From positions 248,001 to 312,000 of the forward strand of contig NZ_JAAAGB010000004.1 of the NCBI RefSeq assembly GCF_010586825.1: a stretch of 64,000 bases of DNA. The letters are read 5' to 3'. The position numbers and the translations under genes are program-made. The notes under the pieces are model-generated. The model saw only the letters and a list, made by a program, of their open reading frames with translations. It was not told the origin of the DNA and made no database searches. This stretch comes from Draconibacterium mangrovi (GTDB lineage: Bacteria; Bacteroidota; Bacteroidia; Bacteroidales; Prolixibacteraceae). Shown piece after piece: positions 1 through 64,000 of this stretch (position 1 is its first letter; each line of letters begins with the position of its first letter).

Positions 1-657
1 GTACCAACCATCGCCTGAGTGATAAGAAGCTACCCAAAGCAAATGGCTTTTAAGCAGATCGTCATCGATAGGGTAGCCATGTTTTTTTAAGAAAGAGAGT
101 GTTACAATATTAAAGATTCGCCAATTGTTTTGCGTCGTTCTGTGGTGGGCCCATTTAGTAATACATTCAAGCATATCATTTTTTTCCGATTCGCTGTATA
201 GCGACCAAACCGAATCAGGCAAAAGCAGAAGGGTTTTAAATAAACCGCCAAATTCGCAGGTGAACTGATAATTTGAATCGGGCAAATCTTCAGGCAAGGG
301 TAGCGAATTGGAATTGCCGGAAGTAAAAGTACGATAGAAATGCAACTTATAATAATCACGCAGTTTTATATTATTGATTTCTACCTCAGGATCCACATGA
401 ATTAGTGGCCCTGCCAATGTGAAAGTTCTTTCCAGTGCTTCAAATTCAGCCGAACGATAACGCCAATCCGGCGCATTAGGCTGGGGGTAAGTTTTTCCGG
501 GAATTATAGGAAAAGTTAGCGGTGTTTCTATCGAATCAACATATTTGAAAGCCCGGGTCAGCATATATTTGGCTAACTCAATGTAATGCTCTCTGGTCAT
601 TCCTGTGTAAGGACTCCGGGTAAAATCTGGATTTTCTATTTTAAAGGCGTTAGTCAT
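1..657 (-). CDS. DUF2264 family protein, N-terminal 219 residues (cut by window edge)
   Basis: An open frame runs from an ATG at 657 to the window edge without a stop, so only the N-terminal part is visible. There is no signal peptide, so it is probably cytoplasmic. The segment ending at the edge has the pattern of the DUF2264 family: a Trp-rich stretch, then a phrase ending SGDGWY, where the family has a conserved GDGWY. Family members are (alpha/alpha)-barrel-like proteins often found beside polysaccharide lyases and unsaturated glucuronyl hydrolases, but I do not know a defined reaction. It lies downstream of susD on the same strand after a 306-bp gap holding a hairpin, so it is probably part of the same glycan utilisation locus. 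Confidence 0.72.
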   Translation of the reverse strand, partial: MTNAFKIENPDFTRSPYTGMTREHYIELAKYMLTRAFKYVDSIETPLTFPIIPGKTYPQPNAPDWRYRSAEFEALERTFTLAGPLIHVDPEVEINNIKLRDYYKLHFYRTFTSGNSNSLPLPEDLPDSNYQFTCEFGGLFKTLLLLPDSVWSLYSESEKNDMLECITKWAHHRTTQNNWRIFNIVTLSFLKKHGYPIDDDLLKSHLLWVASYHSGDGWY

Positions 658-963
658 CGAGAGTGATTTTAATTTTTATGAGTTTCAATTCTTTATGCTC
701 CTGATTAGATATTCATTTCCTTGAATACAAATTAGAATTTTGCATATGCGGCAATATTAGCTGTACAGAGGATATTGTAAATGGTATTGATTAACCTATT
801 ACAATAAGTTAATTCTTCCATTAATGCGTGTATAAATGAACGATGCGATTAGATTGGATTGGATAGCTTTTTGGGGTAAGCGCCGTCCGTCGGACGACGA
901 ACAGCGCTTTTAGATTAAATCTAACTAAACTTTCACATTCAATGAATGCAAAATCTACTTTTT
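658..963. other. Gap between susD and the DUF2264 gene
   Basis: No gene is seen here. The only clear structure is the hairpin at 878-909. The rest is A/T-rich and would be the leader of the DUF2264 gene or the tail of the susCD transcript. Confidence 0.5.
878..909 (-). terminator. GC-rich hairpin after susD (terminator or processing site)
   Basis: AAGCGC (878-883) pairs with GCGCTT (904-909), and inside it CGTCC (884-888) pairs with GGACG (892-896) around a 3-nt loop. A run of A/T follows on either side, but not a classical T-tract on the minus strand. It could attenuate transcription between susD and the DUF2264 gene or protect the susCD message 3' end. Confidence 0.45.
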
Positions 964-2865
964 CTATTCAGTTGCATTTGGATCAACAATGATTCCTTCA
1001 CCTTCACCATCTTGCCAGTAAACCGGTTCTCGGTAATTTTCTTCACCAGGGTAACCTTTGTTTTGATTAATTACACCCATAGTGTTTGAATTAATAGCAG
1101 AAGCAGGTATAGGCCAGAGTGCAATCCATGGTGCAGCGCGGTAGGTGTAGTGAGGTGCCACCACATTGTCGCGATAAAAACTATTTTTCTCCATTACACG
1201 GTCATACCAGAAATTGTCCTCTGTAAAATTACTCATGTTGTATGTTTTTCCGTTATAACAGGTTTTACCACTTTCTGCTAACATGAATGCCATACGGGTA
1301 ATTTCAGATTTACGTGGTTCTTCGTAGTACAATTCACGTGCACGCTCATCCAGGATAGTTCCCAAATTTATTTGGTCAGCAGAATAAGGTGCAGCATTGG
1401 CACGTGTACGAACAGCATTTAAATCATCTGCAGCTTTTTGTGATTCTCCTTTCCAGAAATAAGCTTCGGCTCGTAATAAGTAGGTTTCTGCCAATCGGTA
1501 GCAGTACCAGTCTCCATTACCGCCGTCAGGAGTATTGTCAGTTGGATCAGCAACATATAATTTGTAATGAGGCCATCCAAACCACGAACGAATGGTATCA
1601 GTACAAAGGATTCCACCGGCATCGTTATACAACTGTAGGTTCTTTCCATAGTAGTCGTCGTTTTTGTTTTTTAAGTCCGGATTGTTGTATACCATGTCTT
1701 CCATATTCATCCAGTTGCCAGGTGCATGACGATAATCATTCGGATCGTCCCAGTTTCCGGTATGGCTATAAGGCGTTTGGCGACAACGGCCAATTCCACG
1801 ACCGTAAGTTGTAACGTTATCAATTTCAACCAACTGACCACTAACTTTACTACCCAGTGGTTTATCTGACATTCCGTTATTACCATTAGGTGTTTTAATG
1901 TTTTTAGGCCAAAAGGGAACATTCTGGCGCATCATACTTATACGCTCGCTGGCTCCATCTTCAGTTAACTCTTCCCGCGATGTTAACAAATAAATTCTTT
2001 CGCGGTTTTCGGCTATCGACTTGTTAGGTACCTGGTGTAAATCCCAGGTTACGTTTTTTTCCGGGTCATCTTTATCAATTCCGAAACGATCAGTCATCAA
2101 ATGATGGTAACCATCGTCAATAACAGCGCTGGCAGAAGCAACCGCATCGTCGTATTCGTGCAAAGCAAGGTTTATTTTTGTCAACAGGTGATTACAGGCA
2201 GCTTTGTTAATGTCGCCAATAGGTACTCCATCAGCCTCTGTTTTTACCCACTGTGCAGCAAAGTCCATGTCCTTTTTGATCTTACGCAAAATGCTTTCGC
2301 GTGTACAAGTATAAAAGTCCAGTTTCGGAGCAGTTACTTCTTCCAATAATAGAGGCACGTCGCCAAATTGTTGGGTTAGCCGGTAATATACCCGCGCCCT
2401 GTGGAAATAAGCTTTTCCCAATATATTGTTTCGATCAGCTTCACTATCCCATTCCGCAACATCGATGCGCGAAATCACCGTATTGGCATATTTAATCCGG
2501 TAGTAACCTTCCTGCCAATACCATCCAATTCGGTTGTAATCGGTACCATTCAAGTTTGCATCAGGTAAAATCTGTGCAGGTAAATCCATAGCCGGTCCCG
2601 ATTTGTCAGTGGTTCCTTCCACCGCCACATCCGAAAAGATATTTTCCGTAATCATTGGGTTACCATCGCCGTAGTACTCATGACGGGCATTTCGTAAACA
2701 GGCTACCAATGCCGCATTTAAACCGTCTTCGTTGACAAAGGTATTTTCGGGAGCATAAAATGATAGTGGTTTAGGCTCCAGAAATTCTTCAGAACAACCG
2801 GACCACATTAAAACCATTACCAGGGTTACAATTGAAATTATATTAATCTTTTTCATTGTCTTCAT
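964..2865 (-). CDS. SusD/RagB family surface glycan-binding lipoprotein
   Basis: A 633-residue protein with a lipoprotein signal peptide ending in WSGC (Cys24), followed by SEEF. Acidic residues right after the Cys match the Bacteroidota surface-export signal for lipoproteins. The body is rich in Trp/Tyr and has the SusD TPR-like stretches, including YRLAETYLLRAEAYFWKG and a DERARELYYE motif typical of the C-terminal part of the family. It is expected to sit on the cell surface, bind an oligosaccharide and cap the SusC channel. It starts 3 bp after the susC stop, so the two are translationally linked. The substrate cannot be read from the sequence. Confidence 0.95.
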   Translation of the reverse strand: MKTMKKINIISIVTLVMVLMWSGCSEEFLEPKPLSFYAPENTFVNEDGLNAALVACLRNARHEYYGDGNPMITENIFSDVAVEGTTDKSGPAMDLPAQILPDANLNGTDYNRIGWYWQEGYYRIKYANTVISRIDVAEWDSEADRNNILGKAYFHRARVYYRLTQQFGDVPLLLEEVTAPKLDFYTCTRESILRKIKKDMDFAAQWVKTEADGVPIGDINKAACNHLLTKINLALHEYDDAVASASAVIDDGYHHLMTDRFGIDKDDPEKNVTWDLHQVPNKSIAENRERIYLLTSREELTEDGASERISMMRQNVPFWPKNIKTPNGNNGMSDKPLGSKVSGQLVEIDNVTTYGRGIGRCRQTPYSHTGNWDDPNDYRHAPGNWMNMEDMVYNNPDLKNKNDDYYGKNLQLYNDAGGILCTDTIRSWFGWPHYKLYVADPTDNTPDGGNGDWYCYRLAETYLLRAEAYFWKGESQKAADDLNAVRTRANAAPYSADQINLGTILDERARELYYEEPRKSEITRMAFMLAESGKTCYNGKTYNMSNFTEDNFWYDRVMEKNSFYRDNVVAPHYTYRAAPWIALWPIPASAINSNTMGVINQNKGYPGEENYREPVYWQDGEGEGIIVDPNATE

Positions 2866-2868
2866 CTT

Positions 2869-5800
2869 TTAAAGTGTAAGGTTCAGTTTAAGTGTATAAG
2901 TCGATGGAGTAAAACCCCATGTAGAGTTTCTTTCCGGATCCATCCACGACCAAGACGTAAATACATACGGATTGGATGCTACAAAAGATATCATGCAGCG
3001 ATCAACCTGAATGCGTTCTAACAGGTTCTCAGGCACATTATACGATAACGATACATTGTCGATACGCAGGAACGAATTGTTTTCGTAAACTGTAAATCCT
3101 GATTCATAACTTTCAACACTTGCCCATTTATTATTTGGGTTCTCAGGTGTCCAGTAAGGAACATTAAAAGAAGAACCTCTGTCATAAAATACGTCGTTAT
3201 TACGTAAATGGTTGTTGGCTGTTTTATATCCGGTATAAGCATACATTTTGATCGAAGCTGCCCAGTTTCTCCAGCTGAAATCATTTCTTAAGTTCCAACG
3301 CCAGGGTGGTCTTGAATATCCCTGGAATACCTTATCATCATTGGTATAATAACCGTCAGGTGCATCCGGAACTCCGTCTCCGTCAGTATCTTCGGTTAAT
3401 TGGTCAATAATTTTATAATCACCAGGTTTACGCGAATATTTGGCTGCCTCTTCTGCTTCATCCAGTTGCCAAATTCCATCGGTTTTGTAATTCCAGATTT
3501 CATCTAATGCATGGCCAATAAACCATCCGTTAGTCGGGTCGTCCAATTCATTGCCATCTTCGTCGTAGTCGCCATAAAGGCTAACAATCTCATTCCGGTT
3601 AAAAGACACTGCAACATTGGTATTCCATTCGAAGTCGTTTTTCTGTATGTTAATCGACGTTAACGAGAGTTCGAATCCGCGGTTGTTAATTTGCCCTAAA
3701 TTGGAGAATACACTGCTATATCCTGTAATAGAAGGTAATTTACGTGGAATAAGAAGATCAGTTGTTTCCATCAGGTACGTTTCAATATTACCTCTTAAAC
3801 GGCCGTCAAAAGTTGAAAAATCGATACCAAAGTTGTAAGCAGTTGTTCTTTCCCATTTGAGATCGGCATTGGCCATACGGTTTGCATACAATTGCGATAC
3901 ATAACCTGCAGTTCCATCGGTTTGTAATACGTATTTACCTGTTGCCAGTGACGACATGGCATCGTAAGTACCAACTCCGCGGTTACCATTGTCTCCGTAT
4001 GATAGCCGTAATTTAAACATGTCCATCCATTCAACATTAAAGAAGTCTTCTTCGCTAACGGTCCAGGCAAATGCAGCCGATCCAAAGTTGGCACGAGGAT
4101 TAGCTTGTCCAAATGCCGAGTAACCATCGCGACGCCAGGCACCTGTAAAAAGGTAACGCCCTTTATAGATATAATTCAAACGTGCCATTAGGGCATCAGC
4201 TGTGCTGTAAGTGTCGTTACTCGAGATTTCTACGTCTTCGGTAGCTGCCTGCATACGGTGATAACCTAATACATCACTGGGCTGGAATTGACGACGTACC
4301 ATATAACTACGCCAATATAGATTTTTTTCAGCATTTTGAAGGAAAGTAAAATCGAAAGAGTGATCTCCATACGTTTTGTTCCATTTCAAAATGTTGTTTA
4401 ATTGCCATTGGAAACGTTTTGTGTGTCTTCTGCGTGCAATACCACCTTCTTTTCCCCAGTCAGGGTGTTCCGAAGAATCGTGTCTGTACCATTCTTCCCA
4501 AGAAAATCGTGGAATAAACTCAGAAGTGAAGCTAAATCCGTAAGGTAAGGTTAACTGTGCATATAGTTTACTATATAAGTTCGTATACTTATCAACCTGA
4601 TCCTGGTGTACAAGATTCAACCATGGGTTACGCGATGCAGAAATGTTACCTGTTGGAGCGTATTCCAATACGTCGGTAAAATTACCTTCGGCATCTCTTT
4701 CATACATTTGCGAGTATGGAGTAACTTGTCCCCAGTTGTCGCTTGCAACCACATTACTTTGGTCTCTAACAGAGAATTGTGTATTGGTTCCTACTTTTAA
4801 CCAATCGTTTACTTTTGCTTCAAGGTTCATGCGCGAACGATAGGTTTCGAATTCTTCGTTGTAACGAATACCTTCGTTGTTCGTGTATCCCATCGACCAA
4901 TAATAATTTACATTACTGGTTGCACCACTTAAACTTATATTATAGTCCTGGCGCAATCCGGTTTGATACAAAATGTCTTTCCAGTTTTCCTGATAACCAC
5001 TTTTGTAGTTGGCAATTTCCAGAGGATATAAGCCTAAACGGTTCAACCAAATCTGGTCGATATCAGCAACGGAACCTGAGCCATCATATTCTTTCCAGGT
5101 CTGTAAATCAACACCAGCATCATCCGGATGTCTGTAGTACCCTGGTTTATCAATTTGGTGTCTTTCTTTGTTTTCGAAACCAGCAATACGCCAGTCAAGA
5201 AATTGGTCACCAGTCATCCAGTCGAGTGCAGTGTGTGCAATTACGGCTACACCCACACTGGCACTTGCAGTAATCATTGGCTTACCAACTTTACCTTTTT
5301 TGGTTGTAATAATGATAACACCATTCGAAGCCCTTGATCCGTAAATCGCAGCCGATGATGCATCCTTTAAAATGTCGAAAGCCTGAATGTCGTTTGGATT
5401 GATATCGGCAAGGTCGCCGTTATAAATCATTCCGTCAACAACAATTAACGGGGCATTTGCACTTCGTTGATCAGCTGCATCAGAACGTACGGAGGTTTCA
5501 CCACGAATAAGCATGTCGCTTGCGCTGCTTACTCCTTTTGCACTGCTGCTAAAGCTTACATTTAAGCCGGGAACTGCACCGCGAAGTACATCGGTCATGT
5601 TCGAACTTGATTCTTTTTCAAGTTTTTCGGCATTTACTTGTGTAACAGCTCCGGTTAAGTCTTTTTTCTTCACAGTACCGTAGCCAATGGCAACTACCTC
5701 TTCGAGTCCGATAACATCGGCCTCCATTTTTACATCAATCAGTGTACGGTTACCAATTTCAACTTCCTGGGTTTTCATTCCAACAAACGAAAACAGCAGA

Positions 5801-6003
5801 GTATTTTCCTGTTCCGGTACTTCCAGTGAATAAGTTCCATCAGCAATGGAAATTGTTCCGGCAACAGTTCCTTTTACTATAATGGTCACTCCCGGTATTG
5901 GAACGTCATCGGGACCAGTTACAGTACCTGTAATGGTTTTTTGTGCCAAGGCACTACCTGCCGTAATGAACAATACGGCTAAAAACAATAGTGTTTTTTG
6001 CAT
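2869..6003 (-). CDS. SusC/RagA family TonB-linked outer membrane transporter
   Basis: A 1044-residue protein with a signal peptide (cleavage near residue 21, SALAQ). The order is a carboxypeptidase-regulatory-like beta domain (about 22-105), a TonB-box-like EEVVAIGYG stretch, a plug domain with the family motifs LIVVDG and AAIYGSRASNGVIIITTKKG (to about residue 235), then a long beta-barrel ending in an aromatic-flanked final strand (YTLKLNLTL). It imports oligosaccharides across the outer membrane using TonB energy, with the SusD lid encoded immediately after. A LacI-type palindrome lies about 190 bp upstream of its start. Confidence 0.97.
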   Translation of the reverse strand: MQKTLLFLAVLFITAGSALAQKTITGTVTGPDDVPIPGVTIIVKGTVAGTISIADGTYSLEVPEQENTLLFSFVGMKTQEVEIGNRTLIDVKMEADVIGLEEVVAIGYGTVKKKDLTGAVTQVNAEKLEKESSSNMTDVLRGAVPGLNVSFSSSAKGVSSASDMLIRGETSVRSDAADQRSANAPLIVVDGMIYNGDLADINPNDIQAFDILKDASSAAIYGSRASNGVIIITTKKGKVGKPMITASASVGVAVIAHTALDWMTGDQFLDWRIAGFENKERHQIDKPGYYRHPDDAGVDLQTWKEYDGSGSVADIDQIWLNRLGLYPLEIANYKSGYQENWKDILYQTGLRQDYNISLSGATSNVNYYWSMGYTNNEGIRYNEEFETYRSRMNLEAKVNDWLKVGTNTQFSVRDQSNVVASDNWGQVTPYSQMYERDAEGNFTDVLEYAPTGNISASRNPWLNLVHQDQVDKYTNLYSKLYAQLTLPYGFSFTSEFIPRFSWEEWYRHDSSEHPDWGKEGGIARRRHTKRFQWQLNNILKWNKTYGDHSFDFTFLQNAEKNLYWRSYMVRRQFQPSDVLGYHRMQAATEDVEISSNDTYSTADALMARLNYIYKGRYLFTGAWRRDGYSAFGQANPRANFGSAAFAWTVSEEDFFNVEWMDMFKLRLSYGDNGNRGVGTYDAMSSLATGKYVLQTDGTAGYVSQLYANRMANADLKWERTTAYNFGIDFSTFDGRLRGNIETYLMETTDLLIPRKLPSITGYSSVFSNLGQINNRGFELSLTSINIQKNDFEWNTNVAVSFNRNEIVSLYGDYDEDGNELDDPTNGWFIGHALDEIWNYKTDGIWQLDEAEEAAKYSRKPGDYKIIDQLTEDTDGDGVPDAPDGYYTNDDKVFQGYSRPPWRWNLRNDFSWRNWAASIKMYAYTGYKTANNHLRNNDVFYDRGSSFNVPYWTPENPNNKWASVESYESGFTVYENNSFLRIDNVSLSYNVPENLLERIQVDRCMISFVASNPYVFTSWSWMDPERNSTWGFTPSTYTLKLNLTL

Positions 6004-6396
6004 AAGATTTAAGTTTTAGTTAAAAAAAATAGTATGGGAAATAGTTTCTTTCTATAGAATTTATTTAAGTCTTAGTTTTGTATGAATTCAATTCGCTGAC
6101 TAGCGATTCAAGTGAAGAAAAGATCGTTTCATTTTTCATAATTAAGTAGTTTAGTTAATACGTCTTCTAATTAGTTCAGTTTTAGTTAATCATGCAATCG
6201 ATTGCAGCGTCGGTCAAGTTAAAATAAAAATATTTACTATGCTAATAGTCATTTAGCAAAGTGTGATGTTTAATTTGCAAATAAGTAATTGCTGTAACTT
6301 ATTTTAAATTTATAAACGTCTGTATATGAGTGACTAATAAATATATCCTGCCTTTTTTTATTGTATGCAGATTGTTTTTGCCTAATAAAATGGCAC
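6004..6396. other. Gap between the ThuA-like gene and susC
   Basis: A 393-bp A/T-rich noncoding stretch that should contain the susC promoter on the minus strand. I found the palindrome at 6193-6206 and a small inverted repeat TCGCT/AGCGA near 6101-6114, but no exact TAnnTTTG box on the minus strand. Confidence 0.5.
6193..6206. promoter_or_regulatory. Perfect 14-bp palindrome, LacI-family-type operator
   Basis: The sequence TGCAATCGATTGCA reads the same on both strands and has the central CG with flanking A/T and TGnAA...TTnCA arms that typify LacI/GalR-family operators. It is about 190 bp upstream of susC. No LacI-family gene is in the window, so the regulator would have to be encoded elsewhere. 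Assignment is by motif shape only. Confidence 0.55.
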
Positions 6397-7308
6397 TTAC
6401 AAATCAATAGGTGAGTCATCACATTTCAAATCACCCAAAACATACTGTGCTCCGTCCAAGTAGAATTTAAGTAAATGTTCATCCTCAAAGCTTTGTGCAT
6501 TATGCGATGGTGAAACATAAAACACACGGCCTTTCCCATGTTTTTTTATCCAAGAAACATAACGAATGTTTTCTTCTATTGGTTTTCTTTTCCCTTCAAG
6601 TTTGTCAGTATCCATATATAGAAGTGGTTTGAAGTTCTTCTGATCGTATGCTTTATTGAATAAGTAAGGTTCATCAACATGTACAAATGGTTTTCCTTCA
6701 AAGGCTTTTGCCAGCGGATGATTTGGGTCGCACAATTCTAAACTGATTTCTTGTTGGCGGGGGTGGTAATCAAAGCTTCCACCAACCATTTCGCTAAAGG
6801 GCATTGAGTTGTTTTGCATAACAATGGCACCATGCGTAACCATTAAACCACCACCTTTTTTTACAAAGTTGATCAGGTTGGCTTCCAATTCTGCTGCTTT
6901 TGCTTTCTTTTCTTCATCGTCCATACTTGTATCTATATCCAGACAATCCAGGATAAGATCGCGTCGCGGACCAATTGAACAGGCGCTGTTTAACACAACC
7001 GCATCGTAGTTTTGCAGGTTGTTTTTCTCAAAACAAAATACATCTTTGGTTATTCTTACTTCGTAAGCGCCGGTTTTTTGACCCAGAACTTTAATTACCT
7101 GGGTGGTATGTGGAATAACCCAGTGGTCGAAACCTGTAAACCGGTCGAATATTAATACCTTCCTTGTTTTTTGAGGTTGAACTTCTGCTTTAGCGGGAGC
7201 AATTTTCTCGATTTTCTGCACCCATTCGGGAGTACAGTCAAACTGTTTCTGGGCATTTACTGCAGTTACGCCAAGTATAAGCAGTAGTGTTGCTATTATT
7301 CTTGTCAT
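6397..7308 (-). CDS. ThuA-like domain protein, secreted
   Basis: A 303-residue protein with a Sec signal peptide (cleavage near VNAQ, residue 19). The rest is one ThuA-like domain with a flavodoxin/class I amidotransferase-like fold: VLIFDRFTGFDHW near the start, a GGGLMVTHGA strand-loop, and the family phrase VSWIKKHGKGRVFYVSPSH near the C-terminus. ThuA proteins occur with Gfo/Idh/MocA oxidoreductases in trehalose, disaccharide and 3-keto-sugar catabolism; the exact reaction is not settled to my knowledge. It lies 121 bp downstream of the Gfo/Idh/MocA gene, separated by two hairpins, and upstream of susCD, consistent with one regulon. Confidence 0.88.
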   Translation of the reverse strand: MTRIIATLLLILGVTAVNAQKQFDCTPEWVQKIEKIAPAKAEVQPQKTRKVLIFDRFTGFDHWVIPHTTQVIKVLGQKTGAYEVRITKDVFCFEKNNLQNYDAVVLNSACSIGPRRDLILDCLDIDTSMDDEEKKAKAAELEANLINFVKKGGGLMVTHGAIVMQNNSMPFSEMVGGSFDYHPRQQEISLELCDPNHPLAKAFEGKPFVHVDEPYLFNKAYDQKNFKPLLYMDTDKLEGKRKPIEENIRYVSWIKKHGKGRVFYVSPSHNAQSFEDEHLLKFYLDGAQYVLGDLKCDDSPIDL

Positions 7309-7326
7309 TATTTCGCTGAATTATGT

Positions 7327-7387
7327 TGGGCTGAAGCCCATGTTCTTGTAATTTATGATTCACCCCGGAAATAATCTCGGGGTGAAT
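7327..7387 (-). other. Two hairpins in the gap between Gfo/Idh/MocA and ThuA genes
   Basis: ATTCACCCCG (7358-7367) and CGGGGTGAAT (7378-7387) form a perfect 10-bp stem with a 10-nt loop. TGGGCT (7327-7332) and AGCCCA (7335-7340) form a second. Neither is followed by a T-run on the minus strand, so they look more like message-stabilising or partial-termination structures than a full terminator. Confidence 0.5.
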
Positions 7388-7429
7388 AAATTTCTATCAT
7401 ATTGGGATTATTAGTCCTTAATCGATTTT

Positions 7430-8794
7430 TTATCTTTTAACATAACTGGTTCCGTATGGATAGCGTTGCGGACGGCTTAACATTGAATTTGCCAGGTCGT
7501 TGTTTTTAAATCGTTCTATAGCCGGATCCCATTCAAGTACTCCCGGAATTTGCATTGCGATGTCGCTGATCAAACAGATGGTACAAGTGCGGTGACTTAT
7601 TTCTGCAGGAGAAATTGGAGTTTTACGCGATTGAATACAGTCTAACCAGTTTCCGTGTTGTTCGTGACTAACATAGAGTTTGGTTTCGTCGTCGCCAATT
7701 ACCGATTTTAAAATATCTTCGCTACTGGCATCCAGTGCTTTTGTCGAACCTGCAGGAATCGGATCAGATGGTGTTGCACGGTATGCACCACGGGTAACAA
7801 AAACCCATCCATCTTCGCCCTCAAAACGAATACCATTTGGATAACCACCACTGGTAAATACGGTTGCTCCGTTTGCGTATTCCTGTTTAACCATAAAATC
7901 ACCATGAACATTCCAGTCGCCCGATTTTGGGAATTGTGCAACAGCTTCTACTGAAATAGGTCCGGTATGTTCGGTATCCATACCCCATGCCGCAATATCA
8001 TAGTGGTGTTGGCCCCAACCGGTAATCATTCCGGCACCGTAACTTCGGTTACGCAACCAACCCGGACGGCTGTAATCGTGTTGCGGATGAACCATTTTTT
8101 CTTTGTATTCCACTTCTGGAGTTGAGCCCAACCACATATCGAAATTGAATGTTGAAGGAACCGGGCTTGTTTCGAAAACCGGGCCGCCTGGATCACCGGG
8201 AAGACCAATTTTTACGGTATGAATTTTCCCAATTCGACCGTTACGTACCAGTTCGGCCGCACGAAGGAATTGCGAAGAAGAACGCTGCTGGGTGCCTACC
8301 TGGAGAACTGTTCCCTGGCGGTTAACTATGTCGCTTAATAAACGGCCTTCTTCCACAGTTAACGATGTTGGTTTCTGCAGGTAAATATCTTTACCGGCTA
8401 ATGCTGCTTCAATGGCAGGTTGCGAGTGCCAGTGGTCTGGAGTACTAATTACAACCGCGTCAATATCTTTATCAGCCAGCATGTCCTTGTAATTGGCATA
8501 CATTTTAACTTCAACACTGGTTCCTTTTTTCTTGTAATAGTCTTCCACCAGTTTTTTTCCTTTTTCCATACGAATGCTGTCTAAGTCTGAAACAGCAATC
8601 ATACGGGCGACATCGTGTTGCATGGTGCCTGGCATATCGTGGGTTACCGCAATACGTCCACAGCCAATCTGACCTATATTGATTTTGTTACTGGGGGCTG
8701 ATGCGCCAAAAACGGAGGAAGGTACAATTGTCGGTATTACCATTGCACCGGCTGTTGTAGTTGCCGCATTTCTTAAAAATACTCTTCGTTTCAT
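7430..8794 (-). CDS. Gfo/Idh/MocA family oxidoreductase, Tat-exported
   Basis: A 454-residue protein. The N-terminus has a twin-arginine signal (RRVFLRN, then a hydrophobic run to about residue 30), so it is exported folded with its nicotinamide cofactor. The Rossmann motif NIGQIGCGRIA starts near residue 39. The family EKP motif appears as LQKP near residue 140, followed by the usual C-terminal alpha/beta sheet domain. Exported members are thought to oxidise or isomerise glycosides, often at C3 of a sugar; the substrate here is unknown. It lies 30 bp downstream of the PmoA-like gene and leads into ThuA and susCD. Confidence 0.92.
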   Translation of the reverse strand: MKRRVFLRNAATTTAGAMVIPTIVPSSVFGASAPSNKINIGQIGCGRIAVTHDMPGTMQHDVARMIAVSDLDSIRMEKGKKLVEDYYKKKGTSVEVKMYANYKDMLADKDIDAVVISTPDHWHSQPAIEAALAGKDIYLQKPTSLTVEEGRLLSDIVNRQGTVLQVGTQQRSSSQFLRAAELVRNGRIGKIHTVKIGLPGDPGGPVFETSPVPSTFNFDMWLGSTPEVEYKEKMVHPQHDYSRPGWLRNRSYGAGMITGWGQHHYDIAAWGMDTEHTGPISVEAVAQFPKSGDWNVHGDFMVKQEYANGATVFTSGGYPNGIRFEGEDGWVFVTRGAYRATPSDPIPAGSTKALDASSEDILKSVIGDDETKLYVSHEQHGNWLDCIQSRKTPISPAEISHRTCTICLISDIAMQIPGVLEWDPAIERFKNNDLANSMLSRPQRYPYGTSYVKR

Positions 8795-8824
8795 ATTTAA
8801 GTTTTATTGGTTATAGTAATTTGA

Positions 8825-10066
8825 CTAATTTAAGCTGGTTATTGGGATACTCGCAAAACTGTTCCAGTATTTCTCTGCTGTTTCGGCATCAAGCTCGCCG
8901 TCAAAAATAAGCATACGGTATTTTAAGGTATACGTTTGCTTTGGCTTCAGCTGCCAGTCATCATGTCGTATCGGGACGAATTCGAAATACATATCACCCC
9001 GGCCTCCATTTGCATCAAGAGGCCAAACACGCATTGGCTCCGGATGCATTCTGTTTGAAGGATGGCTCATAAACAGAATTCCTGAACGGCCTTCATCAAC
9101 ATCAGACTGGCCTTCTACCAAACACCAGCGGGCATATGAACCGTCTGCATCAACTCTTGTTTTTCCATCAGATGTGAGAACGGTACAATTGTCTTTGTGC
9201 CAGCTTTCTGTTGCGCGGAAACCAATTCCTCCTCCATAGCGATATGCATCAAGCATAATTCCGTTTTTTAGCGGGCTGTTTAACGAAGTGGTGTAGTCAA
9301 CCATCCAAACATCTTTGCCAATATTCCAGGCGCGTACATCCAGAATTTCATTCATAGCAATTTGATCTTCACCACGAGCTCCAAAATCAATATGTTGTTG
9401 TAAAACTTTGAATCCGCTATATATTGCTCCTTCTGATTCTGACAGAAAACCAGCAAACTTAACCGTTCCCTGTCCGCCTTTCAGGTTCCAAAAATCGACA
9501 GATCTGTCATCGATGTGCGTTTTTGTCCATGGCCCCCATATGCCGTAATGGTGGTAATGATCGGGCGCCTGAATACGCGTAAGGACTTTTCCTCCGGGTG
9601 AGCTTAACGGATGGATGTAGCCAGAGCGTTTATAGAGTGGATCAATGCCATCGGGGGGGAAAGTAACAGCATGTCTGTATTTCAGTATGAGATTTTCACC
9701 TTTTTGCAAACTGAGATCTTTGTGATCACGTTTTAATGTTATAGGTGTATTAGTGTTTGCCGACTTCTCTTCTGCTTTTAACAGAAACTTGCAAACAGTT
9801 CCTTTTTTAGTTTCTCCATTTAACAAAAACCAAAGACGCGCCGAATGTCCTGTTTCAAGCTGGCAGGGAATAGGATTTTCTTTACCATCGATTATTTCAT
9901 ACAGTACGAGTGAATTATTATCGGTGTTGTAATTTATGCCATTTAAAGAAAAAGATACAGGAGTGTTTAAACAGTCTTCCGAAAATTCGATGCTGAATTC
10001 GGTAAGCGGTTGAGCAAATAATGTTTGAGATAGCAGAAGGAGTGTACTTAATAATACAGTTTTCAT
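8825..10066 (-). CDS. PmoA-like (DUF6807) family secreted protein
   Basis: A 413-residue protein with a signal peptide (cleavage near FAQ, residue 19). The conserved block with SGYIHPL, PDHYHHYGIWGPW and VDFWNLKGGQG matches the family labelled PmoA or DUF6807. Despite the name it is not a membrane methane monooxygenase subunit. It is a beta-rich protein commonly found beside Gfo/Idh/MocA, ThuA and DUF1080 genes in Bacteroidota and Planctomycetota. The conserved His/Asp/Trp cluster suggests an active or sugar-binding site, but the reaction is not known to me. It is the first gene of the minus-strand run and is divergent from the AraC regulator. Confidence 0.85.
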   Translation of the reverse strand: MKTVLLSTLLLLSQTLFAQPLTEFSIEFSEDCLNTPVSFSLNGINYNTDNNSLVLYEIIDGKENPIPCQLETGHSARLWFLLNGETKKGTVCKFLLKAEEKSANTNTPITLKRDHKDLSLQKGENLILKYRHAVTFPPDGIDPLYKRSGYIHPLSSPGGKVLTRIQAPDHYHHYGIWGPWTKTHIDDRSVDFWNLKGGQGTVKFAGFLSESEGAIYSGFKVLQQHIDFGARGEDQIAMNEILDVRAWNIGKDVWMVDYTTSLNSPLKNGIMLDAYRYGGGIGFRATESWHKDNCTVLTSDGKTRVDADGSYARWCLVEGQSDVDEGRSGILFMSHPSNRMHPEPMRVWPLDANGGRGDMYFEFVPIRHDDWQLKPKQTYTLKYRMLIFDGELDAETAEKYWNSFASIPITSLN

Positions 10067-10177
10067 TGCAGTCAGTTTTATTAGTAAATAAAGTTGAACG
10101 AACTATTAAGCTCGTTGAATTAAATTTCTTCCGAAATTACTTCTCCGGACCTAACTTTTAAAAGGTGGTTTTAAAAG

Positions 10178-10185
10178 CAAATTTA
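10178..10185 (-). promoter_or_regulatory. Candidate -7 box for the PmoA/Gfo/ThuA run
   Basis: On the minus strand this reads TAAATTTG, an exact match to the Bacteroidota -7 consensus TAnnTTTG. It would give a leader of about 105 nt before the PmoA-like start. I do not see a convincing -33 TTTG partner, so support is only moderate. Confidence 0.35.
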
Positions 10186-10360
10186 AGTTCTGTTTATCGA
10201 CGAAAATTTGAATTGTGAGGGCAAATAAAACTGCTTAAATATATTTGTAAAGTACGTATATTGCCAGCTGATGGCAAAGAGTAACATCGTTCATAAGTCA
10301 TAAGTTAGGTTCTAAGTTCTAGCAGTAAATCTACATTTTTTCATGATTCAGATATAGTAC

Positions 10361-10368
10361 TAATTTTG
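10361..10368 (+). promoter_or_regulatory. Candidate -7 box of the AraC-family regulator gene
   Basis: TAATTTTG matches the Bacteroidota -7 consensus TAnnTTTG exactly and lies 59 bp before the start codon of the AraC gene. It overlaps the first copy of the direct repeat at 10364-10402. Confidence 0.5.
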
Positions 10369-10402
10369 CAAGTGTTTGTATTTGTTTTGCAAATTTGTAT
10401 TT
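10364..10402 (+). promoter_or_regulatory. Two-copy direct repeat, candidate AraC operator
   Basis: TTTTGCAA occurs at 10364-10371 and 10385-10392, and TTTGTATTT at 10375-10383 and 10394-10402. Together they make two imperfect copies of a roughly 20-bp unit spaced 19-21 bp, about two helical turns. Tandem direct sites are typical for AraC-family proteins. The position at the predicted start of transcription suggests that the regulator represses its own gene (inference). Confidence 0.45.
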
Positions 10403-10427
10403 TTAGCATCAATCTAACGGCCAGACT

Positions 10428-11297
10428 ATGAAATTGATGCACGAACAAATTGATTTTCCCGGGAAATCAGTTGTTAAAGTAAAAGTACAAGAAAAAGAGA
10501 GGTTTACATACCCCTGGCATTTTCATTCGGAGTACGAAATTGTTTATGTGTTGGAAGGAATTGGGACACGTTTTGTCGCCGACAGTATTGAAGAATTTTC
10601 GTCGGGTGACTTTGTTCTAATGGCAAGTAATTTGCCTCATTTCTGGAAATCTGAAACAGCTCTTTATAAAGGAAATTCTTCCAAACGTTTAAAGTATATT
10701 GTAATACAATTTCCAAATGAGTTTTTTCGGGAAGCCATGGCAGATTATCCTGAGTTTTATAAGATTAAAGAGCTTTTAAAAAGATCGGGCAGGGGAATAA
10801 GCTTTACAAAAGAGTTTGCAGATAAAGCCCGAAAGAAAGTGATGAAGGTAGCCCGTTCTGATGGATTTGACCGCTTATCTCACATGCTTCAGTTATTACA
10901 GTTTATGGCTAAGTCAAATGAGTATTATTTATTAGCCGGGCAGTATTATCAGTTAGAAAGGCATAATTTTACAAGCGATCGGTTAACAAAAGTTATTCAT
11001 TATTTAAATACAAATTACTTAGGTAAAGTTGAGCTAAAAAATGTTGCAGCTGTAGCAAATATGCACCCTTCAGCATTTTGTCGTTATTTCAAGGAAAATT
11101 CAGGTAAGTCGCTCTCCGAATTTATCAGTGAAATACGAATTGGATATGCGTGTAGATTGCTCTTGGAGGGAAAAATGACAGTGTCACAGATTTGTTTTGA
11201 GAGTGGATTTAATAATATTTCGAATTTTAACCGGGCGTTTAAAAAGAATACCGGCTATACACCTTCTTCTTATTTTGAGGAATTTCAACGAAAATAA
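10428..11297 (+). CDS. AraC-family transcriptional regulator with cupin sensor domain
   Basis: A 289-residue protein with an N-terminal cupin-like sensing domain (about 10-100, with the HFHSEYEIVYVLEG and GDFVLMASNLPH phrases) and a C-terminal double helix-turn-helix AraC domain (about 185-285, with AFCRYFKENSGKS and FNNISNFNRAFKKNTG). It is divergent from the PmoA/Gfo/ThuA/susCD run, so it is the likely regulator of that run, sensing a sugar or breakdown product. The start is supported by a TAATTTTG box 59 bp upstream. Confidence 0.93.
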   Translation: MKLMHEQIDFPGKSVVKVKVQEKERFTYPWHFHSEYEIVYVLEGIGTRFVADSIEEFSSGDFVLMASNLPHFWKSETALYKGNSSKRLKYIVIQFPNEFFREAMADYPEFYKIKELLKRSGRGISFTKEFADKARKKVMKVARSDGFDRLSHMLQLLQFMAKSNEYYLLAGQYYQLERHNFTSDRLTKVIHYLNTNYLGKVELKNVAAVANMHPSAFCRYFKENSGKSLSEFISEIRIGYACRLLLEGKMTVSQICFESGFNNISNFNRAFKKNTGYTPSSYFEEFQRK

Positions 11298-11334
11298 TTT
11301 TATTCGAGTGATACCTCAAGGAGAATTACTGCTG

Positions 11335-11389
11335 TGAAATTTATCAAACCCAATTCAATCTATTACTGAATTGGGTTTGATAAATTTCA
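11335..11389. terminator. Long perfect inverted repeat between convergent genes
   Basis: Arms of 23 bp at 11335-11357 and 11367-11389 are perfect reverse complements around a 9-nt loop. It lies between the AraC gene and the convergent Gfo/Idh/MocA gene, so it can act as a bidirectional terminator. There is no good T-run on either side, and the stem is longer than needed, so another origin is possible. Confidence 0.6.
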
Positions 11390-11430
11390 TCGTGGAGTTC
11401 CAAAGTTTTAGTATGCAAAAATAATACAAC

Positions 11431-12600
11431 TTATACATTAATCTTCTTTGCCATTTTTTGGGCGGTTAAAGCCAATTCAGTGGCCAGGAAACAGTGGTTT
11501 TGCGTCATCGCTGTTTCAGTACGATGGACTACATCATTAACCAATTGTTCTCCGTATGGCAAATATACCTGCGAGCAGTCGAAATATTTCATTTCCTTTT
11601 TATTTACCAGAAATAAATGATTATCACCTTTTCTACCAGATATGTCAACATATTTTCTCAGCTCAATATAACCTTCAGTTCCAAGAATAAATGTTCTGCC
11701 GTCGCCCCAGGTTGGTAAACCTTCGGGGGTAAACCAATCTATTCGTATATATCCTGTAGCGTGGTCGCTTTTAACACTCATATCCCCAAAGTCCTGATAG
11801 TTGGGGTAATCTTTGGTATTAAAATTAGCTATTTGAGAAAAATTAACATCGGCCTTTTTAGAATTGGTGTAGTATAAAAACTGATCGCATTGATGGGAGC
11901 CGATATCGGTAAGTATACCTCCAGCTTTCTCCGGATAAAAGAACCAGTCGGGACGGGATTCAGGTCGCATGCGATGAGGTCCGAGTCCTATTGTTTGAAC
12001 CACTTTGCCGATAGCACCTTGCTGAACTAATTCTCCGGCTTTTACCGATGCCGGATTTCCAAGTCTCTCACTGTACATTATAGAATAGATCCTGCCGGTT
12101 TCCTTTTGCACTTTTTTTACCTCATTAAACTGTTTAAAGGTAGTAATGCCGGGTTTATCCGACATGTAATCCTTTCCGGCTTTCATGACGCGAATTCCAA
12201 GGGGGGCCCTCTCTACCGGAATGATCGAACTTGCTACCAGCTGGATGGATTTATCTTCGAGAATCTCTTCTTCGCTTTTTGCAACTTTTACATCCGGAAA
12301 CCGAGCCGTGAATTGCTTTAATAAGTCGGGCTCTTTTACGTAAACCGAAACCAATTTGCCGCCAACTTGTAACAACGCACCAACCATACCATAAATATGT
12401 CCGTGATTTATACCAATTACTGCAAAGTTTATTGATTCTTTTGGAGCAGGTCGATTTTCAGGCTTTAGGATAATTTCTTCGGGGTGATAAGAGGAGTGTA
12501 GACCGTTGCCGTAAATGTCATAAGGTAAAAGAGAAGCAGCAGTAATTCCCGCTGCCGATGCAAATGATCGCTGAATGAAATTTCTCCGGTTAAAATTCAT
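11431..12600 (-). CDS. Gfo/Idh/MocA family oxidoreductase, Tat-exported
   Basis: A 389-residue protein with a twin-arginine signal (NRRNFIQR and a small-residue hydrophobic run to about residue 28). The Rossmann segment NFAVIGINHGHIYGM starts near residue 57; its glycine pattern GxNHGH differs from the usual GxGxxG. The EKP-equivalent is DKP near residue 150. The C-terminal domain includes SHQCDQFLYYT. It probably acts on a sugar or sugar alcohol in the periplasm with a bound nicotinamide cofactor. It is transcribed alone, convergent with the AraC gene. The glycine-poor loop could mean altered cofactor binding. Confidence 0.85.
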   Translation of the reverse strand: MNFNRRNFIQRSFASAAGITAASLLPYDIYGNGLHSSYHPEEIILKPENRPAPKESINFAVIGINHGHIYGMVGALLQVGGKLVSVYVKEPDLLKQFTARFPDVKVAKSEEEILEDKSIQLVASSIIPVERAPLGIRVMKAGKDYMSDKPGITTFKQFNEVKKVQKETGRIYSIMYSERLGNPASVKAGELVQQGAIGKVVQTIGLGPHRMRPESRPDWFFYPEKAGGILTDIGSHQCDQFLYYTNSKKADVNFSQIANFNTKDYPNYQDFGDMSVKSDHATGYIRIDWFTPEGLPTWGDGRTFILGTEGYIELRKYVDISGRKGDNHLFLVNKKEMKYFDCSQVYLPYGEQLVNDVVHRTETAMTQNHCFLATELALTAQKMAKKINV

Positions 12601-12649
12601 AATTCAGGTTTTTAAGTTTTATTGAATAGTTAAACTTACAATATTTTTG

Positions 12650-12801
12650 GAATATTGGGTTAAATGCAAATGAATATCGTTTGTGCACTCTATTTGATTC
12701 GTTGCATAAGGCATTTATCATTCACTAAACAACATCGAATAAAATAGTGGTGGAACGAGTTTTGTCGTCACCGCAAAGGCAGCCCATAAGGCTGCTTTTT
12801 T
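12650..12801 (+). ncRNA. Candidate small RNA ending at an orphan terminator
   Basis: A TATTTTTG box at 12642-12649 with a TTG 17 bp upstream, followed about 130 nt later by a strong terminator, with no reading frame between, suggests a small transcript of roughly 145 nt. The 5' end is approximate. No known RNA family was recognised. Confidence 0.3.
12779..12801 (+). terminator. Rho-independent terminator without an upstream gene
   Basis: GCAGCC (12779-12784) and GGCTGC (12790-12795) form a GC stem with a 5-nt loop, followed by six T (12796-12801). The nearest plus-strand gene ends about 1.5 kb upstream and has its own structure, so this one seems to belong to a separate short transcript. Confidence 0.75.
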
Positions 12802-13071
12802 GTTATTGAAATACTTGTCGAATCCAATACTTTCATACCTCTTCATATAATATAAAAGCTTCAGCCAATTTGATTGAAAGCCGTCCTGCTGGCAAGTAAA
12901 ACGAAAACTTGGGAAATGAATTAATAATAATCTGTCAGCAGATATTGAATTAAATTAAAATAGGAAAATGTTTTTTTACTATCATGTCTGACTTATTGTT
13001 TTAGATTTTCTGATACATTTTATTTCAATCGGATTATATTTAGCACCATAAATCAACTAAATTTTTAATAG

Positions 13072-14613
13072 ATGGATAAATCAGATCAATTACCTAGACG
13101 TGATTTTATAAAATCAACTGCAATTGTAACCACGGCAGCGGCCGTTTCCGGAGCACTTATTTCAGGATGTACTGAAAAAGACAAAGGGGCAACTGCTATT
13201 TCAAACAATGAAAAAAGAGAATGGGAGAAAGGCAAATTAAATATTGCTGTTGTTGGCGTTGGCATGGGATGGGGAAATATGAGACAGAGTGCCGACGAAA
13301 ATATCGTGGCAGTTTGTGATGTAGACCTGGGCAGACTCGGAGGAAGAATTGAAAGCTTTATAAAAGATTATCCGAACAAACCAGTTCCTTATCAATATCA
13401 GAGTTATGTTCAGATGTTCGAGGAAAAAGGCGATGAAATTGATGCTGTGATTATTGCGACTCCCGATCACACACACGCGAAAATTACCCTCGAAGCCATG
13501 AAGCGAGGCAAGCACGTATATTGTCAGAAACCGCTAACTCACACAGTTTACGAATCGAGGATGCTGACGAAAGCGGCCGAAAAATATAATAATGTGGTAA
13601 CGCAAATGGGTAACCAGGGAGCATCTGGTGATGATACAGCCTGGGTTTGCGAAGCTATTTGGAGTGGAGATATTGGTGAGGTGAAGGAAGTTCATGCCTG
13701 GACCAACCGTCCTATTTGGCCACAACGTTTAAACCGCCCCGAAGAAACACCGGCTGTGCCTAATGGTTTGAATTGGGATTTGTGGCTAGGACCTGCTCCT
13801 GCGCGTCCGTATTCACCTCAATATCATCCGTGGAACTGGCGTGGCTGGTTCGATTTTGGAACCGGCGCTCTTGGCGATATGGCTTGTCACATCTTAGATG
13901 TGGTTATGCGTGGTTTACGTCTACAATATCCAACAGGAGTTCAGGCTACCTCTTCTAAATGGACTGTTGAATCACCTGCTGAGTCGGAAAAGGTTACTTT
14001 CTATTTCCCTGAAAGAGAAAAATACCGCAATGTTGATATGCCCGAAGTAAGTGTAACCTGGTATGATGGTGGCTTAAAACCCGATCGCCCTTTCGAGTTG
14101 GAAGATGGAGAAATGATGGGGGATAACGATGGCGGAGTTTTGTTTATCGGAACAAAAGGAAAGATAATGTGTGGATGTTATGGTAAAAACGCAAAACGTT
14201 TACCATCGAAAGAATTTAAAGATTATTCTCCGGAAATAAATGAACGTTTGGTGCCAGGCGGAATCGATGGACACGAGAAAGACTGGATCAGGGCTTGTAA
14301 AGAAAATCCTGAAGAACGAGTGCAACCTAAATCTCATTTTGGTTATGCCGGGCCGTTTAACGAGGTTGTTGTTATGGGAACAGTGGCACCTCGCTTATCT
14401 TTCCTTGAACGCATATTGAAATGGGATGGAGAAAATATGAAATTCACAAATATTAGTTCTGATGATAAAGTTAGATTACCAAAATTTGTGAAATTGGATA
14501 CGAGCAGCGGAATTCCAAGATATCAATCAGAATATGAGATTGTAAATGCATTGGAATATGCAAAAGGTCTGATTGATATAAAACCTCGCCCGGGCTGGGA
14601 ATTGGAGCTATAA
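13072..14613 (+). CDS. Gfo/Idh/MocA family oxidoreductase, Tat-exported lipoprotein
   Basis: A 513-residue protein, longer than typical for the family. The N-terminus combines a twin-arginine motif (PRRDFIKS) with a lipobox LISGC (Cys33), so it is probably exported folded and then lipid-anchored. The Rossmann segment IAVVGVGMGWGNM begins near residue 58, and the EKP-equivalent is QKP near residue 149. A block with NWDLWLGPAPARPY and HPWNWRGWFDFGTGALGDMACH marks the secreted subgroup common in Bacteroidota and Planctomycetota. It is monocistronic, ends before a clear terminator and probably works on glycosides with its paralogues upstream. Confidence 0.93.
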   Translation: MDKSDQLPRRDFIKSTAIVTTAAAVSGALISGCTEKDKGATAISNNEKREWEKGKLNIAVVGVGMGWGNMRQSADENIVAVCDVDLGRLGGRIESFIKDYPNKPVPYQYQSYVQMFEEKGDEIDAVIIATPDHTHAKITLEAMKRGKHVYCQKPLTHTVYESRMLTKAAEKYNNVVTQMGNQGASGDDTAWVCEAIWSGDIGEVKEVHAWTNRPIWPQRLNRPEETPAVPNGLNWDLWLGPAPARPYSPQYHPWNWRGWFDFGTGALGDMACHILDVVMRGLRLQYPTGVQATSSKWTVESPAESEKVTFYFPEREKYRNVDMPEVSVTWYDGGLKPDRPFELEDGEMMGDNDGGVLFIGTKGKIMCGCYGKNAKRLPSKEFKDYSPEINERLVPGGIDGHEKDWIRACKENPEERVQPKSHFGYAGPFNEVVVMGTVAPRLSFLERILKWDGENMKFTNISSDDKVRLPKFVKLDTSSGIPRYQSEYEIVNALEYAKGLIDIKPRPGWELEL

Positions 14614-14657
14614 GTCAGTTTCGGTGCTCCTATTATTAAATGAATAATTTTTAAAGA

Positions 14658-14690
14658 GGGTATAGCCATTTGCGGCTAAACCCTTTTTTT
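14658..14690 (+). terminator. Terminator of the oxidoreductase gene
   Basis: Arms 14658-14667 and 14674-14683 pair over 10 positions with one mismatch and a 6-nt loop, followed by seven T. It ends the transcript of the preceding oxidoreductase gene. Confidence 0.85.
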
Positions 14691-14875
14691 ATGCCAAGAA
14701 GAATTTACAATAACTGGCTAAAGTAAAAAGGAAACAAGAAAACTCTTTTAACCTTGAACTTTAACGATTGTCTAACCGGAAATCGCATGGTATGGAAATT
14801 AGGCACTTTCTCAGCTTTCCATAAAATTTTATATCTTTCGCCTAGTATTTATAAACCCACTTTAAGTTAATTACC

Positions 14876-15538
14876 ATGAAAAGAACCGCTTCGCTTTTTT
14901 TTATTGCATTATTATTGCTTTGCTCCGCCAGTGTTATGGCACAATATCCTTCTGTTACTTTCTTTGGAGGTGCAAATATGGCCACCACTGATATGAAATT
15001 TGGAACGGGAGAAACCGATGCCGAAGATTCGTATAAGGCTTTGTACGGAATGAATATTGGCGCACTATACGAATATGTGTTAAACAAAGATAAATCCCAG
15101 GAATTCGCTGTGGAAGGCGGTTTGATTTTTGAAAATAAGGGTTTTCACAGAAAACCGACAGGCACACAAATTATCGATAACAAAACAAGATTGTACTTTA
15201 TTGATGTTCCGTTGTATGTGAAATATCTGCATCGGTTCAGGAGCAGAAATAAATTATACTTTGGAGCCGGTCCTTTTGTCGGAATGGGATTGTTTGGTAA
15301 TGCAGATCTCTCCAATGATTCAGGATCACTTAATTTCGGGAATGATCCCATCGAAGATGATTTTAAAAGACTGGATTATGGTGTTACCGGAAAAGTAGGT
15401 TTCCTGTTTTTAAACGGCTTAAATATGTGTGTGTCGTATGATTATGGTTTTGCCGATATTAAACCCCTCGAGAATCAGGAAGCAAAAACAAAGGTTTTAC
15501 GTTTATCGCTTGGTTATACCATAAGATTAGACGATTAG
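14876..15538 (+). CDS. PorT-like outer membrane beta-barrel protein
   Basis: A 220-residue protein with a signal peptide (cleavage near VMAQ, residue 22). The mature part has alternating hydrophobic strands and glycine-rich turns (TFFGGANMATT, YFGAGPFVGMGLFG, LNMCVSYDYGFADI) and ends in a C-terminal strand LSLGYTIRL, all consistent with a small outer membrane barrel of the PorT/OMP_b-brl_2 type. No ligand can be inferred. It is followed after 29 bp by an AraC regulator, so the two may share a transcript. Confidence 0.8.
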   Translation: MKRTASLFFIALLLLCSASVMAQYPSVTFFGGANMATTDMKFGTGETDAEDSYKALYGMNIGALYEYVLNKDKSQEFAVEGGLIFENKGFHRKPTGTQIIDNKTRLYFIDVPLYVKYLHRFRSRNKLYFGAGPFVGMGLFGNADLSNDSGSLNFGNDPIEDDFKRLDYGVTGKVGFLFLNGLNMCVSYDYGFADIKPLENQEAKTKVLRLSLGYTIRLDD

Positions 15539-15567
15539 AATTAAACAGGTGCAACATTTAAAATTAA

Positions 15568-16449
15568 GTGAAAGCAGGTTCTGAAAATTTACCGGTATAC
15601 AGCTTACACAATTTTAGTTCGGAAGAACGTGCAAGCCAGCAGTTTCAGGTAGAAGTATTTGACGCCAACCGGCATTTTGCTGTAAAGTACCCGCATCGTC
15701 ACGATTTTTTTGAAGTGTTGTACCTCCAGAAAGGAAGCGGCTCGCACGTTATCGACGGAAATAAATACGATATCGAGCCGCCCTGTATATTTTTTATGTC
15801 GCCAGGACAGGCACACAAAATTGAGTTTTCGCACGATATCGATGGTTTCATTTTTATTTTCACCGCTGATTTTTACCTCCTCAATCAACGAAATCCAAAT
15901 CGTTTAATCGAGTTCCCTTTCTTTTTTACCATTCGGCAGGATAACCCGCCACTGGTTTTAAAGGATGAGAATGATAAACTTTTTTTGGAGAGTTTGTTTA
16001 AAAAAGGTGTTAACGAGATTCGCCGGCCCGAAGGTTATTCCATTGATATTTTACGATCAGCACTTGATCTTATTTTAACAACCTGTGCATCGCTTTATCC
16101 TTACGATAAGAATCGTTGGAAAGGAAAAGGACACATTGTAGTAAAAAAATTCTTTCAGTTGTTGGAAGAGCATTTTCACGAAAACCTTTCGGTAGCGCAA
16201 TATGCCGATATTATGGCGCTAACTCCAAATCATTTAACTCAAACCGTAAACCAGCTGACCGGAAAAACTTCGTCGCAGATTATTAAATCGAAACAAATTA
16301 TAGAGATCAAACGCCTGCTGGTCCACACTAACCTCAGTGTTTCCGAAATTGCTGTAAAAATGAACTTCCCCGATCAGAGTTACTTTGCCAAATTCTTTAA
16401 ACGCGAAGTAGGTCTTTCTCCTCTTCAGTTTCGTTCGCAATCACTCTGA
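15568..16449 (+). CDS. AraC-family transcriptional regulator with cupin domain
   Basis: A 293-residue protein starting at GTG; the next in-frame Met is too far inside the cupin domain to be a good start. The N-terminal cupin (about 25-110: YPHRHDFFEVLYLQKGSG, CIFFMSPGQAHKIEF) is followed by a C-terminal AraC helix-turn-helix domain (about 190-290, with FPDQSYFAKFFKREVGLSP). It is 29 bp downstream of the barrel gene and may regulate it, the flanking oxidoreductases or ilvC; the sequence does not decide. The short spacing argues for co-transcription with the barrel gene. Confidence 0.9.
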   Translation: MKAGSENLPVYSLHNFSSEERASQQFQVEVFDANRHFAVKYPHRHDFFEVLYLQKGSGSHVIDGNKYDIEPPCIFFMSPGQAHKIEFSHDIDGFIFIFTADFYLLNQRNPNRLIEFPFFFTIRQDNPPLVLKDENDKLFLESLFKKGVNEIRRPEGYSIDILRSALDLILTTCASLYPYDKNRWKGKGHIVVKKFFQLLEEHFHENLSVAQYADIMALTPNHLTQTVNQLTGKTSSQIIKSKQIIEIKRLLVHTNLSVSEIAVKMNFPDQSYFAKFFKREVGLSPLQFRSQSL

Positions 16450-16545
16450 ATGGGGTAAAATTCCATATGTTTAACATTGTTTAAGCCGTTGAAAATTAGT
16501 AGTGTAATTTTAATCCTTAAGACAGAGTTAAAACCCAAATCCATG

Positions 16546-16572
16546 AAAATTACCTAAAAATCATGTAATTTT
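16546..16572. promoter_or_regulatory. Inverted repeat in the ilvC leader
   Basis: AAAATTAC (16546-16553) and GTAATTTT (16565-16572) form an 8-bp dyad with an 11-bp spacer. A further direct copy of GTAATTTTA lies at 16504-16512. The trio could be binding sites for a regulator of ilvC. I do not see a leader peptide or T-box. Confidence 0.35.
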
Positions 16573-16683
16573 ACATTTCAGGCTAACAGAAATTTTGTTG
16601 CTTTGTATTCAGGTTCGTGCATTTGGGTATGAACAACAGTGATACAGCTTAAAAGTATATTAATTGTAAAAAAATAAAGGATC

Positions 16684-18159
16684 ATGGAAAATTATTTCAA
16701 TACATTGCCGCTTCGTCTTCAGTTAGACCAGTTGGGAAAATGCGACTTTATGGATGAGTCGGAATTTGCAGACGGAGTTGAAAAACTGAAAGGAAAACAG
16801 ATTGTGGTATTGGGTTGTGGAGCACAGGGTTTGCACCAGGGTTTGAACCTTCGCGACAGCGGATTGAACGTGGCTTATGCATTACGTCAGACTGCCATCG
16901 ACGAAAAACGTGCATCGTATGTAAATGCTACTGAAAACGGTTTTGAAGTAGGTACTTTCGAAGAACTGGTGCCTAAGGCCGACCTGGTATTGAATCTTAC
17001 ACCAGATAAACAACACACTCCGGTAGTAAACAAGGTGGTTCCTTTAATGAAAAAAGGTGCTTGTCTGGCTTACTCACACGGTTTTAACATTGTTGAAGAA
17101 GGAATGCAGATTCGCGACGATATTACCGTAATTATGGTGGCTCCAAAATCTCCGGGTTCTGAAGTTCGTGCCGAGTACCTGCGTGGATTCGGTGTACCTA
17201 CATTGATTGCTGTTCACCGCGAAAACGATCCGAATGGTGATGGTTTGGAAATTGCAAAAGCTTATGCAGTTGGAACAGGCGGTCATAAAGCAGGTGTATT
17301 GCTTTCGTCGTTTGTTGCCGAAGTAAAATCAGACCTAATGGGCGAGCAAACTATCCTATGCGGATTGCTGCAAACCGGTTCTATTTTGTGTTTCGACAAA
17401 ATGGTTGAAAAAGGAATTGATGCCGGTTATGCATCAAAACTGATTCAGTACGGATGGGAAACAATTACCGAAGCACTGAAGCTTGGGGGAATTACCAACA
17501 TGATGGATCGCTTGTCGAATCCGGCAAAAATTGAAGCTTACAAACTTTCTGAGGAACTTAAAGAAATTATGCGTCCGTTGTTTGAAAAACATATGGATGA
17601 TATTATGTCGGGAGAATTCTCGTCGACTATGATGGTAGACTGGGCGAACGACGATAAAAACCTGTTGGGATGGCGTGCTGCTACCGGCGAAACTGCTTTT
17701 GAGAAAACTCCGGCTGGCGACGTTGAAATTAGCGAGCAGGAATATTTCGACAACGGTACTTTAATGGTAGCCCTTGTAAAATCGGGTGTTGAGCTGGCAT
17801 TTGAAGTGATGACAGAATCGGGAATTAAAGAAGAATCGGCTTATTACGAGTCATTACACGAAACTCCGCTTATTGCCAACACCATTGCACGTAAAAAACT
17901 GTTCGAAATGAATCGTACAATTTCAGATACTGCAGAATATGGTTGTTACCTTTTCGATCACGCTTGTAAGCCGTTACTGGCCGACTTCATGAAAAAAATT
18001 GATACCGATGTTATTGGTAAGAATTTCAACGAAAGAAAAAGTGCTCATGTTGATAACAAAGAGTTGATTGAAATTAACGACGAAATTCGTTACCACGATG
18101 TGGAAATTATTGGTGCCGAATTGCGCGAGGCTATGGAATCAATGAAATCGATTATCTAA
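16684..18159 (+). CDS. ilvC: Ketol-acid reductoisomerase, class II (long form)
   Basis: A 491-residue protein, the length of the E. coli-type class II enzyme rather than the shorter class I form of about 330-340 residues. It converts acetolactate or acetohydroxybutyrate to the dihydroxy acid using NADPH and Mg2+, in valine, isoleucine and leucine synthesis in the cytoplasm. The Rossmann loop [21 protein letters not shown] starts near residue 40, and the duplicated C-terminal knot domain of class II enzymes is present ([23 protein letters not shown]). It stands alone with its own terminator, away from other ilv genes. Confidence 0.97.
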
Positions 18160-18208
18160 GAAGATTATTCTTGAAATAATAAAAACAGACGATCATATAA
18201 ATTCGAAG

Positions 18209-18241
18209 CTGGCTCTGCCTTTTAGGTGGGGCCAGTTTTTT
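18209..18241 (+). terminator. Terminator of ilvC
   Basis: Arms 18209-18219 and 18225-18235 pair along 11 positions, including G-U pairs, with a 5-nt loop and six T after it. Confidence 0.85.
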
Positions 18242-18277
18242 GTAGTGCGCTTCATCTTTTGTAATTTTAAATAAAAA

Positions 18278-18955
18278 ATGGCACGTTCAGGACTTATTTA
18301 TCTGTGTTGCATATTGGCTTTTTCAACGCTGTTTACATCTTGTGGAAATACGGACAAGAATAACAGTAAACAAATCAAATACCATACTCCAAACATTCCT
18401 GAGGGCTGGGAGGCTTTATTCAACGGGAATACGCTGGAGAATTGGGAAATAACCTCATTCGGAACCGAAGGGCCTGTAAAAATCTCGGAGGGAAGCATTG
18501 TTATTAATTACGGCGATGGTTGCAGTGGAATTACCTGGACGGACACTTTCCCTAAAGTAAATTACGAAGTGCAGCTGGAAGCCCGCAAAATGGTTGGTAA
18601 TGACTTTTTCTGTGGAATGACTTTCCCGGTTTACAACGAGTTTTGCTCGTTGATCGTAGGAGGGTGGGGAGGTCCCGTGGTAGGCTTAAGCAGTATTGAT
18701 GGTGTTGATGCTTCGGAGAACGAAACACAGGTGCTAAAAAACTTTGAAAAGGAGGTGTGGTACACCATTCGGCTGCAGGTAACAGAAACTACAATTCGCG
18801 TCTGGATTGATGATGAAAAGCTGGTGGATTTCAGTTATGCCGGTCACAAATTGAGTATCCGGCCGGAAGTTTCGCTTTCAAAACCGTTCGGAATTTGCAC
18901 CTGGATGACAACCGCCGAGCTGCGTAATATAGCCATGCGAAAAATAGAAAGTTAG
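18278..18955 (+). CDS. DUF1080 (3-keto-disaccharide hydrolase-type) lipoprotein
   Basis: A 225-residue protein with a lipobox FTSC (Cys22). The body begins with the family phrase GWEALFNGNTLENWE and continues as one concanavalin-like beta-sandwich of the DUF1080 type, ending in LRNIAMRKIE. Family members act on 3-keto-glycosides, cleaving or hydrating the sugar after oxidation at C3. That fits the Gfo/Idh/MocA oxidoreductases 4-11 kb away, but the gene is not in their operon. Its stop codon lies 3 bp from that of the convergent helicase gene. Confidence 0.82.
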   Translation: MARSGLIYLCCILAFSTLFTSCGNTDKNNSKQIKYHTPNIPEGWEALFNGNTLENWEITSFGTEGPVKISEGSIVINYGDGCSGITWTDTFPKVNYEVQLEARKMVGNDFFCGMTFPVYNEFCSLIVGGWGGPVVGLSSIDGVDASENETQVLKNFEKEVWYTIRLQVTETTIRVWIDDEKLVDFSYAGHKLSIRPEVSLSKPFGICTWMTTAELRNIAMRKIES

Positions 18956-18958
18956 GAA

Positions 18959-20200
18959 CTACTTTTTCTTTTTCTTCTTCTTTTTCACCTCTTTTAATTC
19001 GCGTTCGTTTTCGCGCATTAGTTTTTGCCAGTTGTAATCAGTGTCTTTGGTAAAATCAAGTGTTTCTTTGTAAAGGTTTTTGTCAATCTCCAAACGATGA
19101 ATGTCTTTGCCCAAAAAGCTTTCAATTTCATCCAGAATTTCACGTTCTTCTTCACTACAAAACGAAACCGCTTTTCCTTTTTGGTTGCCGCGGCCTGTTC
19201 GTCCTACACGGTGTACGTAGTTTTCAGCCACTTCCGGCAGGTCGTAATTCACCACAAAATCAACGTTCGGGATATCAATTCCGCGGGCACTAACATCAGT
19301 AGCAATAAGCAATTTAAGCGCACCGCTTTTAAAACGTTGCATGGTTTCATCGCGTTCCGCCTGATCTTTGTCGCTATGTATGGTGTCGCTTTCAATTTCA
19401 ACACGTTCCATCGCTTTTTTCACGCGCTCGGCACGTACTTTTGTTCGTACAAAAGCCAGAATTTTTGCTTGCGGATTTTCACCCACAAGCCGTTCCATGA
19501 AAGCTCTTTTGTCATCCATTTCAATAAAAGCCACCTGGTGCTCGATGGTTTTTGCTACCGGGTCTTTGGGCGAAATCTGTATGCGAATAGGATTGCTAAC
19601 CAGTGAATAAGCAAGCTTTTTAATCTTTTTATTAATGGTTGCCGAGAAAAACAAAGTTTGTCGCTTTTGAGGAAGAAAACGTATCAGATCGTTGATGTCT
19701 TTTATAAAACCAAGATCTAGCATGTGGTCGGCTTCGTCCAAAATCAGTGTTTTTACACCTTGCAGTTTTAGGTGTCCCTGGCTAACCAAGTCGAACAACC
19801 GACCTGGAGTAGCAACCAAAACATCGGTACCACTTTTTAAACGGTCGATTTGAGGATCCTGATCAACACCTCCAATAATTACGGTAGTTTTTACTCCCGT
19901 ATTTTTTGAAATGGAAACAAACACTTCGCTGATCTGTTTGGCCAGTTCATGTGTTGGAGCCATAACAAGGCAACTTATTCCCTGAACATGTTGATTTAAC
20001 TTAGCCTGTTGAATGTTGTGAATTACCGGAATAGCAAATGCCGCGGTCTTCCCGGTTCCTGTTTGGGCAATGGCCAAAACATCTTCGCCTCTTAATACCG
20101 GCGGAATAGCTTTAAACTGAATGTCGGTAGGACGACGGAATCCGTTCTTTGACAGGTTGGTTTTTATAGTGTTGGATATCGAATAATCCTCAAATTTCAT
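18959..20200 (-). CDS. DEAD-box ATP-dependent RNA helicase (RhlE-like)
   Basis: A 413-residue protein with all DEAD-box motifs in order: Q motif (RRPTDIQ, 22-28), motif I AQTGTGKT (45-52), motif Ia as PTHELA (82-87, where PTRELA is usual), DEAD (155-158), SAT (186-188), ATDVSARGID and HRVGRTGRG in the second RecA lobe. The C-terminus is a run of nine lysines after basic residues, a probable RNA-binding tail. It unwinds RNA duplexes in ribosome assembly or RNA decay in the cytoplasm. The Arg-to-His change in motif Ia is unusual but not predicted to be inactivating. Confidence 0.95.
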   Translation of the reverse strand: MKFEDYSISNTIKTNLSKNGFRRPTDIQFKAIPPVLRGEDVLAIAQTGTGKTAAFAIPVIHNIQQAKLNQHVQGISCLVMAPTHELAKQISEVFVSISKNTGVKTTVIIGGVDQDPQIDRLKSGTDVLVATPGRLFDLVSQGHLKLQGVKTLILDEADHMLDLGFIKDINDLIRFLPQKRQTLFFSATINKKIKKLAYSLVSNPIRIQISPKDPVAKTIEHQVAFIEMDDKRAFMERLVGENPQAKILAFVRTKVRAERVKKAMERVEIESDTIHSDKDQAERDETMQRFKSGALKLLIATDVSARGIDIPNVDFVVNYDLPEVAENYVHRVGRTGRGNQKGKAVSFCSEEEREILDEIESFLGKDIHRLEIDKNLYKETLDFTKDTDYNWQKLMRENERELKEVKKKKKKKK

Positions 20201-20450
20201 GTAAATATATTTTCGGCAAAGATAACTGAATTTATTCAGCAGCAGCTAAAAACAATTATTATGAGATTTGAGTGCTGAGAGGAGGGATTGAAGGAGATTG
20301 AAAAATTGATAAACTGTAAAATTGTAAGATTGTGATCTGAGACTGAATACTGAAAACTTTGCTTCCTTATGCTATTCGTCGGGGGATTCCAACAAAGCTG
20401 TTCTCAACTTTTTACTTTAAACTTTGTCCTATTACCTTTTTCCTTTGCTG

Positions 20451-20864
20451 TTATAGCGTTGCCCAAATGCGAGCCAACGAAAATCCAGGCGCTTTAATAT
20501 TCAGATCGAGAAAATAACCAAATGGTGTTTGTGCCGTTGTAAAATCGGCGTTTTGCAGTCGTTTTTCAGCCAGATTGAAAAGTTCTTTGGTAAAATCAAC
20601 CGATGCTTTCGATTCGGAAAGGTGTGCAAACGAGTGAAGAATCACACTTTTACAATCGTTTTTTCGTGCTGTCCATTTCAGGTGATTAACCAGTTTTTTC
20701 TCCCGGCTTTTCACGTCTTTTTCTTCGTCGCTTTCTTCAACCTGAATAAAGGCTAAAATCGAATTTGAAAATTGGGCCCCCTCCGTAATATCTTCAACTT
20801 CCTCCAGGTTTTTCTCTGCCGGCTGATACGAAAACTCATCAACATACATTACCAATACTTTCAT
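20451..20864 (-). CDS. Free-standing threonyl-tRNA synthetase-type editing domain protein
   Basis: A 137-residue protein matching the editing domain found at the N-terminus of archaeal threonyl-tRNA synthetases: an MKVLVMYVDEFSY opening strand, ILAFIQVEE, the HSFAHLSE motif and the closing TPFGYFLDLNIKAPG. In the archaeal enzyme this D-aminoacyl-tRNA-deacylase-like fold removes mischarged Ser from tRNA-Thr. Here it stands alone without catalytic or anticodon domains, so it could act as a trans-editing factor or a general proofreader. The family call is by sequence pattern; the function in bacteria is inferred. Its neighbours, a helicase gene and haem-binding genes, do not help. Confidence 0.8.
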   Translation of the reverse strand: MKVLVMYVDEFSYQPAEKNLEEVEDITEGAQFSNSILAFIQVEESDEEKDVKSREKKLVNHLKWTARKNDCKSVILHSFAHLSESKASVDFTKELFNLAEKRLQNADFTTAQTPFGYFLDLNIKAPGFSLARIWATL

Positions 20865-21008
20865 ACTATTAAAACTGTTTTTTTTTAAAGGTATAGTATG
20901 GAACTCGCATGAATTTTAATCATCCTCTTGAGGATAAACAATTGACATGCTCGTTTCATTTCTTCGGTTTTGGGTAAAGATAATATTTGTAAGAGTTATA
21001 GTAAAAAC

Positions 21009-21482
21009 TTAATCACCGGCAGCATTAGCAAGTAATTCTTCAGCCAGTTTTGTGGTCCAGTCGCAAAGTTCGGCAATTTGTTCGTCGTTTAATTTTGCTT
21101 TTGTGTGAATGGCCCGGTACGATTTTAACGGCATGGATTTTCGTTCTGTTTCCTGGCAAATTTTTTCCAGTATCGTAATCTTTTCAAAAATATCCATGCT
21201 TCCCCATTCCGAAAAGTTAAGCTCGGATTTTCCTTCTGAAATATGATCGGCTACCATCCAGGAAACGGGAGCAATGTGGTTATACCACCAGTAGCCCGTA
21301 TGGTTCGAGTGGCAATCCAAACAGGAGGTTGATAGCAGCGTTTGAATATTTTCAGGTACTTCTACCTGGTTGAAAATATGATTGCTGCTTACTCCTTCGT
21401 TATTTTTTTCGGGTTGAAAAAACTGGATAACGATAAAAGCAAGCAGCAATATTATGATTACAAATCGAAGTATTCGGCGCAT
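21009..21482 (-). CDS. Small haem-binding domain protein, membrane-anchored
   Basis: A 157-residue protein with an N-terminal hydrophobic helix (about 5-23) and one c-type haem motif CLDCH (near residue 54) followed by NHTGYWWYNHIAPVSW, the pattern of the haem-binding domain family common in Bacteroidota. It should face the periplasm and carry one covalently attached haem, probably in electron transfer or as a small c-type subunit. It begins one base after the stop of the upstream haem-binding gene, so they are translated together. Confidence 0.82.
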   Translation of the reverse strand: MRRILRFVIIILLLAFIVIQFFQPEKNNEGVSSNHIFNQVEVPENIQTLLSTSCLDCHSNHTGYWWYNHIAPVSWMVADHISEGKSELNFSEWGSMDIFEKITILEKICQETERKSMPLKSYRAIHTKAKLNDEQIAELCDWTTKLAEELLANAAGD

Positions 21483-21483
21483 A

Positions 21484-21864
21484 TTACATTCCTTTTACCA
21501 ATGCCTCTGCTTCTTTTTTCGACCAATCCAATAACAATTGTTTATGATCATCACTTAAAGCTTTGTCCGGAAATCTTTCCAAAAACTTTTTGGGAGGCAT
21601 TTCATTTTTTTCAAGCACTTCACCAATTTCTTTGTAAGTACTAATCATTTTAATTTTCGAAAGACTGTCGAGTTTATTAAAATCAAGCTCCTTTTTCCCG
21701 TCTTCATTCCGTGAGTCGGTATTGTGGCATCCAAAACACGAATTCTGAATTACTTCTTTAACATCATCGGGCATGGCTTGGGTCTTTGTTGGTTTATTGG
21801 TGCCCAATGCAACCAAACTAAGAACAAAAAAGAGTGTAACGAAAATTGATAATGACTTTTTCAT
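21484..21864 (-). CDS. Small c-type cytochrome-like periplasmic protein
   Basis: A 126-residue protein with an N-terminal signal sequence (hydrophobic 5-20) and a single CFGCH motif near residue 44. A downstream EMPPKKF stretch contains a Met that could be the axial ligand. It forms a two-gene operon with the following haem-binding gene (1 bp gap). The role is probably periplasmic electron transfer; the partner is not visible. Confidence 0.8.
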   Translation of the reverse strand: MKKSLSIFVTLFFVLSLVALGTNKPTKTQAMPDDVKEVIQNSCFGCHNTDSRNEDGKKELDFNKLDSLSKIKMISTYKEIGEVLEKNEMPPKKFLERFPDKALSDDHKQLLLDWSKKEAEALVKGM

Positions 21865-22045
21865 CTGTTTAAATTTTTAATTTTTTAAGGTAATTCGTCA
21901 GTTGACGGAGATTTCGAATGAGATTTTGTCACGTTGTTTGGTATGAATTCCATCTCACTTTCATTTCAAAATTTTTATAATAGTTACGGTTATGTGCAAT
22001 ATAAAACACAATACTTGAGTTTTTGTTGAAAAGTTACGTGATTGA

Positions 22046-22075
22046 TTTGAATTGATTAAAAAATAAGTAATTTTC
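22046..22075 (+). promoter_or_regulatory. Candidate promoter of the protease gene
   Basis: TTTG at 22046-22049 and TAATTTTC at 22068-22075 are spaced by 18 bp and match the Bacteroidota -33/-7 pattern TTTG...TAnnTTTG with one mismatch. Transcription would start about 30 nt before the ATG at 22115. Confidence 0.4.
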
Positions 22076-22114
22076 GCGGTAGTAATTTATTTATCCTGCA
22101 AAAACCTTTTAAGA

Positions 22115-24295
22115 ATGCGTTGGTATATTCCAATTTTAACAGTACTCATTTTTATATGTAATTCGGTAAGTGCACAGTTGTCGGAAGGAGGATTTCCTTT
22201 GCAGGTTGTTACTTTAAAAAGTTCCGACAGGGCGTTTATAAAAATGCCGTTGTTAAAACAAAGTGTTATTGAGGCTGCAATGGCAGCAAATAAAACATCC
22301 GATGCGCAGTTAAAGGCATTAACTTTTGCGCATGCTTTTAATGTCGATTTTAGCCCGTCAAATTCAGGTGTGTGGTATTCAACCAACGCCGGTTTTAATG
22401 TTTGGCGCATTACCATTTCTTCAGAAAATGCTTATTCGCTCAATCTTATTTTCGATGATTTTGAGTTAAACAACAAGGGGCGTTTATTTATTTACAACGA
22501 ACAAAATAACCATTACCTTGGTGCCTTTACCGCACGAAACAATAAACCTTCGCATAAATTTGCAGTGGCACCGGTTGCCGGCGATGAAATTACCGTGCAA
22601 TACGAGGTTCCCGAAGACGAAGGAACGCCGGATGATTTTAGAATAACCCGCGTTAACCACGACTTTATGGGTATTCTGAAGTTTGATCGTCGGCCTATTC
22701 AGGGGAAAACAGCCGGAGATTGTAATATTGATGTGAACTGCGAAATTGGCGACCGCTGGAACCAATTAAAAGATGCCGTTTGCCGTTTAATTGTTGATGG
22801 ACGAGAAGTATGTACGGGTACACTACTGAATAATACTGCTGAAGACAAAAAGCCTTATGTTTTGTCGGCATCGCATTGTTACGACAAATGGGAATATGCC
22901 AAGACCACAGTTTACACTTTTAATTACGAAAGCCCTTATTGTGCTCCTTTGGATGGCGACCCCATTCATTCGCTTTCAGGAGCGATTATGAAAGCCCATT
23001 ATGATAGTCTGGATTTTGCATTGGTAGAATTAGACGATCTGCCACCGCCCGATTTCCGACCGTATTATGCCGGCTGGGACCGATCGTCGGCAATACCCGA
23101 TTCATCAGTAAGTATTCACCATCCGCAGGGAGATATTAAAAAGATATCTTTTGATAATGATGCCCCTGATATTCAGACATTTACGTCATCAACGATTAAA
23201 AATCCAAGATACGGCTCGTTTAATATATTGCGTTGGGACGGTGGAGTTACAGAAGTGGGTTCTTCAGGAGGTGCGTTGTTTAATATGAAAGAACAGGTTA
23301 TTGGCACTTTATCAGGAGGTGCTGCGTATTGCGGAAACCCGGTGAATGATTATTTTGCCCGTTTTGCAATGCAATGGGATTATAGTTCCGACACAACAAA
23401 ACAATTAAAATATTGGCTTGATCCCCTGGGAACAGGCGCTACGGAGTTAAACGGAAAACAATTTAATACCAACGAGGATTTGTGTAACGCTTTTACAAAT
23501 TTGACCGATACGGATGAGCATGGAAATATTGCTCTAACCGTTTCAGGTGAAACTAAAGGCTATTGGGGAGGAACCAATTCGTTGGGAATAACTGAAATTG
23601 TTGAACACTTTAACATTTATGGTAATGAAATTCTGGATGGTGTTTCGTTTGGTGTTGGAAAACTGGTTACCAATAATAACAACAGCCGAATAACAGTGAA
23701 AGTGTATGAGGGCGATTCGTATCCCGAATATCTGCTGTACAGCAAACAGGTAACAATTGATAACTGGGCTGAAGATGCCATGAACTTTGTAAGTTTTAAT
23801 CAGATGGTTGAGCCTGCCGGCGATTTTTTTGTTGGTTTTGAATTGAGTGACATTAATACTGCCGATACCTTTGCCATCTATCAATCGTTGCGCGAGTATG
23901 AAGATGCCACAAACCATCTCTACGTAAAGCAAAACGGAAGCTGGGAAAGTTTTACATCGCTGAATCCCCAAAACTACGCCATGGTTAATGTTATTGAACT
24001 GGTTGCTTGTAATTACAGTCTGCTAACTGATACTCCAACCGTAGAGCAACCAAAAAACGTTTGGGTATATCCAAACCCAACCGCCGGAGAGCTAAACCTG
24101 GAGTCGGATAAAGAGATTGAGCCGGAGAATGTTGTGGTGTATAATTTAATTGGGCAGGAAATTAAAACTTCAGTTGTAAAGACAGATAAATTCCGTATAA
24201 AACTCAATCTTCATGGAAAAACAGCCGGTGTTTATTTTGTGCGTTTTCCCTATGGAAATACATTTGTTACCCGAAAAATCTCGTTCGTACCGTGA
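22115..24295 (+). CDS. Trypsin-like (lysyl endopeptidase type) protease with T9SS sorting domain
   Basis: A 726-residue secreted protein with a signal peptide (cleavage near VSAQ, residue 21), an N-terminal propeptide-like region to about 200, a trypsin-fold domain (about 215-450), a beta-rich middle region and a C-terminal T9SS type A sorting domain (VYPNPTAGELNL onward, last 75 residues). The triad is His254 (SASHC), Asp300 (LDFALVEL) and Ser384 (GSSGG). The GGVTEVGSSGG context resembles Achromobacter lysyl endopeptidase. It probably digests extracellular proteins and is displayed or released by the type IX system. It meets the convergent MscS gene with 3 bp between stop codons. Confidence 0.9.
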   Translation: MRWYIPILTVLIFICNSVSAQLSEGGFPLQVVTLKSSDRAFIKMPLLKQSVIEAAMAANKTSDAQLKALTFAHAFNVDFSPSNSGVWYSTNAGFNVWRITISSENAYSLNLIFDDFELNNKGRLFIYNEQNNHYLGAFTARNNKPSHKFAVAPVAGDEITVQYEVPEDEGTPDDFRITRVNHDFMGILKFDRRPIQGKTAGDCNIDVNCEIGDRWNQLKDAVCRLIVDGREVCTGTLLNNTAEDKKPYVLSASHCYDKWEYAKTTVYTFNYESPYCAPLDGDPIHSLSGAIMKAHYDSLDFALVELDDLPPPDFRPYYAGWDRSSAIPDSSVSIHHPQGDIKKISFDNDAPDIQTFTSSTIKNPRYGSFNILRWDGGVTEVGSSGGALFNMKEQVIGTLSGGAAYCGNPVNDYFARFAMQWDYSSDTTKQLKYWLDPLGTGATELNGKQFNTNEDLCNAFTNLTDTDEHGNIALTVSGETKGYWGGTNSLGITEIVEHFNIYGNEILDGVSFGVGKLVTNNNNSRITVKVYEGDSYPEYLLYSKQVTIDNWAEDAMNFVSFNQMVEPAGDFFVGFELSDINTADTFAIYQSLREYEDATNHLYVKQNGSWESFTSLNPQNYAMVNVIELVACNYSLLTDTPTVEQPKNVWVYPNPTAGELNLESDKEIEPENVVVYNLIGQEIKTSVVKTDKFRIKLNLHGKTAGVYFVRFPYGNTFVTRKISFVP

Positions 24296-24298
24296 TAA

Positions 24299-25951
24299 TT
24301 ATTTCTGTCCTGTGGCTTTTTTTATGACCTCGCCAACCGGATCGGATGGAGGGTTTTCGTTTTTCTGCTGAGGAATTGTAGAGGCATTGCCATCTCGGAA
24401 AGCCGAGTAATGCGGCGATAATATTTCTACTCCGGCTTTATTAAATTCATTCAAAATACTTTTATTGAGCTCTGAATAAAAATGCGCCATTTTTCCGGCT
24501 TGTTTGGTGTAAACATTTAGTTCGTATTCCACATAAAAATCGCTAAGGCTTTTTTGAAGTACAAAAGGTTTAAAATCGCGGGTTAGGTTTTTGGTGTTTT
24601 TTGCCGCGTCGAGCAATAGTTTTATTACCGTGTCGGCAGGAACATCGTAGCCTATGGTTACGTTAGGGTGAATAATTATCCCCAGCTGACTGGCATTTTT
24701 TGTATAATTCCACAAATGCGTATTTATAATGGTGGCGTTGGGGATGGTAACATCTTCGTTTTTAATTGTTTTGATGCGGGTCACCAACAGGTTTTTTTCA
24801 ACGATATCGCCCATGGTGTCGCCAATTTTTACCCGGTCGCCAATTTGAAACGGCCGCATATAAGTGATTACAATTCCGGCAACGATATTGGCAATGGCCG
24901 AAGTGGATCCGAGCGTGAAAATTACCCCAACAAAAATGGATACGCCCTGAAAAGCTTTTGAAGAAGGAAGGTATTGTACAATAAAAACAGCGGTGATAAT
25001 GTAGATAACGATTTTAACCAGGTTAAAAGTTGGCTTGGCCCAATCGCTGTGAAATCCCTTAATCCGCAACTTTCCTGTTTCAAGCTCCCGAACCACCACT
25101 GAAAGTATTTTTAAGAGATAACGAGTGATAATGATGATGACAAAAATGGAAAACAGATTGGGGATAAAACTTACAAAATCGTTGGCAATTTTCTTTACCG
25201 GATCGGCAAGATAACCATAGAATTTATCTGCTAAATCTCTGGTCCAGGGTAAAAAACTAAATAAAAAGGGCAGGTATAAAAACAGTACCAATAGCACTAG
25301 TGCAAACTTTACTACCTTCGAAATAAGCAGAAAAATGTTTCCGCCTTTACTTGGCAGAAGGTATTTTAAAAAACTCTTTCTTTTTTGTTTTAATCCCTTT
25401 TCGTAATGTTCCAGCTTAATGTTTAGTGCTGTAAACAATCTATTGATCAGGAATATAATCAGGACTAATCCTCCTAAAGCTAAGAGCGTATACAATGCCC
25501 GTAACAGCCAGTATGTTAGCTCATTTCTCTCGGATGCTTTGTTAAATGCAAGTTTTATATTTTCAAGATATTCATTGGCCACATCACTTTTTGTTTTTCC
25601 AAAGAATGCGGCATCTGCCTCACTCACGCTGGCTAACGGAAGCTCGTCATAAGAAATTATTGAATAATTGTTTTTCTCAGTAATTGAAAATAAATCTCCA
25701 TCAATCTGAAAACTGGCCATGGTCGTTTCCAATCTTTCAATTATCATGGCAGCTCTTTCTGCAGGAGAATACGGCCCCAGATTGGCGTATACTGGAAATA
25801 GGGTATCGGAATTAAAAACTACGTAAGCAACCTCTGCTTTTTGCAAATTTTTGTCGGCAGCAGAATTAGGAATGGAATCACGTACTTCAGTTTGAGAAAA
25901 TACCTGAAGAAAAAATGTTACAAGGGCAATGAGGATAACAGCTTTTCGCAT
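24299..25951 (-). CDS. MscS-family mechanosensitive ion channel with periplasmic N-domain
   Basis: A 550-residue protein with a signal peptide (cleavage near VFSQ, residue 19), a periplasmic domain to about 150, several membrane helices (near 150-170, 205-235, 260-285, 315-335), then the MscS pore and beta domain. The pore helix GSTSAIANIVAGIVITYMRPF is followed by IGDRVKIGDTMGDIVEKNLLVTRI, the family signature, and the C-terminal alpha/beta domain. It should open under membrane tension to release solutes during osmotic downshock. Confidence 0.93.
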   Translation of the reverse strand: MRKAVILIALVTFFLQVFSQTEVRDSIPNSAADKNLQKAEVAYVVFNSDTLFPVYANLGPYSPAERAAMIIERLETTMASFQIDGDLFSITEKNNYSIISYDELPLASVSEADAAFFGKTKSDVANEYLENIKLAFNKASERNELTYWLLRALYTLLALGGLVLIIFLINRLFTALNIKLEHYEKGLKQKRKSFLKYLLPSKGGNIFLLISKVVKFALVLLVLFLYLPFLFSFLPWTRDLADKFYGYLADPVKKIANDFVSFIPNLFSIFVIIIITRYLLKILSVVVRELETGKLRIKGFHSDWAKPTFNLVKIVIYIITAVFIVQYLPSSKAFQGVSIFVGVIFTLGSTSAIANIVAGIVITYMRPFQIGDRVKIGDTMGDIVEKNLLVTRIKTIKNEDVTIPNATIINTHLWNYTKNASQLGIIIHPNVTIGYDVPADTVIKLLLDAAKNTKNLTRDFKPFVLQKSLSDFYVEYELNVYTKQAGKMAHFYSELNKSILNEFNKAGVEILSPHYSAFRDGNASTIPQQKNENPPSDPVGEVIKKATGQK

Positions 25952-26039
25952 GATCTGGATTTTAGATGCTAAAAGTTACGACAAAATTTCCAATCATCGA
26001 AAGGGGGAAACTGCGTAAAAGTTATGTTTTAAGATTTAC

Positions 26040-26513
26040 CTATTCCGGCTTAAAAGGAAACGAAGAATGATGTAGATTCAGCTTTAACGAGTTGTCGGCA
26101 GCTCTGAAAAATCCCATTGTATATTCTACCTTTGTTTCGGCTCCGTTAGTATCATTAAAAAAGTAGTTTCCCATAATGATTGCCTGTTTAAAATTGGCTA
26201 TAAAACCATGTACCTCAAAACGTACCTTTTCCCAGGGCTGAAGTGCAAATCCCAGGTCTTCCGGGAAATTGTCGTTTCCACCAACAAAGTAAGAAAGCGC
26301 CTCTTCTTTGCTTGCCCTGAATTGTGGGTCGGTAGCTTTTGTAGGCTTAAAAAGTACTTTGCTTTCGCCGTAACCATACAAATCGTCAATGTGCTCTTTT
26401 GCGGCTTTCACATAGTCGCCTTTTGCAGTGTAAATTTTACCAATGCGAATAATGCCGTTACCCCAGTCGTACTGTCTTTTTAAAATATCTTCTTTACTGA
26501 ATTGTTCATTCAT
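26040..26513 (-). CDS. Probable iota-class carbonic anhydrase-like protein (NTF2/SnoaL fold)
   Basis: A 157-residue cytoplasmic protein from the ATG at 26513; a longer frame starts only at a TTG further upstream. The sequence KVLFKPTKA...FR, ALSYFVGGN, GFALQPWEKV, AIIMGNYFF, KVEYTMGFF and the C-terminal HHSSFP (His148-His149-Ser-Ser) looks like the COG4337/iota carbonic anhydrase family, whose marker is an HHSS motif. Those enzymes hydrate CO2, some without a metal. The match is from memory of the family pattern. A generic NTF2-like protein is the alternative. It lies 41 bp after the thioredoxin-fold gene on the same strand. Confidence 0.6.
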   Translation of the reverse strand: MNEQFSKEDILKRQYDWGNGIIRIGKIYTAKGDYVKAAKEHIDDLYGYGESKVLFKPTKATDPQFRASKEEALSYFVGGNDNFPEDLGFALQPWEKVRFEVHGFIANFKQAIIMGNYFFNDTNGAETKVEYTMGFFRAADNSLKLNLHHSSFPFKPE

Positions 26514-26554
26514 TTTTCTACAATTTTTATTCAAGTTAACAGCTTTTTATAAGC

Positions 26555-27949
26555 TTAGTTCAATTCAAGCGGAATAATTTCTTTTAATTGTTCGACGGTC
26601 ATTTTTTTACCGATGATTTTTTTGTTTTCATCGAGCAGGTAAATGGCTGGTGTTTTTCGGGCATCGTACTTTATTTTAAAACGCGATATATGTTGCGGAT
26701 CCCAAACATTTATCCAGTCGAACATATCGTGTTTCGCTAAAAATTCAGTCCATTCTTCCTTGTCGTCCATCGAGTAAATGGCATATACCTTCAGTCCTTT
26801 ATCCTTGTTGGGCAGGTATACTTCTTTGTAAAATTCAGGTACAAAAACCTTACAATGCGAACAGTTGGGCTCGTAAATGAGAACAACTGTTAACTTCGAA
26901 TCTATTTGATGCAGGTTAATAAATTCGTCATCAAAACTTTCCAGTGTGAGGTCGGGACCAATTTCTCCTATCAGGTTATCTTGCATAAAAAGTACATTCT
27001 CTCGAATGGTCTCAAGCGATTCTTCTGTTGCCCAAAATGCTTCGCCGTTTAAGTAATAGTCGCGGGCAATATCAACAAAAAGGGCGTCCATACCCATGAT
27101 ATTACTGTTAATGCTGCTGTTCAGGAAAAAAGACGTGACAAACTGAAACAAACGTTTATTTGGTTTCACATCTTCAATAAATTGGTAAACATAAGGCTTC
27201 ACCGAATCATAGCCCGGATACAACACTTTGTTGAACCAGTTTTCAAGTTTAGTCTTATAGAAAGGAGTGAACAGATAACGTTCGTCGGTATAATCGAAAT
27301 AATCCCAAAAATGTTCTTTCTGATAGTTGAATTGAGCCAATAGCAGCAAAGAATCGTTTTCCTGAATTTCTTTTGGCAACGTTGATTCATCAAGTTTGGG
27401 AACGTAATTCGCCGTTAAAAATTTGTAGAGAAACGAGTCGGGGAACTTTTTATCAATCATTGCCCAATAATCGTACATTTCGTTGTTCAAAGCCTCGCGT
27501 TGTTGAGCTATTTTTTCTCTTTCTGCGGCATCGGCATTTTGGTAGGTATTGCTTAAAGAGGCACTCTGTTGTTGCAGGTTTGCCAGAAAAATCATGTAAT
27601 CGACAAAAGCTTCAGATTCGGGTGCTCCTTCTATTTTAGCATTCTTACCCTCATAGGAGGAATTGCTTATTTTAAAATACTGGTCGGCACCCAACAGAAA
27701 ATCAAAATGGTGGTCTTTATTAACCAGTATTTTATACAATCCTTGCGATAAAATACTGTCGCCTGTAAATACGCCTTTCCCTTTTGCATCAAGTATTGCA
27801 GAGTCGGCCGCATATATTTTTCCGAGGTAATGATACGCCAGTTGAACCGTTTTGTTGGGAGCTCCGTCAAGCTGCACTTCAATATTATAGTGTTGTGCGC
27901 TAAGTCGGAAACTAAAGAACAGAATAAACAGAAATACGAATCGAATCAT
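26555..27949 (-). CDS. Thioredoxin-fold protein with DUF4369/DUF5106-type N-domain
   Basis: A 464-residue protein from ATG 27949, which gives a clean signal peptide (MIRFVFLFILFFSF, cleavage near LSAQ); an in-frame ATG 51 bp upstream would bury it. The N-terminal 120 residues are a beta domain like DUF4369 (YNIEVQLDGAPNKTVQLAYHY), followed by a helical middle and a TlpA/thioredoxin domain at the C-terminus with a CSHC active site (Cys363-Cys366). It is a predicted periplasmic thiol-disulfide reductase or redox sensor of the type common in Bacteroidota. It probably shares a transcript with the carbonic anhydrase-like gene. Confidence 0.88.
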   Translation of the reverse strand: MIRFVFLFILFFSFRLSAQHYNIEVQLDGAPNKTVQLAYHYLGKIYAADSAILDAKGKGVFTGDSILSQGLYKILVNKDHHFDFLLGADQYFKISNSSYEGKNAKIEGAPESEAFVDYMIFLANLQQQSASLSNTYQNADAAEREKIAQQREALNNEMYDYWAMIDKKFPDSFLYKFLTANYVPKLDESTLPKEIQENDSLLLLAQFNYQKEHFWDYFDYTDERYLFTPFYKTKLENWFNKVLYPGYDSVKPYVYQFIEDVKPNKRLFQFVTSFFLNSSINSNIMGMDALFVDIARDYYLNGEAFWATEESLETIRENVLFMQDNLIGEIGPDLTLESFDDEFINLHQIDSKLTVVLIYEPNCSHCKVFVPEFYKEVYLPNKDKGLKVYAIYSMDDKEEWTEFLAKHDMFDWINVWDPQHISRFKIKYDARKTPAIYLLDENKKIIGKKMTVEQLKEIIPLELN

Positions 27950-28062
27950 AAGCAATTTCAGATAAAGTCTTAAAAATAGAATAATTCCACGAAATGTCAT
28001 TTCTACAGTATAATTGTTTTAAACCCGAAATATTGTAAATTCAGGGCCTGTAAAAAGAAACT

Positions 28063-28965
28063 ATGCTTTCGGTAAACATCCCGGTATATAACATTGAAGT
28101 GGTGGATTTGGTAAACGACCTACACCAACAGGCTACACGTTTAGACATTGATTTTGAGATAAGAGTGTACGACGATGGTTCGGATGAGATATTTAAGTCG
28201 TTGAACCGCATTCTTAAAAGTAAGTCTAATGTTGTGTATATCGAGATGGAGAAAAACCTTGGCAGAGCCGGAGTTCGTAACAAAATGGGAGCCGACTCTG
28301 TGTTTGACTGGTTACTGTTTATTGATGCCGATTCGAAAGTTATAAGCGCTGATTATTTAAAAAATTATCTCGAAAACCGGAACGAGAGTCGGGTGTTGTG
28401 CGGTGGAACAGCTTATGCGAAAGAAAAACCGGCAGATCAGGAAAAGCTGCTTCGATGGACTTACGGAACAAAACGTGAGGCGGTAACGGCAGCAGTTCGT
28501 AACCGAAACAAAGGATTTATTATTACCTCTAACAACTTCTTTATTGCGAAGGAACTTTTTGATCGGGTGAACTTTCGGGAAGAATTACTCGAATACGGAC
28601 ACGAAGATACCTTACTGGGCTACGACTTGTTTTGTGCCGGAGTAGAGATCTTTCATATCGATAATCCGCTGGAACATACCGGCCTTGAAAGTGCGCAGGC
28701 ATTTTTGAAAAAGAGCTGTATGGCGCTCGAGAACCTGAAAAAAATAGGAGAGGAACTGCTTGATGGCGACCAAATGTTTTACCGCCAGGTAAACTTCTTG
28801 CGGAAATATAAACGGATAACTTTTTTTATTCCATCGCGAACTGTCGGGCGGCTATTCAGAAAATATCGTGACAAAATGGAAGAGAATTTAAAAGGTGCCC
28901 GTCCATCGTTATTGGTTTTCGATTTGTATAAGCTGGGTTACTATGCAGGCATAAAAAACCGCTGA
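28063..28965 (+). CDS. Family 2 glycosyltransferase
   Basis: A 300-residue protein with the GT-A fold markers of family 2: MLSVNIPVYN opening, DDGSDE near residue 38 and FIDADS near residue 86 as the metal-binding DxD-like motif, then a helix-rich C-terminus. No membrane segment is seen, so it probably works at the inner face of the membrane. The donor and acceptor are unknown. It is divergent from the thioredoxin-fold gene and not near other glycan-assembly genes. Confidence 0.88.
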   Translation: MLSVNIPVYNIEVVDLVNDLHQQATRLDIDFEIRVYDDGSDEIFKSLNRILKSKSNVVYIEMEKNLGRAGVRNKMGADSVFDWLLFIDADSKVISADYLKNYLENRNESRVLCGGTAYAKEKPADQEKLLRWTYGTKREAVTAAVRNRNKGFIITSNNFFIAKELFDRVNFREELLEYGHEDTLLGYDLFCAGVEIFHIDNPLEHTGLESAQAFLKKSCMALENLKKIGEELLDGDQMFYRQVNFLRKYKRITFFIPSRTVGRLFRKYRDKMEENLKGARPSLLVFDLYKLGYYAGIKNR

Positions 28966-28984
28966 CAAATATTGCCAACGGTTT
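28956..28984. terminator. Weak hairpin between convergent genes
   Basis: AAACCG (28956-28961) and CGGTTT (28979-28984) pair across the end of the glycosyltransferase gene. It may serve as a shared terminator with the convergent DUF4097-like gene. The loop is large and there is no long T-run. Confidence 0.35.
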
Positions 28985-29009
28985 GAAAATATGTTGTATA
29001 GTCTAAACG

Positions 29010-30053
29010 TTATTCATCCAGTTTAATATCGCCGTAACGGCTTACAACCGTAACTTTGCCGCCCTCTTCCGAACCAACTTTTCCAACAACCGTGTTTTTG
29101 TGGTTATCTTTGATACGGTTTCCTGCAAATTCATCTTCAGGGTATGAAATACCGCAGTAATCGCAGTCGGCATCAAGTGAATAACTGGCATCGTCGAGTC
29201 CCAGTGAAATTTGTCCGTAGCTGTTGGTAATGTCGATAAACTCGAAGTCGGCCCCAACTTCGTCTACTTTAATGCCTCCGTAACCCGATTCAACTTTTAA
29301 GCTTTTCGCCAATTCTCCAATTTTAATATTGGTGTACTTAATTTCTGCTACCAGCGACTCCAGTTCTTCAAATTTAAATTTATCATATTTCGATTCGATT
29401 ATTACCGATTTACATTCTTCAACGCTTATGTTCGAGTATTTCGATTCGATATTTAACGAAGAAGCTTCTTCAATATCAAGAGGCGAGTAGCTCACATCAA
29501 CATCCATGTGCGAAACCTGGCCAATATTTGCGTTTCCGTAGGCCAGCGATAAGCTGAGCGAGCCACTTTCGGGTGTAGTGAGTTCGTAAGCGGTAAAGTT
29601 ACCGTATTTACAAATGAACTCGCCGTTTCCGGTAAGCCGGGCAACAATGGTGTTACCGTACTTGTTGTTGATTTTCAGATCTTTGTCGGAAGGAATATTT
29701 ACTTCGTAATCGATACTAAACTGTCGGTTACTTTTAAAGTTCTTTTCAATTTCTGTAACCGCTTTTACGGCACTTCCCGTTTTTCTGATATACACTTCCA
29801 GCATATCCAATAAATCATCAGCCTTATTCTCGTTAGGTGCATCAACGGTTATTGTTACATGAATAACTACCGAGTCGCCGGTTGAATTATTAATTTTTAC
29901 TTCGCCAAAGCGGTTGTCGATTTCCAGTGACGAAACCTCATTGTTTAACCATGATTCATGGTACTCTTTTGTTTTTTCCTCTGCAAATACTGTTGTTCCG
30001 GCGGCTAAAACGCCGATAATAAACAGTGCTGCAATTCTTTTTAATGCCTTCAT
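29010..30053 (-). CDS. DUF4097-like adhesin-fold secreted protein
   Basis: A 347-residue protein with a signal peptide (cleavage near VFAEE, residue 24). The rest is repetitive beta strands with recurring KYGN/KYSNISV/KYDKFKFEE/KYTNIKI phrases, typical of the right-handed beta-helix DUF4097/DUF2807-type putative adhesins of Bacteroidota. It is the last gene of a sigma factor/anti-sigma operon, so it is likely a target or sensor in an envelope response. Exact function unknown. Confidence 0.75.
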   Translation of the reverse strand: MKALKRIAALFIIGVLAAGTTVFAEEKTKEYHESWLNNEVSSLEIDNRFGEVKINNSTGDSVVIHVTITVDAPNENKADDLLDMLEVYIRKTGSAVKAVTEIEKNFKSNRQFSIDYEVNIPSDKDLKINNKYGNTIVARLTGNGEFICKYGNFTAYELTTPESGSLSLSLAYGNANIGQVSHMDVDVSYSPLDIEEASSLNIESKYSNISVEECKSVIIESKYDKFKFEELESLVAEIKYTNIKIGELAKSLKVESGYGGIKVDEVGADFEFIDITNSYGQISLGLDDASYSLDADCDYCGISYPEDEFAGNRIKDNHKNTVVGKVGSEEGGKVTVVSRYGDIKLDE

Positions 30054-30107
30054 TTTATTCTGGTTTTAATTTTTAATACTAATTCTTTCCAGCCAATTTG
30101 TTTTGTA

Positions 30108-30704
30108 TTATATGGCCGTTGTCTCCAGTTCAAATTCTTGTGTTTTCTGTTGTACTTCTTCTAATTTGGTAATGATTATATTGATTACACTAAGCTTAGC
30201 CTGATAATATTCTAACATGGCGTTTATTACACGCTCGTCGTTTGGGGTGGCTGTTAAATCCTTCTGCAGGTTTTGGTAAAGTGTTTCAAACTCAGCCAAC
30301 TCATTGTTCATCATATTTTGTTCGTCTTCCGAAATCAAACCTTCTTCAATCCATTTATTCCATTGCTCCATACCGGTGTTTATCGAGTTGGTGTAATAAT
30401 ATTCAACTTCCTGGTATTCCGGCGAAATAGATGCAAGAGTAACGCTTGCCGATTCTGTTTTCGAATCAAAAATTCCCTGATTGTTTGGCGAAAAATAGAT
30501 AAACGCCTGGTTGGTTGCCAAAAATACAAACACAACAGCGGCAGCAACTTTCAGAATCATATTCAGACTTATCGTTCTTTTCTTTTTATGTTGCTCGTTA
30601 AGTTTTGCCTCAAATCGTGCAAAGTGGCCTTCCATTGGTTCGTTATCATTTAACGTTTCAATGTTCTCCAGTATCAGTTTTTCTATGTTATCTCTTTTTT
30701 CCAT
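30108..30704 (-). CDS. Putative anti-sigma factor, single-pass membrane protein
   Basis: A 198-residue protein with a charged cytoplasmic N-terminus (EPMEGHFARFEAKL motif, about 22-36), one membrane helix (about 47-70) and a helical periplasmic domain. It starts 5 bp after the ECF sigma gene stop. This arrangement, together with the EGHxxRFxxKL motif common in such Bacteroidota proteins, suggests that it holds the sigma factor at the membrane. No zinc-finger anti-sigma motif (HxxxCxxC) is present, so the call is by context. Confidence 0.65.
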   Translation of the reverse strand: MEKRDNIEKLILENIETLNDNEPMEGHFARFEAKLNEQHKKKRTISLNMILKVAAAVVFVFLATNQAFIYFSPNNQGIFDSKTESASVTLASISPEYQEVEYYYTNSINTGMEQWNKWIEEGLISEDEQNMMNNELAEFETLYQNLQKDLTATPNDERVINAMLEYYQAKLSVINIIITKLEEVQQKTQEFELETTAI

Positions 30705-30708
30705 AATC

Positions 30709-31296
30709 TTAATTGTATGAAAATATTTCCTTCCCTCTTAATATCTCTCGTAACTTATTTTTAGCTCTCAGCAGCTGGGTTCTCGAAGCTGAATTCGATA
30801 TGCCCAAAATCTGGCTGATCTCTTCGTGGTCGTACCCTTCAATCAGGTAAAGACTTAACACAACCCGGTAGCCGTCAGATAGTTCCTGTATCGCCTGTTT
30901 TAACACCCGGGCGTCCAGCTCGCATGTATCCATCCGGCTATCGGCAATTTCTGTGGTACGTTCGTTTACCTCTTCAAATTGTACTTTTCGTTTCTTTAAA
31001 TAATCCAATGAACGGTTTACAACAATACGCTTTAACCAAGCCCCGAAACTTACTTCGCCTTTGTAGGTGCCAATCTTTTTAAATGCACTTAAAAAGGCCT
31101 CCTGCATTACATCTTCGGCTTCCATCTGATCATTTACGATCCGCAGGCTTACACTGAACATGGCTTTGTAATAAAGCTTGTACAGCTGGAATTGTGCCTT
31201 CTGGCTTCCTTCCTTACACTGATCGATGATCTCCTGATGAATATTTTTATAAAGTGTATTCAATCTTTTATTTTTCTGATTCAATGACGACGGCAA
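30709..31296 (-). CDS. ECF-type RNA polymerase sigma factor
   Basis: A sigma-70 family protein with region 2 (QLYKLYYKAMFSVSLRIV...AEDVMQEAFLSAFKKI) and region 4 (LSDGYRVVLSLYLIEGYDHEEISQILGISNSASRTQLLRAKNKLRE), linked by a short spacer with no region 1 or 3. The start is uncertain: the frame has no ATG before region 2, so a TTG at 31296 is used here, and the frame stays open further upstream. It heads an operon with a putative membrane anti-sigma factor and a DUF4097-like secreted protein, so an envelope-stress role is likely. Confidence 0.9.
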   Translation of the reverse strand: MPSSLNQKNKRLNTLYKNIHQEIIDQCKEGSQKAQFQLYKLYYKAMFSVSLRIVNDQMEAEDVMQEAFLSAFKKIGTYKGEVSFGAWLKRIVVNRSLDYLKKRKVQFEEVNERTTEIADSRMDTCELDARVLKQAIQELSDGYRVVLSLYLIEGYDHEEISQILGISNSASRTQLLRAKNKLREILRGKEIFSYN

Positions 31297-31483
31297 TATT
31301 TCAATGTTGCATACCTTACGGAAATATTCTTTGTTTTTCGGTATTTTTTGCGAAATGTATTGGGGATTTACTGAATATCAAGGTGTTTAGAAGGTACTTT
31401 TCAGCTAAAAATTATGAAGCAGAGATAGATTTAACAACGAGCTGAAAATGGTTTAAGGAATTAGTTGTGAGCATCGAGCATCA

Positions 31484-31507
31484 AGTATCCAGTATCCAGT
31501 ATCCAGT
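31484..31507. repeat. Short tandem repeat AGTATCC, 3.4 copies
   Basis: AGTATCC is repeated at 31484-31490, 31491-31497 and 31498-31504, with a partial fourth copy. It lies between the secreted unknown gene and the ECF sigma gene. Such short arrays are prone to slippage. No function is apparent. Confidence 0.8.
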
Positions 31508-31513
31508 CTACAG

Positions 31514-32209
31514 CTACAACGAATTATAGTATTCAACCAATTCTATCAGTTTGTCTGCCTTACCCGGTTTTATTTTATTCTCTCTTATAAAATCTTCAAT
31601 TTGATCTTGATGATCGGTGAAGAAATTCTGTAAATCCTTTTTCGATTCAATTTTAACAGCAGCTTGCTGGTTTAATCGCAAGTAATAAGAATCGGGACGT
31701 TTTATAAATTTTGCCGGTTCCGGTTCTTTATACGCAGCGGCTTCTTTAGGTTTTTGGTAAAGCACTTCAGGCCGGGCATATAAACTAACTTTGCCTTCGG
31801 TTAAAAGAATGAAATAGGCACGTTTTACTTTGTTGCCCAGTTTATACGGAATATTAGAAAAAGTATTTTCACCAACTACGGCTTTCTCAACAATTTCAGG
31901 TGCGGCTATGGCCAGGATCTGCTCGTCGGGTGTTTGAAATTCCATTTCGTCGTTGAAAATATTGTAACGTAGCGGAATATCGTTGTACTGAATTTTTTGG
32001 TACGTATAAATGGTGCCAGGTATAAATTCATCGTTTAAATAGGGCGATCCTTCAATATCGCTTTCAGTAAGCCTGTTCCTGTGTTCTCCCTTCGAGATTT
32101 TGTTCAGCTCAAAAAAGTCGATAGCATTTCGCAAGTCATAGATACTTTGGGCGTAGAGTCCGGCAGAAGAAAATAATAGAATAACGAATAGGGAGATGTA
32201 CTTTTTCAT
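31514..32209 (-). CDS. Secreted protein of unknown function
   Basis: A 231-residue protein with a Sec signal peptide (cleavage near LYAQ, residue 21). I do not recognise the family. The mature part is mixed alpha/beta with a Pro/Glu/Lys-rich linker around 155-170 and a charged helical C-terminus (KDLQNFFTDHQDQIEDFIRENKIK). It is probably periplasmic or outer membrane associated. It is 24 bp downstream of the racemase gene and on the same strand, so the two may be co-transcribed. Confidence 0.7.
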   Translation of the reverse strand: MKKYISLFVILLFSSAGLYAQSIYDLRNAIDFFELNKISKGEHRNRLTESDIEGSPYLNDEFIPGTIYTYQKIQYNDIPLRYNIFNDEMEFQTPDEQILAIAAPEIVEKAVVGENTFSNIPYKLGNKVKRAYFILLTEGKVSLYARPEVLYQKPKEAAAYKEPEPAKFIKRPDSYYLRLNQQAAVKIESKKDLQNFFTDHQDQIEDFIRENKIKPGKADKLIELVEYYNSL

Positions 32210-32233
32210 GGCTAATAGTTTATTCGGTTAATA

Positions 32234-32935
32234 TTAACGATTTTCATCTGATGTTGCAAATTCGGCAATGGCTTTCGCATGTAGCTCAAGGGTGTTGAAC
32301 AGCGGTTGTTCAAAGTCATCCTGACTGACCAGTAGAGGTATTTCAGTGCATCCCAAAATCATACCTTCGGCACCTTTCTCGGACAGTTTATTCATAATTT
32401 CCAGGAAGCCGGTTTTGGTTTCCGGAAGAAAAATTTCTTTCAGTAGTTCGTTCATAATGGAGGAGTGGATAAATTCCCGTTCCGGTTTTTCGGGCACAAT
32501 TACCTCGATGTTGTGCCTGCCCAATCGTGTTTTATAGAAGTCGAGTTCCATGGTTTCGCGTGTTCCCAGTAAACCAACTTTGCTAATTCCTTTTGCTTTT
32601 ATGGCAGCGGCTGTTGCATCGGCAATGTGTAAAATTGGAACATCAATTTCTGTTTGTAGCTGCTCGTAGGTAAAATGAAGCGTGTTGGCACAAAGGGCTA
32701 CAAAATCGACACCCGCATTACAAAGCGTTTCGCTTGCTTTTTTAACGATGGAATAAACACCTTCACGGTCGTTTTGCTGGTTGCAGGCATAAATGTCGCC
32801 ATAATTTACCGAGTACAAAATAATCTCAGGAAAGGTTAATCCACCCTGGTTTTTGTTGACGGTTTCGTTAATGATTTTGTAGTATTCCTGTGATGATACC
32901 CAGCCGGTTCCTCCTACCAATCCAATTTTCTTCAT
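32234..32935 (-). CDS. Aspartate/glutamate racemase family protein
   Basis: A 233-residue cytoplasmic protein with the family pattern: IGLVGGTGWVSSQEYY at the start, the first catalytic Cys in LCANTLH (near residue 83) and the second in GCTEIPLL (near residue 196). These two cysteines act as acid and base to invert the alpha carbon of Asp or Glu without a cofactor. The substrate cannot be told from sequence; broad-specificity racemases share this pattern. Divergent from the U32 gene. Confidence 0.9.
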   Translation of the reverse strand: MKKIGLVGGTGWVSSQEYYKIINETVNKNQGGLTFPEIILYSVNYGDIYACNQQNDREGVYSIVKKASETLCNAGVDFVALCANTLHFTYEQLQTEIDVPILHIADATAAAIKAKGISKVGLLGTRETMELDFYKTRLGRHNIEVIVPEKPEREFIHSSIMNELLKEIFLPETKTGFLEIMNKLSEKGAEGMILGCTEIPLLVSQDDFEQPLFNTLELHAKAIAEFATSDENR

Positions 32936-32972
32936 TTGTCATAATTTTCTTCTTCTCAAAAGTGCTAATTTA

Positions 32973-33007
32973 TTTGAGATAGTTAAAATTTATTATTGCT
33001 AATTTTG
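32973..33007 (+). promoter_or_regulatory. Candidate promoter of the U32 peptidase-family gene
   Basis: TTTG (32973-32976) and an exact TAnnTTTG box, TAATTTTG (33000-33007), lie just before the start codon at 33022. The 23-bp spacing is on the long side. Confidence 0.45.
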
Positions 33008-33021
33008 CGCGAAAATAGATT

Positions 33022-34998
33022 ATGCAAAAACCGGAACTTCTTTTACCTGTTGGAAATCCAGAATCGTTTTATGCTGCATTGCGCGGTGGGGCCGACGCAA
33101 TTTTCCTGGGATTAAAACAATTTAACGCCCGTGGAAGGGCAAAGAATTTTACCAACGGGCAATTGGTTACCATTCTTGAAGAAACCAAAAAGAAGAACAT
33201 CCAGGTTTACATTACCCTGAATACGGTGATCAAAAACAATGAAATTCCGGAGTTGCTTGATTACCTGAATTTTTTGAATCAGGTTGGCGTTAACGGAGTG
33301 ATCATTCAGGATTGGGGCGTTTTTTATATTGCACGTACCTATTTCCCGAAATTGGTGCTGCATGCCAGCACACAAATGGCCATTCATAATTCAACCGGAG
33401 CTAATTATGCCCATAAAAAAGGGATAGAGCGAGTGGTTCTGGCCCGCGAACTCACTTTGCGCGAACTCAGCAAAATATGCAAAAAGAGTAAGGTCGAAAC
33501 CGAAGTATTTATACATGGTGCGCTGTGTTATTCTTTCTCGGGGATGTGTCTCTACAGCAGTTATGCCGGGGGTAGGGGAGCCAACCGCGGACTTTGTACC
33601 CAACCTTGCCGACGCACTTACACGGCCCAAAATGCACAGCAGTATCTTTTTAATTTGAAGGATAACCAGCAAATTGATTTAGTCGACCGTTTTACAAAAA
33701 TGGGAGTAACCAGTTTAAAAGTTGAAGGGCGTATGAAATCGGGTGAATACACTTACCGCGTGGCACAGGCATACCGAACTGCACTCGACGAACCCAATCA
33801 AATGGAAAAGGCCAAGGAGCTTTTGTCGCTCGATTTTGGACGCGAGAAAACAGCCTATTTTATGGGTAAAGATGTAAACGAGGCCATTTCTGAAAAAACG
33901 GTGGCCGGCGTCTTTCTTGGCAAAGTTGAGCAGATAAAAGGACAGGATATCTGGTTAAGCTCGCAAATGACCATTGAATCGGGATTTCGTTTGCGTTTTC
34001 ATATTCCGGGTACTGAAAAGCAGGAAACAGTAAAGGTACGCGAAGTAGCCGAAGAGAATGGGTTGTTTAAAGTTCATTCGGGCGGAAAACAGGTAAAACC
34101 CAACAGCGAAGTTTATTTGTCGGGGATTAGTGATGTTAAGTTCCCCTCGAAGCTCGATGATACAAATACTCAATTTAAGCAGTTGAAATACGGACAGAAA
34201 CAAAAGATATTAGGTGATTTAAAAGGCAGGGAAAATGGCCGCAAAGAAGAGTTTTACTTTCGTGTAAACTCAATGGAGTGGCTAAAAAAGATGAACCTGA
34301 ACGAAATGGAAGGTTTGTTTCTTGCCTTTTCAAAAATTACCTGGAGCCGCTTTGATCCGGAAGTACCTTTTATTCAAAAATTTAAAGAGAAGATCTACAT
34401 CGAACTACCGAAGTTTATTCAGCAGGATGCTTTGCAGTTTTACCGCGAGTTAATTACCAAAATGGTAAAATGCGGACTGCGCAACTTTGTAATCAGTCAT
34501 ATTTCGCAGCTGGATTTGATTCCGCCAAAGTGCCGCATTATTGCCAACGAAAATGTATATGTTTTTAACGATGCAGCAGCGTGTTTTGTAAAAAACGAAG
34601 GTGTGAGTATGTTTTCCTATCCGCAGGAAATTGATTTTGAAACCCTGTTTTCACTATCGCACAAAGATGGGATTGTACCGGTTTATTTCTATCCCGAACT
34701 TTTCCATTCGCGAATGCCAATAGCCATGAAAGAAGGCAATGATGAGCTGGTGGATGATATGAACATTAAGTTGCAACGCTTCCGCCGCAATGGAATTACT
34801 TCGATTGTTCCGCAGGTTCCGGTTTCCATTTCGCAATCTAAAAACAAATTGAAAAATAGTGGCTTCTACCGGTTTTTAATTGATTTAAGTTACGAGCCGG
34901 TTTCAAAACACCGGGCAAAAACTGTTAAAAGCCGTATTCTTCGTTCGGAGCAAATTCAACCATCGAATACCTTTAACTTTAATAAGGGATTGAAATAG
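33022..34998 (+). CDS. U32 peptidase-family protein (RlhA/UbiU-like)
   Basis: A 658-residue protein with the U32 TIM-barrel N-terminus (ELLLPVGNPESFYAALRGGADAIFLGL) and the family signature EVFIHGALCYSFSGMC followed by RGLCTQPCR. The four cysteines fit the Fe-S cluster site found in RlhA and UbiU/V-type members, which hydroxylate RNA or quinone precursors. Despite the name, peptidase activity is doubtful in this family. The C-terminal half (after about 300) is longer than in E. coli YegQ and resembles the DUF3656-type extension. It has its own promoter-like box. Confidence 0.88.
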   Translation: MQKPELLLPVGNPESFYAALRGGADAIFLGLKQFNARGRAKNFTNGQLVTILEETKKKNIQVYITLNTVIKNNEIPELLDYLNFLNQVGVNGVIIQDWGVFYIARTYFPKLVLHASTQMAIHNSTGANYAHKKGIERVVLARELTLRELSKICKKSKVETEVFIHGALCYSFSGMCLYSSYAGGRGANRGLCTQPCRRTYTAQNAQQYLFNLKDNQQIDLVDRFTKMGVTSLKVEGRMKSGEYTYRVAQAYRTALDEPNQMEKAKELLSLDFGREKTAYFMGKDVNEAISEKTVAGVFLGKVEQIKGQDIWLSSQMTIESGFRLRFHIPGTEKQETVKVREVAEENGLFKVHSGGKQVKPNSEVYLSGISDVKFPSKLDDTNTQFKQLKYGQKQKILGDLKGRENGRKEEFYFRVNSMEWLKKMNLNEMEGLFLAFSKITWSRFDPEVPFIQKFKEKIYIELPKFIQQDALQFYRELITKMVKCGLRNFVISHISQLDLIPPKCRIIANENVYVFNDAAACFVKNEGVSMFSYPQEIDFETLFSLSHKDGIVPVYFYPELFHSRMPIAMKEGNDELVDDMNIKLQRFRRNGITSIVPQVPVSISQSKNKLKNSGFYRFLIDLSYEPVSKHRAKTVKSRILRSEQIQPSNTFNFNKGLK

Positions 34999-35421
34999 CC
35001 CCCTTTTATCTATTCTGACATATTACTTGTACTGAAAAGCGACTCCCCATCATCTCCACACCTGAAGATAGTAGTCCGCACCCAGCCACTGGTATATAAA
35101 TTCCCATACTACCCGGTTACATAACTATTGTAAACTGATGGAGCAGGGGATGTAGTTAGCTAGAACACCATATCTCCTGATGTCATATTTACTATAAAAA
35201 AGTTGTTCTATAGCATTTTTCTTGAAATGCTGAACATAAAACCGTAATTTGTAAACGAAATACCTGAGAGCACCATTTATTCAGAAAGAAAATTTACAAA
35301 AGCCCGACCAAGCTCAACGTGTTTCCATAATAGACAATAAAAACCACCTGTGCCATGGTAAGCAATACAGGTGGTAGTATTAATAAACCAAAATTATTAA
35401 CAGTCTAAATTTAGAAAAATT
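34999..35421. other. Noncoding gap before the unrecognised gene pair
   Basis: A 423-bp stretch with no convincing reading frame. It holds the hairpin at 35343-35375 and a C-rich patch around 35040-35110. No known RNA family was recognised. It may be a leader or a short RNA for the following genes. Confidence 0.45.
35343..35375 (+). promoter_or_regulatory. Hairpin in the leader of the 106-aa gene
   Basis: ACCACCTGT (35343-35351) pairs perfectly with ACAGGTGGT (35367-35375) around a 15-nt loop, ending 46 bp before the start codon. No T-run follows, so it is not a standard terminator; it could be a leader structure. Confidence 0.5.
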
Positions 35422-35742
35422 ATGACAACACTAAATGAAAAAGAGAAACGCGATTTTGCTACGCAAGTAGCAGTAATTACAGAACAAAATGCACAACAGC
35501 TTATCGATGCCGGTTTCGATCCTGCCACCCGGGTAGGTGGTTTACGAAGCAAAATAACCGAAGCCGATGAAGCTGAAGGACGCCAGAAAGATGCACAAGC
35601 GGCGGCACTTGATGCCACCAAAGCTTCTAACGAGGCACTTGCAAGCATGTATGCTGACGCATCAGCTTTCGTAAAATTAATAGAAGGATTGTTAGGGAAA
35701 GACAACAGCCTGGTACGTAAACTGAAACAATTAAGAAGCTGA
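35422..35742 (+). CDS. Small helical protein of unknown function
   Basis: A 106-residue protein with no signal peptide or membrane segment. It is Ala/Glu/Lys-rich and predicted to be almost entirely helical, with heptad-like spacing in the middle (EADEAEGRQKDAQAAALDATKASNEALASMYADA) and a basic C-terminus (LVRKLKQLRS). The phrase QQLIDAGFDPATRVGGLRSKI is its most distinctive part. I do not recognise the family. It precedes the 416-aa gene, separated by a terminator-like hairpin, and the two could form one unit by partial read-through. Confidence 0.72.
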   Translation: MTTLNEKEKRDFATQVAVITEQNAQQLIDAGFDPATRVGGLRSKITEADEAEGRQKDAQAAALDATKASNEALASMYADASAFVKLIEGLLGKDNSLVRKLKQLRS

Positions 35743-35775
35743 TAGATCTGCTCAGTTTCCCATATTTAAGCTAAC

Positions 35776-35815
35776 AAAACCGTGTTGCTTATAAAGCGCA
35801 CGGTTTTCTTTTCCA
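35776..35815 (+). terminator. Terminator or attenuator between the two unrecognised genes
   Basis: AAAACCGTG (35776-35784) pairs with CACGGTTTT (35799-35807), and inside it GCTT pairs with AAGC. TTTTCTTTT covers the 3' end. It lies in front of the ATG at 35830, which argues against an upstream GTG start inside the hairpin. It probably lets only part of the transcription through to the 416-aa gene. Confidence 0.7.
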
Positions 35816-35829
35816 AAAAAACACTAAAA

Positions 35830-37080
35830 ATGGCCCGCAAAAAGAATAACCGAAAGAAAAAGCCTGCACAACAAGCAAATGGCGGTTACAAAAAGTTTAT
35901 CAGAGAGTTATACGATACTTTACGTCTGGCTGGAATAGACCAGATGTGGGACGAAAATACTGATGCTGACAAACATCTGATGTATAGTATGCGAATACGT
36001 ATTCAGAATCCGGTGGCATGCAACGAATTGGTAAGTTCTGCCGAGCTCAAACGAATTGCAATGCAAACTAAAAGATACTATAGAGAGCCCACAGTTGAGC
36101 GAAAGAAGGACAAGTTTTCAGCTTATCAGCTCATGTTACTCTATTGTTATCTTGCTGTTAGGGAACAGGTGATTGCACGAAATCTGGGGAATAAAAACGA
36201 TCCCGTGGTTTTAGAGCGAAGAGAACACAAGAATAAAATGCTGGATCAATTCGGGATAAACTGCATACTTGGTCATTTCAGAATAATGATTCAACTGGGT
36301 AGCCCCGATTATAAATATTTTGGTTTAGCCCTGCGGCATGCTGCAATTTATAAAGAAAACCCAAGTATGGAAATGGTGCCCGATATTTATGGAATTCCGG
36401 CAGAAAAGAAAATAATCTGCCTGGATGGCCATAAACGACCGGCTTATCGTTTAGGGAAACCCGACGGCATGGAGATTTTTACATGGAGCGTTACTGCTGC
36501 CAATATTCTTGGTGACGCTTATACCGGAGATAAGGAAAAACTCGATATTTATATTCAGTCTCATGCTTTGAAACGAATGGCACAACGGTTGGACTTGCTG
36601 AAACGCCCTGCCATAAACTATGCATTGTGGGAAAATACCATTACTATCACCAGCTTCGTTCATCATCGCGGAAAATTACTGTTGCCCGTAAAAATATACG
36701 ACATTAAAATTGGCTATCTGGTAGCCGAGGTGGTCGACGATGTGTTACTGTTTAAAACCTTCCTGTTTATTACCCATAATTTTACGCCCGAAGGCGATAC
36801 TTTGCGCCGCATAACGGGTTTGGGGAAAGAAGATATCAGCTATTGGAAGATCGACCGGCTGAGTACTTTTGTAAACCTCGATACCGGAAAATATCGGGCC
36901 CTAACTGAGTTGTTTGAACAGGCCGGTCTTGCCGATATTTTTCAGTTAAAAGACAAAGATTTTGATGTGGAACAAATGCAGGAAGCCAATCTTGATGGAC
37001 TAATGCGTTATATCCAGCGCGGAAAGAATGCCGACACCATACAAAAGCAGGAATTTGAAGCCCTCTTACAAAACGCCTGA
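35830..37080 (+). CDS. Unrecognised 416-residue protein with basic N-terminus
   Basis: From the ATG at 35830 it has 416 residues; an in-frame GTG at 35782 would start inside a terminator hairpin. The first 12 residues are strongly basic (MARKKNNRKKKP), which suggests nucleic acid or ribosome binding. No signal peptide or membrane helix is seen. The middle holds LDIYIQSHALKRMAQRLDLL, whose HAxxRMxxR pattern recalls small RNase-type toxins, then GKLLLPVKIYDIKIGYLVAEVVDD and FKTFLFITHNFTPEGDTLRRITGL. I do not recognise the family, and the toxin likeness is weak. Immediately downstream is an array of hairpins and a strong terminator. Confidence 0.78.
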   Translation: MARKKNNRKKKPAQQANGGYKKFIRELYDTLRLAGIDQMWDENTDADKHLMYSMRIRIQNPVACNELVSSAELKRIAMQTKRYYREPTVERKKDKFSAYQLMLLYCYLAVREQVIARNLGNKNDPVVLERREHKNKMLDQFGINCILGHFRIMIQLGSPDYKYFGLALRHAAIYKENPSMEMVPDIYGIPAEKKIICLDGHKRPAYRLGKPDGMEIFTWSVTAANILGDAYTGDKEKLDIYIQSHALKRMAQRLDLLKRPAINYALWENTITITSFVHHRGKLLLPVKIYDIKIGYLVAEVVDDVLLFKTFLFITHNFTPEGDTLRRITGLGKEDISYWKIDRLSTFVNLDTGKYRALTELFEQAGLADIFQLKDKDFDVEQMQEANLDGLMRYIQRGKNADTIQKQEFEALLQNA

Positions 37081-37112
37081 TCAACTGCCCCGGTTTTAGT
37101 TTCAAAAATCAG

Positions 37113-37364
37113 GGATAGCAACATTCTATCCAACACCGGCAAACCCATAGCCCTGTTTTTTGCCCCGAAAAACAGGGAGATGTAATACATCTTTTCGGAT
37201 ATTGCCTCAAAAAACAAGGATAGCAACATCCTATCCATAGCTGGTAACACTAAATCCTTGGATATCGACACCATATCCAAGGATGCGCTTTAAAAAAGAG
37301 GGCTGGAGACATTCTGGCTTTGGATATTATCATCCTATCCAAGAATATCATCGCCATATCTTGG
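37113..37364. repeat. Array of about five related hairpins (GGATA/TATCC stems)
   Basis: Inverted repeats lie at 37113-37118/37126-37131, 37218-37223/37231-37236, 37254-37265/37273-37284 (perfect 12 bp), 37320-37326/37336-37342 and 37339-37348/37356-37364 (one bulge). Four have 7-nt loops and one has 9. All share GGATA/TATCC, and the first two also share the loop CAACAT(T/C) in a longer direct repeat about 105 bp apart. Nothing in it looks coding. See findings. Confidence 0.8.
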
Positions 37365-37486
37365 GATATGGTGGCTGTAGCTATTGATTTTATTGGGTTT
37401 TGGAGGTGAATAGTCATGGAGGATACTTCTTTGAGTATCACTGTCGACTGTTGCGCTTTTGTTTGAAAAAATATAGAATAGGAAAT

Positions 37487-37520
37487 AGGATGTCATCTTT
37501 CAAAAAGATGACATCCTTTT
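37487..37520 (+). terminator. Strong terminator after the hairpin array
   Basis: Arms 37487-37500 and 37504-37517 are perfect 14-bp complements around a 3-nt loop, followed by four T. It would end a plus-strand transcript coming from the 416-aa gene through the hairpin array. Confidence 0.85.
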
Positions 37521-37538
37521 GCATAACTTTCAGGCAAC

Positions 37539-37571
37539 AAAAAAGCAGGTCCGAAACCGAACCTGCTTTTT
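37539..37571 (-). terminator. Terminator of rho
   Basis: GCAGGT (37545-37550) and ACCTGC (37561-37566) form the stem, with A/T pairs extending it and a T-run on the minus strand (37539-37544). It lies 22 bp after the rho stop codon and can also work in the plus direction. Confidence 0.8.
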
Positions 37572-37592
37572 CTATATTGTTGTTTTTACACT

Positions 37593-39497
37593 CTATCCAT
37601 CGTTCATCGATGCAAGGAATTCTTCGATACTTGCTGTACGCATCAATCTCGTTTTCATAAACTCCATTGCTTCCAAGGCGTTCATATCGCCAAGGTAGTT
37701 GCGCAAAATCCAAAGTTTGTCGAGAACTTCTTTCGAGAATAAAAGGTCTTCGCGACGGGTACTCGATGTTGGAATATCCACAGAAGGGAAAATACGTTTG
37801 TTCGACAATTTTCGGTCGAGTTGCAGCTCCATGTTACCTGTACCTTTAAACTCTTCAAAAATAACCTCGTCCATTTTCGATCCGGTTTCGGTAAGTGCCG
37901 TTGCCATAATCGTTAATGAACCACCTTCTTCAATGTTTCGTGCCGCACCAAAGAAACGTTTTGGTTTATGCAGTGCGTTGGCGTCAACACCACCCGAAAG
38001 TACTTTACCCGATGCCGGTTGAACAGTGTTATATGCACGGGCCAAACGTGTAATCGAGTCTAGCAGGATAACCACATCGTGGCCACATTCAGTTAAACGT
38101 TTTGCTTTTTCCAGTACAATATTTGCCACTTTTACGTGTTTGTCAGCCGGCTCATCAAAAGTTGATGCAATTACTTCGGCATGTACGCTGCGTGCCATAT
38201 CAGTAACCTCTTCCGGACGTTCGTCGATCAATAACACGATCATATAAACTTCAGGGTGGTTGGCTGCAATGGCGTTGGCAATCTCTTTTAATAATACGGT
38301 TTTACCGGTTTTTGGTTGGGCAACAATCAAACCACGCTGCCCTTTACCAATTGGCGCAAACATATCAACCACACGTGTTGAAATATTGTCGTGCCCATTT
38401 CCGGTAAGGTTGAATTTCTCATCGGGGAATAAAGGAGTCAGGTGATCGAAAGGTACGCGGTCGCGAATATATTCCGGGCTACGTCCGTTAATCTCCAGTA
38501 CTTTAATCAATGGGAAATATTTTTCACCTTCTTTTGGCGGGCGAACTGTTCCTTTTACGGTATCGCCGGTTTTTAAACCAAAAAGTTTAATCTGCGACTG
38601 CGATACATAAATATCGTCGGGCGAGTTCAAATAATTGAAATCCGATGAACGTAAGAAACCATAACCGTCGGCCAAAATCTCCAGTACGCCGGTGTTGGTA
38701 ATAATACCTTCAAACTCGAACTGACGTTGTTTTTGGCGATTTCCTTGCTGCTGACCTTGTTGTTGACCTTGCTGCTGGCTTTGTTGTTGACCTTGCTGCT
38801 GGTTTCTGTTCTGCGGTCTTTGACGGTCTTCTTTTCCGCCGGTATTTTGTCTTGGCTGATTCTGCTGATTTTGTTGATGTCTTTGCTGACCACCACGTTG
38901 TTGCGGTTGCTCTTTAGCTTGTGGAGCCTTAACTTCAGGTTTTTGTTGCTCTTGATTCTTTTCCTGAGCTTGTGGTTTATCCTGAGCTTTCGGTTTATCC
39001 TGAGTTTGTGGTTTTTGCTGTTGTTGCTGAGGAGCTGATATTGTTTCCTCCGGTTTGGCAGCTGCTTCAATATTTTGTTGCTTTGGTGCTGCAGCAGATT
39101 TATCCTTGGTAAAACCTTTTATTATGGCTTTTATCTGGTCCTGACGCGTTTGAACTTTATCGTCAATTTTGTCGCCATGTTTCTTTTTCGGACCTGATCC
39201 CACTTTTTCACGTTTTACAGTCTCCACTCTTTGGCGAGGACGTTTTGAACGGCGTGGTTCATCGTCATCCTGAGTGATTCTGTCGGATTGATTTTTACGA
39301 TTACCGGCTCCTCCTTTTTCATCTTTAGGAGCATTCTTTGGGCCTTTGTTTTCAGCTTCAAGAACAGCCTGGGTATCTAAAATTTTATAAATAAGATCCT
39401 GTTTCTTGTAGGATTCTACACGTTTAATATTGAGATCTTTAGCGATCTCTTTTAATTCAGGAACAAGTTTCTTGTTCAGTTCTAAAATATCATACAT
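37593..39497 (-). CDS. rho: Transcription termination factor Rho with Q/N-rich insertion
   Basis: A 634-residue protein from the ATG at 39497, which places the Rho N-terminal helical domain ([22 protein letters not shown]) right at the start. Order: Rho_N (1-40), a charged linker, a low-complexity Q/N/K-rich segment (about 146-259), the cold-shock-like RNA-binding domain (about 260-345, [19 protein letters not shown]), then the RecA-like ATPase with P-loop AQPKTGKT (393-400) and the [11 protein letters not shown] segment. It is the hexameric helicase that ends transcription. The insertion makes it far longer than E. coli Rho (419 residues). Such disordered segments are known in gut Bacteroides Rho and drive condensate formation. 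Confidence 0.97.
38744..38802 (-). repeat. 12-bp tandem repeat inside rho
   Basis: Nearly five copies of a 12-bp unit alternate between CTTGCTGCTGAC and CTTGTTGTTGAC, encoding repeated QQGQ/QQSQ on the minus strand. The repeat makes the length of the disordered segment prone to change by slippage. Confidence 0.85.
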
Positions 39498-39834
39498 TAT
39501 ACTATTGTTATAACTTTTCTCGATTAATAATTGTTGAAAAAATTCTTGGAACAATTGACGAGGAGGGTGATTTTCTTTTGAAATCGTGTGCAAGTATAAA
39601 TAAATACCTGCTTGTAAACAAAAAATTGAAACTCTTTTTTCTTCCTCTTTCTTATTTTTAAGTAAAATTAAAACTTTTGGTTCGTTCGTAAAAATATATT
39701 TCCAAAAAATGATTCAATTTGCTCAGTAGAAAGTTCTGATTGTAAATACTATACGTTTAAGACAGCTAAATTGTTTAATTTTATTTAAAGGAGTTTTTTT
39801 TAGTGGTTTATAATGTGGCCGAAAATCGAGGTTA
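39498..39834. other. Leader region of rho
   Basis: A 337-bp A/T-rich noncoding stretch between the rho start and the end of the methyltransferase gene. An imperfect minus-strand -7 box (TATACTTG) is near 39591-39598. No terminator-like hairpin was found. A long leader would fit self-control of rho by its own termination, but no direct sign is seen. Confidence 0.4.
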
Positions 39835-40428
39835 CTACTTAATTCCTTTTAACCTGATAATTGACGCAATACCGCTATGATAAAGGCCTTCATCCAGTTC
39901 TATATCGGTTTTATGTGTTGTTAGTGAACAAAAATTTATAAAGTCATTTTTTAATTCTTTTTCATCGAAAAGGAAGCCGATATCTTTAGGGCCACCGGTA
40001 TTTCTGTTTATTTGTTCTTTCGAAAAACCTTCAAGAATTAGTGTGCCTCCAGGTTTTAGGTACGACGCTAATTTTTGGTGAACTTTGTTACGCATATTTT
40101 CCGGCATATGTGCATATGTCAAACAAATACAATCAAAATACTCCTTTTCAAATTCGGCATTTTCATAATCAGTTACCTGGTAGCGGATAGAAGTATTATG
40201 TTTATCAGCTAGAAGCAGTGCTTTTCTTTTTCCTTCACTACTGGGATCAAAAGCTGTTACATCCCATCCTAATGTTGCTGCAAAAACTGCGTTTCGTCCT
40301 TCGCCTTCTGCCGGAAACAACACCTTCCCCGGTTGTAGTTTTGGCAATTCTTTTTTCACAAAATCGTTAGGCGCTTCTCCGTATGCATATTCTGTTGCGC
40401 TGTATCTATTATTCCAGAAATTGTTCAT
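39835..40428 (-). CDS. Class I SAM-dependent methyltransferase (TehB-like)
   Basis: A 197-residue cytoplasmic protein. The opening FWNNRYSATEYAYGEAPNDFV and the motif I region KVLFPAEGEGRNAVFAATLGWDVTAFDPS match the small methyltransferase group related to TehB (tellurite resistance) and thiopurine methyltransferases. The usual GxGxG is AEGEGR here. Motif post-I FDPSSEG and LKPGGTLILEGF are present. The substrate is unknown. It is upstream of rho on the same strand but 337 bp away. Confidence 0.85.
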   Translation of the reverse strand: MNNFWNNRYSATEYAYGEAPNDFVKKELPKLQPGKVLFPAEGEGRNAVFAATLGWDVTAFDPSSEGKRKALLLADKHNTSIRYQVTDYENAEFEKEYFDCICLTYAHMPENMRNKVHQKLASYLKPGGTLILEGFSKEQINRNTGGPKDIGFLFDEKELKNDFINFCSLTTHKTDIELDEGLYHSGIASIIRLKGIK

Positions 40429-40585
40429 TGTTACTGTTTAATGTTGTATAAACAAATTACATTAAAAGAGGTTTATCCATGAAGAATGCGTAATCATCCA
40501 GGTTATAAGTCGATGATTTTTGTATGTGTTAAGAGAGTTCAATAAAGGAAATATATTCGAGAAAAATTGATTTTGGGCCAACCAA

Positions 40586-41272
40586 CTATTTATCCTCGTC
40601 GCCTTTTTTTGTTTCGATGAGAACAACTCCGTTTGCTCCCCTTGAACCATAAATAGCAGAACCCCCATCTTTTAAGATATCGATACTTTTTACTGTATGT
40701 GGGGGGAGCATACCTAATATACTGCCTTCCCGCTCAATTCCATCCACAACAATTAATGCAGCATTACTGCCACCCATCGTATTATTCCCGCGGATTATAA
40801 TTTCATCACCAACTACCTGCACGCCCGAAAACTTTCCTCTTATCAGCTCATACATATCTGCGTAATTTGAGAAATTATCATGGTCGTCTCTCAAACTAGA
40901 AATTGCGTTGAGTTTATCTTCATCCAGTACATGTCCATAACCAATAGCCAGAGATTTTCCTTCTTCGCCCGGCTTAAGGTGTAAATTAACAGCAACAAAC
41001 TTTGTGTTTTCTTCTAGTTTAACATTTTGTTTATTAAATCCGTGGGCAAAAAAGCTTAATTTATCTTTAATATTACAGGCAACTGAAAATCTTCCAAGGG
41101 TATCTGTTTTAACTACTTGTTTGGTACTTTTTACCTGAACTTCCACCCCAGATAAAGGGATATTTTCGAAAGTAGTTACTTTGCCATGAATACTTCTATC
41201 CTGAGCACTAATGCTATTTACAATGCAAAGACAAACTAAGAATACTAGTTGTGTGAAAAAACGGTTAGCCAT
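40586..41272 (-). CDS. Barrel-less TonB plug-domain protein
   Basis: A 228-residue protein with a signal peptide (cleavage near ISAQ, residue 24), a carboxypeptidase-regulatory-like domain (about 28-105) and a SusC-type plug domain with ALIVVDGIEREGS and GSAIYGSRGANGVVLIETKKG, then a stop after a few residues. A full SusC would continue with about 750 residues of barrel. The stop is followed by about 150 bp with no sign of barrel coding, so this looks like a stable short form and not a recent frameshift. It may bind TonB or a ligand in the periplasm, or cap another barrel. Confidence 0.82.
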   Translation of the reverse strand: MANRFFTQLVFLVCLCIVNSISAQDRSIHGKVTTFENIPLSGVEVQVKSTKQVVKTDTLGRFSVACNIKDKLSFFAHGFNKQNVKLEENTKFVAVNLHLKPGEEGKSLAIGYGHVLDEDKLNAISSLRDDHDNFSNYADMYELIRGKFSGVQVVGDEIIIRGNNTMGGSNAALIVVDGIEREGSILGMLPPHTVKSIDILKDGGSAIYGSRGANGVVLIETKKGDEDK

Positions 41273-41499
41273 GGTTTATTGGTTTTAGTATTTTTTTGAA
41301 ATCGAATTAAAATTAATGTAAAAAATTGAATTAAATCTCTGATTTGCAAAAAATATGAGATGGGTAATATCCAGATATGAAAGAATTTTTTAGACAAAAA
41401 GTTCTCCGGCAATTAACAATGTCCGGTTCATACCTGGATGATTGTAACAAGGGTAGTTTGGAGGTGTTTTAAGTCGTAATGTACGATATATTGTCCTTT

Positions 41500-42426
41500 T
41501 CAATTATCTGTGGTACAATACTGAACATTGAGTTCTACTGCATAATAATTGTATTTCGTTAAAGGACCATAGTAATAATACATAGGAGGATATGGAGCTA
41601 ATGGATTTCCGCTATATACCTCGAAAGCTTTGCCTCCGGGCTTATTATAACCCGTGATAACAACCTCCGGGGTGTTACCGGAAAACATCCAGGCCTGATC
41701 GAAAAAAAACCTGATCTGTTGATCGATATACGAAACCGTACCGATGATTTCTCCATTATCAGCAACCATGTTTTCAATTTCTTTATTTATGTCGTAATAA
41801 TAGGTACCATTAATCATTTCGCCACAAAATGCTAAATGAGGGAAACAGCCTCCTCCACCAACAGGGGTGTAGGTAGAATAGGAAATTGCATAATTGGGCA
41901 TTTCATCAAGATATTCTCCTTTGCTCCATGCTGATTCAATGTATCCTGTATTTGCGTTAATTACCACGGCATGAGCAAAAAGGTAAAGTTCGGTTCCTTC
42001 CCCGAAATCGTAATCTAAAGCAATTTCTTCTTTCGAAATAATGAACAGGTATTCAGTTTGGCCGGATAATTTATACGGGAACTTACCAGGAATTGGCCTG
42101 TTTTTGATATTGGAAGGAACTTCACCGGGATCGGTGCCTACCCAAAGCTGTACTTCTTCAATATTAAAATCTGAATTACCTGCAATTTTTACTGTTAAAG
42201 TATTCGCATCGTTGCTTACCCTCATTGTACCAACCTGTTCCTCATTTTTAATTTGAAGCGCAAATTGTTCTTCAATAACTCCACTTTTTAAATAGGATCC
42301 TTCTGTGATGAAACCTGTCTCCATGTACTCAATTTCTTCCTTTGAGTTCATCAGATCTACATCTATACAACCTCCCAAAAATGTACTTATTAGTACAAAT
42401 ATTCCGAATAATACCTTTGCTTTCAT
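41500..42426 (-). CDS. Lipoprotein of unknown function
   Basis: A 308-residue protein from the ATG at 42426, which gives a standard lipoprotein signal (lipobox FLGGC, Cys20); an upstream TTG would add nine residues. Acidic residues after the Cys (IDVDL) could direct it to the surface. The rest is beta-rich with several aromatic runs (PPMYYYYGPLTKYNYY) and no recognised domain. It is upstream of the barrel-less plug gene on the same strand after 227 bp, so a link is possible but not shown. Confidence 0.7.
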   Translation of the reverse strand: MKAKVLFGIFVLISTFLGGCIDVDLMNSKEEIEYMETGFITEGSYLKSGVIEEQFALQIKNEEQVGTMRVSNDANTLTVKIAGNSDFNIEEVQLWVGTDPGEVPSNIKNRPIPGKFPYKLSGQTEYLFIISKEEIALDYDFGEGTELYLFAHAVVINANTGYIESAWSKGEYLDEMPNYAISYSTYTPVGGGGCFPHLAFCGEMINGTYYYDINKEIENMVADNGEIIGTVSYIDQQIRFFFDQAWMFSGNTPEVVITGYNKPGGKAFEVYSGNPLAPYPPMYYYYGPLTKYNYYAVELNVQYCTTDN

Positions 42427-42911
42427 CGATTTAATTTTTGTTGTGTTTTTCAATAAGCACCTGTCCTTTAGAAGAGCCGGTTAATACGACTCTTTCTAAT
42501 TATTAAAAGGGTTTGATAAAAATTCGGAAGTTGCTGTCGGATTAGAAGTATTACTTCCAACAGAAGTCTTTTGAAGCGTCCAAAAACCAAAGACTTTTTT
42601 CCTTCTTGATCTCTCTCCACACTCGAACTTGTCGATGTGTAATGTCCAGCATGTCAAGGGCAATATATCCTTTTTGTAAATAGTTGGTATTCAATTCTGT
42701 TTAAAAGTTTTTAACGATTAACCCCGAAACCTTTAGCAATATTTGTTAAAAACTCGCCAAGTGCGTTACTGCCGTGTAATAGAGGACTTTGAGAAAATTA
42801 AGCGAAAAAGCATTTATTTGGGTAAAATCCGGTGCTCAAAGTCGGTGCAATTCAATTCAATGAACATAAAAAGGCATAATTGCCTATGCCTTTTTATGCT
42901 TTCCTTATTTT
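42427..42911. other. Gap between two secreted-protein genes
   Basis: A 485-bp noncoding stretch containing the terminator at 42868-42895 for the cytochrome gene and otherwise only A/T-rich sequence. The promoter of the 308-aa lipoprotein gene should lie near 42430-42560 on the minus strand, but no exact consensus was found. Confidence 0.45.
42868..42895 (-). terminator. Terminator of the multihaem cytochrome gene
   Basis: A perfect 11-bp stem (42868-42878 with 42885-42895) and 6-nt loop, with five T on the minus strand, lies just past the stop codon. Confidence 0.85.
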
Positions 42912-45410
42912 TTATTCATGGATAATTTTTCCATTGATCACTTCATCGTTAAATTGAACCCGATAAAAAAGCAGGGAAGGAAGTTTATTATCTGCTTGGT
43001 ATTCAATTCTGTAATTTTTACCTGACACGATGTTTTGATCAAACAACACATCAAGTTTCCGTCCTGAAACATCAAAGAGCTCGATTATACATGCTGCATT
43101 CTCTTCACGCGAGAATTCAAAATAAAGTTTATCGGTAAACGGGTTCGGGTACACGTTGATGTGAGGAGAGCTGATGCTTTGCGTCAAAATTTGTGCACTT
43201 TTAGCCGTGCAGTCAGTTACAGGCCCCTCAAATATATAACCAGCGGTATTAATAGCTGAAATTGTTAAACACATCGAAACATTTCCTTTAAACTCCGGAG
43301 ATTCAAATAACACCGATCCGTTACCGTCGGTAGTTTGAGTTTGAGACTGGGCGCCATCAAAATTCCCTGTTATGGTTGCTCCTGAAACTACCGGACTGGT
43401 GGTAACGGTAACCGCATACTTTTTGCTTCCTTTTGATACATTTATCGTTTCCCAGGTGCCGAATGTAGCTGTTATTACCGGATCGCCAGGAGTTGTATTT
43501 TCGTTAACAGTAATGGTTTTTGTAATATTATCGCTTCCAGAATTATTACTAACCGTTAGAGATACATCGTAGATACCGGGACTTACAAAGGTGAATTCAG
43601 GATTTTGTGCAGTTGATGTTCCAAGGCCTCCAAAATTCCAGTTCCATGATGTTGGTGAGTTTGTACTTTGGTCGGTAAACACAACTGTTAGCGGTGCATC
43701 TCCTGAAGTTGTGGATGCATCGAAATCGGCAACAGGCGCTACTCCTCCTGTTAATGATCCCCATTCCTGTTCGCACATTACAACCGGTGCCGACATTCCG
43801 TTTGCAACATAAGCATTCCAAAAAATATTACCTGCTTGGTTGGTTGTATTTTCGTCGCGAAGGAATTTTGCAAATTCAAGAGAAACGGTTTGATAGAGTA
43901 AACGGGCTTTTACAAAAGCTGTATTTGCCGGTATTTCATAGCTTGTTGCATCATAATTCTGGTTATCGTTGTATGAATAAGCAACAACGGGCGATTGAAT
44001 ATCGATCAGTTCCTGATTGGTGGCACCACGCGGAGGAATTCGGTTGTCTTTCAATACCTTATTATTCAGTACAAAATGAAAGGATTCGCCTGTTTCCGGA
44101 TCTCCCCAAACACCGGCAGCCTCTTCAACAAGGTCTGTCATTCCCAAATGAATCTCATAGATTTTAGCATCAACGGTATTCAATTCAGCTGTTTCATAAT
44201 TATATGCTCCTGATTCAAACAGAATATTACCGTTTGCATCATACGCCTGAAGGTTGACCCAAATCCGTCTTCCTTCAGGGTAGCCCGAAGGTAATTTATG
44301 ACCGGTGTTATTGGTGATTGTTACTTTGGCAACGTTGTTTGTTACTGATAAATCCATTGTTGCGGCATTCTGTAACATAAAAAGTGCACGTTCTTTTCCG
44401 GCCATTAAAGCATCTCTGTCTACTTCATCCGGATAAAGATCATAAATCAGATCCGGAATAAATGTATTGCCTCCGGTCATGTCATGAAGAGGTAAATCAT
44501 TTCTGTAAATTGTGCCGCGTTTATTCGCTGCATATCCTGATACATCAGCCATATGACAATCCTGGCAGGTGGAAACGCCCTCACTAAACTTATTTCCGCC
44601 AAATGCAGTTCCTGTTACCGGTCCATTGGCGAAATCACTGATCGTCCATTCACTGTAAGTTCTTTCAACGGGAAGCATGTTCTGGCTTAGAAAACCATCA
44701 GATGTTGTGGGATCTCCTCCAAAAACAGGATTTCCATCTTTGTCAATTGCCGGACTACTAACATCATGACAAGTACCACAAATGGCTGATTCACTGTGGA
44801 AAGGAGAGTAGAGCATCTGGTGTTTTGCTGCGGCATCAATGAAGGGACCGCGTTTGGCGTTTCCATCGTGTGCCACGTACATTCCGTTTCCCGATTGTGG
44901 CGGAATCATGGTTATTTTCGCTAAATATTCCTGATCAGAAGGATAAGTATTATTCGTGTACTCAGTATTCCCCGTAAAGGGATTCAAGCCTAATTCCGCC
45001 GGTTTTACCAGTTTATGGCAGAAATCACACTGCACGCCTTCTCTGTCGTTGTTATTGAGCGCTGAACCATCTGTAGGGGTGGAACGTCCATTCAACCAAC
45101 CGTCAGGTGCATGGCAGCGAATGCATAAGTCTCCCGAGCCCGGTGCATCTTGTTCCGCAATGGCCATACAGGCATAAAACAGCGGATCGCGGGCAGCCTG
45201 GGCCATCATGCTTCCCCGCCAGTTAAATGCGGGTTCTACGGCCTTGTCGTAACCACCGTGGCAGTTGTCACATTTATCAGGATGTTCTAAATTGCCTGAG
45301 TCGCCAGGTTGTGATCCCGGCATAAAAAAGTCCTCAATAGAAGTTCCAACTGATGCAATAATCACTATGGAAAGAGTGATGATTATTAATAGTAAAACTG
45401 ATTTTTTCAT
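42912..45410 (-). CDS. Pentahaem c-type cytochrome with PKD domain and T9SS sorting domain
   Basis: An 832-residue protein with an N-terminal signal/anchor helix (about 4-22) and five CxxCH haem motifs: CDNCH (47-51), CIRCH (96-100), CDFCH (128-132), CGTCH (211-215) and CQDCH (282-286). A beta-rich middle follows (to about 550), then a PKD domain (WNWNFGGLGTSTAQNPEFTF, about 555-635), another Ig-like domain and a C-terminal T9SS type A sorting domain (INVYPNPFTDKLYFEFSR to the end). A cytochrome carrying a type IX sorting signal should reach the cell surface, where it could pass electrons to external acceptors or to other surface proteins. The reaction is not known. Confidence 0.9.
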   Translation of the reverse strand: MKKSVLLLIIITLSIVIIASVGTSIEDFFMPGSQPGDSGNLEHPDKCDNCHGGYDKAVEPAFNWRGSMMAQAARDPLFYACMAIAEQDAPGSGDLCIRCHAPDGWLNGRSTPTDGSALNNNDREGVQCDFCHKLVKPAELGLNPFTGNTEYTNNTYPSDQEYLAKITMIPPQSGNGMYVAHDGNAKRGPFIDAAAKHQMLYSPFHSESAICGTCHDVSSPAIDKDGNPVFGGDPTTSDGFLSQNMLPVERTYSEWTISDFANGPVTGTAFGGNKFSEGVSTCQDCHMADVSGYAANKRGTIYRNDLPLHDMTGGNTFIPDLIYDLYPDEVDRDALMAGKERALFMLQNAATMDLSVTNNVAKVTITNNTGHKLPSGYPEGRRIWVNLQAYDANGNILFESGAYNYETAELNTVDAKIYEIHLGMTDLVEEAAGVWGDPETGESFHFVLNNKVLKDNRIPPRGATNQELIDIQSPVVAYSYNDNQNYDATSYEIPANTAFVKARLLYQTVSLEFAKFLRDENTTNQAGNIFWNAYVANGMSAPVVMCEQEWGSLTGGVAPVADFDASTTSGDAPLTVVFTDQSTNSPTSWNWNFGGLGTSTAQNPEFTFVSPGIYDVSLTVSNNSGSDNITKTITVNENTTPGDPVITATFGTWETINVSKGSKKYAVTVTTSPVVSGATITGNFDGAQSQTQTTDGNGSVLFESPEFKGNVSMCLTISAINTAGYIFEGPVTDCTAKSAQILTQSISSPHINVYPNPFTDKLYFEFSREENAACIIELFDVSGRKLDVLFDQNIVSGKNYRIEYQADNKLPSLLFYRVQFNDEVINGKIIHE

Positions 45411-45596
45411 GGTGATACGGTTTGGTTTATGTAATTCTCTAACTATGATGATATGTTACGAAAAGGCGAGGGGTTTGTTCTTGATTTATAGTGTTTTATT
45501 GAAAATTTGGAATTGATCCAGATAAGAATAGTTAAATGGATAATAATGGAAGTTATGAATTGACGAGGTGCTAGGGACTTCGGTTACGACAAAAAT

Positions 45597-45626
45597 AAAA
45601 CCGCTGAAGCAAGCCTCAACGGTTTT
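45597..45626 (-). terminator. Terminator of the 317-aa lipoprotein gene
   Basis: On the minus strand CCGTTGA pairs with TCAGCGG (with a G-U pair), flanked by AAAA/TTTT, around a 9-nt loop. It lies 47 bp past the stop codon. Confidence 0.75.
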
Positions 45627-45672
45627 AGAATATTTTATCAAATCAACTTTAGTTAGGTCATTTTCTATTTTG

Positions 45673-46626
45673 TTAATTAGAACAGCCGGTGTAAACGATA
45701 TTTGAAAGGTCACCTTTTATTGAATAACCGATTACTGTTTCATCAATATCCGGTGTACTCGGATCGTCTTCAGTCGTTATTACTTGCTCTCCATCGATTG
45801 CAATAATTTTTGTGTCAGTCCAAATAACCGCTTGTTCGTCTTTAGCATTGACAGAACCACAATCAGGTACAAAGCTAAATTCAAATGTGGTTGGTTCGCT
45901 GGCTTTACAGCTAATTTCTCCTGTCCAGGTAAAATTTGTTTGGTTTTTAGGATTATTTACTGAATAAGTTTTTCCATCGGGAGCTTCGTACTCCTCATTT
46001 TCATTTAATGCCAAATTTTCAACTTGTGGAAACGTAAAACGAAGAGTTACCTCTGCTTCCGAGTCATGGTTATAGCTGAAGGTGATGTTCATGTTATCAG
46101 ATGTCACATAACCAAAACTAGCATCATCACAACTTTTACATGTTTCCGTAAGTGTCTGGTTATAACTTACTTCCTGAACTTGGGTACTACTCTCAATTTT
46201 AAGACCAAAAGAAATATCCTGGCAATAGGTCCAATCGCCAAGCATAGTTAATGGTAGTGAGAATACTAATTTATCACCTTGACTTTCCGGTTCGTTCGTG
46301 TCATATTTGATCCCTTTTCCATTGTCTTTGTTTCTATACGGAAAGGAAACTTTTGTGTCGGTGGATAAAGTAATTTCTTCGGATGATGAGATTTCAATAT
46401 AAAGGTTAAAATCGTCATTCCAGCTGGTAACATTGAAAGAACCATTATTCTTTCCCCAGCTAAAATCGTAGTCGTACTCGTAAGGTGCTTCGAAACAACA
46501 ACTACTCGCACTTTTTAGCATCAATCCTTCTTCAGAATTTGTGAGTGTTTCGTCTTTCTGGCAACTCCAGAAAATGCCGGCAGCTGAAAGTAAAGTCAAC
46601 ACGGCCATGTAAACCAATTTTTTCAT
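45673..46626 (-). CDS. Surface lipoprotein of unknown function
   Basis: A 317-residue protein with a lipoprotein signal (lipobox FWSC, Cys22) followed by QKDE, matching the surface-export signal of Bacteroidota lipoproteins. The mature part is beta-rich with several cysteines (SCCFEAP, CKSCDD) that may form disulfides. No domain was recognised. It lies upstream of the multihaem cytochrome gene on the same strand, but a terminator separates them. Confidence 0.72.
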   Translation of the reverse strand: MKKLVYMAVLTLLSAAGIFWSCQKDETLTNSEEGLMLKSASSCCFEAPYEYDYDFSWGKNNGSFNVTSWNDDFNLYIEISSSEEITLSTDTKVSFPYRNKDNGKGIKYDTNEPESQGDKLVFSLPLTMLGDWTYCQDISFGLKIESSTQVQEVSYNQTLTETCKSCDDASFGYVTSDNMNITFSYNHDSEAEVTLRFTFPQVENLALNENEEYEAPDGKTYSVNNPKNQTNFTWTGEISCKASEPTTFEFSFVPDCGSVNAKDEQAVIWTDTKIIAIDGEQVITTEDDPSTPDIDETVIGYSIKGDLSNIVYTGCSN

Positions 46627-46949
46627 CTTTTTTTGTTTTTGAGTTTATAAAAATTAACAAGTATTTGTCCAATATTCGATTCGATAAACCCTAGTAATAA
46701 GGTTTTTAAGGCGTGATCAAGATAATAGTATTATTGTTAATTAAGGTTGATGCCCTGTCCGAATTTGAGATTATGTTTCGCAATGAAAATTAATCTGAAA
46801 TCTTAGGTATTCAGAGGCTACTCAAAAGAAAAAAATGATTTGCGTACTTGGCACAATTTTTATTATGTTTTGATTTGTTTCAAATTGGGATAAACTATTT
46901 TATTAAGCAATATAAAAATGACGATAATTCTGAGTCGATTTTCACAAAA
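46627..46949. other. Gap between lipoprotein and FAD oxidoreductase genes
   Basis: A 323-bp A/T-rich stretch. I see no gene, no clear terminator and no exact promoter box; it should hold the lipoprotein gene promoter on the minus strand. Confidence 0.45.
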
Positions 46950-49871
46950 CTAAAGCAACGCACCGTAAAGCACCTCCACCGGATGCAAGGCCGCTTTCCC
47001 GGTTCCGTCTTTTATGTGATGGCGGCATGAAGTTCCCGGAGCAGAAATTATATAATCCTCTTTAGCCTTGCGCACGGCAGGGAAAAGCACCAACTCGCCA
47101 ATTTGCATCGATAGCTCGTAATGTTCTTTTTCGTAGCCAAAAGAGCCCGCCATACCACAACAGCCCGATGGAATTTCTTTTACAAAATAGTTTTTGGGCA
47201 ACGACAACATTTTTTTCGACGGTTCGGTTGAAGCAACTGCTTTTTGCTGGCAGTGTCCGTGCAATAAAATATGTTGTTCTTCTGTGGTAAAATCTGCTTC
47301 TGTAATATTTCCTTTTTCGATTTCGGCGGCAATAAATTCTTCAAAAAGAAGGGTGTTTTTTGCCAGCTTTTCAGCAGCCGGTTGCAGGTCTTTTTCTACC
47401 AATTCAGGGTATTCATCGCGGAAAGCAAGAATGGCAGAAGGTTCAATTCCAACCAATGGTGTTTCGTCGGTAATAATATCTTGTAACAGCTTGATATTTT
47501 CGGTAGCCACTTTTTTCGAAGTTCGCACCATTCCTTTCGAAAGGAAAGTTCGTCCGCTTTCTTTGGTTTGCGGAATTTTTACCTCGTAACCCAGTTTGGT
47601 TAACAGCAGAATGGCTTTAATACCAATATCGCTTTCGTTGTAATTGGTAAATTCATCGTTAAAAAGGTAAATTTTGCCTTTTGTTGCTGCCTCGGGTAAA
47701 GGAATTCCGTTTTCAACCCAGTGGTTTAAGGTAATTTTCGACAGTGCCGGAAGGGTACGTAAGGTTGAGAAACCAATGGCACTTTTTAACAGCGAAGTGC
47801 TCATCAAAAAGTTCGAAATGGGTCGGAAAACCATAGCCAGTTTGTTTAAACGTGGCAGGTAGCCAATTAATCGAGAGCGCATCGGAATGCCATGCAAATC
47901 GTAATAATTCTGCAGGAATTCTGCTTTTAATTTAGCCATATCCACATTACTCGGGCACTCGCTTTTACAGGCCTTACACGAGATACACAGGCTTAAAATA
48001 TCATATATCTCCTGGTGGTCGAACAGGTTCTTTTTTTCGTTGTTGTACAAAAATTCGCGCAGAATATTGGCACGTCCGCGGGTGCTTTTGTCCTCGTCGC
48101 GGGTAGCCATAAAAGTAGGGCAGAGGGTGCCGCCAATCGCTTCACTTTTCCGGCAATCGCCCGATCCGTTACATTTTTCAATCGTGCGGAAATAGCCTTT
48201 GTTTTTCGTGAAATCAAAGTAGGTATCGGTTTCGGGAATAGCTTTGCCGGGAATCACACGCAGATTTTCGGTAATGGGGGGTGTATCAACAATTTTCCCC
48301 GGGTTAAAAATGTTATCCGGGTCCCAGGCTTTTTTTACCGATTTTACCATTTCGTAGCATCGGTCGCCCAGCATAAACGGGATAAATTTACCACGTACCC
48401 GTCCATCACCATGTTCGCCACTCATTGAGCCACGGTATTTTTTTACCAGCGCCGCTACCTCGTTCATCAAGGTATCAAATAGCTCTACATCTTTTGGATC
48501 TTTGAAGTTGATAAGCGGACGAAAGTGAATTTCGCCGGTGGCTATGTGGGCATAAAACACGCTGTCTAGTCCCAGTTTTTTCAAAACAACTTTTATATCA
48601 GCCACGTAGGCAGGTAGATGCTCGGGATGTACAGCCGTGTCTTCAATTCCTGGTACTCCTTTTCTGTCGCCCGGAATATTGGCCAGTAACCCAAGACCGG
48701 CCGTACGCAATGACCACACGCGTTTTATTTTATCGGCGCCGGTTACCAAAGGATAATGATAACCCAGTCCGGCTTCTATTAACTCTTTTTCAAGCGCAGC
48801 TGCCGTATCAGTTAATTCCTTTTCGGTTTCAAACGAAAATTCGATCATCAGCATCGCACCCGGATCGCCTTTTACAAAAAAGCGGTTTTTGGCTTGCTCG
48901 ATGTTTTGTTTGGCTGCCTGCATTACCGGATCGTCCATTAATTCAATGGCCGTTGGTTTGTATTTCAGCGCTATGAGGTTGGCGTGTAACGATTCTTCCA
49001 GCGTTTCAAAATGCGCACAAACAAGCCCTTTGAATTTTGGAGGAAGTGGGATGACATTTAATTTAATTCTTGTTGAGAAAGCCAGTGTTCCTTCAGATCC
49101 GGCTAAAAGTTTACAGAAATTGAATTCTCCGCCACCTTCTGTAAACGGATCGGCATACATCAATTCATCAATGGCATAACCCATATTTCGTCGGGTGAGC
49201 ATTGGATCGGGGAAATTCTTTTTGATTTCCTCCTGGTTCTCTTTGTTTGAAAGTAATTCATTGATATTTGTGTAAATTGCTTTCTCCAGTTTATTGGGAT
49301 TACCATTTAATTTTTGCTGAAATTCTTCTTTACTCAGTGTCTTAAAAATCGTTTCCGAACCATCAGACAAAATCGCATCAACTTCCAAAACGTGCTCGCG
49401 CACACTGCCATAAACCAAAGAATGCAAACCACACGAATTATTTCCCAGCATTCCGCCAATAACACAACGGTTGGCTGTTGAGGTTTCGGGGCCAAACTGC
49501 ATACCGTGTGGTGCTAAAAACTGGTTCAGTTCTGCCAACACAACACCGGGTTCAACAATTACATAATTCTCGTCTTTGTTGAAATCCAGAATTTTATTCA
49601 TGTATTTCGAAACGTCGACAACAATTCCGTTTCCAACAACCTGCCCGGCCAATGAAGTTCCTGCTCCGCGCGGAATAATACTGGTATTGTTCTCGCATGC
49701 AAAGGCAATGATCTTTTTTATGTCGTCCTTGTTTTTGGGCTTGGTAACAGCCAGCGGCATTTCTTTGTATTGCGATGCATCGGTGGAGTAGAGCACCCGC
49801 TGTACGTTATCGATAAAAAGATCGCCCTCGAGTTGGGCCTTTAGTTGGTTGAATTTATTTGTAGTTGTCAT
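46950..49871 (-). CDS. FAD-linked oxidoreductase fused to Fe-S domain (D-lactate/glycolate type)
   Basis: A 973-residue protein. The N-terminal half is an FAD_binding_4 domain (PRGAGTSLAGQVVGNGIVVDVS near 60, GGMLGNNSCG near 125) and the FAD-oxidase C-terminal domain (about 270-530, ending SGEHGDGRVRGKFIPFMLG). The second half has a ferredoxin-type cluster region (CNGSGDCRKS and CISCKACKSECP, about 560-660) and a C-terminal cysteine-rich CCG-type domain (HGHCQQKA, GCCGMAGSFG). This architecture is that of GlcD-GlcF or Dld-type D-2-hydroxy acid dehydrogenases, likely oxidising D-lactate or glycolate and passing electrons to quinone. The substrate is inferred from architecture only. Confidence 0.92.
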   Translation of the reverse strand: MTTTNKFNQLKAQLEGDLFIDNVQRVLYSTDASQYKEMPLAVTKPKNKDDIKKIIAFACENNTSIIPRGAGTSLAGQVVGNGIVVDVSKYMNKILDFNKDENYVIVEPGVVLAELNQFLAPHGMQFGPETSTANRCVIGGMLGNNSCGLHSLVYGSVREHVLEVDAILSDGSETIFKTLSKEEFQQKLNGNPNKLEKAIYTNINELLSNKENQEEIKKNFPDPMLTRRNMGYAIDELMYADPFTEGGGEFNFCKLLAGSEGTLAFSTRIKLNVIPLPPKFKGLVCAHFETLEESLHANLIALKYKPTAIELMDDPVMQAAKQNIEQAKNRFFVKGDPGAMLMIEFSFETEKELTDTAAALEKELIEAGLGYHYPLVTGADKIKRVWSLRTAGLGLLANIPGDRKGVPGIEDTAVHPEHLPAYVADIKVVLKKLGLDSVFYAHIATGEIHFRPLINFKDPKDVELFDTLMNEVAALVKKYRGSMSGEHGDGRVRGKFIPFMLGDRCYEMVKSVKKAWDPDNIFNPGKIVDTPPITENLRVIPGKAIPETDTYFDFTKNKGYFRTIEKCNGSGDCRKSEAIGGTLCPTFMATRDEDKSTRGRANILREFLYNNEKKNLFDHQEIYDILSLCISCKACKSECPSNVDMAKLKAEFLQNYYDLHGIPMRSRLIGYLPRLNKLAMVFRPISNFLMSTSLLKSAIGFSTLRTLPALSKITLNHWVENGIPLPEAATKGKIYLFNDEFTNYNESDIGIKAILLLTKLGYEVKIPQTKESGRTFLSKGMVRTSKKVATENIKLLQDIITDETPLVGIEPSAILAFRDEYPELVEKDLQPAAEKLAKNTLLFEEFIAAEIEKGNITEADFTTEEQHILLHGHCQQKAVASTEPSKKMLSLPKNYFVKEIPSGCCGMAGSFGYEKEHYELSMQIGELVLFPAVRKAKEDYIISAPGTSCRHHIKDGTGKAALHPVEVLYGALL

Positions 49872-49960
49872 ATCAGTTTGAAAAAAACAAATTTAGTAAA
49901 ATTTGTAACTTGTCATACAAATATTATGCGTTCTGTTTGTTAAAATTTACGATGCAATTT

Positions 49961-51016
49961 TTATTCAGCCGCGTTAAAATCAAGCAGGATTTTTATGTTT
50001 TCAGCAGGATTTTCCTTCAACAGCTCAAAACCTTTTTGCGTTTCTGAACCATGAAGAACCTGCGAAATAAGCGCCTCGGGTTTTAAACGGTTATTTTTCA
50101 GGTGCTCAATTGCTTCAGCAAATTCGCCATGGCTAACTCGCGAAGTAACAATGGTACCTTCTTTCCATATCAGTTCGCGAAAAACCACATCAGTAGGTTC
50201 GGCTGCCAGTCCCAGTACGCAAACTTTTCCTCCGCCAACAATCGATCGGATACAACCTGTTATTGGAATTATGCTGTTCGCAATGGCTTCAGGATGCCCA
50301 ACCGCTTCAAAAGCAATGTCAACACCTTTGCCATCGGTTTCTTTTTTAATACGTTCAACCGGATCTTCCTTTTTGGCATTTATCGGCACAACATTATCGT
50401 AGTATTTGGGCCCGATTGCCAAACGTTCGTCAAGAATATCGACCATAAAAACCGTGTTATTGGTTACGGTGCGAACGGCTTGTAAAATACACAAACCAAT
50501 TTTCCCCGATCCCCAAATAACAATGCTGTCGTTTTCCTGAACGTTTGCGCGGTTTTTAGCGTGGCAACCGATACTTAAAACCTCAACCAGCGCCACATGT
50601 TCGTCGGGAATATTGGCGGGCACTTTGTACAACATAGAAGGAGGCAGCGAAACGTATTCACAAAAACCACCGTCCATGTCAATACCGATGAGTTTTAAAC
50701 CGGTACATGCCGGATAATGGCCTTTTAAACAGGCCGGGCATTTTCCGCACCAGATAATGGGATCGGGGGCAACTTTATCGCCTACCTGCCAGCCGCTAAC
50801 ACCTTCTCCCACTTCGCTTACAACGCCGCCAAACTCGTGCCCCATTATCAATGGGAGTGTTGTGCGTGGATGGAACTCACCGGTGTGAATGTGCTGATCG
50901 CTGCCGCAAATACAGCCAAAATTTACTTTTATTAAAACTTCTCCCGCATTGCAGGCCGGTTTTTCAATCTCTTTCCATTCAACCTGCCTGTATTTTGTAA
51001 GAACTGCTGCTTTCAT
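49961..51016 (-). CDS. Zinc-dependent alcohol dehydrogenase family protein
   Basis: A 351-residue protein from the ATG at 51016 (MKAAVLTKYR), the usual start of the medium-chain dehydrogenase family; the frame extends 16 residues further upstream but without the family pattern. It has the catalytic zinc site (CGSDQHIHTGEFHPRTTLPLIMGHEFGG), four structural-zinc cysteines (CGKCPACLKGHYPAC) and a Rossmann motif IVIWGSGKIGLCILQ. It oxidises an alcohol, sorbitol-like or threonine-like substrate with NAD(P)+. It is upstream of the FAD oxidoreductase on the same strand (89 bp). Confidence 0.9.
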   Translation of the reverse strand: MKAAVLTKYRQVEWKEIEKPACNAGEVLIKVNFGCICGSDQHIHTGEFHPRTTLPLIMGHEFGGVVSEVGEGVSGWQVGDKVAPDPIIWCGKCPACLKGHYPACTGLKLIGIDMDGGFCEYVSLPPSMLYKVPANIPDEHVALVEVLSIGCHAKNRANVQENDSIVIWGSGKIGLCILQAVRTVTNNTVFMVDILDERLAIGPKYYDNVVPINAKKEDPVERIKKETDGKGVDIAFEAVGHPEAIANSIIPITGCIRSIVGGGKVCVLGLAAEPTDVVFRELIWKEGTIVTSRVSHGEFAEAIEHLKNNRLKPEALISQVLHGSETQKGFELLKENPAENIKILLDFNAAE

Positions 51017-51273
51017 TTTGATCGGTTTTTGTGTTGTCAAAGATAAAAGGAAAACCTTTGTCATTGGTTTTGAAATTGCGGTTTTCTGAGTATGGACCTC
51101 CAGAAAATCAATACTATGGATATCGTTTTCTTAATAAAAAATAGAGTAATTGATACCATTTCGTAAAATTCTCTGTTTATAGTATAAATAGGTATTTAGG
51201 TTAAGCGATATTTTAGTTTACTTACGTGTAGTGAAATATAGATTTACCGACTTGGAATTCTAACACAATTGTT

Positions 51274-52359
51274 ATGAAAAAGATTTTTCTTGTTGCTCTG
51301 ATAGCCCTGTCAGGCTTTAAATTTTCTCATGCCCAATCGGATGTAGCAAATATGTTACGATTTGGAATACATGATGCTAATCTGTTGATTGAGGCATACC
51401 TTGAACCTTATGGTAAAGGTCTTGGTGTTGGGATGAATAATTCATGGTACTATACTGCCGAAACACATAAGTTGTGGGGATTCGATCTGGCCTTTTCAGT
51501 TAGTGCGTTCAAAGTTCCGGGGGCAGATAAAACCTTCGACGTAAACGGGCTGGGATTGCAATATTTGTATGCGCAGAATGGCCAGAGTATAGCATCAACC
51601 GCTGCCGGTGGGGGTGATGGAGTAAGTCTGTATTTTGACGCCGACATTAATGGTCAGACCATACCGATAGAATATTTTTCTACGCCCGGTGGGAGCGATG
51701 TTGATGTTGTTCCGGTTCCTATTATTCAGGCTACATTTGGTTTGTTACCTAATACCGATGTAATTTTCCGTTACGTGCCCAAAGTAGAGTTTGAGATTGA
51801 CAACGAAGACGCAGAGGCCGGACTATGGGGCCTGGGCTTTAAGCATAATATTCGCGAGTCGCTGCCGGTTATCAAACATTTGCCAATGGATGTTGCGCTG
51901 TTTGGGGCGTATTCGAATATCAGCGGTGAGTCAGGAATCGATTTCGACTATACTGCTTACGGTGTTCCAAACCCTGCAGGATATGTACAAGACCCAAATC
52001 AAAAAGGAGAATTTGCAACCAAAAATATGAAGTACGGCTTAATCGTTTCGAAAAAGCTTGCGGTAATTACATTTTTCGGCTCAGTTACCGGTAACTCCAG
52101 TAAAACTACATTTGATATTCTGGGAAAATACCCGGTTCCTGATCCAGCGAAATTGGGCACGGATTTTACAAACATAGAAGATTTATTGATAAATGCCATG
52201 ACCGAGGAAGAAGACCCGATAGCCTTAAGTTATAAAGATAATTACATCGGAATTGATGCAGGTTTTCGCTTAAAGCTGGCATTTTTTAGTCTGTTTGGCT
52301 CCATCAGTAAAGCCAATTATGTAAGTTATAATGGCGGTATTAGTTTTGGATTCCGCTAG
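51274..52359 (+). CDS. DUF6588-type outer membrane beta-barrel protein
   Basis: A 361-residue protein with a signal peptide (cleavage near SHAQ, residue 21). The opening PYGKGLGVGMNNSWYYTAETHKLWGFDLAFSVS matches the DUF6588 family of Bacteroidota. The rest alternates strands and turns and ends in YVSYNGGISFGFR, a typical final barrel strand. It is probably an outer membrane protein of unknown role. It is divergent from the alcohol dehydrogenase gene and has its own terminator. Confidence 0.8.
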   Translation: MKKIFLVALIALSGFKFSHAQSDVANMLRFGIHDANLLIEAYLEPYGKGLGVGMNNSWYYTAETHKLWGFDLAFSVSAFKVPGADKTFDVNGLGLQYLYAQNGQSIASTAAGGGDGVSLYFDADINGQTIPIEYFSTPGGSDVDVVPVPIIQATFGLLPNTDVIFRYVPKVEFEIDNEDAEAGLWGLGFKHNIRESLPVIKHLPMDVALFGAYSNISGESGIDFDYTAYGVPNPAGYVQDPNQKGEFATKNMKYGLIVSKKLAVITFFGSVTGNSSKTTFDILGKYPVPDPAKLGTDFTNIEDLLINAMTEEEDPIALSYKDNYIGIDAGFRLKLAFFSLFGSISKANYVSYNGGISFGFR

Positions 52360-52390
52360 AGAAGAAATATTTACAGTACCACTATAAGTA

Positions 52391-52419
52391 AAGGGTGCCT
52401 CATATGGGCACCCTTTTTT
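52391..52419 (+). terminator. Terminator of the DUF6588 gene
   Basis: GGGTGCC (52393-52399) pairs with GGCACCC (52407-52413), extended by A/T pairs, and six T follow. Confidence 0.9.
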
Positions 52420-52757
52420 ATTGAGCAAGAACCGGCTACAGTTTGTCAAAAGATGATGAAAACATCCAAACTACTAACTCTGATAATCTGGTTAAGTAAC
52501 AAGTTCCAATGGGCAATTAGGCAGTTCAAAAACTTATTGTAAGCCAACCTACATTTGATAAAGGATTTCAATTGACCAGTTGGTTGCTCTTACGAGAACT
52601 TGATAGTAAGGTCTTTGGTGCCAACATATAGGTCAAAGAATTGAACAATAGTTTCAAGTTTCGAACTATAATTTCTTAATGTTCTAATCTCTTTATTCAG
52701 AACTTGTTTGTGGATTAAATCAACTTCAATCCTCATGTTTAACTTAAAATTATTGAT
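52420..52757. other. Gap before a secreted gene pair
   Basis: A 338-bp noncoding stretch with an imperfect inverted repeat near 52613-52640 (CTTTG/CAAAG with inner CC/GG). It should carry the promoter of the next gene; no exact TAnnTTTG box was found. Confidence 0.4.
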
Positions 52758-53354
52758 ATGAAAACATTCAAACTTTTATTTCTGATTGGAATAGTATGCA
52801 GTTTACTGTCAGGCTGTAACAAAGATGAAGTAATTCCTGACAACGAAGAACTACTGAAAAGCGCTCAACCTGGAACAGTTACTTTGCCATTCGAGGCCAA
52901 TTTTTTAGGCACTTATGTGGAAGAGTCGTATTACGGAGATGAAAATTATGCCTGCGAATTGCCCTACTACTGCCATGTAATTGTCGATTTTGTTGGAACC
53001 GCAACGCACCTTGGAAAGATCACAGGGACTTTTGATTTCTGTGCCTGTGGCCCTGATAGTCCTGATATACCGGGTTTGGATTGGGAATATGCTCCAACAG
53101 TAGTCGCCATGGAAGCTGCAAATGGTGATGTACTATTCATATCCTGTAGTGGAAATGTAATTGACGGACGCGCTGATGATCAACCGGAGTATGTGGTTTC
53201 ACACTGGCGCGATGAGTTTGTAATTATCGGCGGAACAGGCCGCTTCGAAGGTGCCAGCGGGGGTGGAATGTCTGATGATTACAATACCAGTGTCGATTCA
53301 AATTCACATCATCACTGGACCGGTAAAATTATACTGGTGAAAGGAAATAGATAG
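52758..53354 (+). CDS. Surface lipoprotein of unknown function, possible dirigent-like barrel
   Basis: A 198-residue protein with a lipobox LLSGC (Cys20) followed by NKDE, a surface-export signal. The mature part has several cysteines (CELPYYC, FCACG) and a C-terminal IIGGTGRFEGASGGG phrase. That phrase resembles the GTGRF.GA motif of the dirigent/allene-oxide-cyclase-like barrel fold, which is only a fold-level hint. It is 45 bp upstream of a second secreted gene, so they are likely co-transcribed. Confidence 0.7.
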   Translation: MKTFKLLFLIGIVCSLLSGCNKDEVIPDNEELLKSAQPGTVTLPFEANFLGTYVEESYYGDENYACELPYYCHVIVDFVGTATHLGKITGTFDFCACGPDSPDIPGLDWEYAPTVVAMEAANGDVLFISCSGNVIDGRADDQPEYVVSHWRDEFVIIGGTGRFEGASGGGMSDDYNTSVDSNSHHHWTGKIILVKGNR

Positions 53355-53399
53355 CAGCTCCTTTATTAATGTTAACAATAAAAACTAAAAATTACGATT

Positions 53400-53840
53400 A
53401 TGAAAACAAAAGTCTTTTTATTCATTTGCCTCTTTATTGGCATGGCCGTAACCACCAGTTCTGCTCAGGATAAAGCAAATAAATCTTCTCAGGGGTGGAA
53501 TACCTATTCAGATCTTGCTATTCCTGTATTTTGTGATGGAGAGCTTGTTGATGTCCTATACGGCGATCTTGATTTTCATTATGTTATTCGGAGTTTTAAA
53601 AATGGTTTACCTTATGTTGAAACAGATCAACTGAAAGGTGAATTAGCAAGCCATGATACGGGAGAAAAGTTCAGATTCAGGAGAACTGATAAATGGGAAG
53701 CTACACTGAATTGGTCATGGACATGCACAATCTCTTATAATTTTATTGGCGACATGGGAACTATTTACTCAGGTAAGATATATCTTAATTATTCAGCAGA
53801 TCCAATTCAACGTACCTTTGAACACTTGAACTGTCATTAA
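53400..53840 (+). CDS. Small secreted protein of unknown function
   Basis: A 146-residue protein with a signal peptide (cleavage near SSAQ, residue 23). The mature part is short, beta-rich and aromatic, with one cysteine pair region (FCDGE, WTCTIS). No family was recognised. It is 45 bp downstream of the dirigent-like lipoprotein gene and the pair ends at a strong terminator, so the two proteins may work together at the cell surface. Confidence 0.7.
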   Translation: MKTKVFLFICLFIGMAVTTSSAQDKANKSSQGWNTYSDLAIPVFCDGELVDVLYGDLDFHYVIRSFKNGLPYVETDQLKGELASHDTGEKFRFRRTDKWEATLNWSWTCTISYNFIGDMGTIYSGKIYLNYSADPIQRTFEHLNCH

Positions 53841-53981
53841 GAAAACAAATAGAACTATTCGTTCGGTCAATCGGTATCAGTTAAATGGAGATTCACGAAC
53901 CGATGTATAAAATTGACCAAAACTACAACTGGAATCCAGTCTCGAATGATTTAATCCAAAGGATTTTAGCCATGTAGTTGG

Positions 53982-54015
53982 CTCCTCTTGCAAGGATTTT
54001 GCAGGAGGAGTTTTT
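53982..54015 (+). terminator. Terminator of the secreted gene pair
   Basis: Arms 53982-53993 and 53999-54010 pair along all 12 positions (one G-U pair) around a 5-nt loop, followed by five T. Confidence 0.88.
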
Positions 54016-54062
54016 GTTGATCAGGTGACTTCGGCTCACCTGTTCAATATTTTTAATGTTTC

Positions 54063-55190
54063 TTACCTGTACCGCCTGAAAAAGCTATTCAATTCCTCTG
54101 TAAGTTGTTTGTATATCGGCCTTGTAAACTCAATAAACAAATCCTGATGTGGTGGCAGGGGCACAGCTTTTTGTTGCGTAAGTGCGAATTGTGCATCACT
54201 TAAGGCCTGTTCGTCTCCGGCAAAAATGGCATATTGGTTAACCCAGTTAAAATTGCCGGGAATAAGGTTGTCGCGCAACAATTTGTCGTTCTGAAAATCA
54301 ACAATGCGGTAGTTAAGGCGGCCACCCGAAATAACTTCATCGGTATACGTTTTCAATTTCGCATGGTAGGTTTTATTTACAAAGGTACTGTCGGTAAGCG
54401 GTACTTTTACCTTTTTGGTAAGGCTCTCTTCTTTTTCGCTGCGCACCAGGTTCCCCACCGAAAAATCGTAAAATTCCATGCGTACCACAAAGTCAGGGTT
54501 TAACTCAAAATTCTCGGCCTGTTTAGGCGAAAAAAAGTTTACAAAACCATGCGATGGGTATTGATTATTCAGGTATTCAAACACCTGGTTGTAAAAGAAC
54601 TCTGAACTAAGTTCGTATACTTTTGTGCGTACCGTAACTGCCTCAACAACTACATTAACGGTTGCCAATTCTTTGGCAATGGCCATTTTTTCGTGGGTGT
54701 CTTTATAACCCTGTATCCATTGGTCAGCTCTGTCAAAATGAGTGTAGGCTGTTCGTGCACTTTCGCGTGTTTCCTGTTCCATAAAATGCAATCCGGCCTG
54801 GTAACGGTCTTCGGCCGCTTTTTCGTAGGCCATATTTAATTCCGAAGTGTACGTTTTCGGATCGGGAAATATTTTGCGTGCTGCCGGTGTACTTCTTATC
54901 TGGTCGCTCATGGCATTTACCCGATTCATTACTGAAATAGTTCGTTCCCATTTAAACGCTTCGTTTGATGTTAAAGTCAGATCAATTTCTTCCTGCGACC
55001 ACTCAACGGCCATCGGATAGCCATCCTTTAATACTTTTAATGCGTTATCGTTGGTGGGGTTTGATTTTAGACGTTCAACAGCTTTTGAAATGGCCTGGTA
55101 GTAATCGCCACGTTGCAGCGCTTTTTTACCCGATGAACATGAAAATAATACAAGTGGGAGCAGTAGTACTAAAAGGTAAGTTTTTTTCAT
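54063..55190 (-). CDS. TPR-like lipoprotein of unknown function
   Basis: A 375-residue protein with a lipobox LFSC (Cys18). The region after it reads KKALQRGDYYQAISKAVERLKSNPTNDNALKVL, a tetratricopeptide-like helix pair, and helical content continues to about 170. The second half is mixed alpha/beta with a C-terminal helix. There are no acidic residues right after the Cys, so it is likely periplasm-facing. The family was not recognised. It may be an envelope assembly factor (inference only). Confidence 0.72.
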   Translation of the reverse strand: MKKTYLLVLLLPLVLFSCSSGKKALQRGDYYQAISKAVERLKSNPTNDNALKVLKDGYPMAVEWSQEEIDLTLTSNEAFKWERTISVMNRVNAMSDQIRSTPAARKIFPDPKTYTSELNMAYEKAAEDRYQAGLHFMEQETRESARTAYTHFDRADQWIQGYKDTHEKMAIAKELATVNVVVEAVTVRTKVYELSSEFFYNQVFEYLNNQYPSHGFVNFFSPKQAENFELNPDFVVRMEFYDFSVGNLVRSEKEESLTKKVKVPLTDSTFVNKTYHAKLKTYTDEVISGGRLNYRIVDFQNDKLLRDNLIPGNFNWVNQYAIFAGDEQALSDAQFALTQQKAVPLPPHQDLFIEFTRPIYKQLTEELNSFFRRYR

Positions 55191-55343
55191 TTTTTTATAA
55201 AAACGGTTTGCACGGGCAAATATAGGATTTTAACAAAACCTAACGCTGATGATGCGGATTAATGTGATTCTCGCAGGTAAATTTCAGCGAATTTCAGCCA
55301 AATCAATGTCATCAACGTTCAACGTTTTCCTGATCCAGCGTAT

Positions 55344-56111
55344 CTAGAGATACAATAAACGGCCCAGCTCGCTCATAGCCTCGGTGGCTTTCATTTCCAG
55401 GAAGATATCGGTAACGGTATTGGTAAAATGGGAGGGTCGAATGTTTATTTCGATGATTTTTGCTCCATTATTTTTGGCTACTACCGGGATTTCTGCAGCC
55501 GGCAAAACTTCAGCATTGGTACCGATTATCAGCAATACATCGGCTTTGGCAGCTTCTTCGAACGAACGTTTTTTTGCAAAAGCCGGAATGGGTTCGTTAA
55601 AAAAAACCATGTCGGGTTTTAAAATGCCCTTGCAAACAAAACAAGTGGGCGGGAGGTAATTCAGGTCGGCAAAACTCATGTCGTATTCCGAGCTGCATTC
55701 AGTACAAATTAACTGCCTGTATGTGCCATGCAGCTCGTAAACATACTTACTGCCGGCTTTTTGGTGAAGGTGGTCGATGTTTTGTGTGATAACGGTTTCA
55801 ACAAAACTGCGCTCTTCCATTTTTGCCAGCATAATATGTGCAATATTGGGTTCGGCATCACCCAAACTGTCGTAAAATATCTCCTTTATTTTTTTCCACG
55901 ATTGCAATGGTTTTTTCTGAAAATATTCAATTTCCAGAAATATGGGATGGGTAGTGTTCCATAATCCATTTTCTCCCCTGAACGGCGGAATTCCACTTTC
56001 AACAGAAATACCGGCACCGGTAAACGCCACAGCATATCTCGATTTTCGGATAAGATGCGAAGCCTGCCAGAGTTTATCGATCAGTGATTTTGTTAGTTTA
56101 GTAGAACTCAT
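55344..56111 (-). CDS. Sir2-family NAD-dependent protein deacylase
   Basis: A 255-residue protein from the ATG at 56111; an upstream TTG would start inside a terminator hairpin. It has GAGISVESGIPPFRG (32-46), TQNIDHLHQKAG (109-120), the catalytic His128 (ELHGTY), zinc cysteines C136/C139/C157/C160, and the NAD-binding IIGTNAEVLPAAEIP. It removes acetyl or other acyl groups from lysines, using NAD. The upstream neighbour is a Pat-like acetyltransferase and the acs gene is 4.5 kb away, so it is a likely counterpart of CobB, reactivating acetylated Acs. Confidence 0.94.
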   Translation of the reverse strand: MSSTKLTKSLIDKLWQASHLIRKSRYAVAFTGAGISVESGIPPFRGENGLWNTTHPIFLEIEYFQKKPLQSWKKIKEIFYDSLGDAEPNIAHIMLAKMEERSFVETVITQNIDHLHQKAGSKYVYELHGTYRQLICTECSSEYDMSFADLNYLPPTCFVCKGILKPDMVFFNEPIPAFAKKRSFEEAAKADVLLIIGTNAEVLPAAEIPVVAKNNGAKIIEINIRPSHFTNTVTDIFLEMKATEAMSELGRLLYL

Positions 56112-56118
56112 ACAATTT

Positions 56119-56152
56119 AAAAACTCCCGGAAACGTTGCTGTTTACCGGGAG
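56119..56152 (-). terminator. Terminator between the Pat-like and sirtuin genes
   Basis: CTCCCGG (56124-56130) and CCGGGAG (56146-56152), with AAAC/GTTT inside, form a strong stem. On the minus strand five T follow (56119-56123), only 7 bp before the sirtuin ATG. Expression of the sirtuin therefore needs read-through or an internal promoter. Confidence 0.85.
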
Positions 56153-56178
56153 ATAACAATATTTATGGTAAAAGGTTT

Positions 56179-58872
56179 TTAATCCAGTTCCAGATCCTTG
56201 TTTACCGTAACGGTTGTGTCTTCGTTAAAACGGATCTTAAAATTCAGTTTCCGGAAAACGGAGATCATCGGCTTATTGTCGCGGGTGGTTTCGGCCGCCA
56301 GCTTTTTGATTCCGCGCGATTTGGCAATTTCAAGACAGTAGCTGGTTAGTGTAAATCCAAGCTCTTTTTTCTGCCATTTATCGGTAATCAACACCGCGTA
56401 TTCCATAATCTCCACATCGGGATCGGCAATTAATCGTCCAACACCGATCAGCTCTTTTTTGCCGTCTTCTTTTTCGTGTTCGGCAACAATGGCAATTTCG
56501 CGGTCGTAATCGATAAAGCAAAACTGCGAAGCCACCTCGTGCGAATCAAAATAAAAGTCGTAACGGAAACGATGGTAGATGGATTCTTTCGAACAACTTC
56601 CCAGCAATTCAAGCCACCTTGGTTCGTCTTCGGGCCGTATAGGGCGCAGCGTAATTGGCGTTCCATCGCGTAAAGTTGCTTCCTTTATAAGGCTTTCCGG
56701 GTACGGGCGCATTATCAGGTGCGAGTATTCTTTTACCGGAGTAGTCAGCAGTTCTTCGTCAACTACAATCCGGGCATCAAGCGCAATCACATCTTTTGGT
56801 GTAACAATAAGCGGATTAATGTCGAGCTCTTCAATTTCGGGGTAATCAGCAGCCAGGTACGACATGCGGATAAGTACCTCGATCAGTTTATCGATGTTTT
56901 TAGGTGCATCGCCACGCCAGCCTTTCAGCAGCGGATAAATTTTTAGCGAACGTAACATTTGACGAGCCAGGTGCTCGTTTAACGGAGGAAACTCCAGTCG
57001 CTGATCTTTAAATAATTCAGCAGTTGTACCACCCATGCCAACCAACATTACTGTTCCGAATACCGGGTCCTTTTTTGTCCCTACAATCAGTTCGATACCG
57101 TCTCTTGTATCCACCATTTTTTGCACGGTAACACCCTCGATTTTGGCTTCAGGGCGTTTTTCAGCTGCCATTTTTACCATGTTACGGAAAGTTGCCCGAA
57201 CCATTTCTTCGTTCTCAATGTTCAGTGCAACACCGCCAACATCCGATTTATGGATGATATCGGGCGAATATATTTTCAGCACCACCGGATAACCTTTCTT
57301 TTCGGCAATTTTTACCGCTTCATCTTCGGTAGCCGCCGGGGTGGGGTGAGTAGTGTCGATACCATAATCGTTCACCAGCATTTTTGAATCGTCCTCGTTC
57401 AGAACTTTCGCTTTTGGGAATACCTGCGTAAGGTATTTCTGGCGAAGTTCGTTACGGTCGTACTGAAACGAAACAGGTACCTCACGCGGCGTTTCGTATA
57501 ACATTTGCTGGTTTTCGGAATAATCAGAAAGTGTCATAAATGCACGGATGGCCTGTTCGGGTGCCGGGTAGTTCGATATACCATTTTGGTTGAGAATCTG
57601 AATGCCTTCGTGCATTGCTGCTCCTCCCAGCCACGATGTCATAATCGACTTTGTTGTATTTTTCGACATATTGGCAATTGCCTGCGCGGTGGCTGTTGGG
57701 TCGGTCATAGCCTGTGGGGTGAGCAGTACCAACACTGCATCAACTTCTTTATCTTCCAGAACAATTTCTGCCGCTCTGGCAAATCGTTCCGGTGTAGCAT
57801 CTCCCAATACATCAACCGGGTTGCCGTGCGACCAAAATGAGGGCAGGTAATCGTTGAGTTTTTGCATGGTTTCTTCCGACAGTTTTACCAGACTGCCACC
57901 CATTGAAAGCAGCGAATCGGTAGCCATTACACCCGGACCACCGGCGTTTGTAACAATCGCCAGCCGGTTGCCTTTCGGAATACGTTTACGGCCTACCAGA
58001 TCGGTAAAATCAAAGATGTTTCCAAATTCGAAGACTCGTGCCAAACCTGCTCTGCGAAATACGGCGTCGTAAACCGAATCCTCAGAAGCCATTGCCCCGG
58101 TATGCGATGCGGCAGCTGCAGCAGATTCGGGATAGCGACCTGATTTGTACACGATAATTGGTTTTTCGCGCGAAAAGGCCCTTGCTGCCGACATAAATGT
58201 GCGGGCATTTGCAATGGATTCCACATAAAGCACAATGGATTTGGTGTTCGGGTCCTGGCCGAAATAATCGATCAGATCGCCAAAACTTACGTCCATGGAA
58301 TTACCGATTGAAACGAAATTGGAAAAGCCGATATTGGATTCGTACGCCCAGTCGAGAACTGAAGTACAAAGCGCACCCGATTGCGAAATAAATGCAACGT
58401 GTCCTTTTTTCGGCATGGCCGATGCGAAACTTACATTCATATTAAGTCCCGGCACCAGTATCCCCAGACAGTTGGGACCAACGATTCGCATATCGGGGAA
58501 TTTGGCTTTTTCAGCTTTTACCTGCTCTTCCAGCTTTTTCCCTTCGTCACCTGCTTCCTTAAAACCGGCCGACATGATAATAACGCCGTGAATTCCGGCT
58601 TCGCCACAGTCCCGAACCAATTGAGGAACAGCATCTGCAGCGGTCATAATAACAGCCAGATCGGGTGTTTTAGGCAGGCTTTTTACATCGGGGTAACATG
58701 GAATTCCAAAAACAGCTTCGCGCCGCGGATTTACCGGGTAGACCACGCCGTTAAATCCTCCTCCCACTAAATTTCGTAAGGTGATCCCGCCAACACTGTC
58801 GGGATTATTTGAAACTCCAACCAGAGCAATTCGTTTTGGTCGGAAAATACTATCGAGTTTTTTTATAGCCAT
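56179..58872 (-). CDS. Pat-like fusion: NDP-forming acyl-CoA synthetase plus GNAT acetyltransferase
   Basis: An 897-residue protein in the order CoA-binding domain (about 1-130), succinyl-CoA-ligase-like domain (about 150-460), ATP-grasp domain (about 480-710) and a GNAT domain (about 725-897). The length and architecture match protein lysine acetyltransferase Pat. His257 (SHTG) is where NDP-forming acyl-CoA synthetases carry the phosphorylated His, so the synthetase half may be active. In the GNAT acyl-CoA loop the (Q/R)xxGx(G/A) motif reads QKKELG (834-839). It lies between the OFA transporter and the sirtuin gene and ends at a terminator. Confidence 0.92.
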   Translation of the reverse strand: MAIKKLDSIFRPKRIALVGVSNNPDSVGGITLRNLVGGGFNGVVYPVNPRREAVFGIPCYPDVKSLPKTPDLAVIMTAADAVPQLVRDCGEAGIHGVIIMSAGFKEAGDEGKKLEEQVKAEKAKFPDMRIVGPNCLGILVPGLNMNVSFASAMPKKGHVAFISQSGALCTSVLDWAYESNIGFSNFVSIGNSMDVSFGDLIDYFGQDPNTKSIVLYVESIANARTFMSAARAFSREKPIIVYKSGRYPESAAAAASHTGAMASEDSVYDAVFRRAGLARVFEFGNIFDFTDLVGRKRIPKGNRLAIVTNAGGPGVMATDSLLSMGGSLVKLSEETMQKLNDYLPSFWSHGNPVDVLGDATPERFARAAEIVLEDKEVDAVLVLLTPQAMTDPTATAQAIANMSKNTTKSIMTSWLGGAAMHEGIQILNQNGISNYPAPEQAIRAFMTLSDYSENQQMLYETPREVPVSFQYDRNELRQKYLTQVFPKAKVLNEDDSKMLVNDYGIDTTHPTPAATEDEAVKIAEKKGYPVVLKIYSPDIIHKSDVGGVALNIENEEMVRATFRNMVKMAAEKRPEAKIEGVTVQKMVDTRDGIELIVGTKKDPVFGTVMLVGMGGTTAELFKDQRLEFPPLNEHLARQMLRSLKIYPLLKGWRGDAPKNIDKLIEVLIRMSYLAADYPEIEELDINPLIVTPKDVIALDARIVVDEELLTTPVKEYSHLIMRPYPESLIKEATLRDGTPITLRPIRPEDEPRWLELLGSCSKESIYHRFRYDFYFDSHEVASQFCFIDYDREIAIVAEHEKEDGKKELIGVGRLIADPDVEIMEYAVLITDKWQKKELGFTLTSYCLEIAKSRGIKKLAAETTRDNKPMISVFRKLNFKIRFNEDTTVTVNKDLELD

Positions 58873-59172
58873 GTTTTTTCGCTTTTTGGTTTAAATCGGG
58901 TGTCAGTATTTTGTTGATTTTAATAGTTGACCGAAATCCGTCATAAATTTCATGAAAAAATACCAAGTTCTAAAATGTTCAGGAACAGGACTGTTATTTG
59001 ATCTGCACGTGTAATGGTAATTGAATTAGCTAGTTACAGCTTTTGGGTGTAAAAGGCCGCGATAAACTATGCTGTAAAACAATAAGAAAATGCCGTGTTA
59101 TATAGCATACAAAGGCTAAACCCAGTGTTTGCAAACAAAAAAAGCGTCATTGCCGACGCTTTTTCTGATTCA
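58873..59172. other. Gap between the Pat-like gene and the transporter gene
   Basis: A 300-bp noncoding stretch. It holds the transporter terminator (59139-59164) and should hold the promoter of the Pat-like gene on the minus strand; no exact consensus was found. Confidence 0.45.
59139..59164 (-). terminator. Terminator of the OFA transporter gene
   Basis: AAAAAGCGTC (59139-59148) and GACGCTTTTT (59155-59164) form a perfect 10-bp stem with a 6-nt loop, and on the minus strand end in a T-run. Confidence 0.88.
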
Positions 59173-60468
59173 CTATTTTGGTGGTTTCGTGAGTAAAATG
59201 ATAACGCTTCCAATTAAACAGGCAACTCCGGCAATAATAAAAGGAGCCATCCAAACGACCGGACCGGATGATGCTGTTGCCGAATCTTTAAAATGACCGG
59301 CAAGTTGTGGGCCTGCAATTCCTGCAAAACCGTAGGCTGTAAACATCCAGCCATAGTTTTTTCCAACGGTGTTGTTACCAAAAAAATCGGCGGTAATGGC
59401 CGGGAACAGAGCAAAGTTTCCGCCAAAATTGAAGCCAATTATACAGGCACTGGCAATAAACCCCGAGGTTACACCAAAGCGAATAAAAATATGGTAGATC
59501 ATCAGCATAATCACTCCCTGAAAAAGGGTCATAAAAAATATGGCTCGTTTTCGTCCGAGTTTATCGGATATCATTCCCCAAACAATTCGTCCCAAACCGT
59601 TAAAAATAGCGTACCATGCCATTGCTGTTCCTGTTATTACTCCTGCGTTTGTAATTCCGTTATATTCCAGTGCGTCTATTCCAAAAAGTTTTATGCAGTA
59701 AATTACCATCAGGCCGGCAAGGGCAGAAAAGATAAACACCACCCAAATGGCATAAAATTGTTTTGTGCGAAGCATGTGGCTGGAATCAAACTCAACGCCA
59801 CCCGATGTTTTGGCGGTATGGTTAACAGGTGGCTCATAACCTTCGGGTTTGTAGCCTGCCGGTGGATTAACCATTACCAGAGAGCCCATAACGACCATGA
59901 TAGCGAAGACAATTCCGTAAATAACAAATACACTTTGCACGCTGGGCAAACCAAAAGCGCTGCTGGTGTTTAACAGGCCGCCAAACCACGAACCAGCCAG
60001 TTTTACCCAAATGGTTGCGCCAAAACCAAAACCGGCTACGGCCAACCCGGTTATCAATCCTTTTTTATCGGGGAACCATTTTACGCCAACAGCAATTGGA
60101 ACAACATAGGCTAGGCCGATTCCGGTACCTCCCAATACTCCAATAAACAGCAATTGAGCAAGAAATGAACTTCCAAATATTCCACCTAAAATATATCCGG
60201 CACCTAAAACAAGGCCGCCGGTTAATGCCACGATTGTTGGCCCTGATTTGGCTTGCCATTTTCCGGCAAAAACCATTACCACGGCAAATGTGGCCAGTCC
60301 AATAGAAAATACCCAGGCGGTTTGCGTGGCTGAGAAGCCATAGTCGCCGTTGGGTTCGGTTAATAATGCGGTAAATACCGACCAGGCGTAAATAGCGCCA
60401 AGAGCCAATTGTATAAGTATTGCTCCAACCACTACTGTCCATCGGTTAGTAATTTTTTGTCCTTTCAT
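59173..60468 (-). CDS. OFA-family (oxalate/formate antiporter-type) MFS transporter
   Basis: A 431-residue membrane protein with 12 hydrophobic segments. The opening NRWTVVVGAILIQLALGAIYAWSVF and the motif DKLGRKRAIFFMT (between helices 8 and 9) are typical of the OFA family in the major facilitator superfamily. It probably moves a small monocarboxylate across the inner membrane; lying 160 bp downstream of acs, acetate is the plausible substrate, though oxalate, formate or lactate are also known in the family. It lies between acs and the Pat-like gene, each with its own terminator. Confidence 0.9.
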   Translation of the reverse strand: MKGQKITNRWTVVVGAILIQLALGAIYAWSVFTALLTEPNGDYGFSATQTAWVFSIGLATFAVVMVFAGKWQAKSGPTIVALTGGLVLGAGYILGGIFGSSFLAQLLFIGVLGGTGIGLAYVVPIAVGVKWFPDKKGLITGLAVAGFGFGATIWVKLAGSWFGGLLNTSSAFGLPSVQSVFVIYGIVFAIMVVMGSLVMVNPPAGYKPEGYEPPVNHTAKTSGGVEFDSSHMLRTKQFYAIWVVFIFSALAGLMVIYCIKLFGIDALEYNGITNAGVITGTAMAWYAIFNGLGRIVWGMISDKLGRKRAIFFMTLFQGVIMLMIYHIFIRFGVTSGFIASACIIGFNFGGNFALFPAITADFFGNNTVGKNYGWMFTAYGFAGIAGPQLAGHFKDSATASSGPVVWMAPFIIAGVACLIGSVIILLTKPPK

Positions 60469-60586
60469 TTTTGTTTAGTTCTTTGGTTTTTTTTGAGGAC
60501 TTCAAAACGAAAAAATGCTTCGCAAAAGGAACACTTCACAAGAAGTCCTGTCTGTCTGTTTAGTAATAAAAAAGGTTGAGAAACAA

Positions 60587-60616
60587 AACAGACACCTCCG
60601 AGAGAAGGTGCCTGTT
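60587..60616 (-). terminator. Terminator of acs
   Basis: Arms 60587-60597 and 60606-60616 pair along 11 positions on the minus strand (one G-U pair), with an 8-nt loop. It lies just after the acs stop codon. Confidence 0.82.
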
Positions 60617-60628
60617 TATTATTTAGAG

Positions 60629-62551
60629 TTATCGTTTAACTTCAACTTTTGCTCCGTCGATAATTTCTTCAACTACGCCCGGATCAAGTAAAGTAGATGT
60701 ATCGCCAAGGTTGGTTGCATCGCCTTCTCCGATTTTCCGCAGAATGCGTCGCATAATTTTTCCTGACCTTGTTTTTGGAAGACCGCTAACGATCTGGATT
60801 TTATCGGGTTTGGCAATTGCCCCGATAAATTTATTTACGGTAGCCTTTATTTCTGCTTCAATATTATCAAGTTCAGCATCGGTCATATCTTCGCAAATAA
60901 CATAAGCGTATATACCAGATCCTTTAATTTCATGCGGATAACCAACCACAGCCGATTCAACTACTTTCGGATGTTGGTTAATGGCATCTTCCACTTCGGC
61001 AGTACCAATGCGGTGTCCTGATACATTAATAACATCGTCGATACGGCCTATAATGCGGTAGTATCCTTCTTCATCACGTTTGGCGCCATCACCGGTTAGA
61101 TAATATCCAGGGAAGGATGCAAAGTAAGTTTGGTAGCATCGTTGATGATCGCCCCAGGTGGTGCGTATCATGCCCGGCCAGGGATATTTAATGCAAAGAA
61201 TTCCCTCGACGCTGTTGCCTTTCAATTCTTTTCCTTCGTGATCGAGCAACACCGGCTGAATTCCAGGGAGCGGCAAGGTTGCCAGAGACGGTTTGGTGGG
61301 TGTGATTCCGGCCAGCGGTGTGATCATTATTCCGCCGGTTTCGGTTTGCCACCAGGTATCTACAATCGGACAACGGGCTTTTCCTACCAGGTCGTGGTAC
61401 CAACGCCAGGCTTCTTCGTTGATGGGTTCTCCAACGGTACCCAGAACTTTTAGCGAGCTCAGGTCGTGTTTGGTTACCCAATCATCACCTTGCGCCACCA
61501 GTGCACGAATGGCTGTTGGTGCGGTGTAAAATTGGTTAATTTTATATTTATCTACGATTTCCCAGAAACGCCCTGCGTCAGGCCATGTTGGCACACCTTC
61601 GAACATAACCGAAGTAGCTCCGCTTAACAGTGGCCCGTAAACAATGTACGAGTGGCCGGTTACCCAGCCAATATCGGCGGTACACCAGTAAATATCGCCG
61701 TCGCTGTACTGAAATACATTTTTAAAGGTGTATTCGGCATAAACCATATAACCGGCGGTGGTGTGTACAACTCCTTTTGGTTTGCCGGTAGAGCCTGATG
61801 TGTATAGGATGAACAGTACGTCTTCGGAATCCATTGTTTCTGCCTGGTTTTCGCAATCCACGTCAGCTATCAAATCGTGCCACCAAATGTCTCTTCCTTC
61901 TACCCACTTTATTTCTTCCTCGGTACGTTTTAAAACGACCTGTGTTTTTACCGAAGGACATTTTTCCACCGCTTCGTCGGCAATACTTTTTAACGGAATT
62001 GATTTTGTTCCGCGGAATCCACCGTCGGAAGTAATTACAACTTTGGCTTCTGCATCGTTAATACGATCGGCCAGTGCCGTTGCCGAGAATCCGGCAAAAA
62101 CAATGGAGTGAATGGCTCCGATTCGGGCACAGGCCAGCATGGCAATGGCCAGCTCCGGCACCATGGGCAGATACAATGCAACACGGTCGCCTTTTTCAAC
62201 GCCGATCTTTTTTAATCCGTTGGCAAATTGTTTTACTTTTTCGAACAACTCGCCGTAGGTCAGTTTAATTTCCTGTTCTTTCGGGTCGTTGGGTTCCCAA
62301 ATAATCGCAACCTGGTCCTTTCGCATAAACATGTTACGCTCAAAAATATTCTCGGTAATGTTGAGTTTGCCATTCACAAACCAATTCACATCCGGGGCCC
62401 CATCCCCGTCAAATTTGTAATCGAGAACCTGGTCCCATTTTTTGCGCCAGTAATGGCTTTCGGCTATTTTTCCCCAAAAATTATCGGGGTCAGCCACACT
62501 TTCCTTGTACTTCTGAAAGTACTCGGCTAAACTTGTGATTTTATTTTCCAT
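60629..62551 (-). CDS. acs: Acetyl-CoA synthetase (AMP-forming)
   Basis: A 640-residue cytoplasmic enzyme that makes acetyl-CoA from acetate, ATP and CoA. It has the P-loop [18 protein letters not shown], the A-motif [18 protein letters not shown] and [12 protein letters not shown]. The catalytic lysine is K598 in [11 protein letters not shown], the residue that Pat-type acetyltransferases acetylate to switch the enzyme off and sirtuins restore. Length is close to E. coli Acs (652). The transporter, a Pat-like protein and a sirtuin follow on the same strand, a natural setting for control by acetylation. Confidence 0.97.
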
Positions 62552-63178
62552 CGCAGCTATCTATTGGTTAATTAATAAAATGAATCGAGTATAATGGTGG
62601 CCCTGTAGGAACTACAGGAGCCCTTAAAAAATGCCTTGTGCGCGATATTTTCCCGGTAAAAATGTGTTTTTGCTTTTTGCAGGAAGATTTACTTCGGATG
62701 ACTTGTCGAAGAAAATTGTAAAAACGAAGTATGGTCGATTTGAAATCAAGTTGAACATGTATAAACAACTTAATATTACAACGTTTGAAAATAGTATAAA
62801 ATCTGTTATGATAGAAAGATTTTGATATATTGTAAAACACCATATTAATGATTGAAAAACATTGATTTACATTTGATTAAGACAAGTATTTTCCCTAATT
62901 TTAAAAGAATTCACTCTGTTTAAACACATATATATTTTGTAAGGTTCATAATCTGCTGAATTGAAATAATAATAAGCACAGATTTCCGGGACTAGTGAAA
63001 AAAGCAAAAACCAAGTTTTTAGGGGTAAAAAATTTCAGATTCTTATCAAATCGTAAGTCGCTGAATACTAATTCTAAGTTTAAAATTTATTTGGGTGGTT
63101 TACAACATAAAAATAGCTGAGAAAAGTTATCGGATGAGAACTTCAGGCATCGTAACTTCGTGCTAAAATTGCTAAACA
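62552..63178. other. Divergent promoter region between acs and the phosphotransacylase gene
   Basis: A 627-bp stretch with no credible gene; two short frames in it (62568-62843 minus, 62631-62825 plus) overlap each other and look random. It is A/T-rich and should contain promoters for both acs and the next gene. I found no exact consensus box. Confidence 0.5.
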
Positions 63179-64000
63179 ATGAGTATAAACAATTTTACAG
63201 AACTTCTGGAAGTCGTAAAAAAGCAACCTCCGAAACGTGTTGTGGCAGTTAACGGTGTTGATGTAAGCACGTTGGAAGCCATGCACGATGCTGTTGAATT
63301 GGGGTTTGTAATACCGATAATAACCGGCGACAGAACGATTATTGAAGAATCGTGTAAAAAACTGGGAGTTAATAGCTCGGATTATCAGATCTACGATGCG
63401 AAATCAATTCGAGAAGCTACCGACATTGCGGTAGAACTTATTCATGAAGACAAGGCCGATGTGTTGATGAAAGGAATGGTATCGACCGATCAGTTTATGC
63501 GTGCTTTGCTTAGAAAAGAAAACAACCTGGTTCCGACAAAAGGTACATTAAGCCATGTTTCGGTAATGGATAATCCGAATTACCACAAATTGCTTGTTTT
63601 TAGTGATGCGGCTGTATTGCCTTATCCTGATCTGAAACAAAAGATCCTGATGACAAATTACCTAATTTGTGCGGCAAAATCGCTTGGTGTTGAGCAGCCA
63701 AAAGTTGCGGTAATTGCACCAACCGAGCAGATAATTATTTCCATTCAGTCGTGTATGGATGGCGCTACAATTGCCAAAATGTCGGAGCACGGCCAAATCG
63801 AAGGTGGTTTGGTTGATGGCCCCATGGCTCTTGATGTGGCCATTAATGCCGAGTCGGCCGAAGTAAAAGGTTTTACCTCGCCGGTTGCGGGAGATGCCGA
63901 TTGTTTGCTGTTCCCAAATATTGATGCGGCCAACGTTTTTTATAAAACAAACTCTAAACTGGCTAAAGCCGAAATGGCGGGAATAATTGCCGGAGCGAAA
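63179..64000 (+). CDS. Phosphate butyryl/acetyltransferase family protein, N-terminal 274 residues (cut by window edge)
   Basis: An ATG at 63179 opens a frame with no stop to the window edge. The sequence PKRVVAVNGVDVSTLEAMHDAVELGFVIPIITGD and VLMKGMVSTDQFMRALLRKENNL is typical of the phosphate butyryltransferase/phosphotransacetylase family, closer to butyryltransferase (Ptb). It transfers an acyl group between CoA and phosphate. A butyrate or acetate kinase gene usually follows, but that lies outside the window. The gene is divergent from acs, so this end of the module handles acyl-CoA and acyl-phosphate. Confidence 0.9.
   Translation, partial: MSINNFTELLEVVKKQPPKRVVAVNGVDVSTLEAMHDAVELGFVIPIITGDRTIIEESCKKLGVNSSDYQIYDAKSIREATDIAVELIHEDKADVLMKGMVSTDQFMRALLRKENNLVPTKGTLSHVSVMDNPNYHKLLVFSDAAVLPYPDLKQKILMTNYLICAAKSLGVEQPKVAVIAPTEQIIISIQSCMDGATIAKMSEHGQIEGGLVDGPMALDVAINAESAEVKGFTSPVAGDADCLLFPNIDAANVFYKTNSKLAKAEMAGIIAGAK

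Follow-up and report, generated by a model that had tools for sequence, protein, structure and literature searches.

Arrays of 21-bp dyad units behind copies of a small-protein gene in Prolixibacteraceae

In this bacterial family, most copies of a gene encoding a 106-aa protein are followed by a tandem array of 21-bp units. The units mostly have 5-bp arms of the form N3-CC / GG-N3', and each array carries an arm sequence of its own. One such array lies in a 64,000-nucleotide stretch of the Draconibacterium mangrovi genome (hereafter, the window), where it had been described from the sequence as a group of related hairpins with a shared GGATA/TATCC core.

The array in the window

The features of the window that concern the array are given below; the array and its units have no assigned strand.

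35422..35742, plus strand: gene for the 106-aa protein, predicted to be all-helical, of a family without assignment; it precedes 21-bp arrays in relatives
35830..37080, plus strand: gene that separates the array from the 106-aa gene, here and in G029; start picked by eye, with 432 aa if it is the GTG at 35782 and 416 aa if it is the ATG at 35830
37113..37382, no strand: array of 21-bp units of the GGATA-N9-TATCC-NN family, about 13 units, with a single -1 step between 37260 and 37322
37113..37131, no strand: array unit with 6-bp arms and a 7-nt loop
37146..37182, no strand: array unit with 15-nt arms CCCTGTTTTT/AAAAACAGGG, 87% complementary, and a 7-nt loop
37218..37236, no strand: array unit with 6-bp arms and a 7-nt loop, 105 bp (5 x 21) from the unit at 37113
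37254..37284, no strand: array unit with perfect 12-bp arms and a 7-nt loop
37322..37382, no strand: final three array units (37322, 37343 and 37364), with progressively more degenerate arms

The inverted repeats originally noticed between 37113 and 37364 are real. Four of them (37113, 37146, 37218 and 37254) have 7-nt loops, among them the perfect 12-bp stem, and the common core is present again at 37322 and, more weakly, at 37343 and 37364. The consensus unit reads N-GGATA-N9-TATCC-N. The highest autocorrelations of this stretch were at 104, 21, 42, 105, 83, 125, 63 and 62, each a multiple of 21 or one less than such a multiple, and the unit starts were 21, 42 and 105 apart, with one further step of 62. 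The hairpins are therefore units of a single tandem array on a 21-bp lattice, and their spacing, which had been called irregular, follows that lattice with rare -1 steps. A direct repeat of about 40 bp at a distance of about 105 bp had also been proposed; two similar units do lie that far apart, but they are two alike stretches of the lattice, and a repeat finder gave no direct family. CRISPR had been excluded earlier; the array consists of contiguous, diverged 21-mers rather than near-identical repeats with unique spacers. The unit at 37146..37182 lies inside a block that is well preserved across six related arrays, and an extra unit match was seen at 36997, 116 bp ahead of the array and within the upstream gene.

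That the arrangement is not due to chance was borne out by a scan for 21-bp periodicity, using thresholds fixed after a first look at the gene-array loci: when the 64 kb was cut into 181 overlapping windows of 700 bp, the one bearing the array was the only one to pass, and none of 114 control windows did. The same genome carries another copy elsewhere, with 80% identity over 285 bp; the original prediction had advised counting copies in the genome.

The array sits between the gene ending at 37080 and a convergent rho gene (37593-39593, minus strand). Beyond it, a hairpin at 37487-37517 (14-bp stem, 3-nt loop) and another at 37540-37571 (14-nt arms, 93% complementary, 4 nt between them) are perhaps terminators for the convergent genes. 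The array itself is very probably non-coding.

The 432-aa gene was considered as a fixed partner of the array and rejected, having a homologue in 29 of 199 genomes and in 4 of 28 context loci. Its homologues were mostly away from arrays, many of them aligning over residues about 190-400, and the protein had no Pfam or NCBIfam match above cut-off. The gene is probably a passenger, and it separates the 106-aa gene from the window array, which is a partly degenerate member of the GGATA type.

The 106-aa gene and the arrays downstream of it

Across 199 genomes, among them that of the window, the 106-aa gene occurs 52 times, in 30 genomes; the copy in G012 is broken. Among the 50 copies with enough downstream sequence, 40 had a 21-bp array within 700 bp downstream. 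A further six (window, G029, G012, G003, G006 and G002) had a periodic stretch 1-2.2 kb downstream, beyond other genes, giving 46 of 50 within 3 kb, although many of these loci are orthologous and hence not independent cases. The other four copies (L070, L054, L078 and L064, a partial gene) had no periodic stretch in the available downstream sequence, with weak periodicity in L070 and L054. In type III toxin-antitoxin systems, RNA repeats stand directly upstream of the toxin gene; the arrays here are downstream, and the 400 bp upstream of the 106-aa gene held a 21-bp periodic stretch in none of the 52 places.

At six loci (L148, L157, L159, L161 and the window among them), the gap between gene and array is filled by other genes, as if taking cargo:

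Window and G029: gene of the 432-aa family
G003: Y1_Tnp transposase gene
G006: DUF559 genes
G012: GyrI-like gene, among others
G002: gene for a protein without a Pfam match

A terminator-like hairpin occurred within 200 bp after the 106-aa gene in 25 of 50 loci, compared to 3 of 49 control stretches, and in 22 loci it stands before the array. Searches of the 106-aa protein against Pfam, NCBIfam, PHROG and PADLOC gave nothing at cut-off or with a convincing E-value, and no recognised DNA-binding domain was found in the protein; PADLOC gave no match for the two genes upstream of the window array. A single-sequence structure model, which is weak (pLDDT 80, pTM 0.32), showed three helices and had no match among PDB folds above threshold. 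Four weak matches from a PDB sequence search, the best of which (E 0.0018) aligned 30 residues with a lysozyme entry, and a Pfam OspD match in one of 15 family members (E 0.00055) were taken as chance.

Five paralogues in G001 have different array cores. Clades of the 106-aa protein tend to retain their own core, as labelled by eye, and the GGATA core recurs at four places in the protein tree. The window's genome has a second paralogue (G000 contig C24 near 274335, locus L086) with an AACC-NN-GGTT array, which precedes an open frame resembling dTDP-glucose dehydratase (named by eye).

Arrays also occur apart from the gene. At 14 other array loci, some of them mutually orthologous, the 6-9 kb fetched contained no 106-aa gene, and G015, G024, G030 and G031 carry arrays or remnants yet gave no match to the gene. 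A simple gene-array pair is disfavoured by these 14 loci and four genomes. The original prediction had reserved the term generic repeat family for units scattered without link to the adjacent gene pair. This applies in part: the family is linked to the 106-aa gene and not to the 432-aa gene, and there are arrays with no 106-aa gene nearby. Other neighbour families were rejected as partners: the two commonest occurred in 5 of 28 loci each, and one of these was the 106-aa gene read antisense.

Sampling 394 further genomes across the phylum turned up no member of the 106-aa gene family. The array family is restricted to a lineage. Counting that of the window, 10 of 101 genomes had matches in a DNA search with the array. 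A two-unit pattern allowing one mismatch matched in at least 40 of 199 genomes, mostly as single hits that are probably chance; among the genomes other than G131, G136 and G148, clusters of hits were arrays in G000, G005, G007, G010, G013, G015, G030, G031, G035 and G117. A strict pattern scan of one genome per species (84,980 species, a collection from which genomes close to the window may be missing) returned seven stretches: one each in Draconibacterium aestuarii, Carboxylicivirga linearis and Mangrovibacterium lignilyticum, two in Maribellus maritimus, one in a Prolixibacteraceae MAG and one in a Bacteroidales metagenome-assembled genome. D. aestuarii and M. lignilyticum belong to the Prolixibacteraceae and Carboxylicivirga to the Marinilabiliaceae, all within the Marinilabiliales. 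Phage and plasmid records had no DNA match to the arrays.

Layout of the units and conservation of the arms

Layouts were compared in 41 arrays, those of the 50 loci with a window score of at least 0.55; relative to the 40 loci above, L054 and L070 are included and L085 is not. They fall into 27 clades, drawn by hand on the protein tree. Each array was taken as the best 11-unit window at period 21, which biases unit counts and spacings to the lattice, and under this detection 386 of 388 neighbouring spacings were exact multiples of 21 and the other two were -1 steps. GGATA arrays detected without an imposed lattice also showed multiples of 21 with rare -1 steps; L046, which was off the lattice in that survey, is not a GGATA array.

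The cores include TATCC-NN-GGATA, TTACC-NN-GGTAA, GTACC-NN-GGTAC, AACC-NN-GGTT, CCCC-NN-GGGG, TGACC-NN-GGTCA and others. Of these 41 arrays, 28 share the layout N3-CC-NN-GG-N3' with a 9-bp spacer (a CC-NN-GG score of at least 2.5 of 4). The other 13 fit CC-NN-GG less well, and the AAGAT type, L061 and L065 barely fit.

Changes in the stems had been thought to be compensated, and a test for co-varying base pairs had been recommended. Between arrays of different loci, this held strongly: 39 of 48 flanking pairs were complementary, compared to 19.3 with shuffled partners, and none of 10,000 shuffles reached that number. The centre was set by the CC..GG columns alone, and three flanking pairs were taken from each of 16 clade representatives, omitting the 13 arrays that scored below 2.5 of 4 on CC..GG and further members of each clade. 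Judged by this sequence comparison, the arms co-vary between arrays of different loci. Complementarity stopped after the third flanking pair, the fourth to sixth giving no signal, so the dyad would consist of 12 bp with a 9-bp spacer.

The five hairpins of the window, in contrast, gave no strong evidence of compensation. Arm pairing among 187 distinct GGATA-family units was above shuffles (z 4.45), but within two unit classes taken separately z was 1.1 and 1.0. The result for six related arrays was marginal, with 75.0% paired compared to 73.4% in shuffles, 19 of 500 of which reached the observed value. Between the arms of single units inside arrays, compensation gave a weak signal across the spacer, with z 2.0, and a negative one, with z −2.95, across the CC-NN-GG centre, so either dyad centre may be the one that matters.

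Four orthologous CCCC-NN-GGGG arrays could be matched one to one by unit. Their varying columns numbered 10 of 96 in the arms, 12 of 24 in the centre, 40 of 141 in the spacer and 178 of 275 outside. In a third ortholog set, none of 30 arm columns varied compared to 11 of 72 in the spacer. In the AACC/GGTT set, 23 of 56 arm columns varied, a share below that of the spacer (56 of 86) and above that of the flanks (77 of 318). The orthologous solo arrays of G010 (arms 2 of 100, spacer 4 of 90, outside 1 of 95) and G031 (arms 6 of 70, spacer 4 of 63, outside 14 of 137) showed no clear arm constraint, the differences being too few to tell.

The two strands behaved alike. Arm mismatches in the 41 arrays were G-T in 69 cases and A-C in 75, and in GGATA units 76 and 70, respectively. 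Fold energies compared to dinucleotide shuffles gave a mean z over the 41 arrays of −4.04 in the sense and −4.07 in the antisense direction, and the window array gave −4.8 and −4.9. Constant arms against a free centre, together with this symmetry, suggest that what is kept is a DNA structure, either the duplex or a hairpin.

What the arrays may be

With moderate confidence, we read the array as dyad DNA sites in a row, to which a dimeric protein would bind. This reading is based on the gene link, the 21-bp lattice, the co-variation of arms between loci, the little-varying arms of the CCCC-NN-GGGG orthologues, the strand symmetry, the non-coding character, the terminator-like hairpins after the gene and the differing cores of the G001 paralogues. 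With one site per two helical turns, all sites would fall on one face of the helix, the phase being derived from 10.5 bp per turn. A dimeric protein would bind the sites side by side, recognising the arms of its own array; candidates for the binder are the 106-aa protein or another protein. Plasmid iteron, operator and centromere arrays likewise lie next to a gene and repeat their sites roughly every two helical turns, and row binding there coats or bends the DNA, as a row-bound protein might do to the array stretch. The present arrays share with these the tandem sites at helical phase, here a 21-bp lattice with dyads. Unlike plasmid iterons and centromeres, they lie on large genome contigs and downstream of the gene, and the 106-aa protein matches no replication or partition family above cut-off. 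The dyad-site reading is weakened by the solo arrays without the gene and by the weak compensation within arrays; the 13 poor fits to CC-NN-GG, the AACC/GGTT arms that vary more than their flanks, the solo arrays of G010 and G031 with no clear arm constraint, a 106-aa protein with no recognised DNA-binding domain and, by a weak model, no PDB fold match, and the recurrence of GGATA in the tree also count against it.

As a more tentative extension, the small helical protein and the dyad array behind its gene could form a cognate two-part chromosomal module, whose paralogues would have mutually different recognition sequences, making the arrays orthogonal and self-labelling. Such a module may serve domain organisation, regulation or defence, or may offer a slot for cargo genes, an idea that stems from the six loci with other genes between gene and array. 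If the sites are cognate, a single design carries many recognition sequences, and the code between protein (or array user) and DNA would be testable by array swapping. If they are not, these are unusually clear palindromic minisatellites, linked to a gene and keeping their symmetry while their sequence shifts. A mechanism is needed either way.

The original prediction had suggested an RNA or cruciform function, and the cruciform or single-stranded DNA part of it stays as a rival, though we consider it unlikely. Here the units would extrude as DNA hairpins, either as cruciforms or as single strands during replication or transfer, and be recognised by shape, with the arm sequence free and the symmetry kept. 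This would suit arms that differ between arrays while symmetry persists, the lack of strand preference, and the slight within-array compensation, which lies across the 9-nt spacer, where a hairpin would need it. In G003, the gene that separates the array from the 106-aa gene encodes a transposase of the Y1_Tnp family, which acts on DNA hairpins. However, shape alone leaves the retention of CC-NN-GG in 28 of 41 arrays unaccounted for and has no need of a strict 21-bp lattice, and 5-bp arms are short for extrusion.

We also think it improbable that the arrays are minisatellites without a function of their own, in which slippage expands palindromic seeds and template switching keeps the arms alike, as in quasi-palindrome correction. 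The number of units does change between copies in steps of 21, the signals within arrays are weak, and remnants occur at a response-regulator locus, where one species has the full array and two have the last units alone. Against this stand the linkage to one gene family, the same layout under different cores, and the CCCC-NN-GGGG orthologues, which are conserved unit by unit with constant arms. Upstream of the response-regulator gene in L148 (G012), the array's place is taken by sequence with a stretch resembling a tRNA T-arm (GGTGCGAATCCC; noted by eye).

Dispersed REP, BIME and REPIN elements are short intergenic palindromic units near gene ends and resemble the arrays in this respect; the arrays, in contrast, have about 11 or more units, a fixed lattice and different cores. 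A literature search, with most subscription papers outside its reach, found no account of such arrays. The closest described element is BrickBuilt of Porphyromonas gingivalis, a minisatellite-MITE of 23-nt intergenic tandem repeats with a leader and a tail in several non-identical copies (PMC4596501). In favour of the minisatellite reading, it shows that a Bacteroidales genome can carry intergenic minisatellites inside MITEs, with a similar unit length. BrickBuilt has varied neighbour genes and IS5-like terminal inverted repeats, whereas the arrays here have 21-bp rather than 23-nt units, are gene-linked and have locus-specific dyad cores.

A transcribed array of RNA hairpins, each unit with a 5-bp stem and a 9-nt loop bound by protein, is distinctly improbable. 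The fold energies are far under those of dinucleotide shuffles (mean z −4.0 over the 41 arrays), but the antisense strand folds equally well, G-U pairs are not in excess over A-C, the array is past a terminator-like hairpin in 22 loci, and Rfam gave no match in the 64-kb window at gathering scores. RNA hairpins were rejected on this lack of strand preference, and the RNA half of the earlier suggestion is thus unsupported.

Very improbable, finally, is that the arrays are remains of a heptad-repeat protein (21 bp being 7 codons, with xDIxxIS in GGATA arrays). In its favour, open frames reach about 130 codons in some copies when flanks are counted, at least one is present in 24 of 41 arrays, three of four pairs show a slight third-position substitution excess, and mean stops are slightly below within-column shuffles (0.68 compared to 0.85 in the best frame, 20.5 compared to 23.2 over six frames). 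Against it, 17 of 41 arrays lack an open frame, none of the 41 has fewer stops than 95% of such shuffles, GGATA arrays are open and read as heptads on both strands, and the dyad symmetry is left unexplained. Coding heptads were rejected, with the open frames following largely from the base composition of the units. PARCELs (palindromic amphipathic repeat coding elements) are coding repeats of 25 residues (75 nt) and resemble the arrays as tandem repeats with dyad-symmetric DNA (PMC2996958). The present units differ from that description in being 21 bp long, without clear avoidance of stops and very probably non-coding.

Some sequences recur at the array ends. A right-end motif, GCTGAAAG, followed 16 of the 41 arrays with at most one mismatch, compared to one occurrence in a control stretch further on, and was also seen in G030 (L201), where no array is visible. 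A common motif, GCTGAAAGGCTTGTGGATAAAGGG, stands behind arrays of differing cores, for example at the right ends of L058, L073 and L050. The similar short motifs AAGGGTTTCACGCGGCAGA and AAGGGATTCGCGCGGCAGA flank two arrays, just before position 4170 in L147 and after the array in G013.
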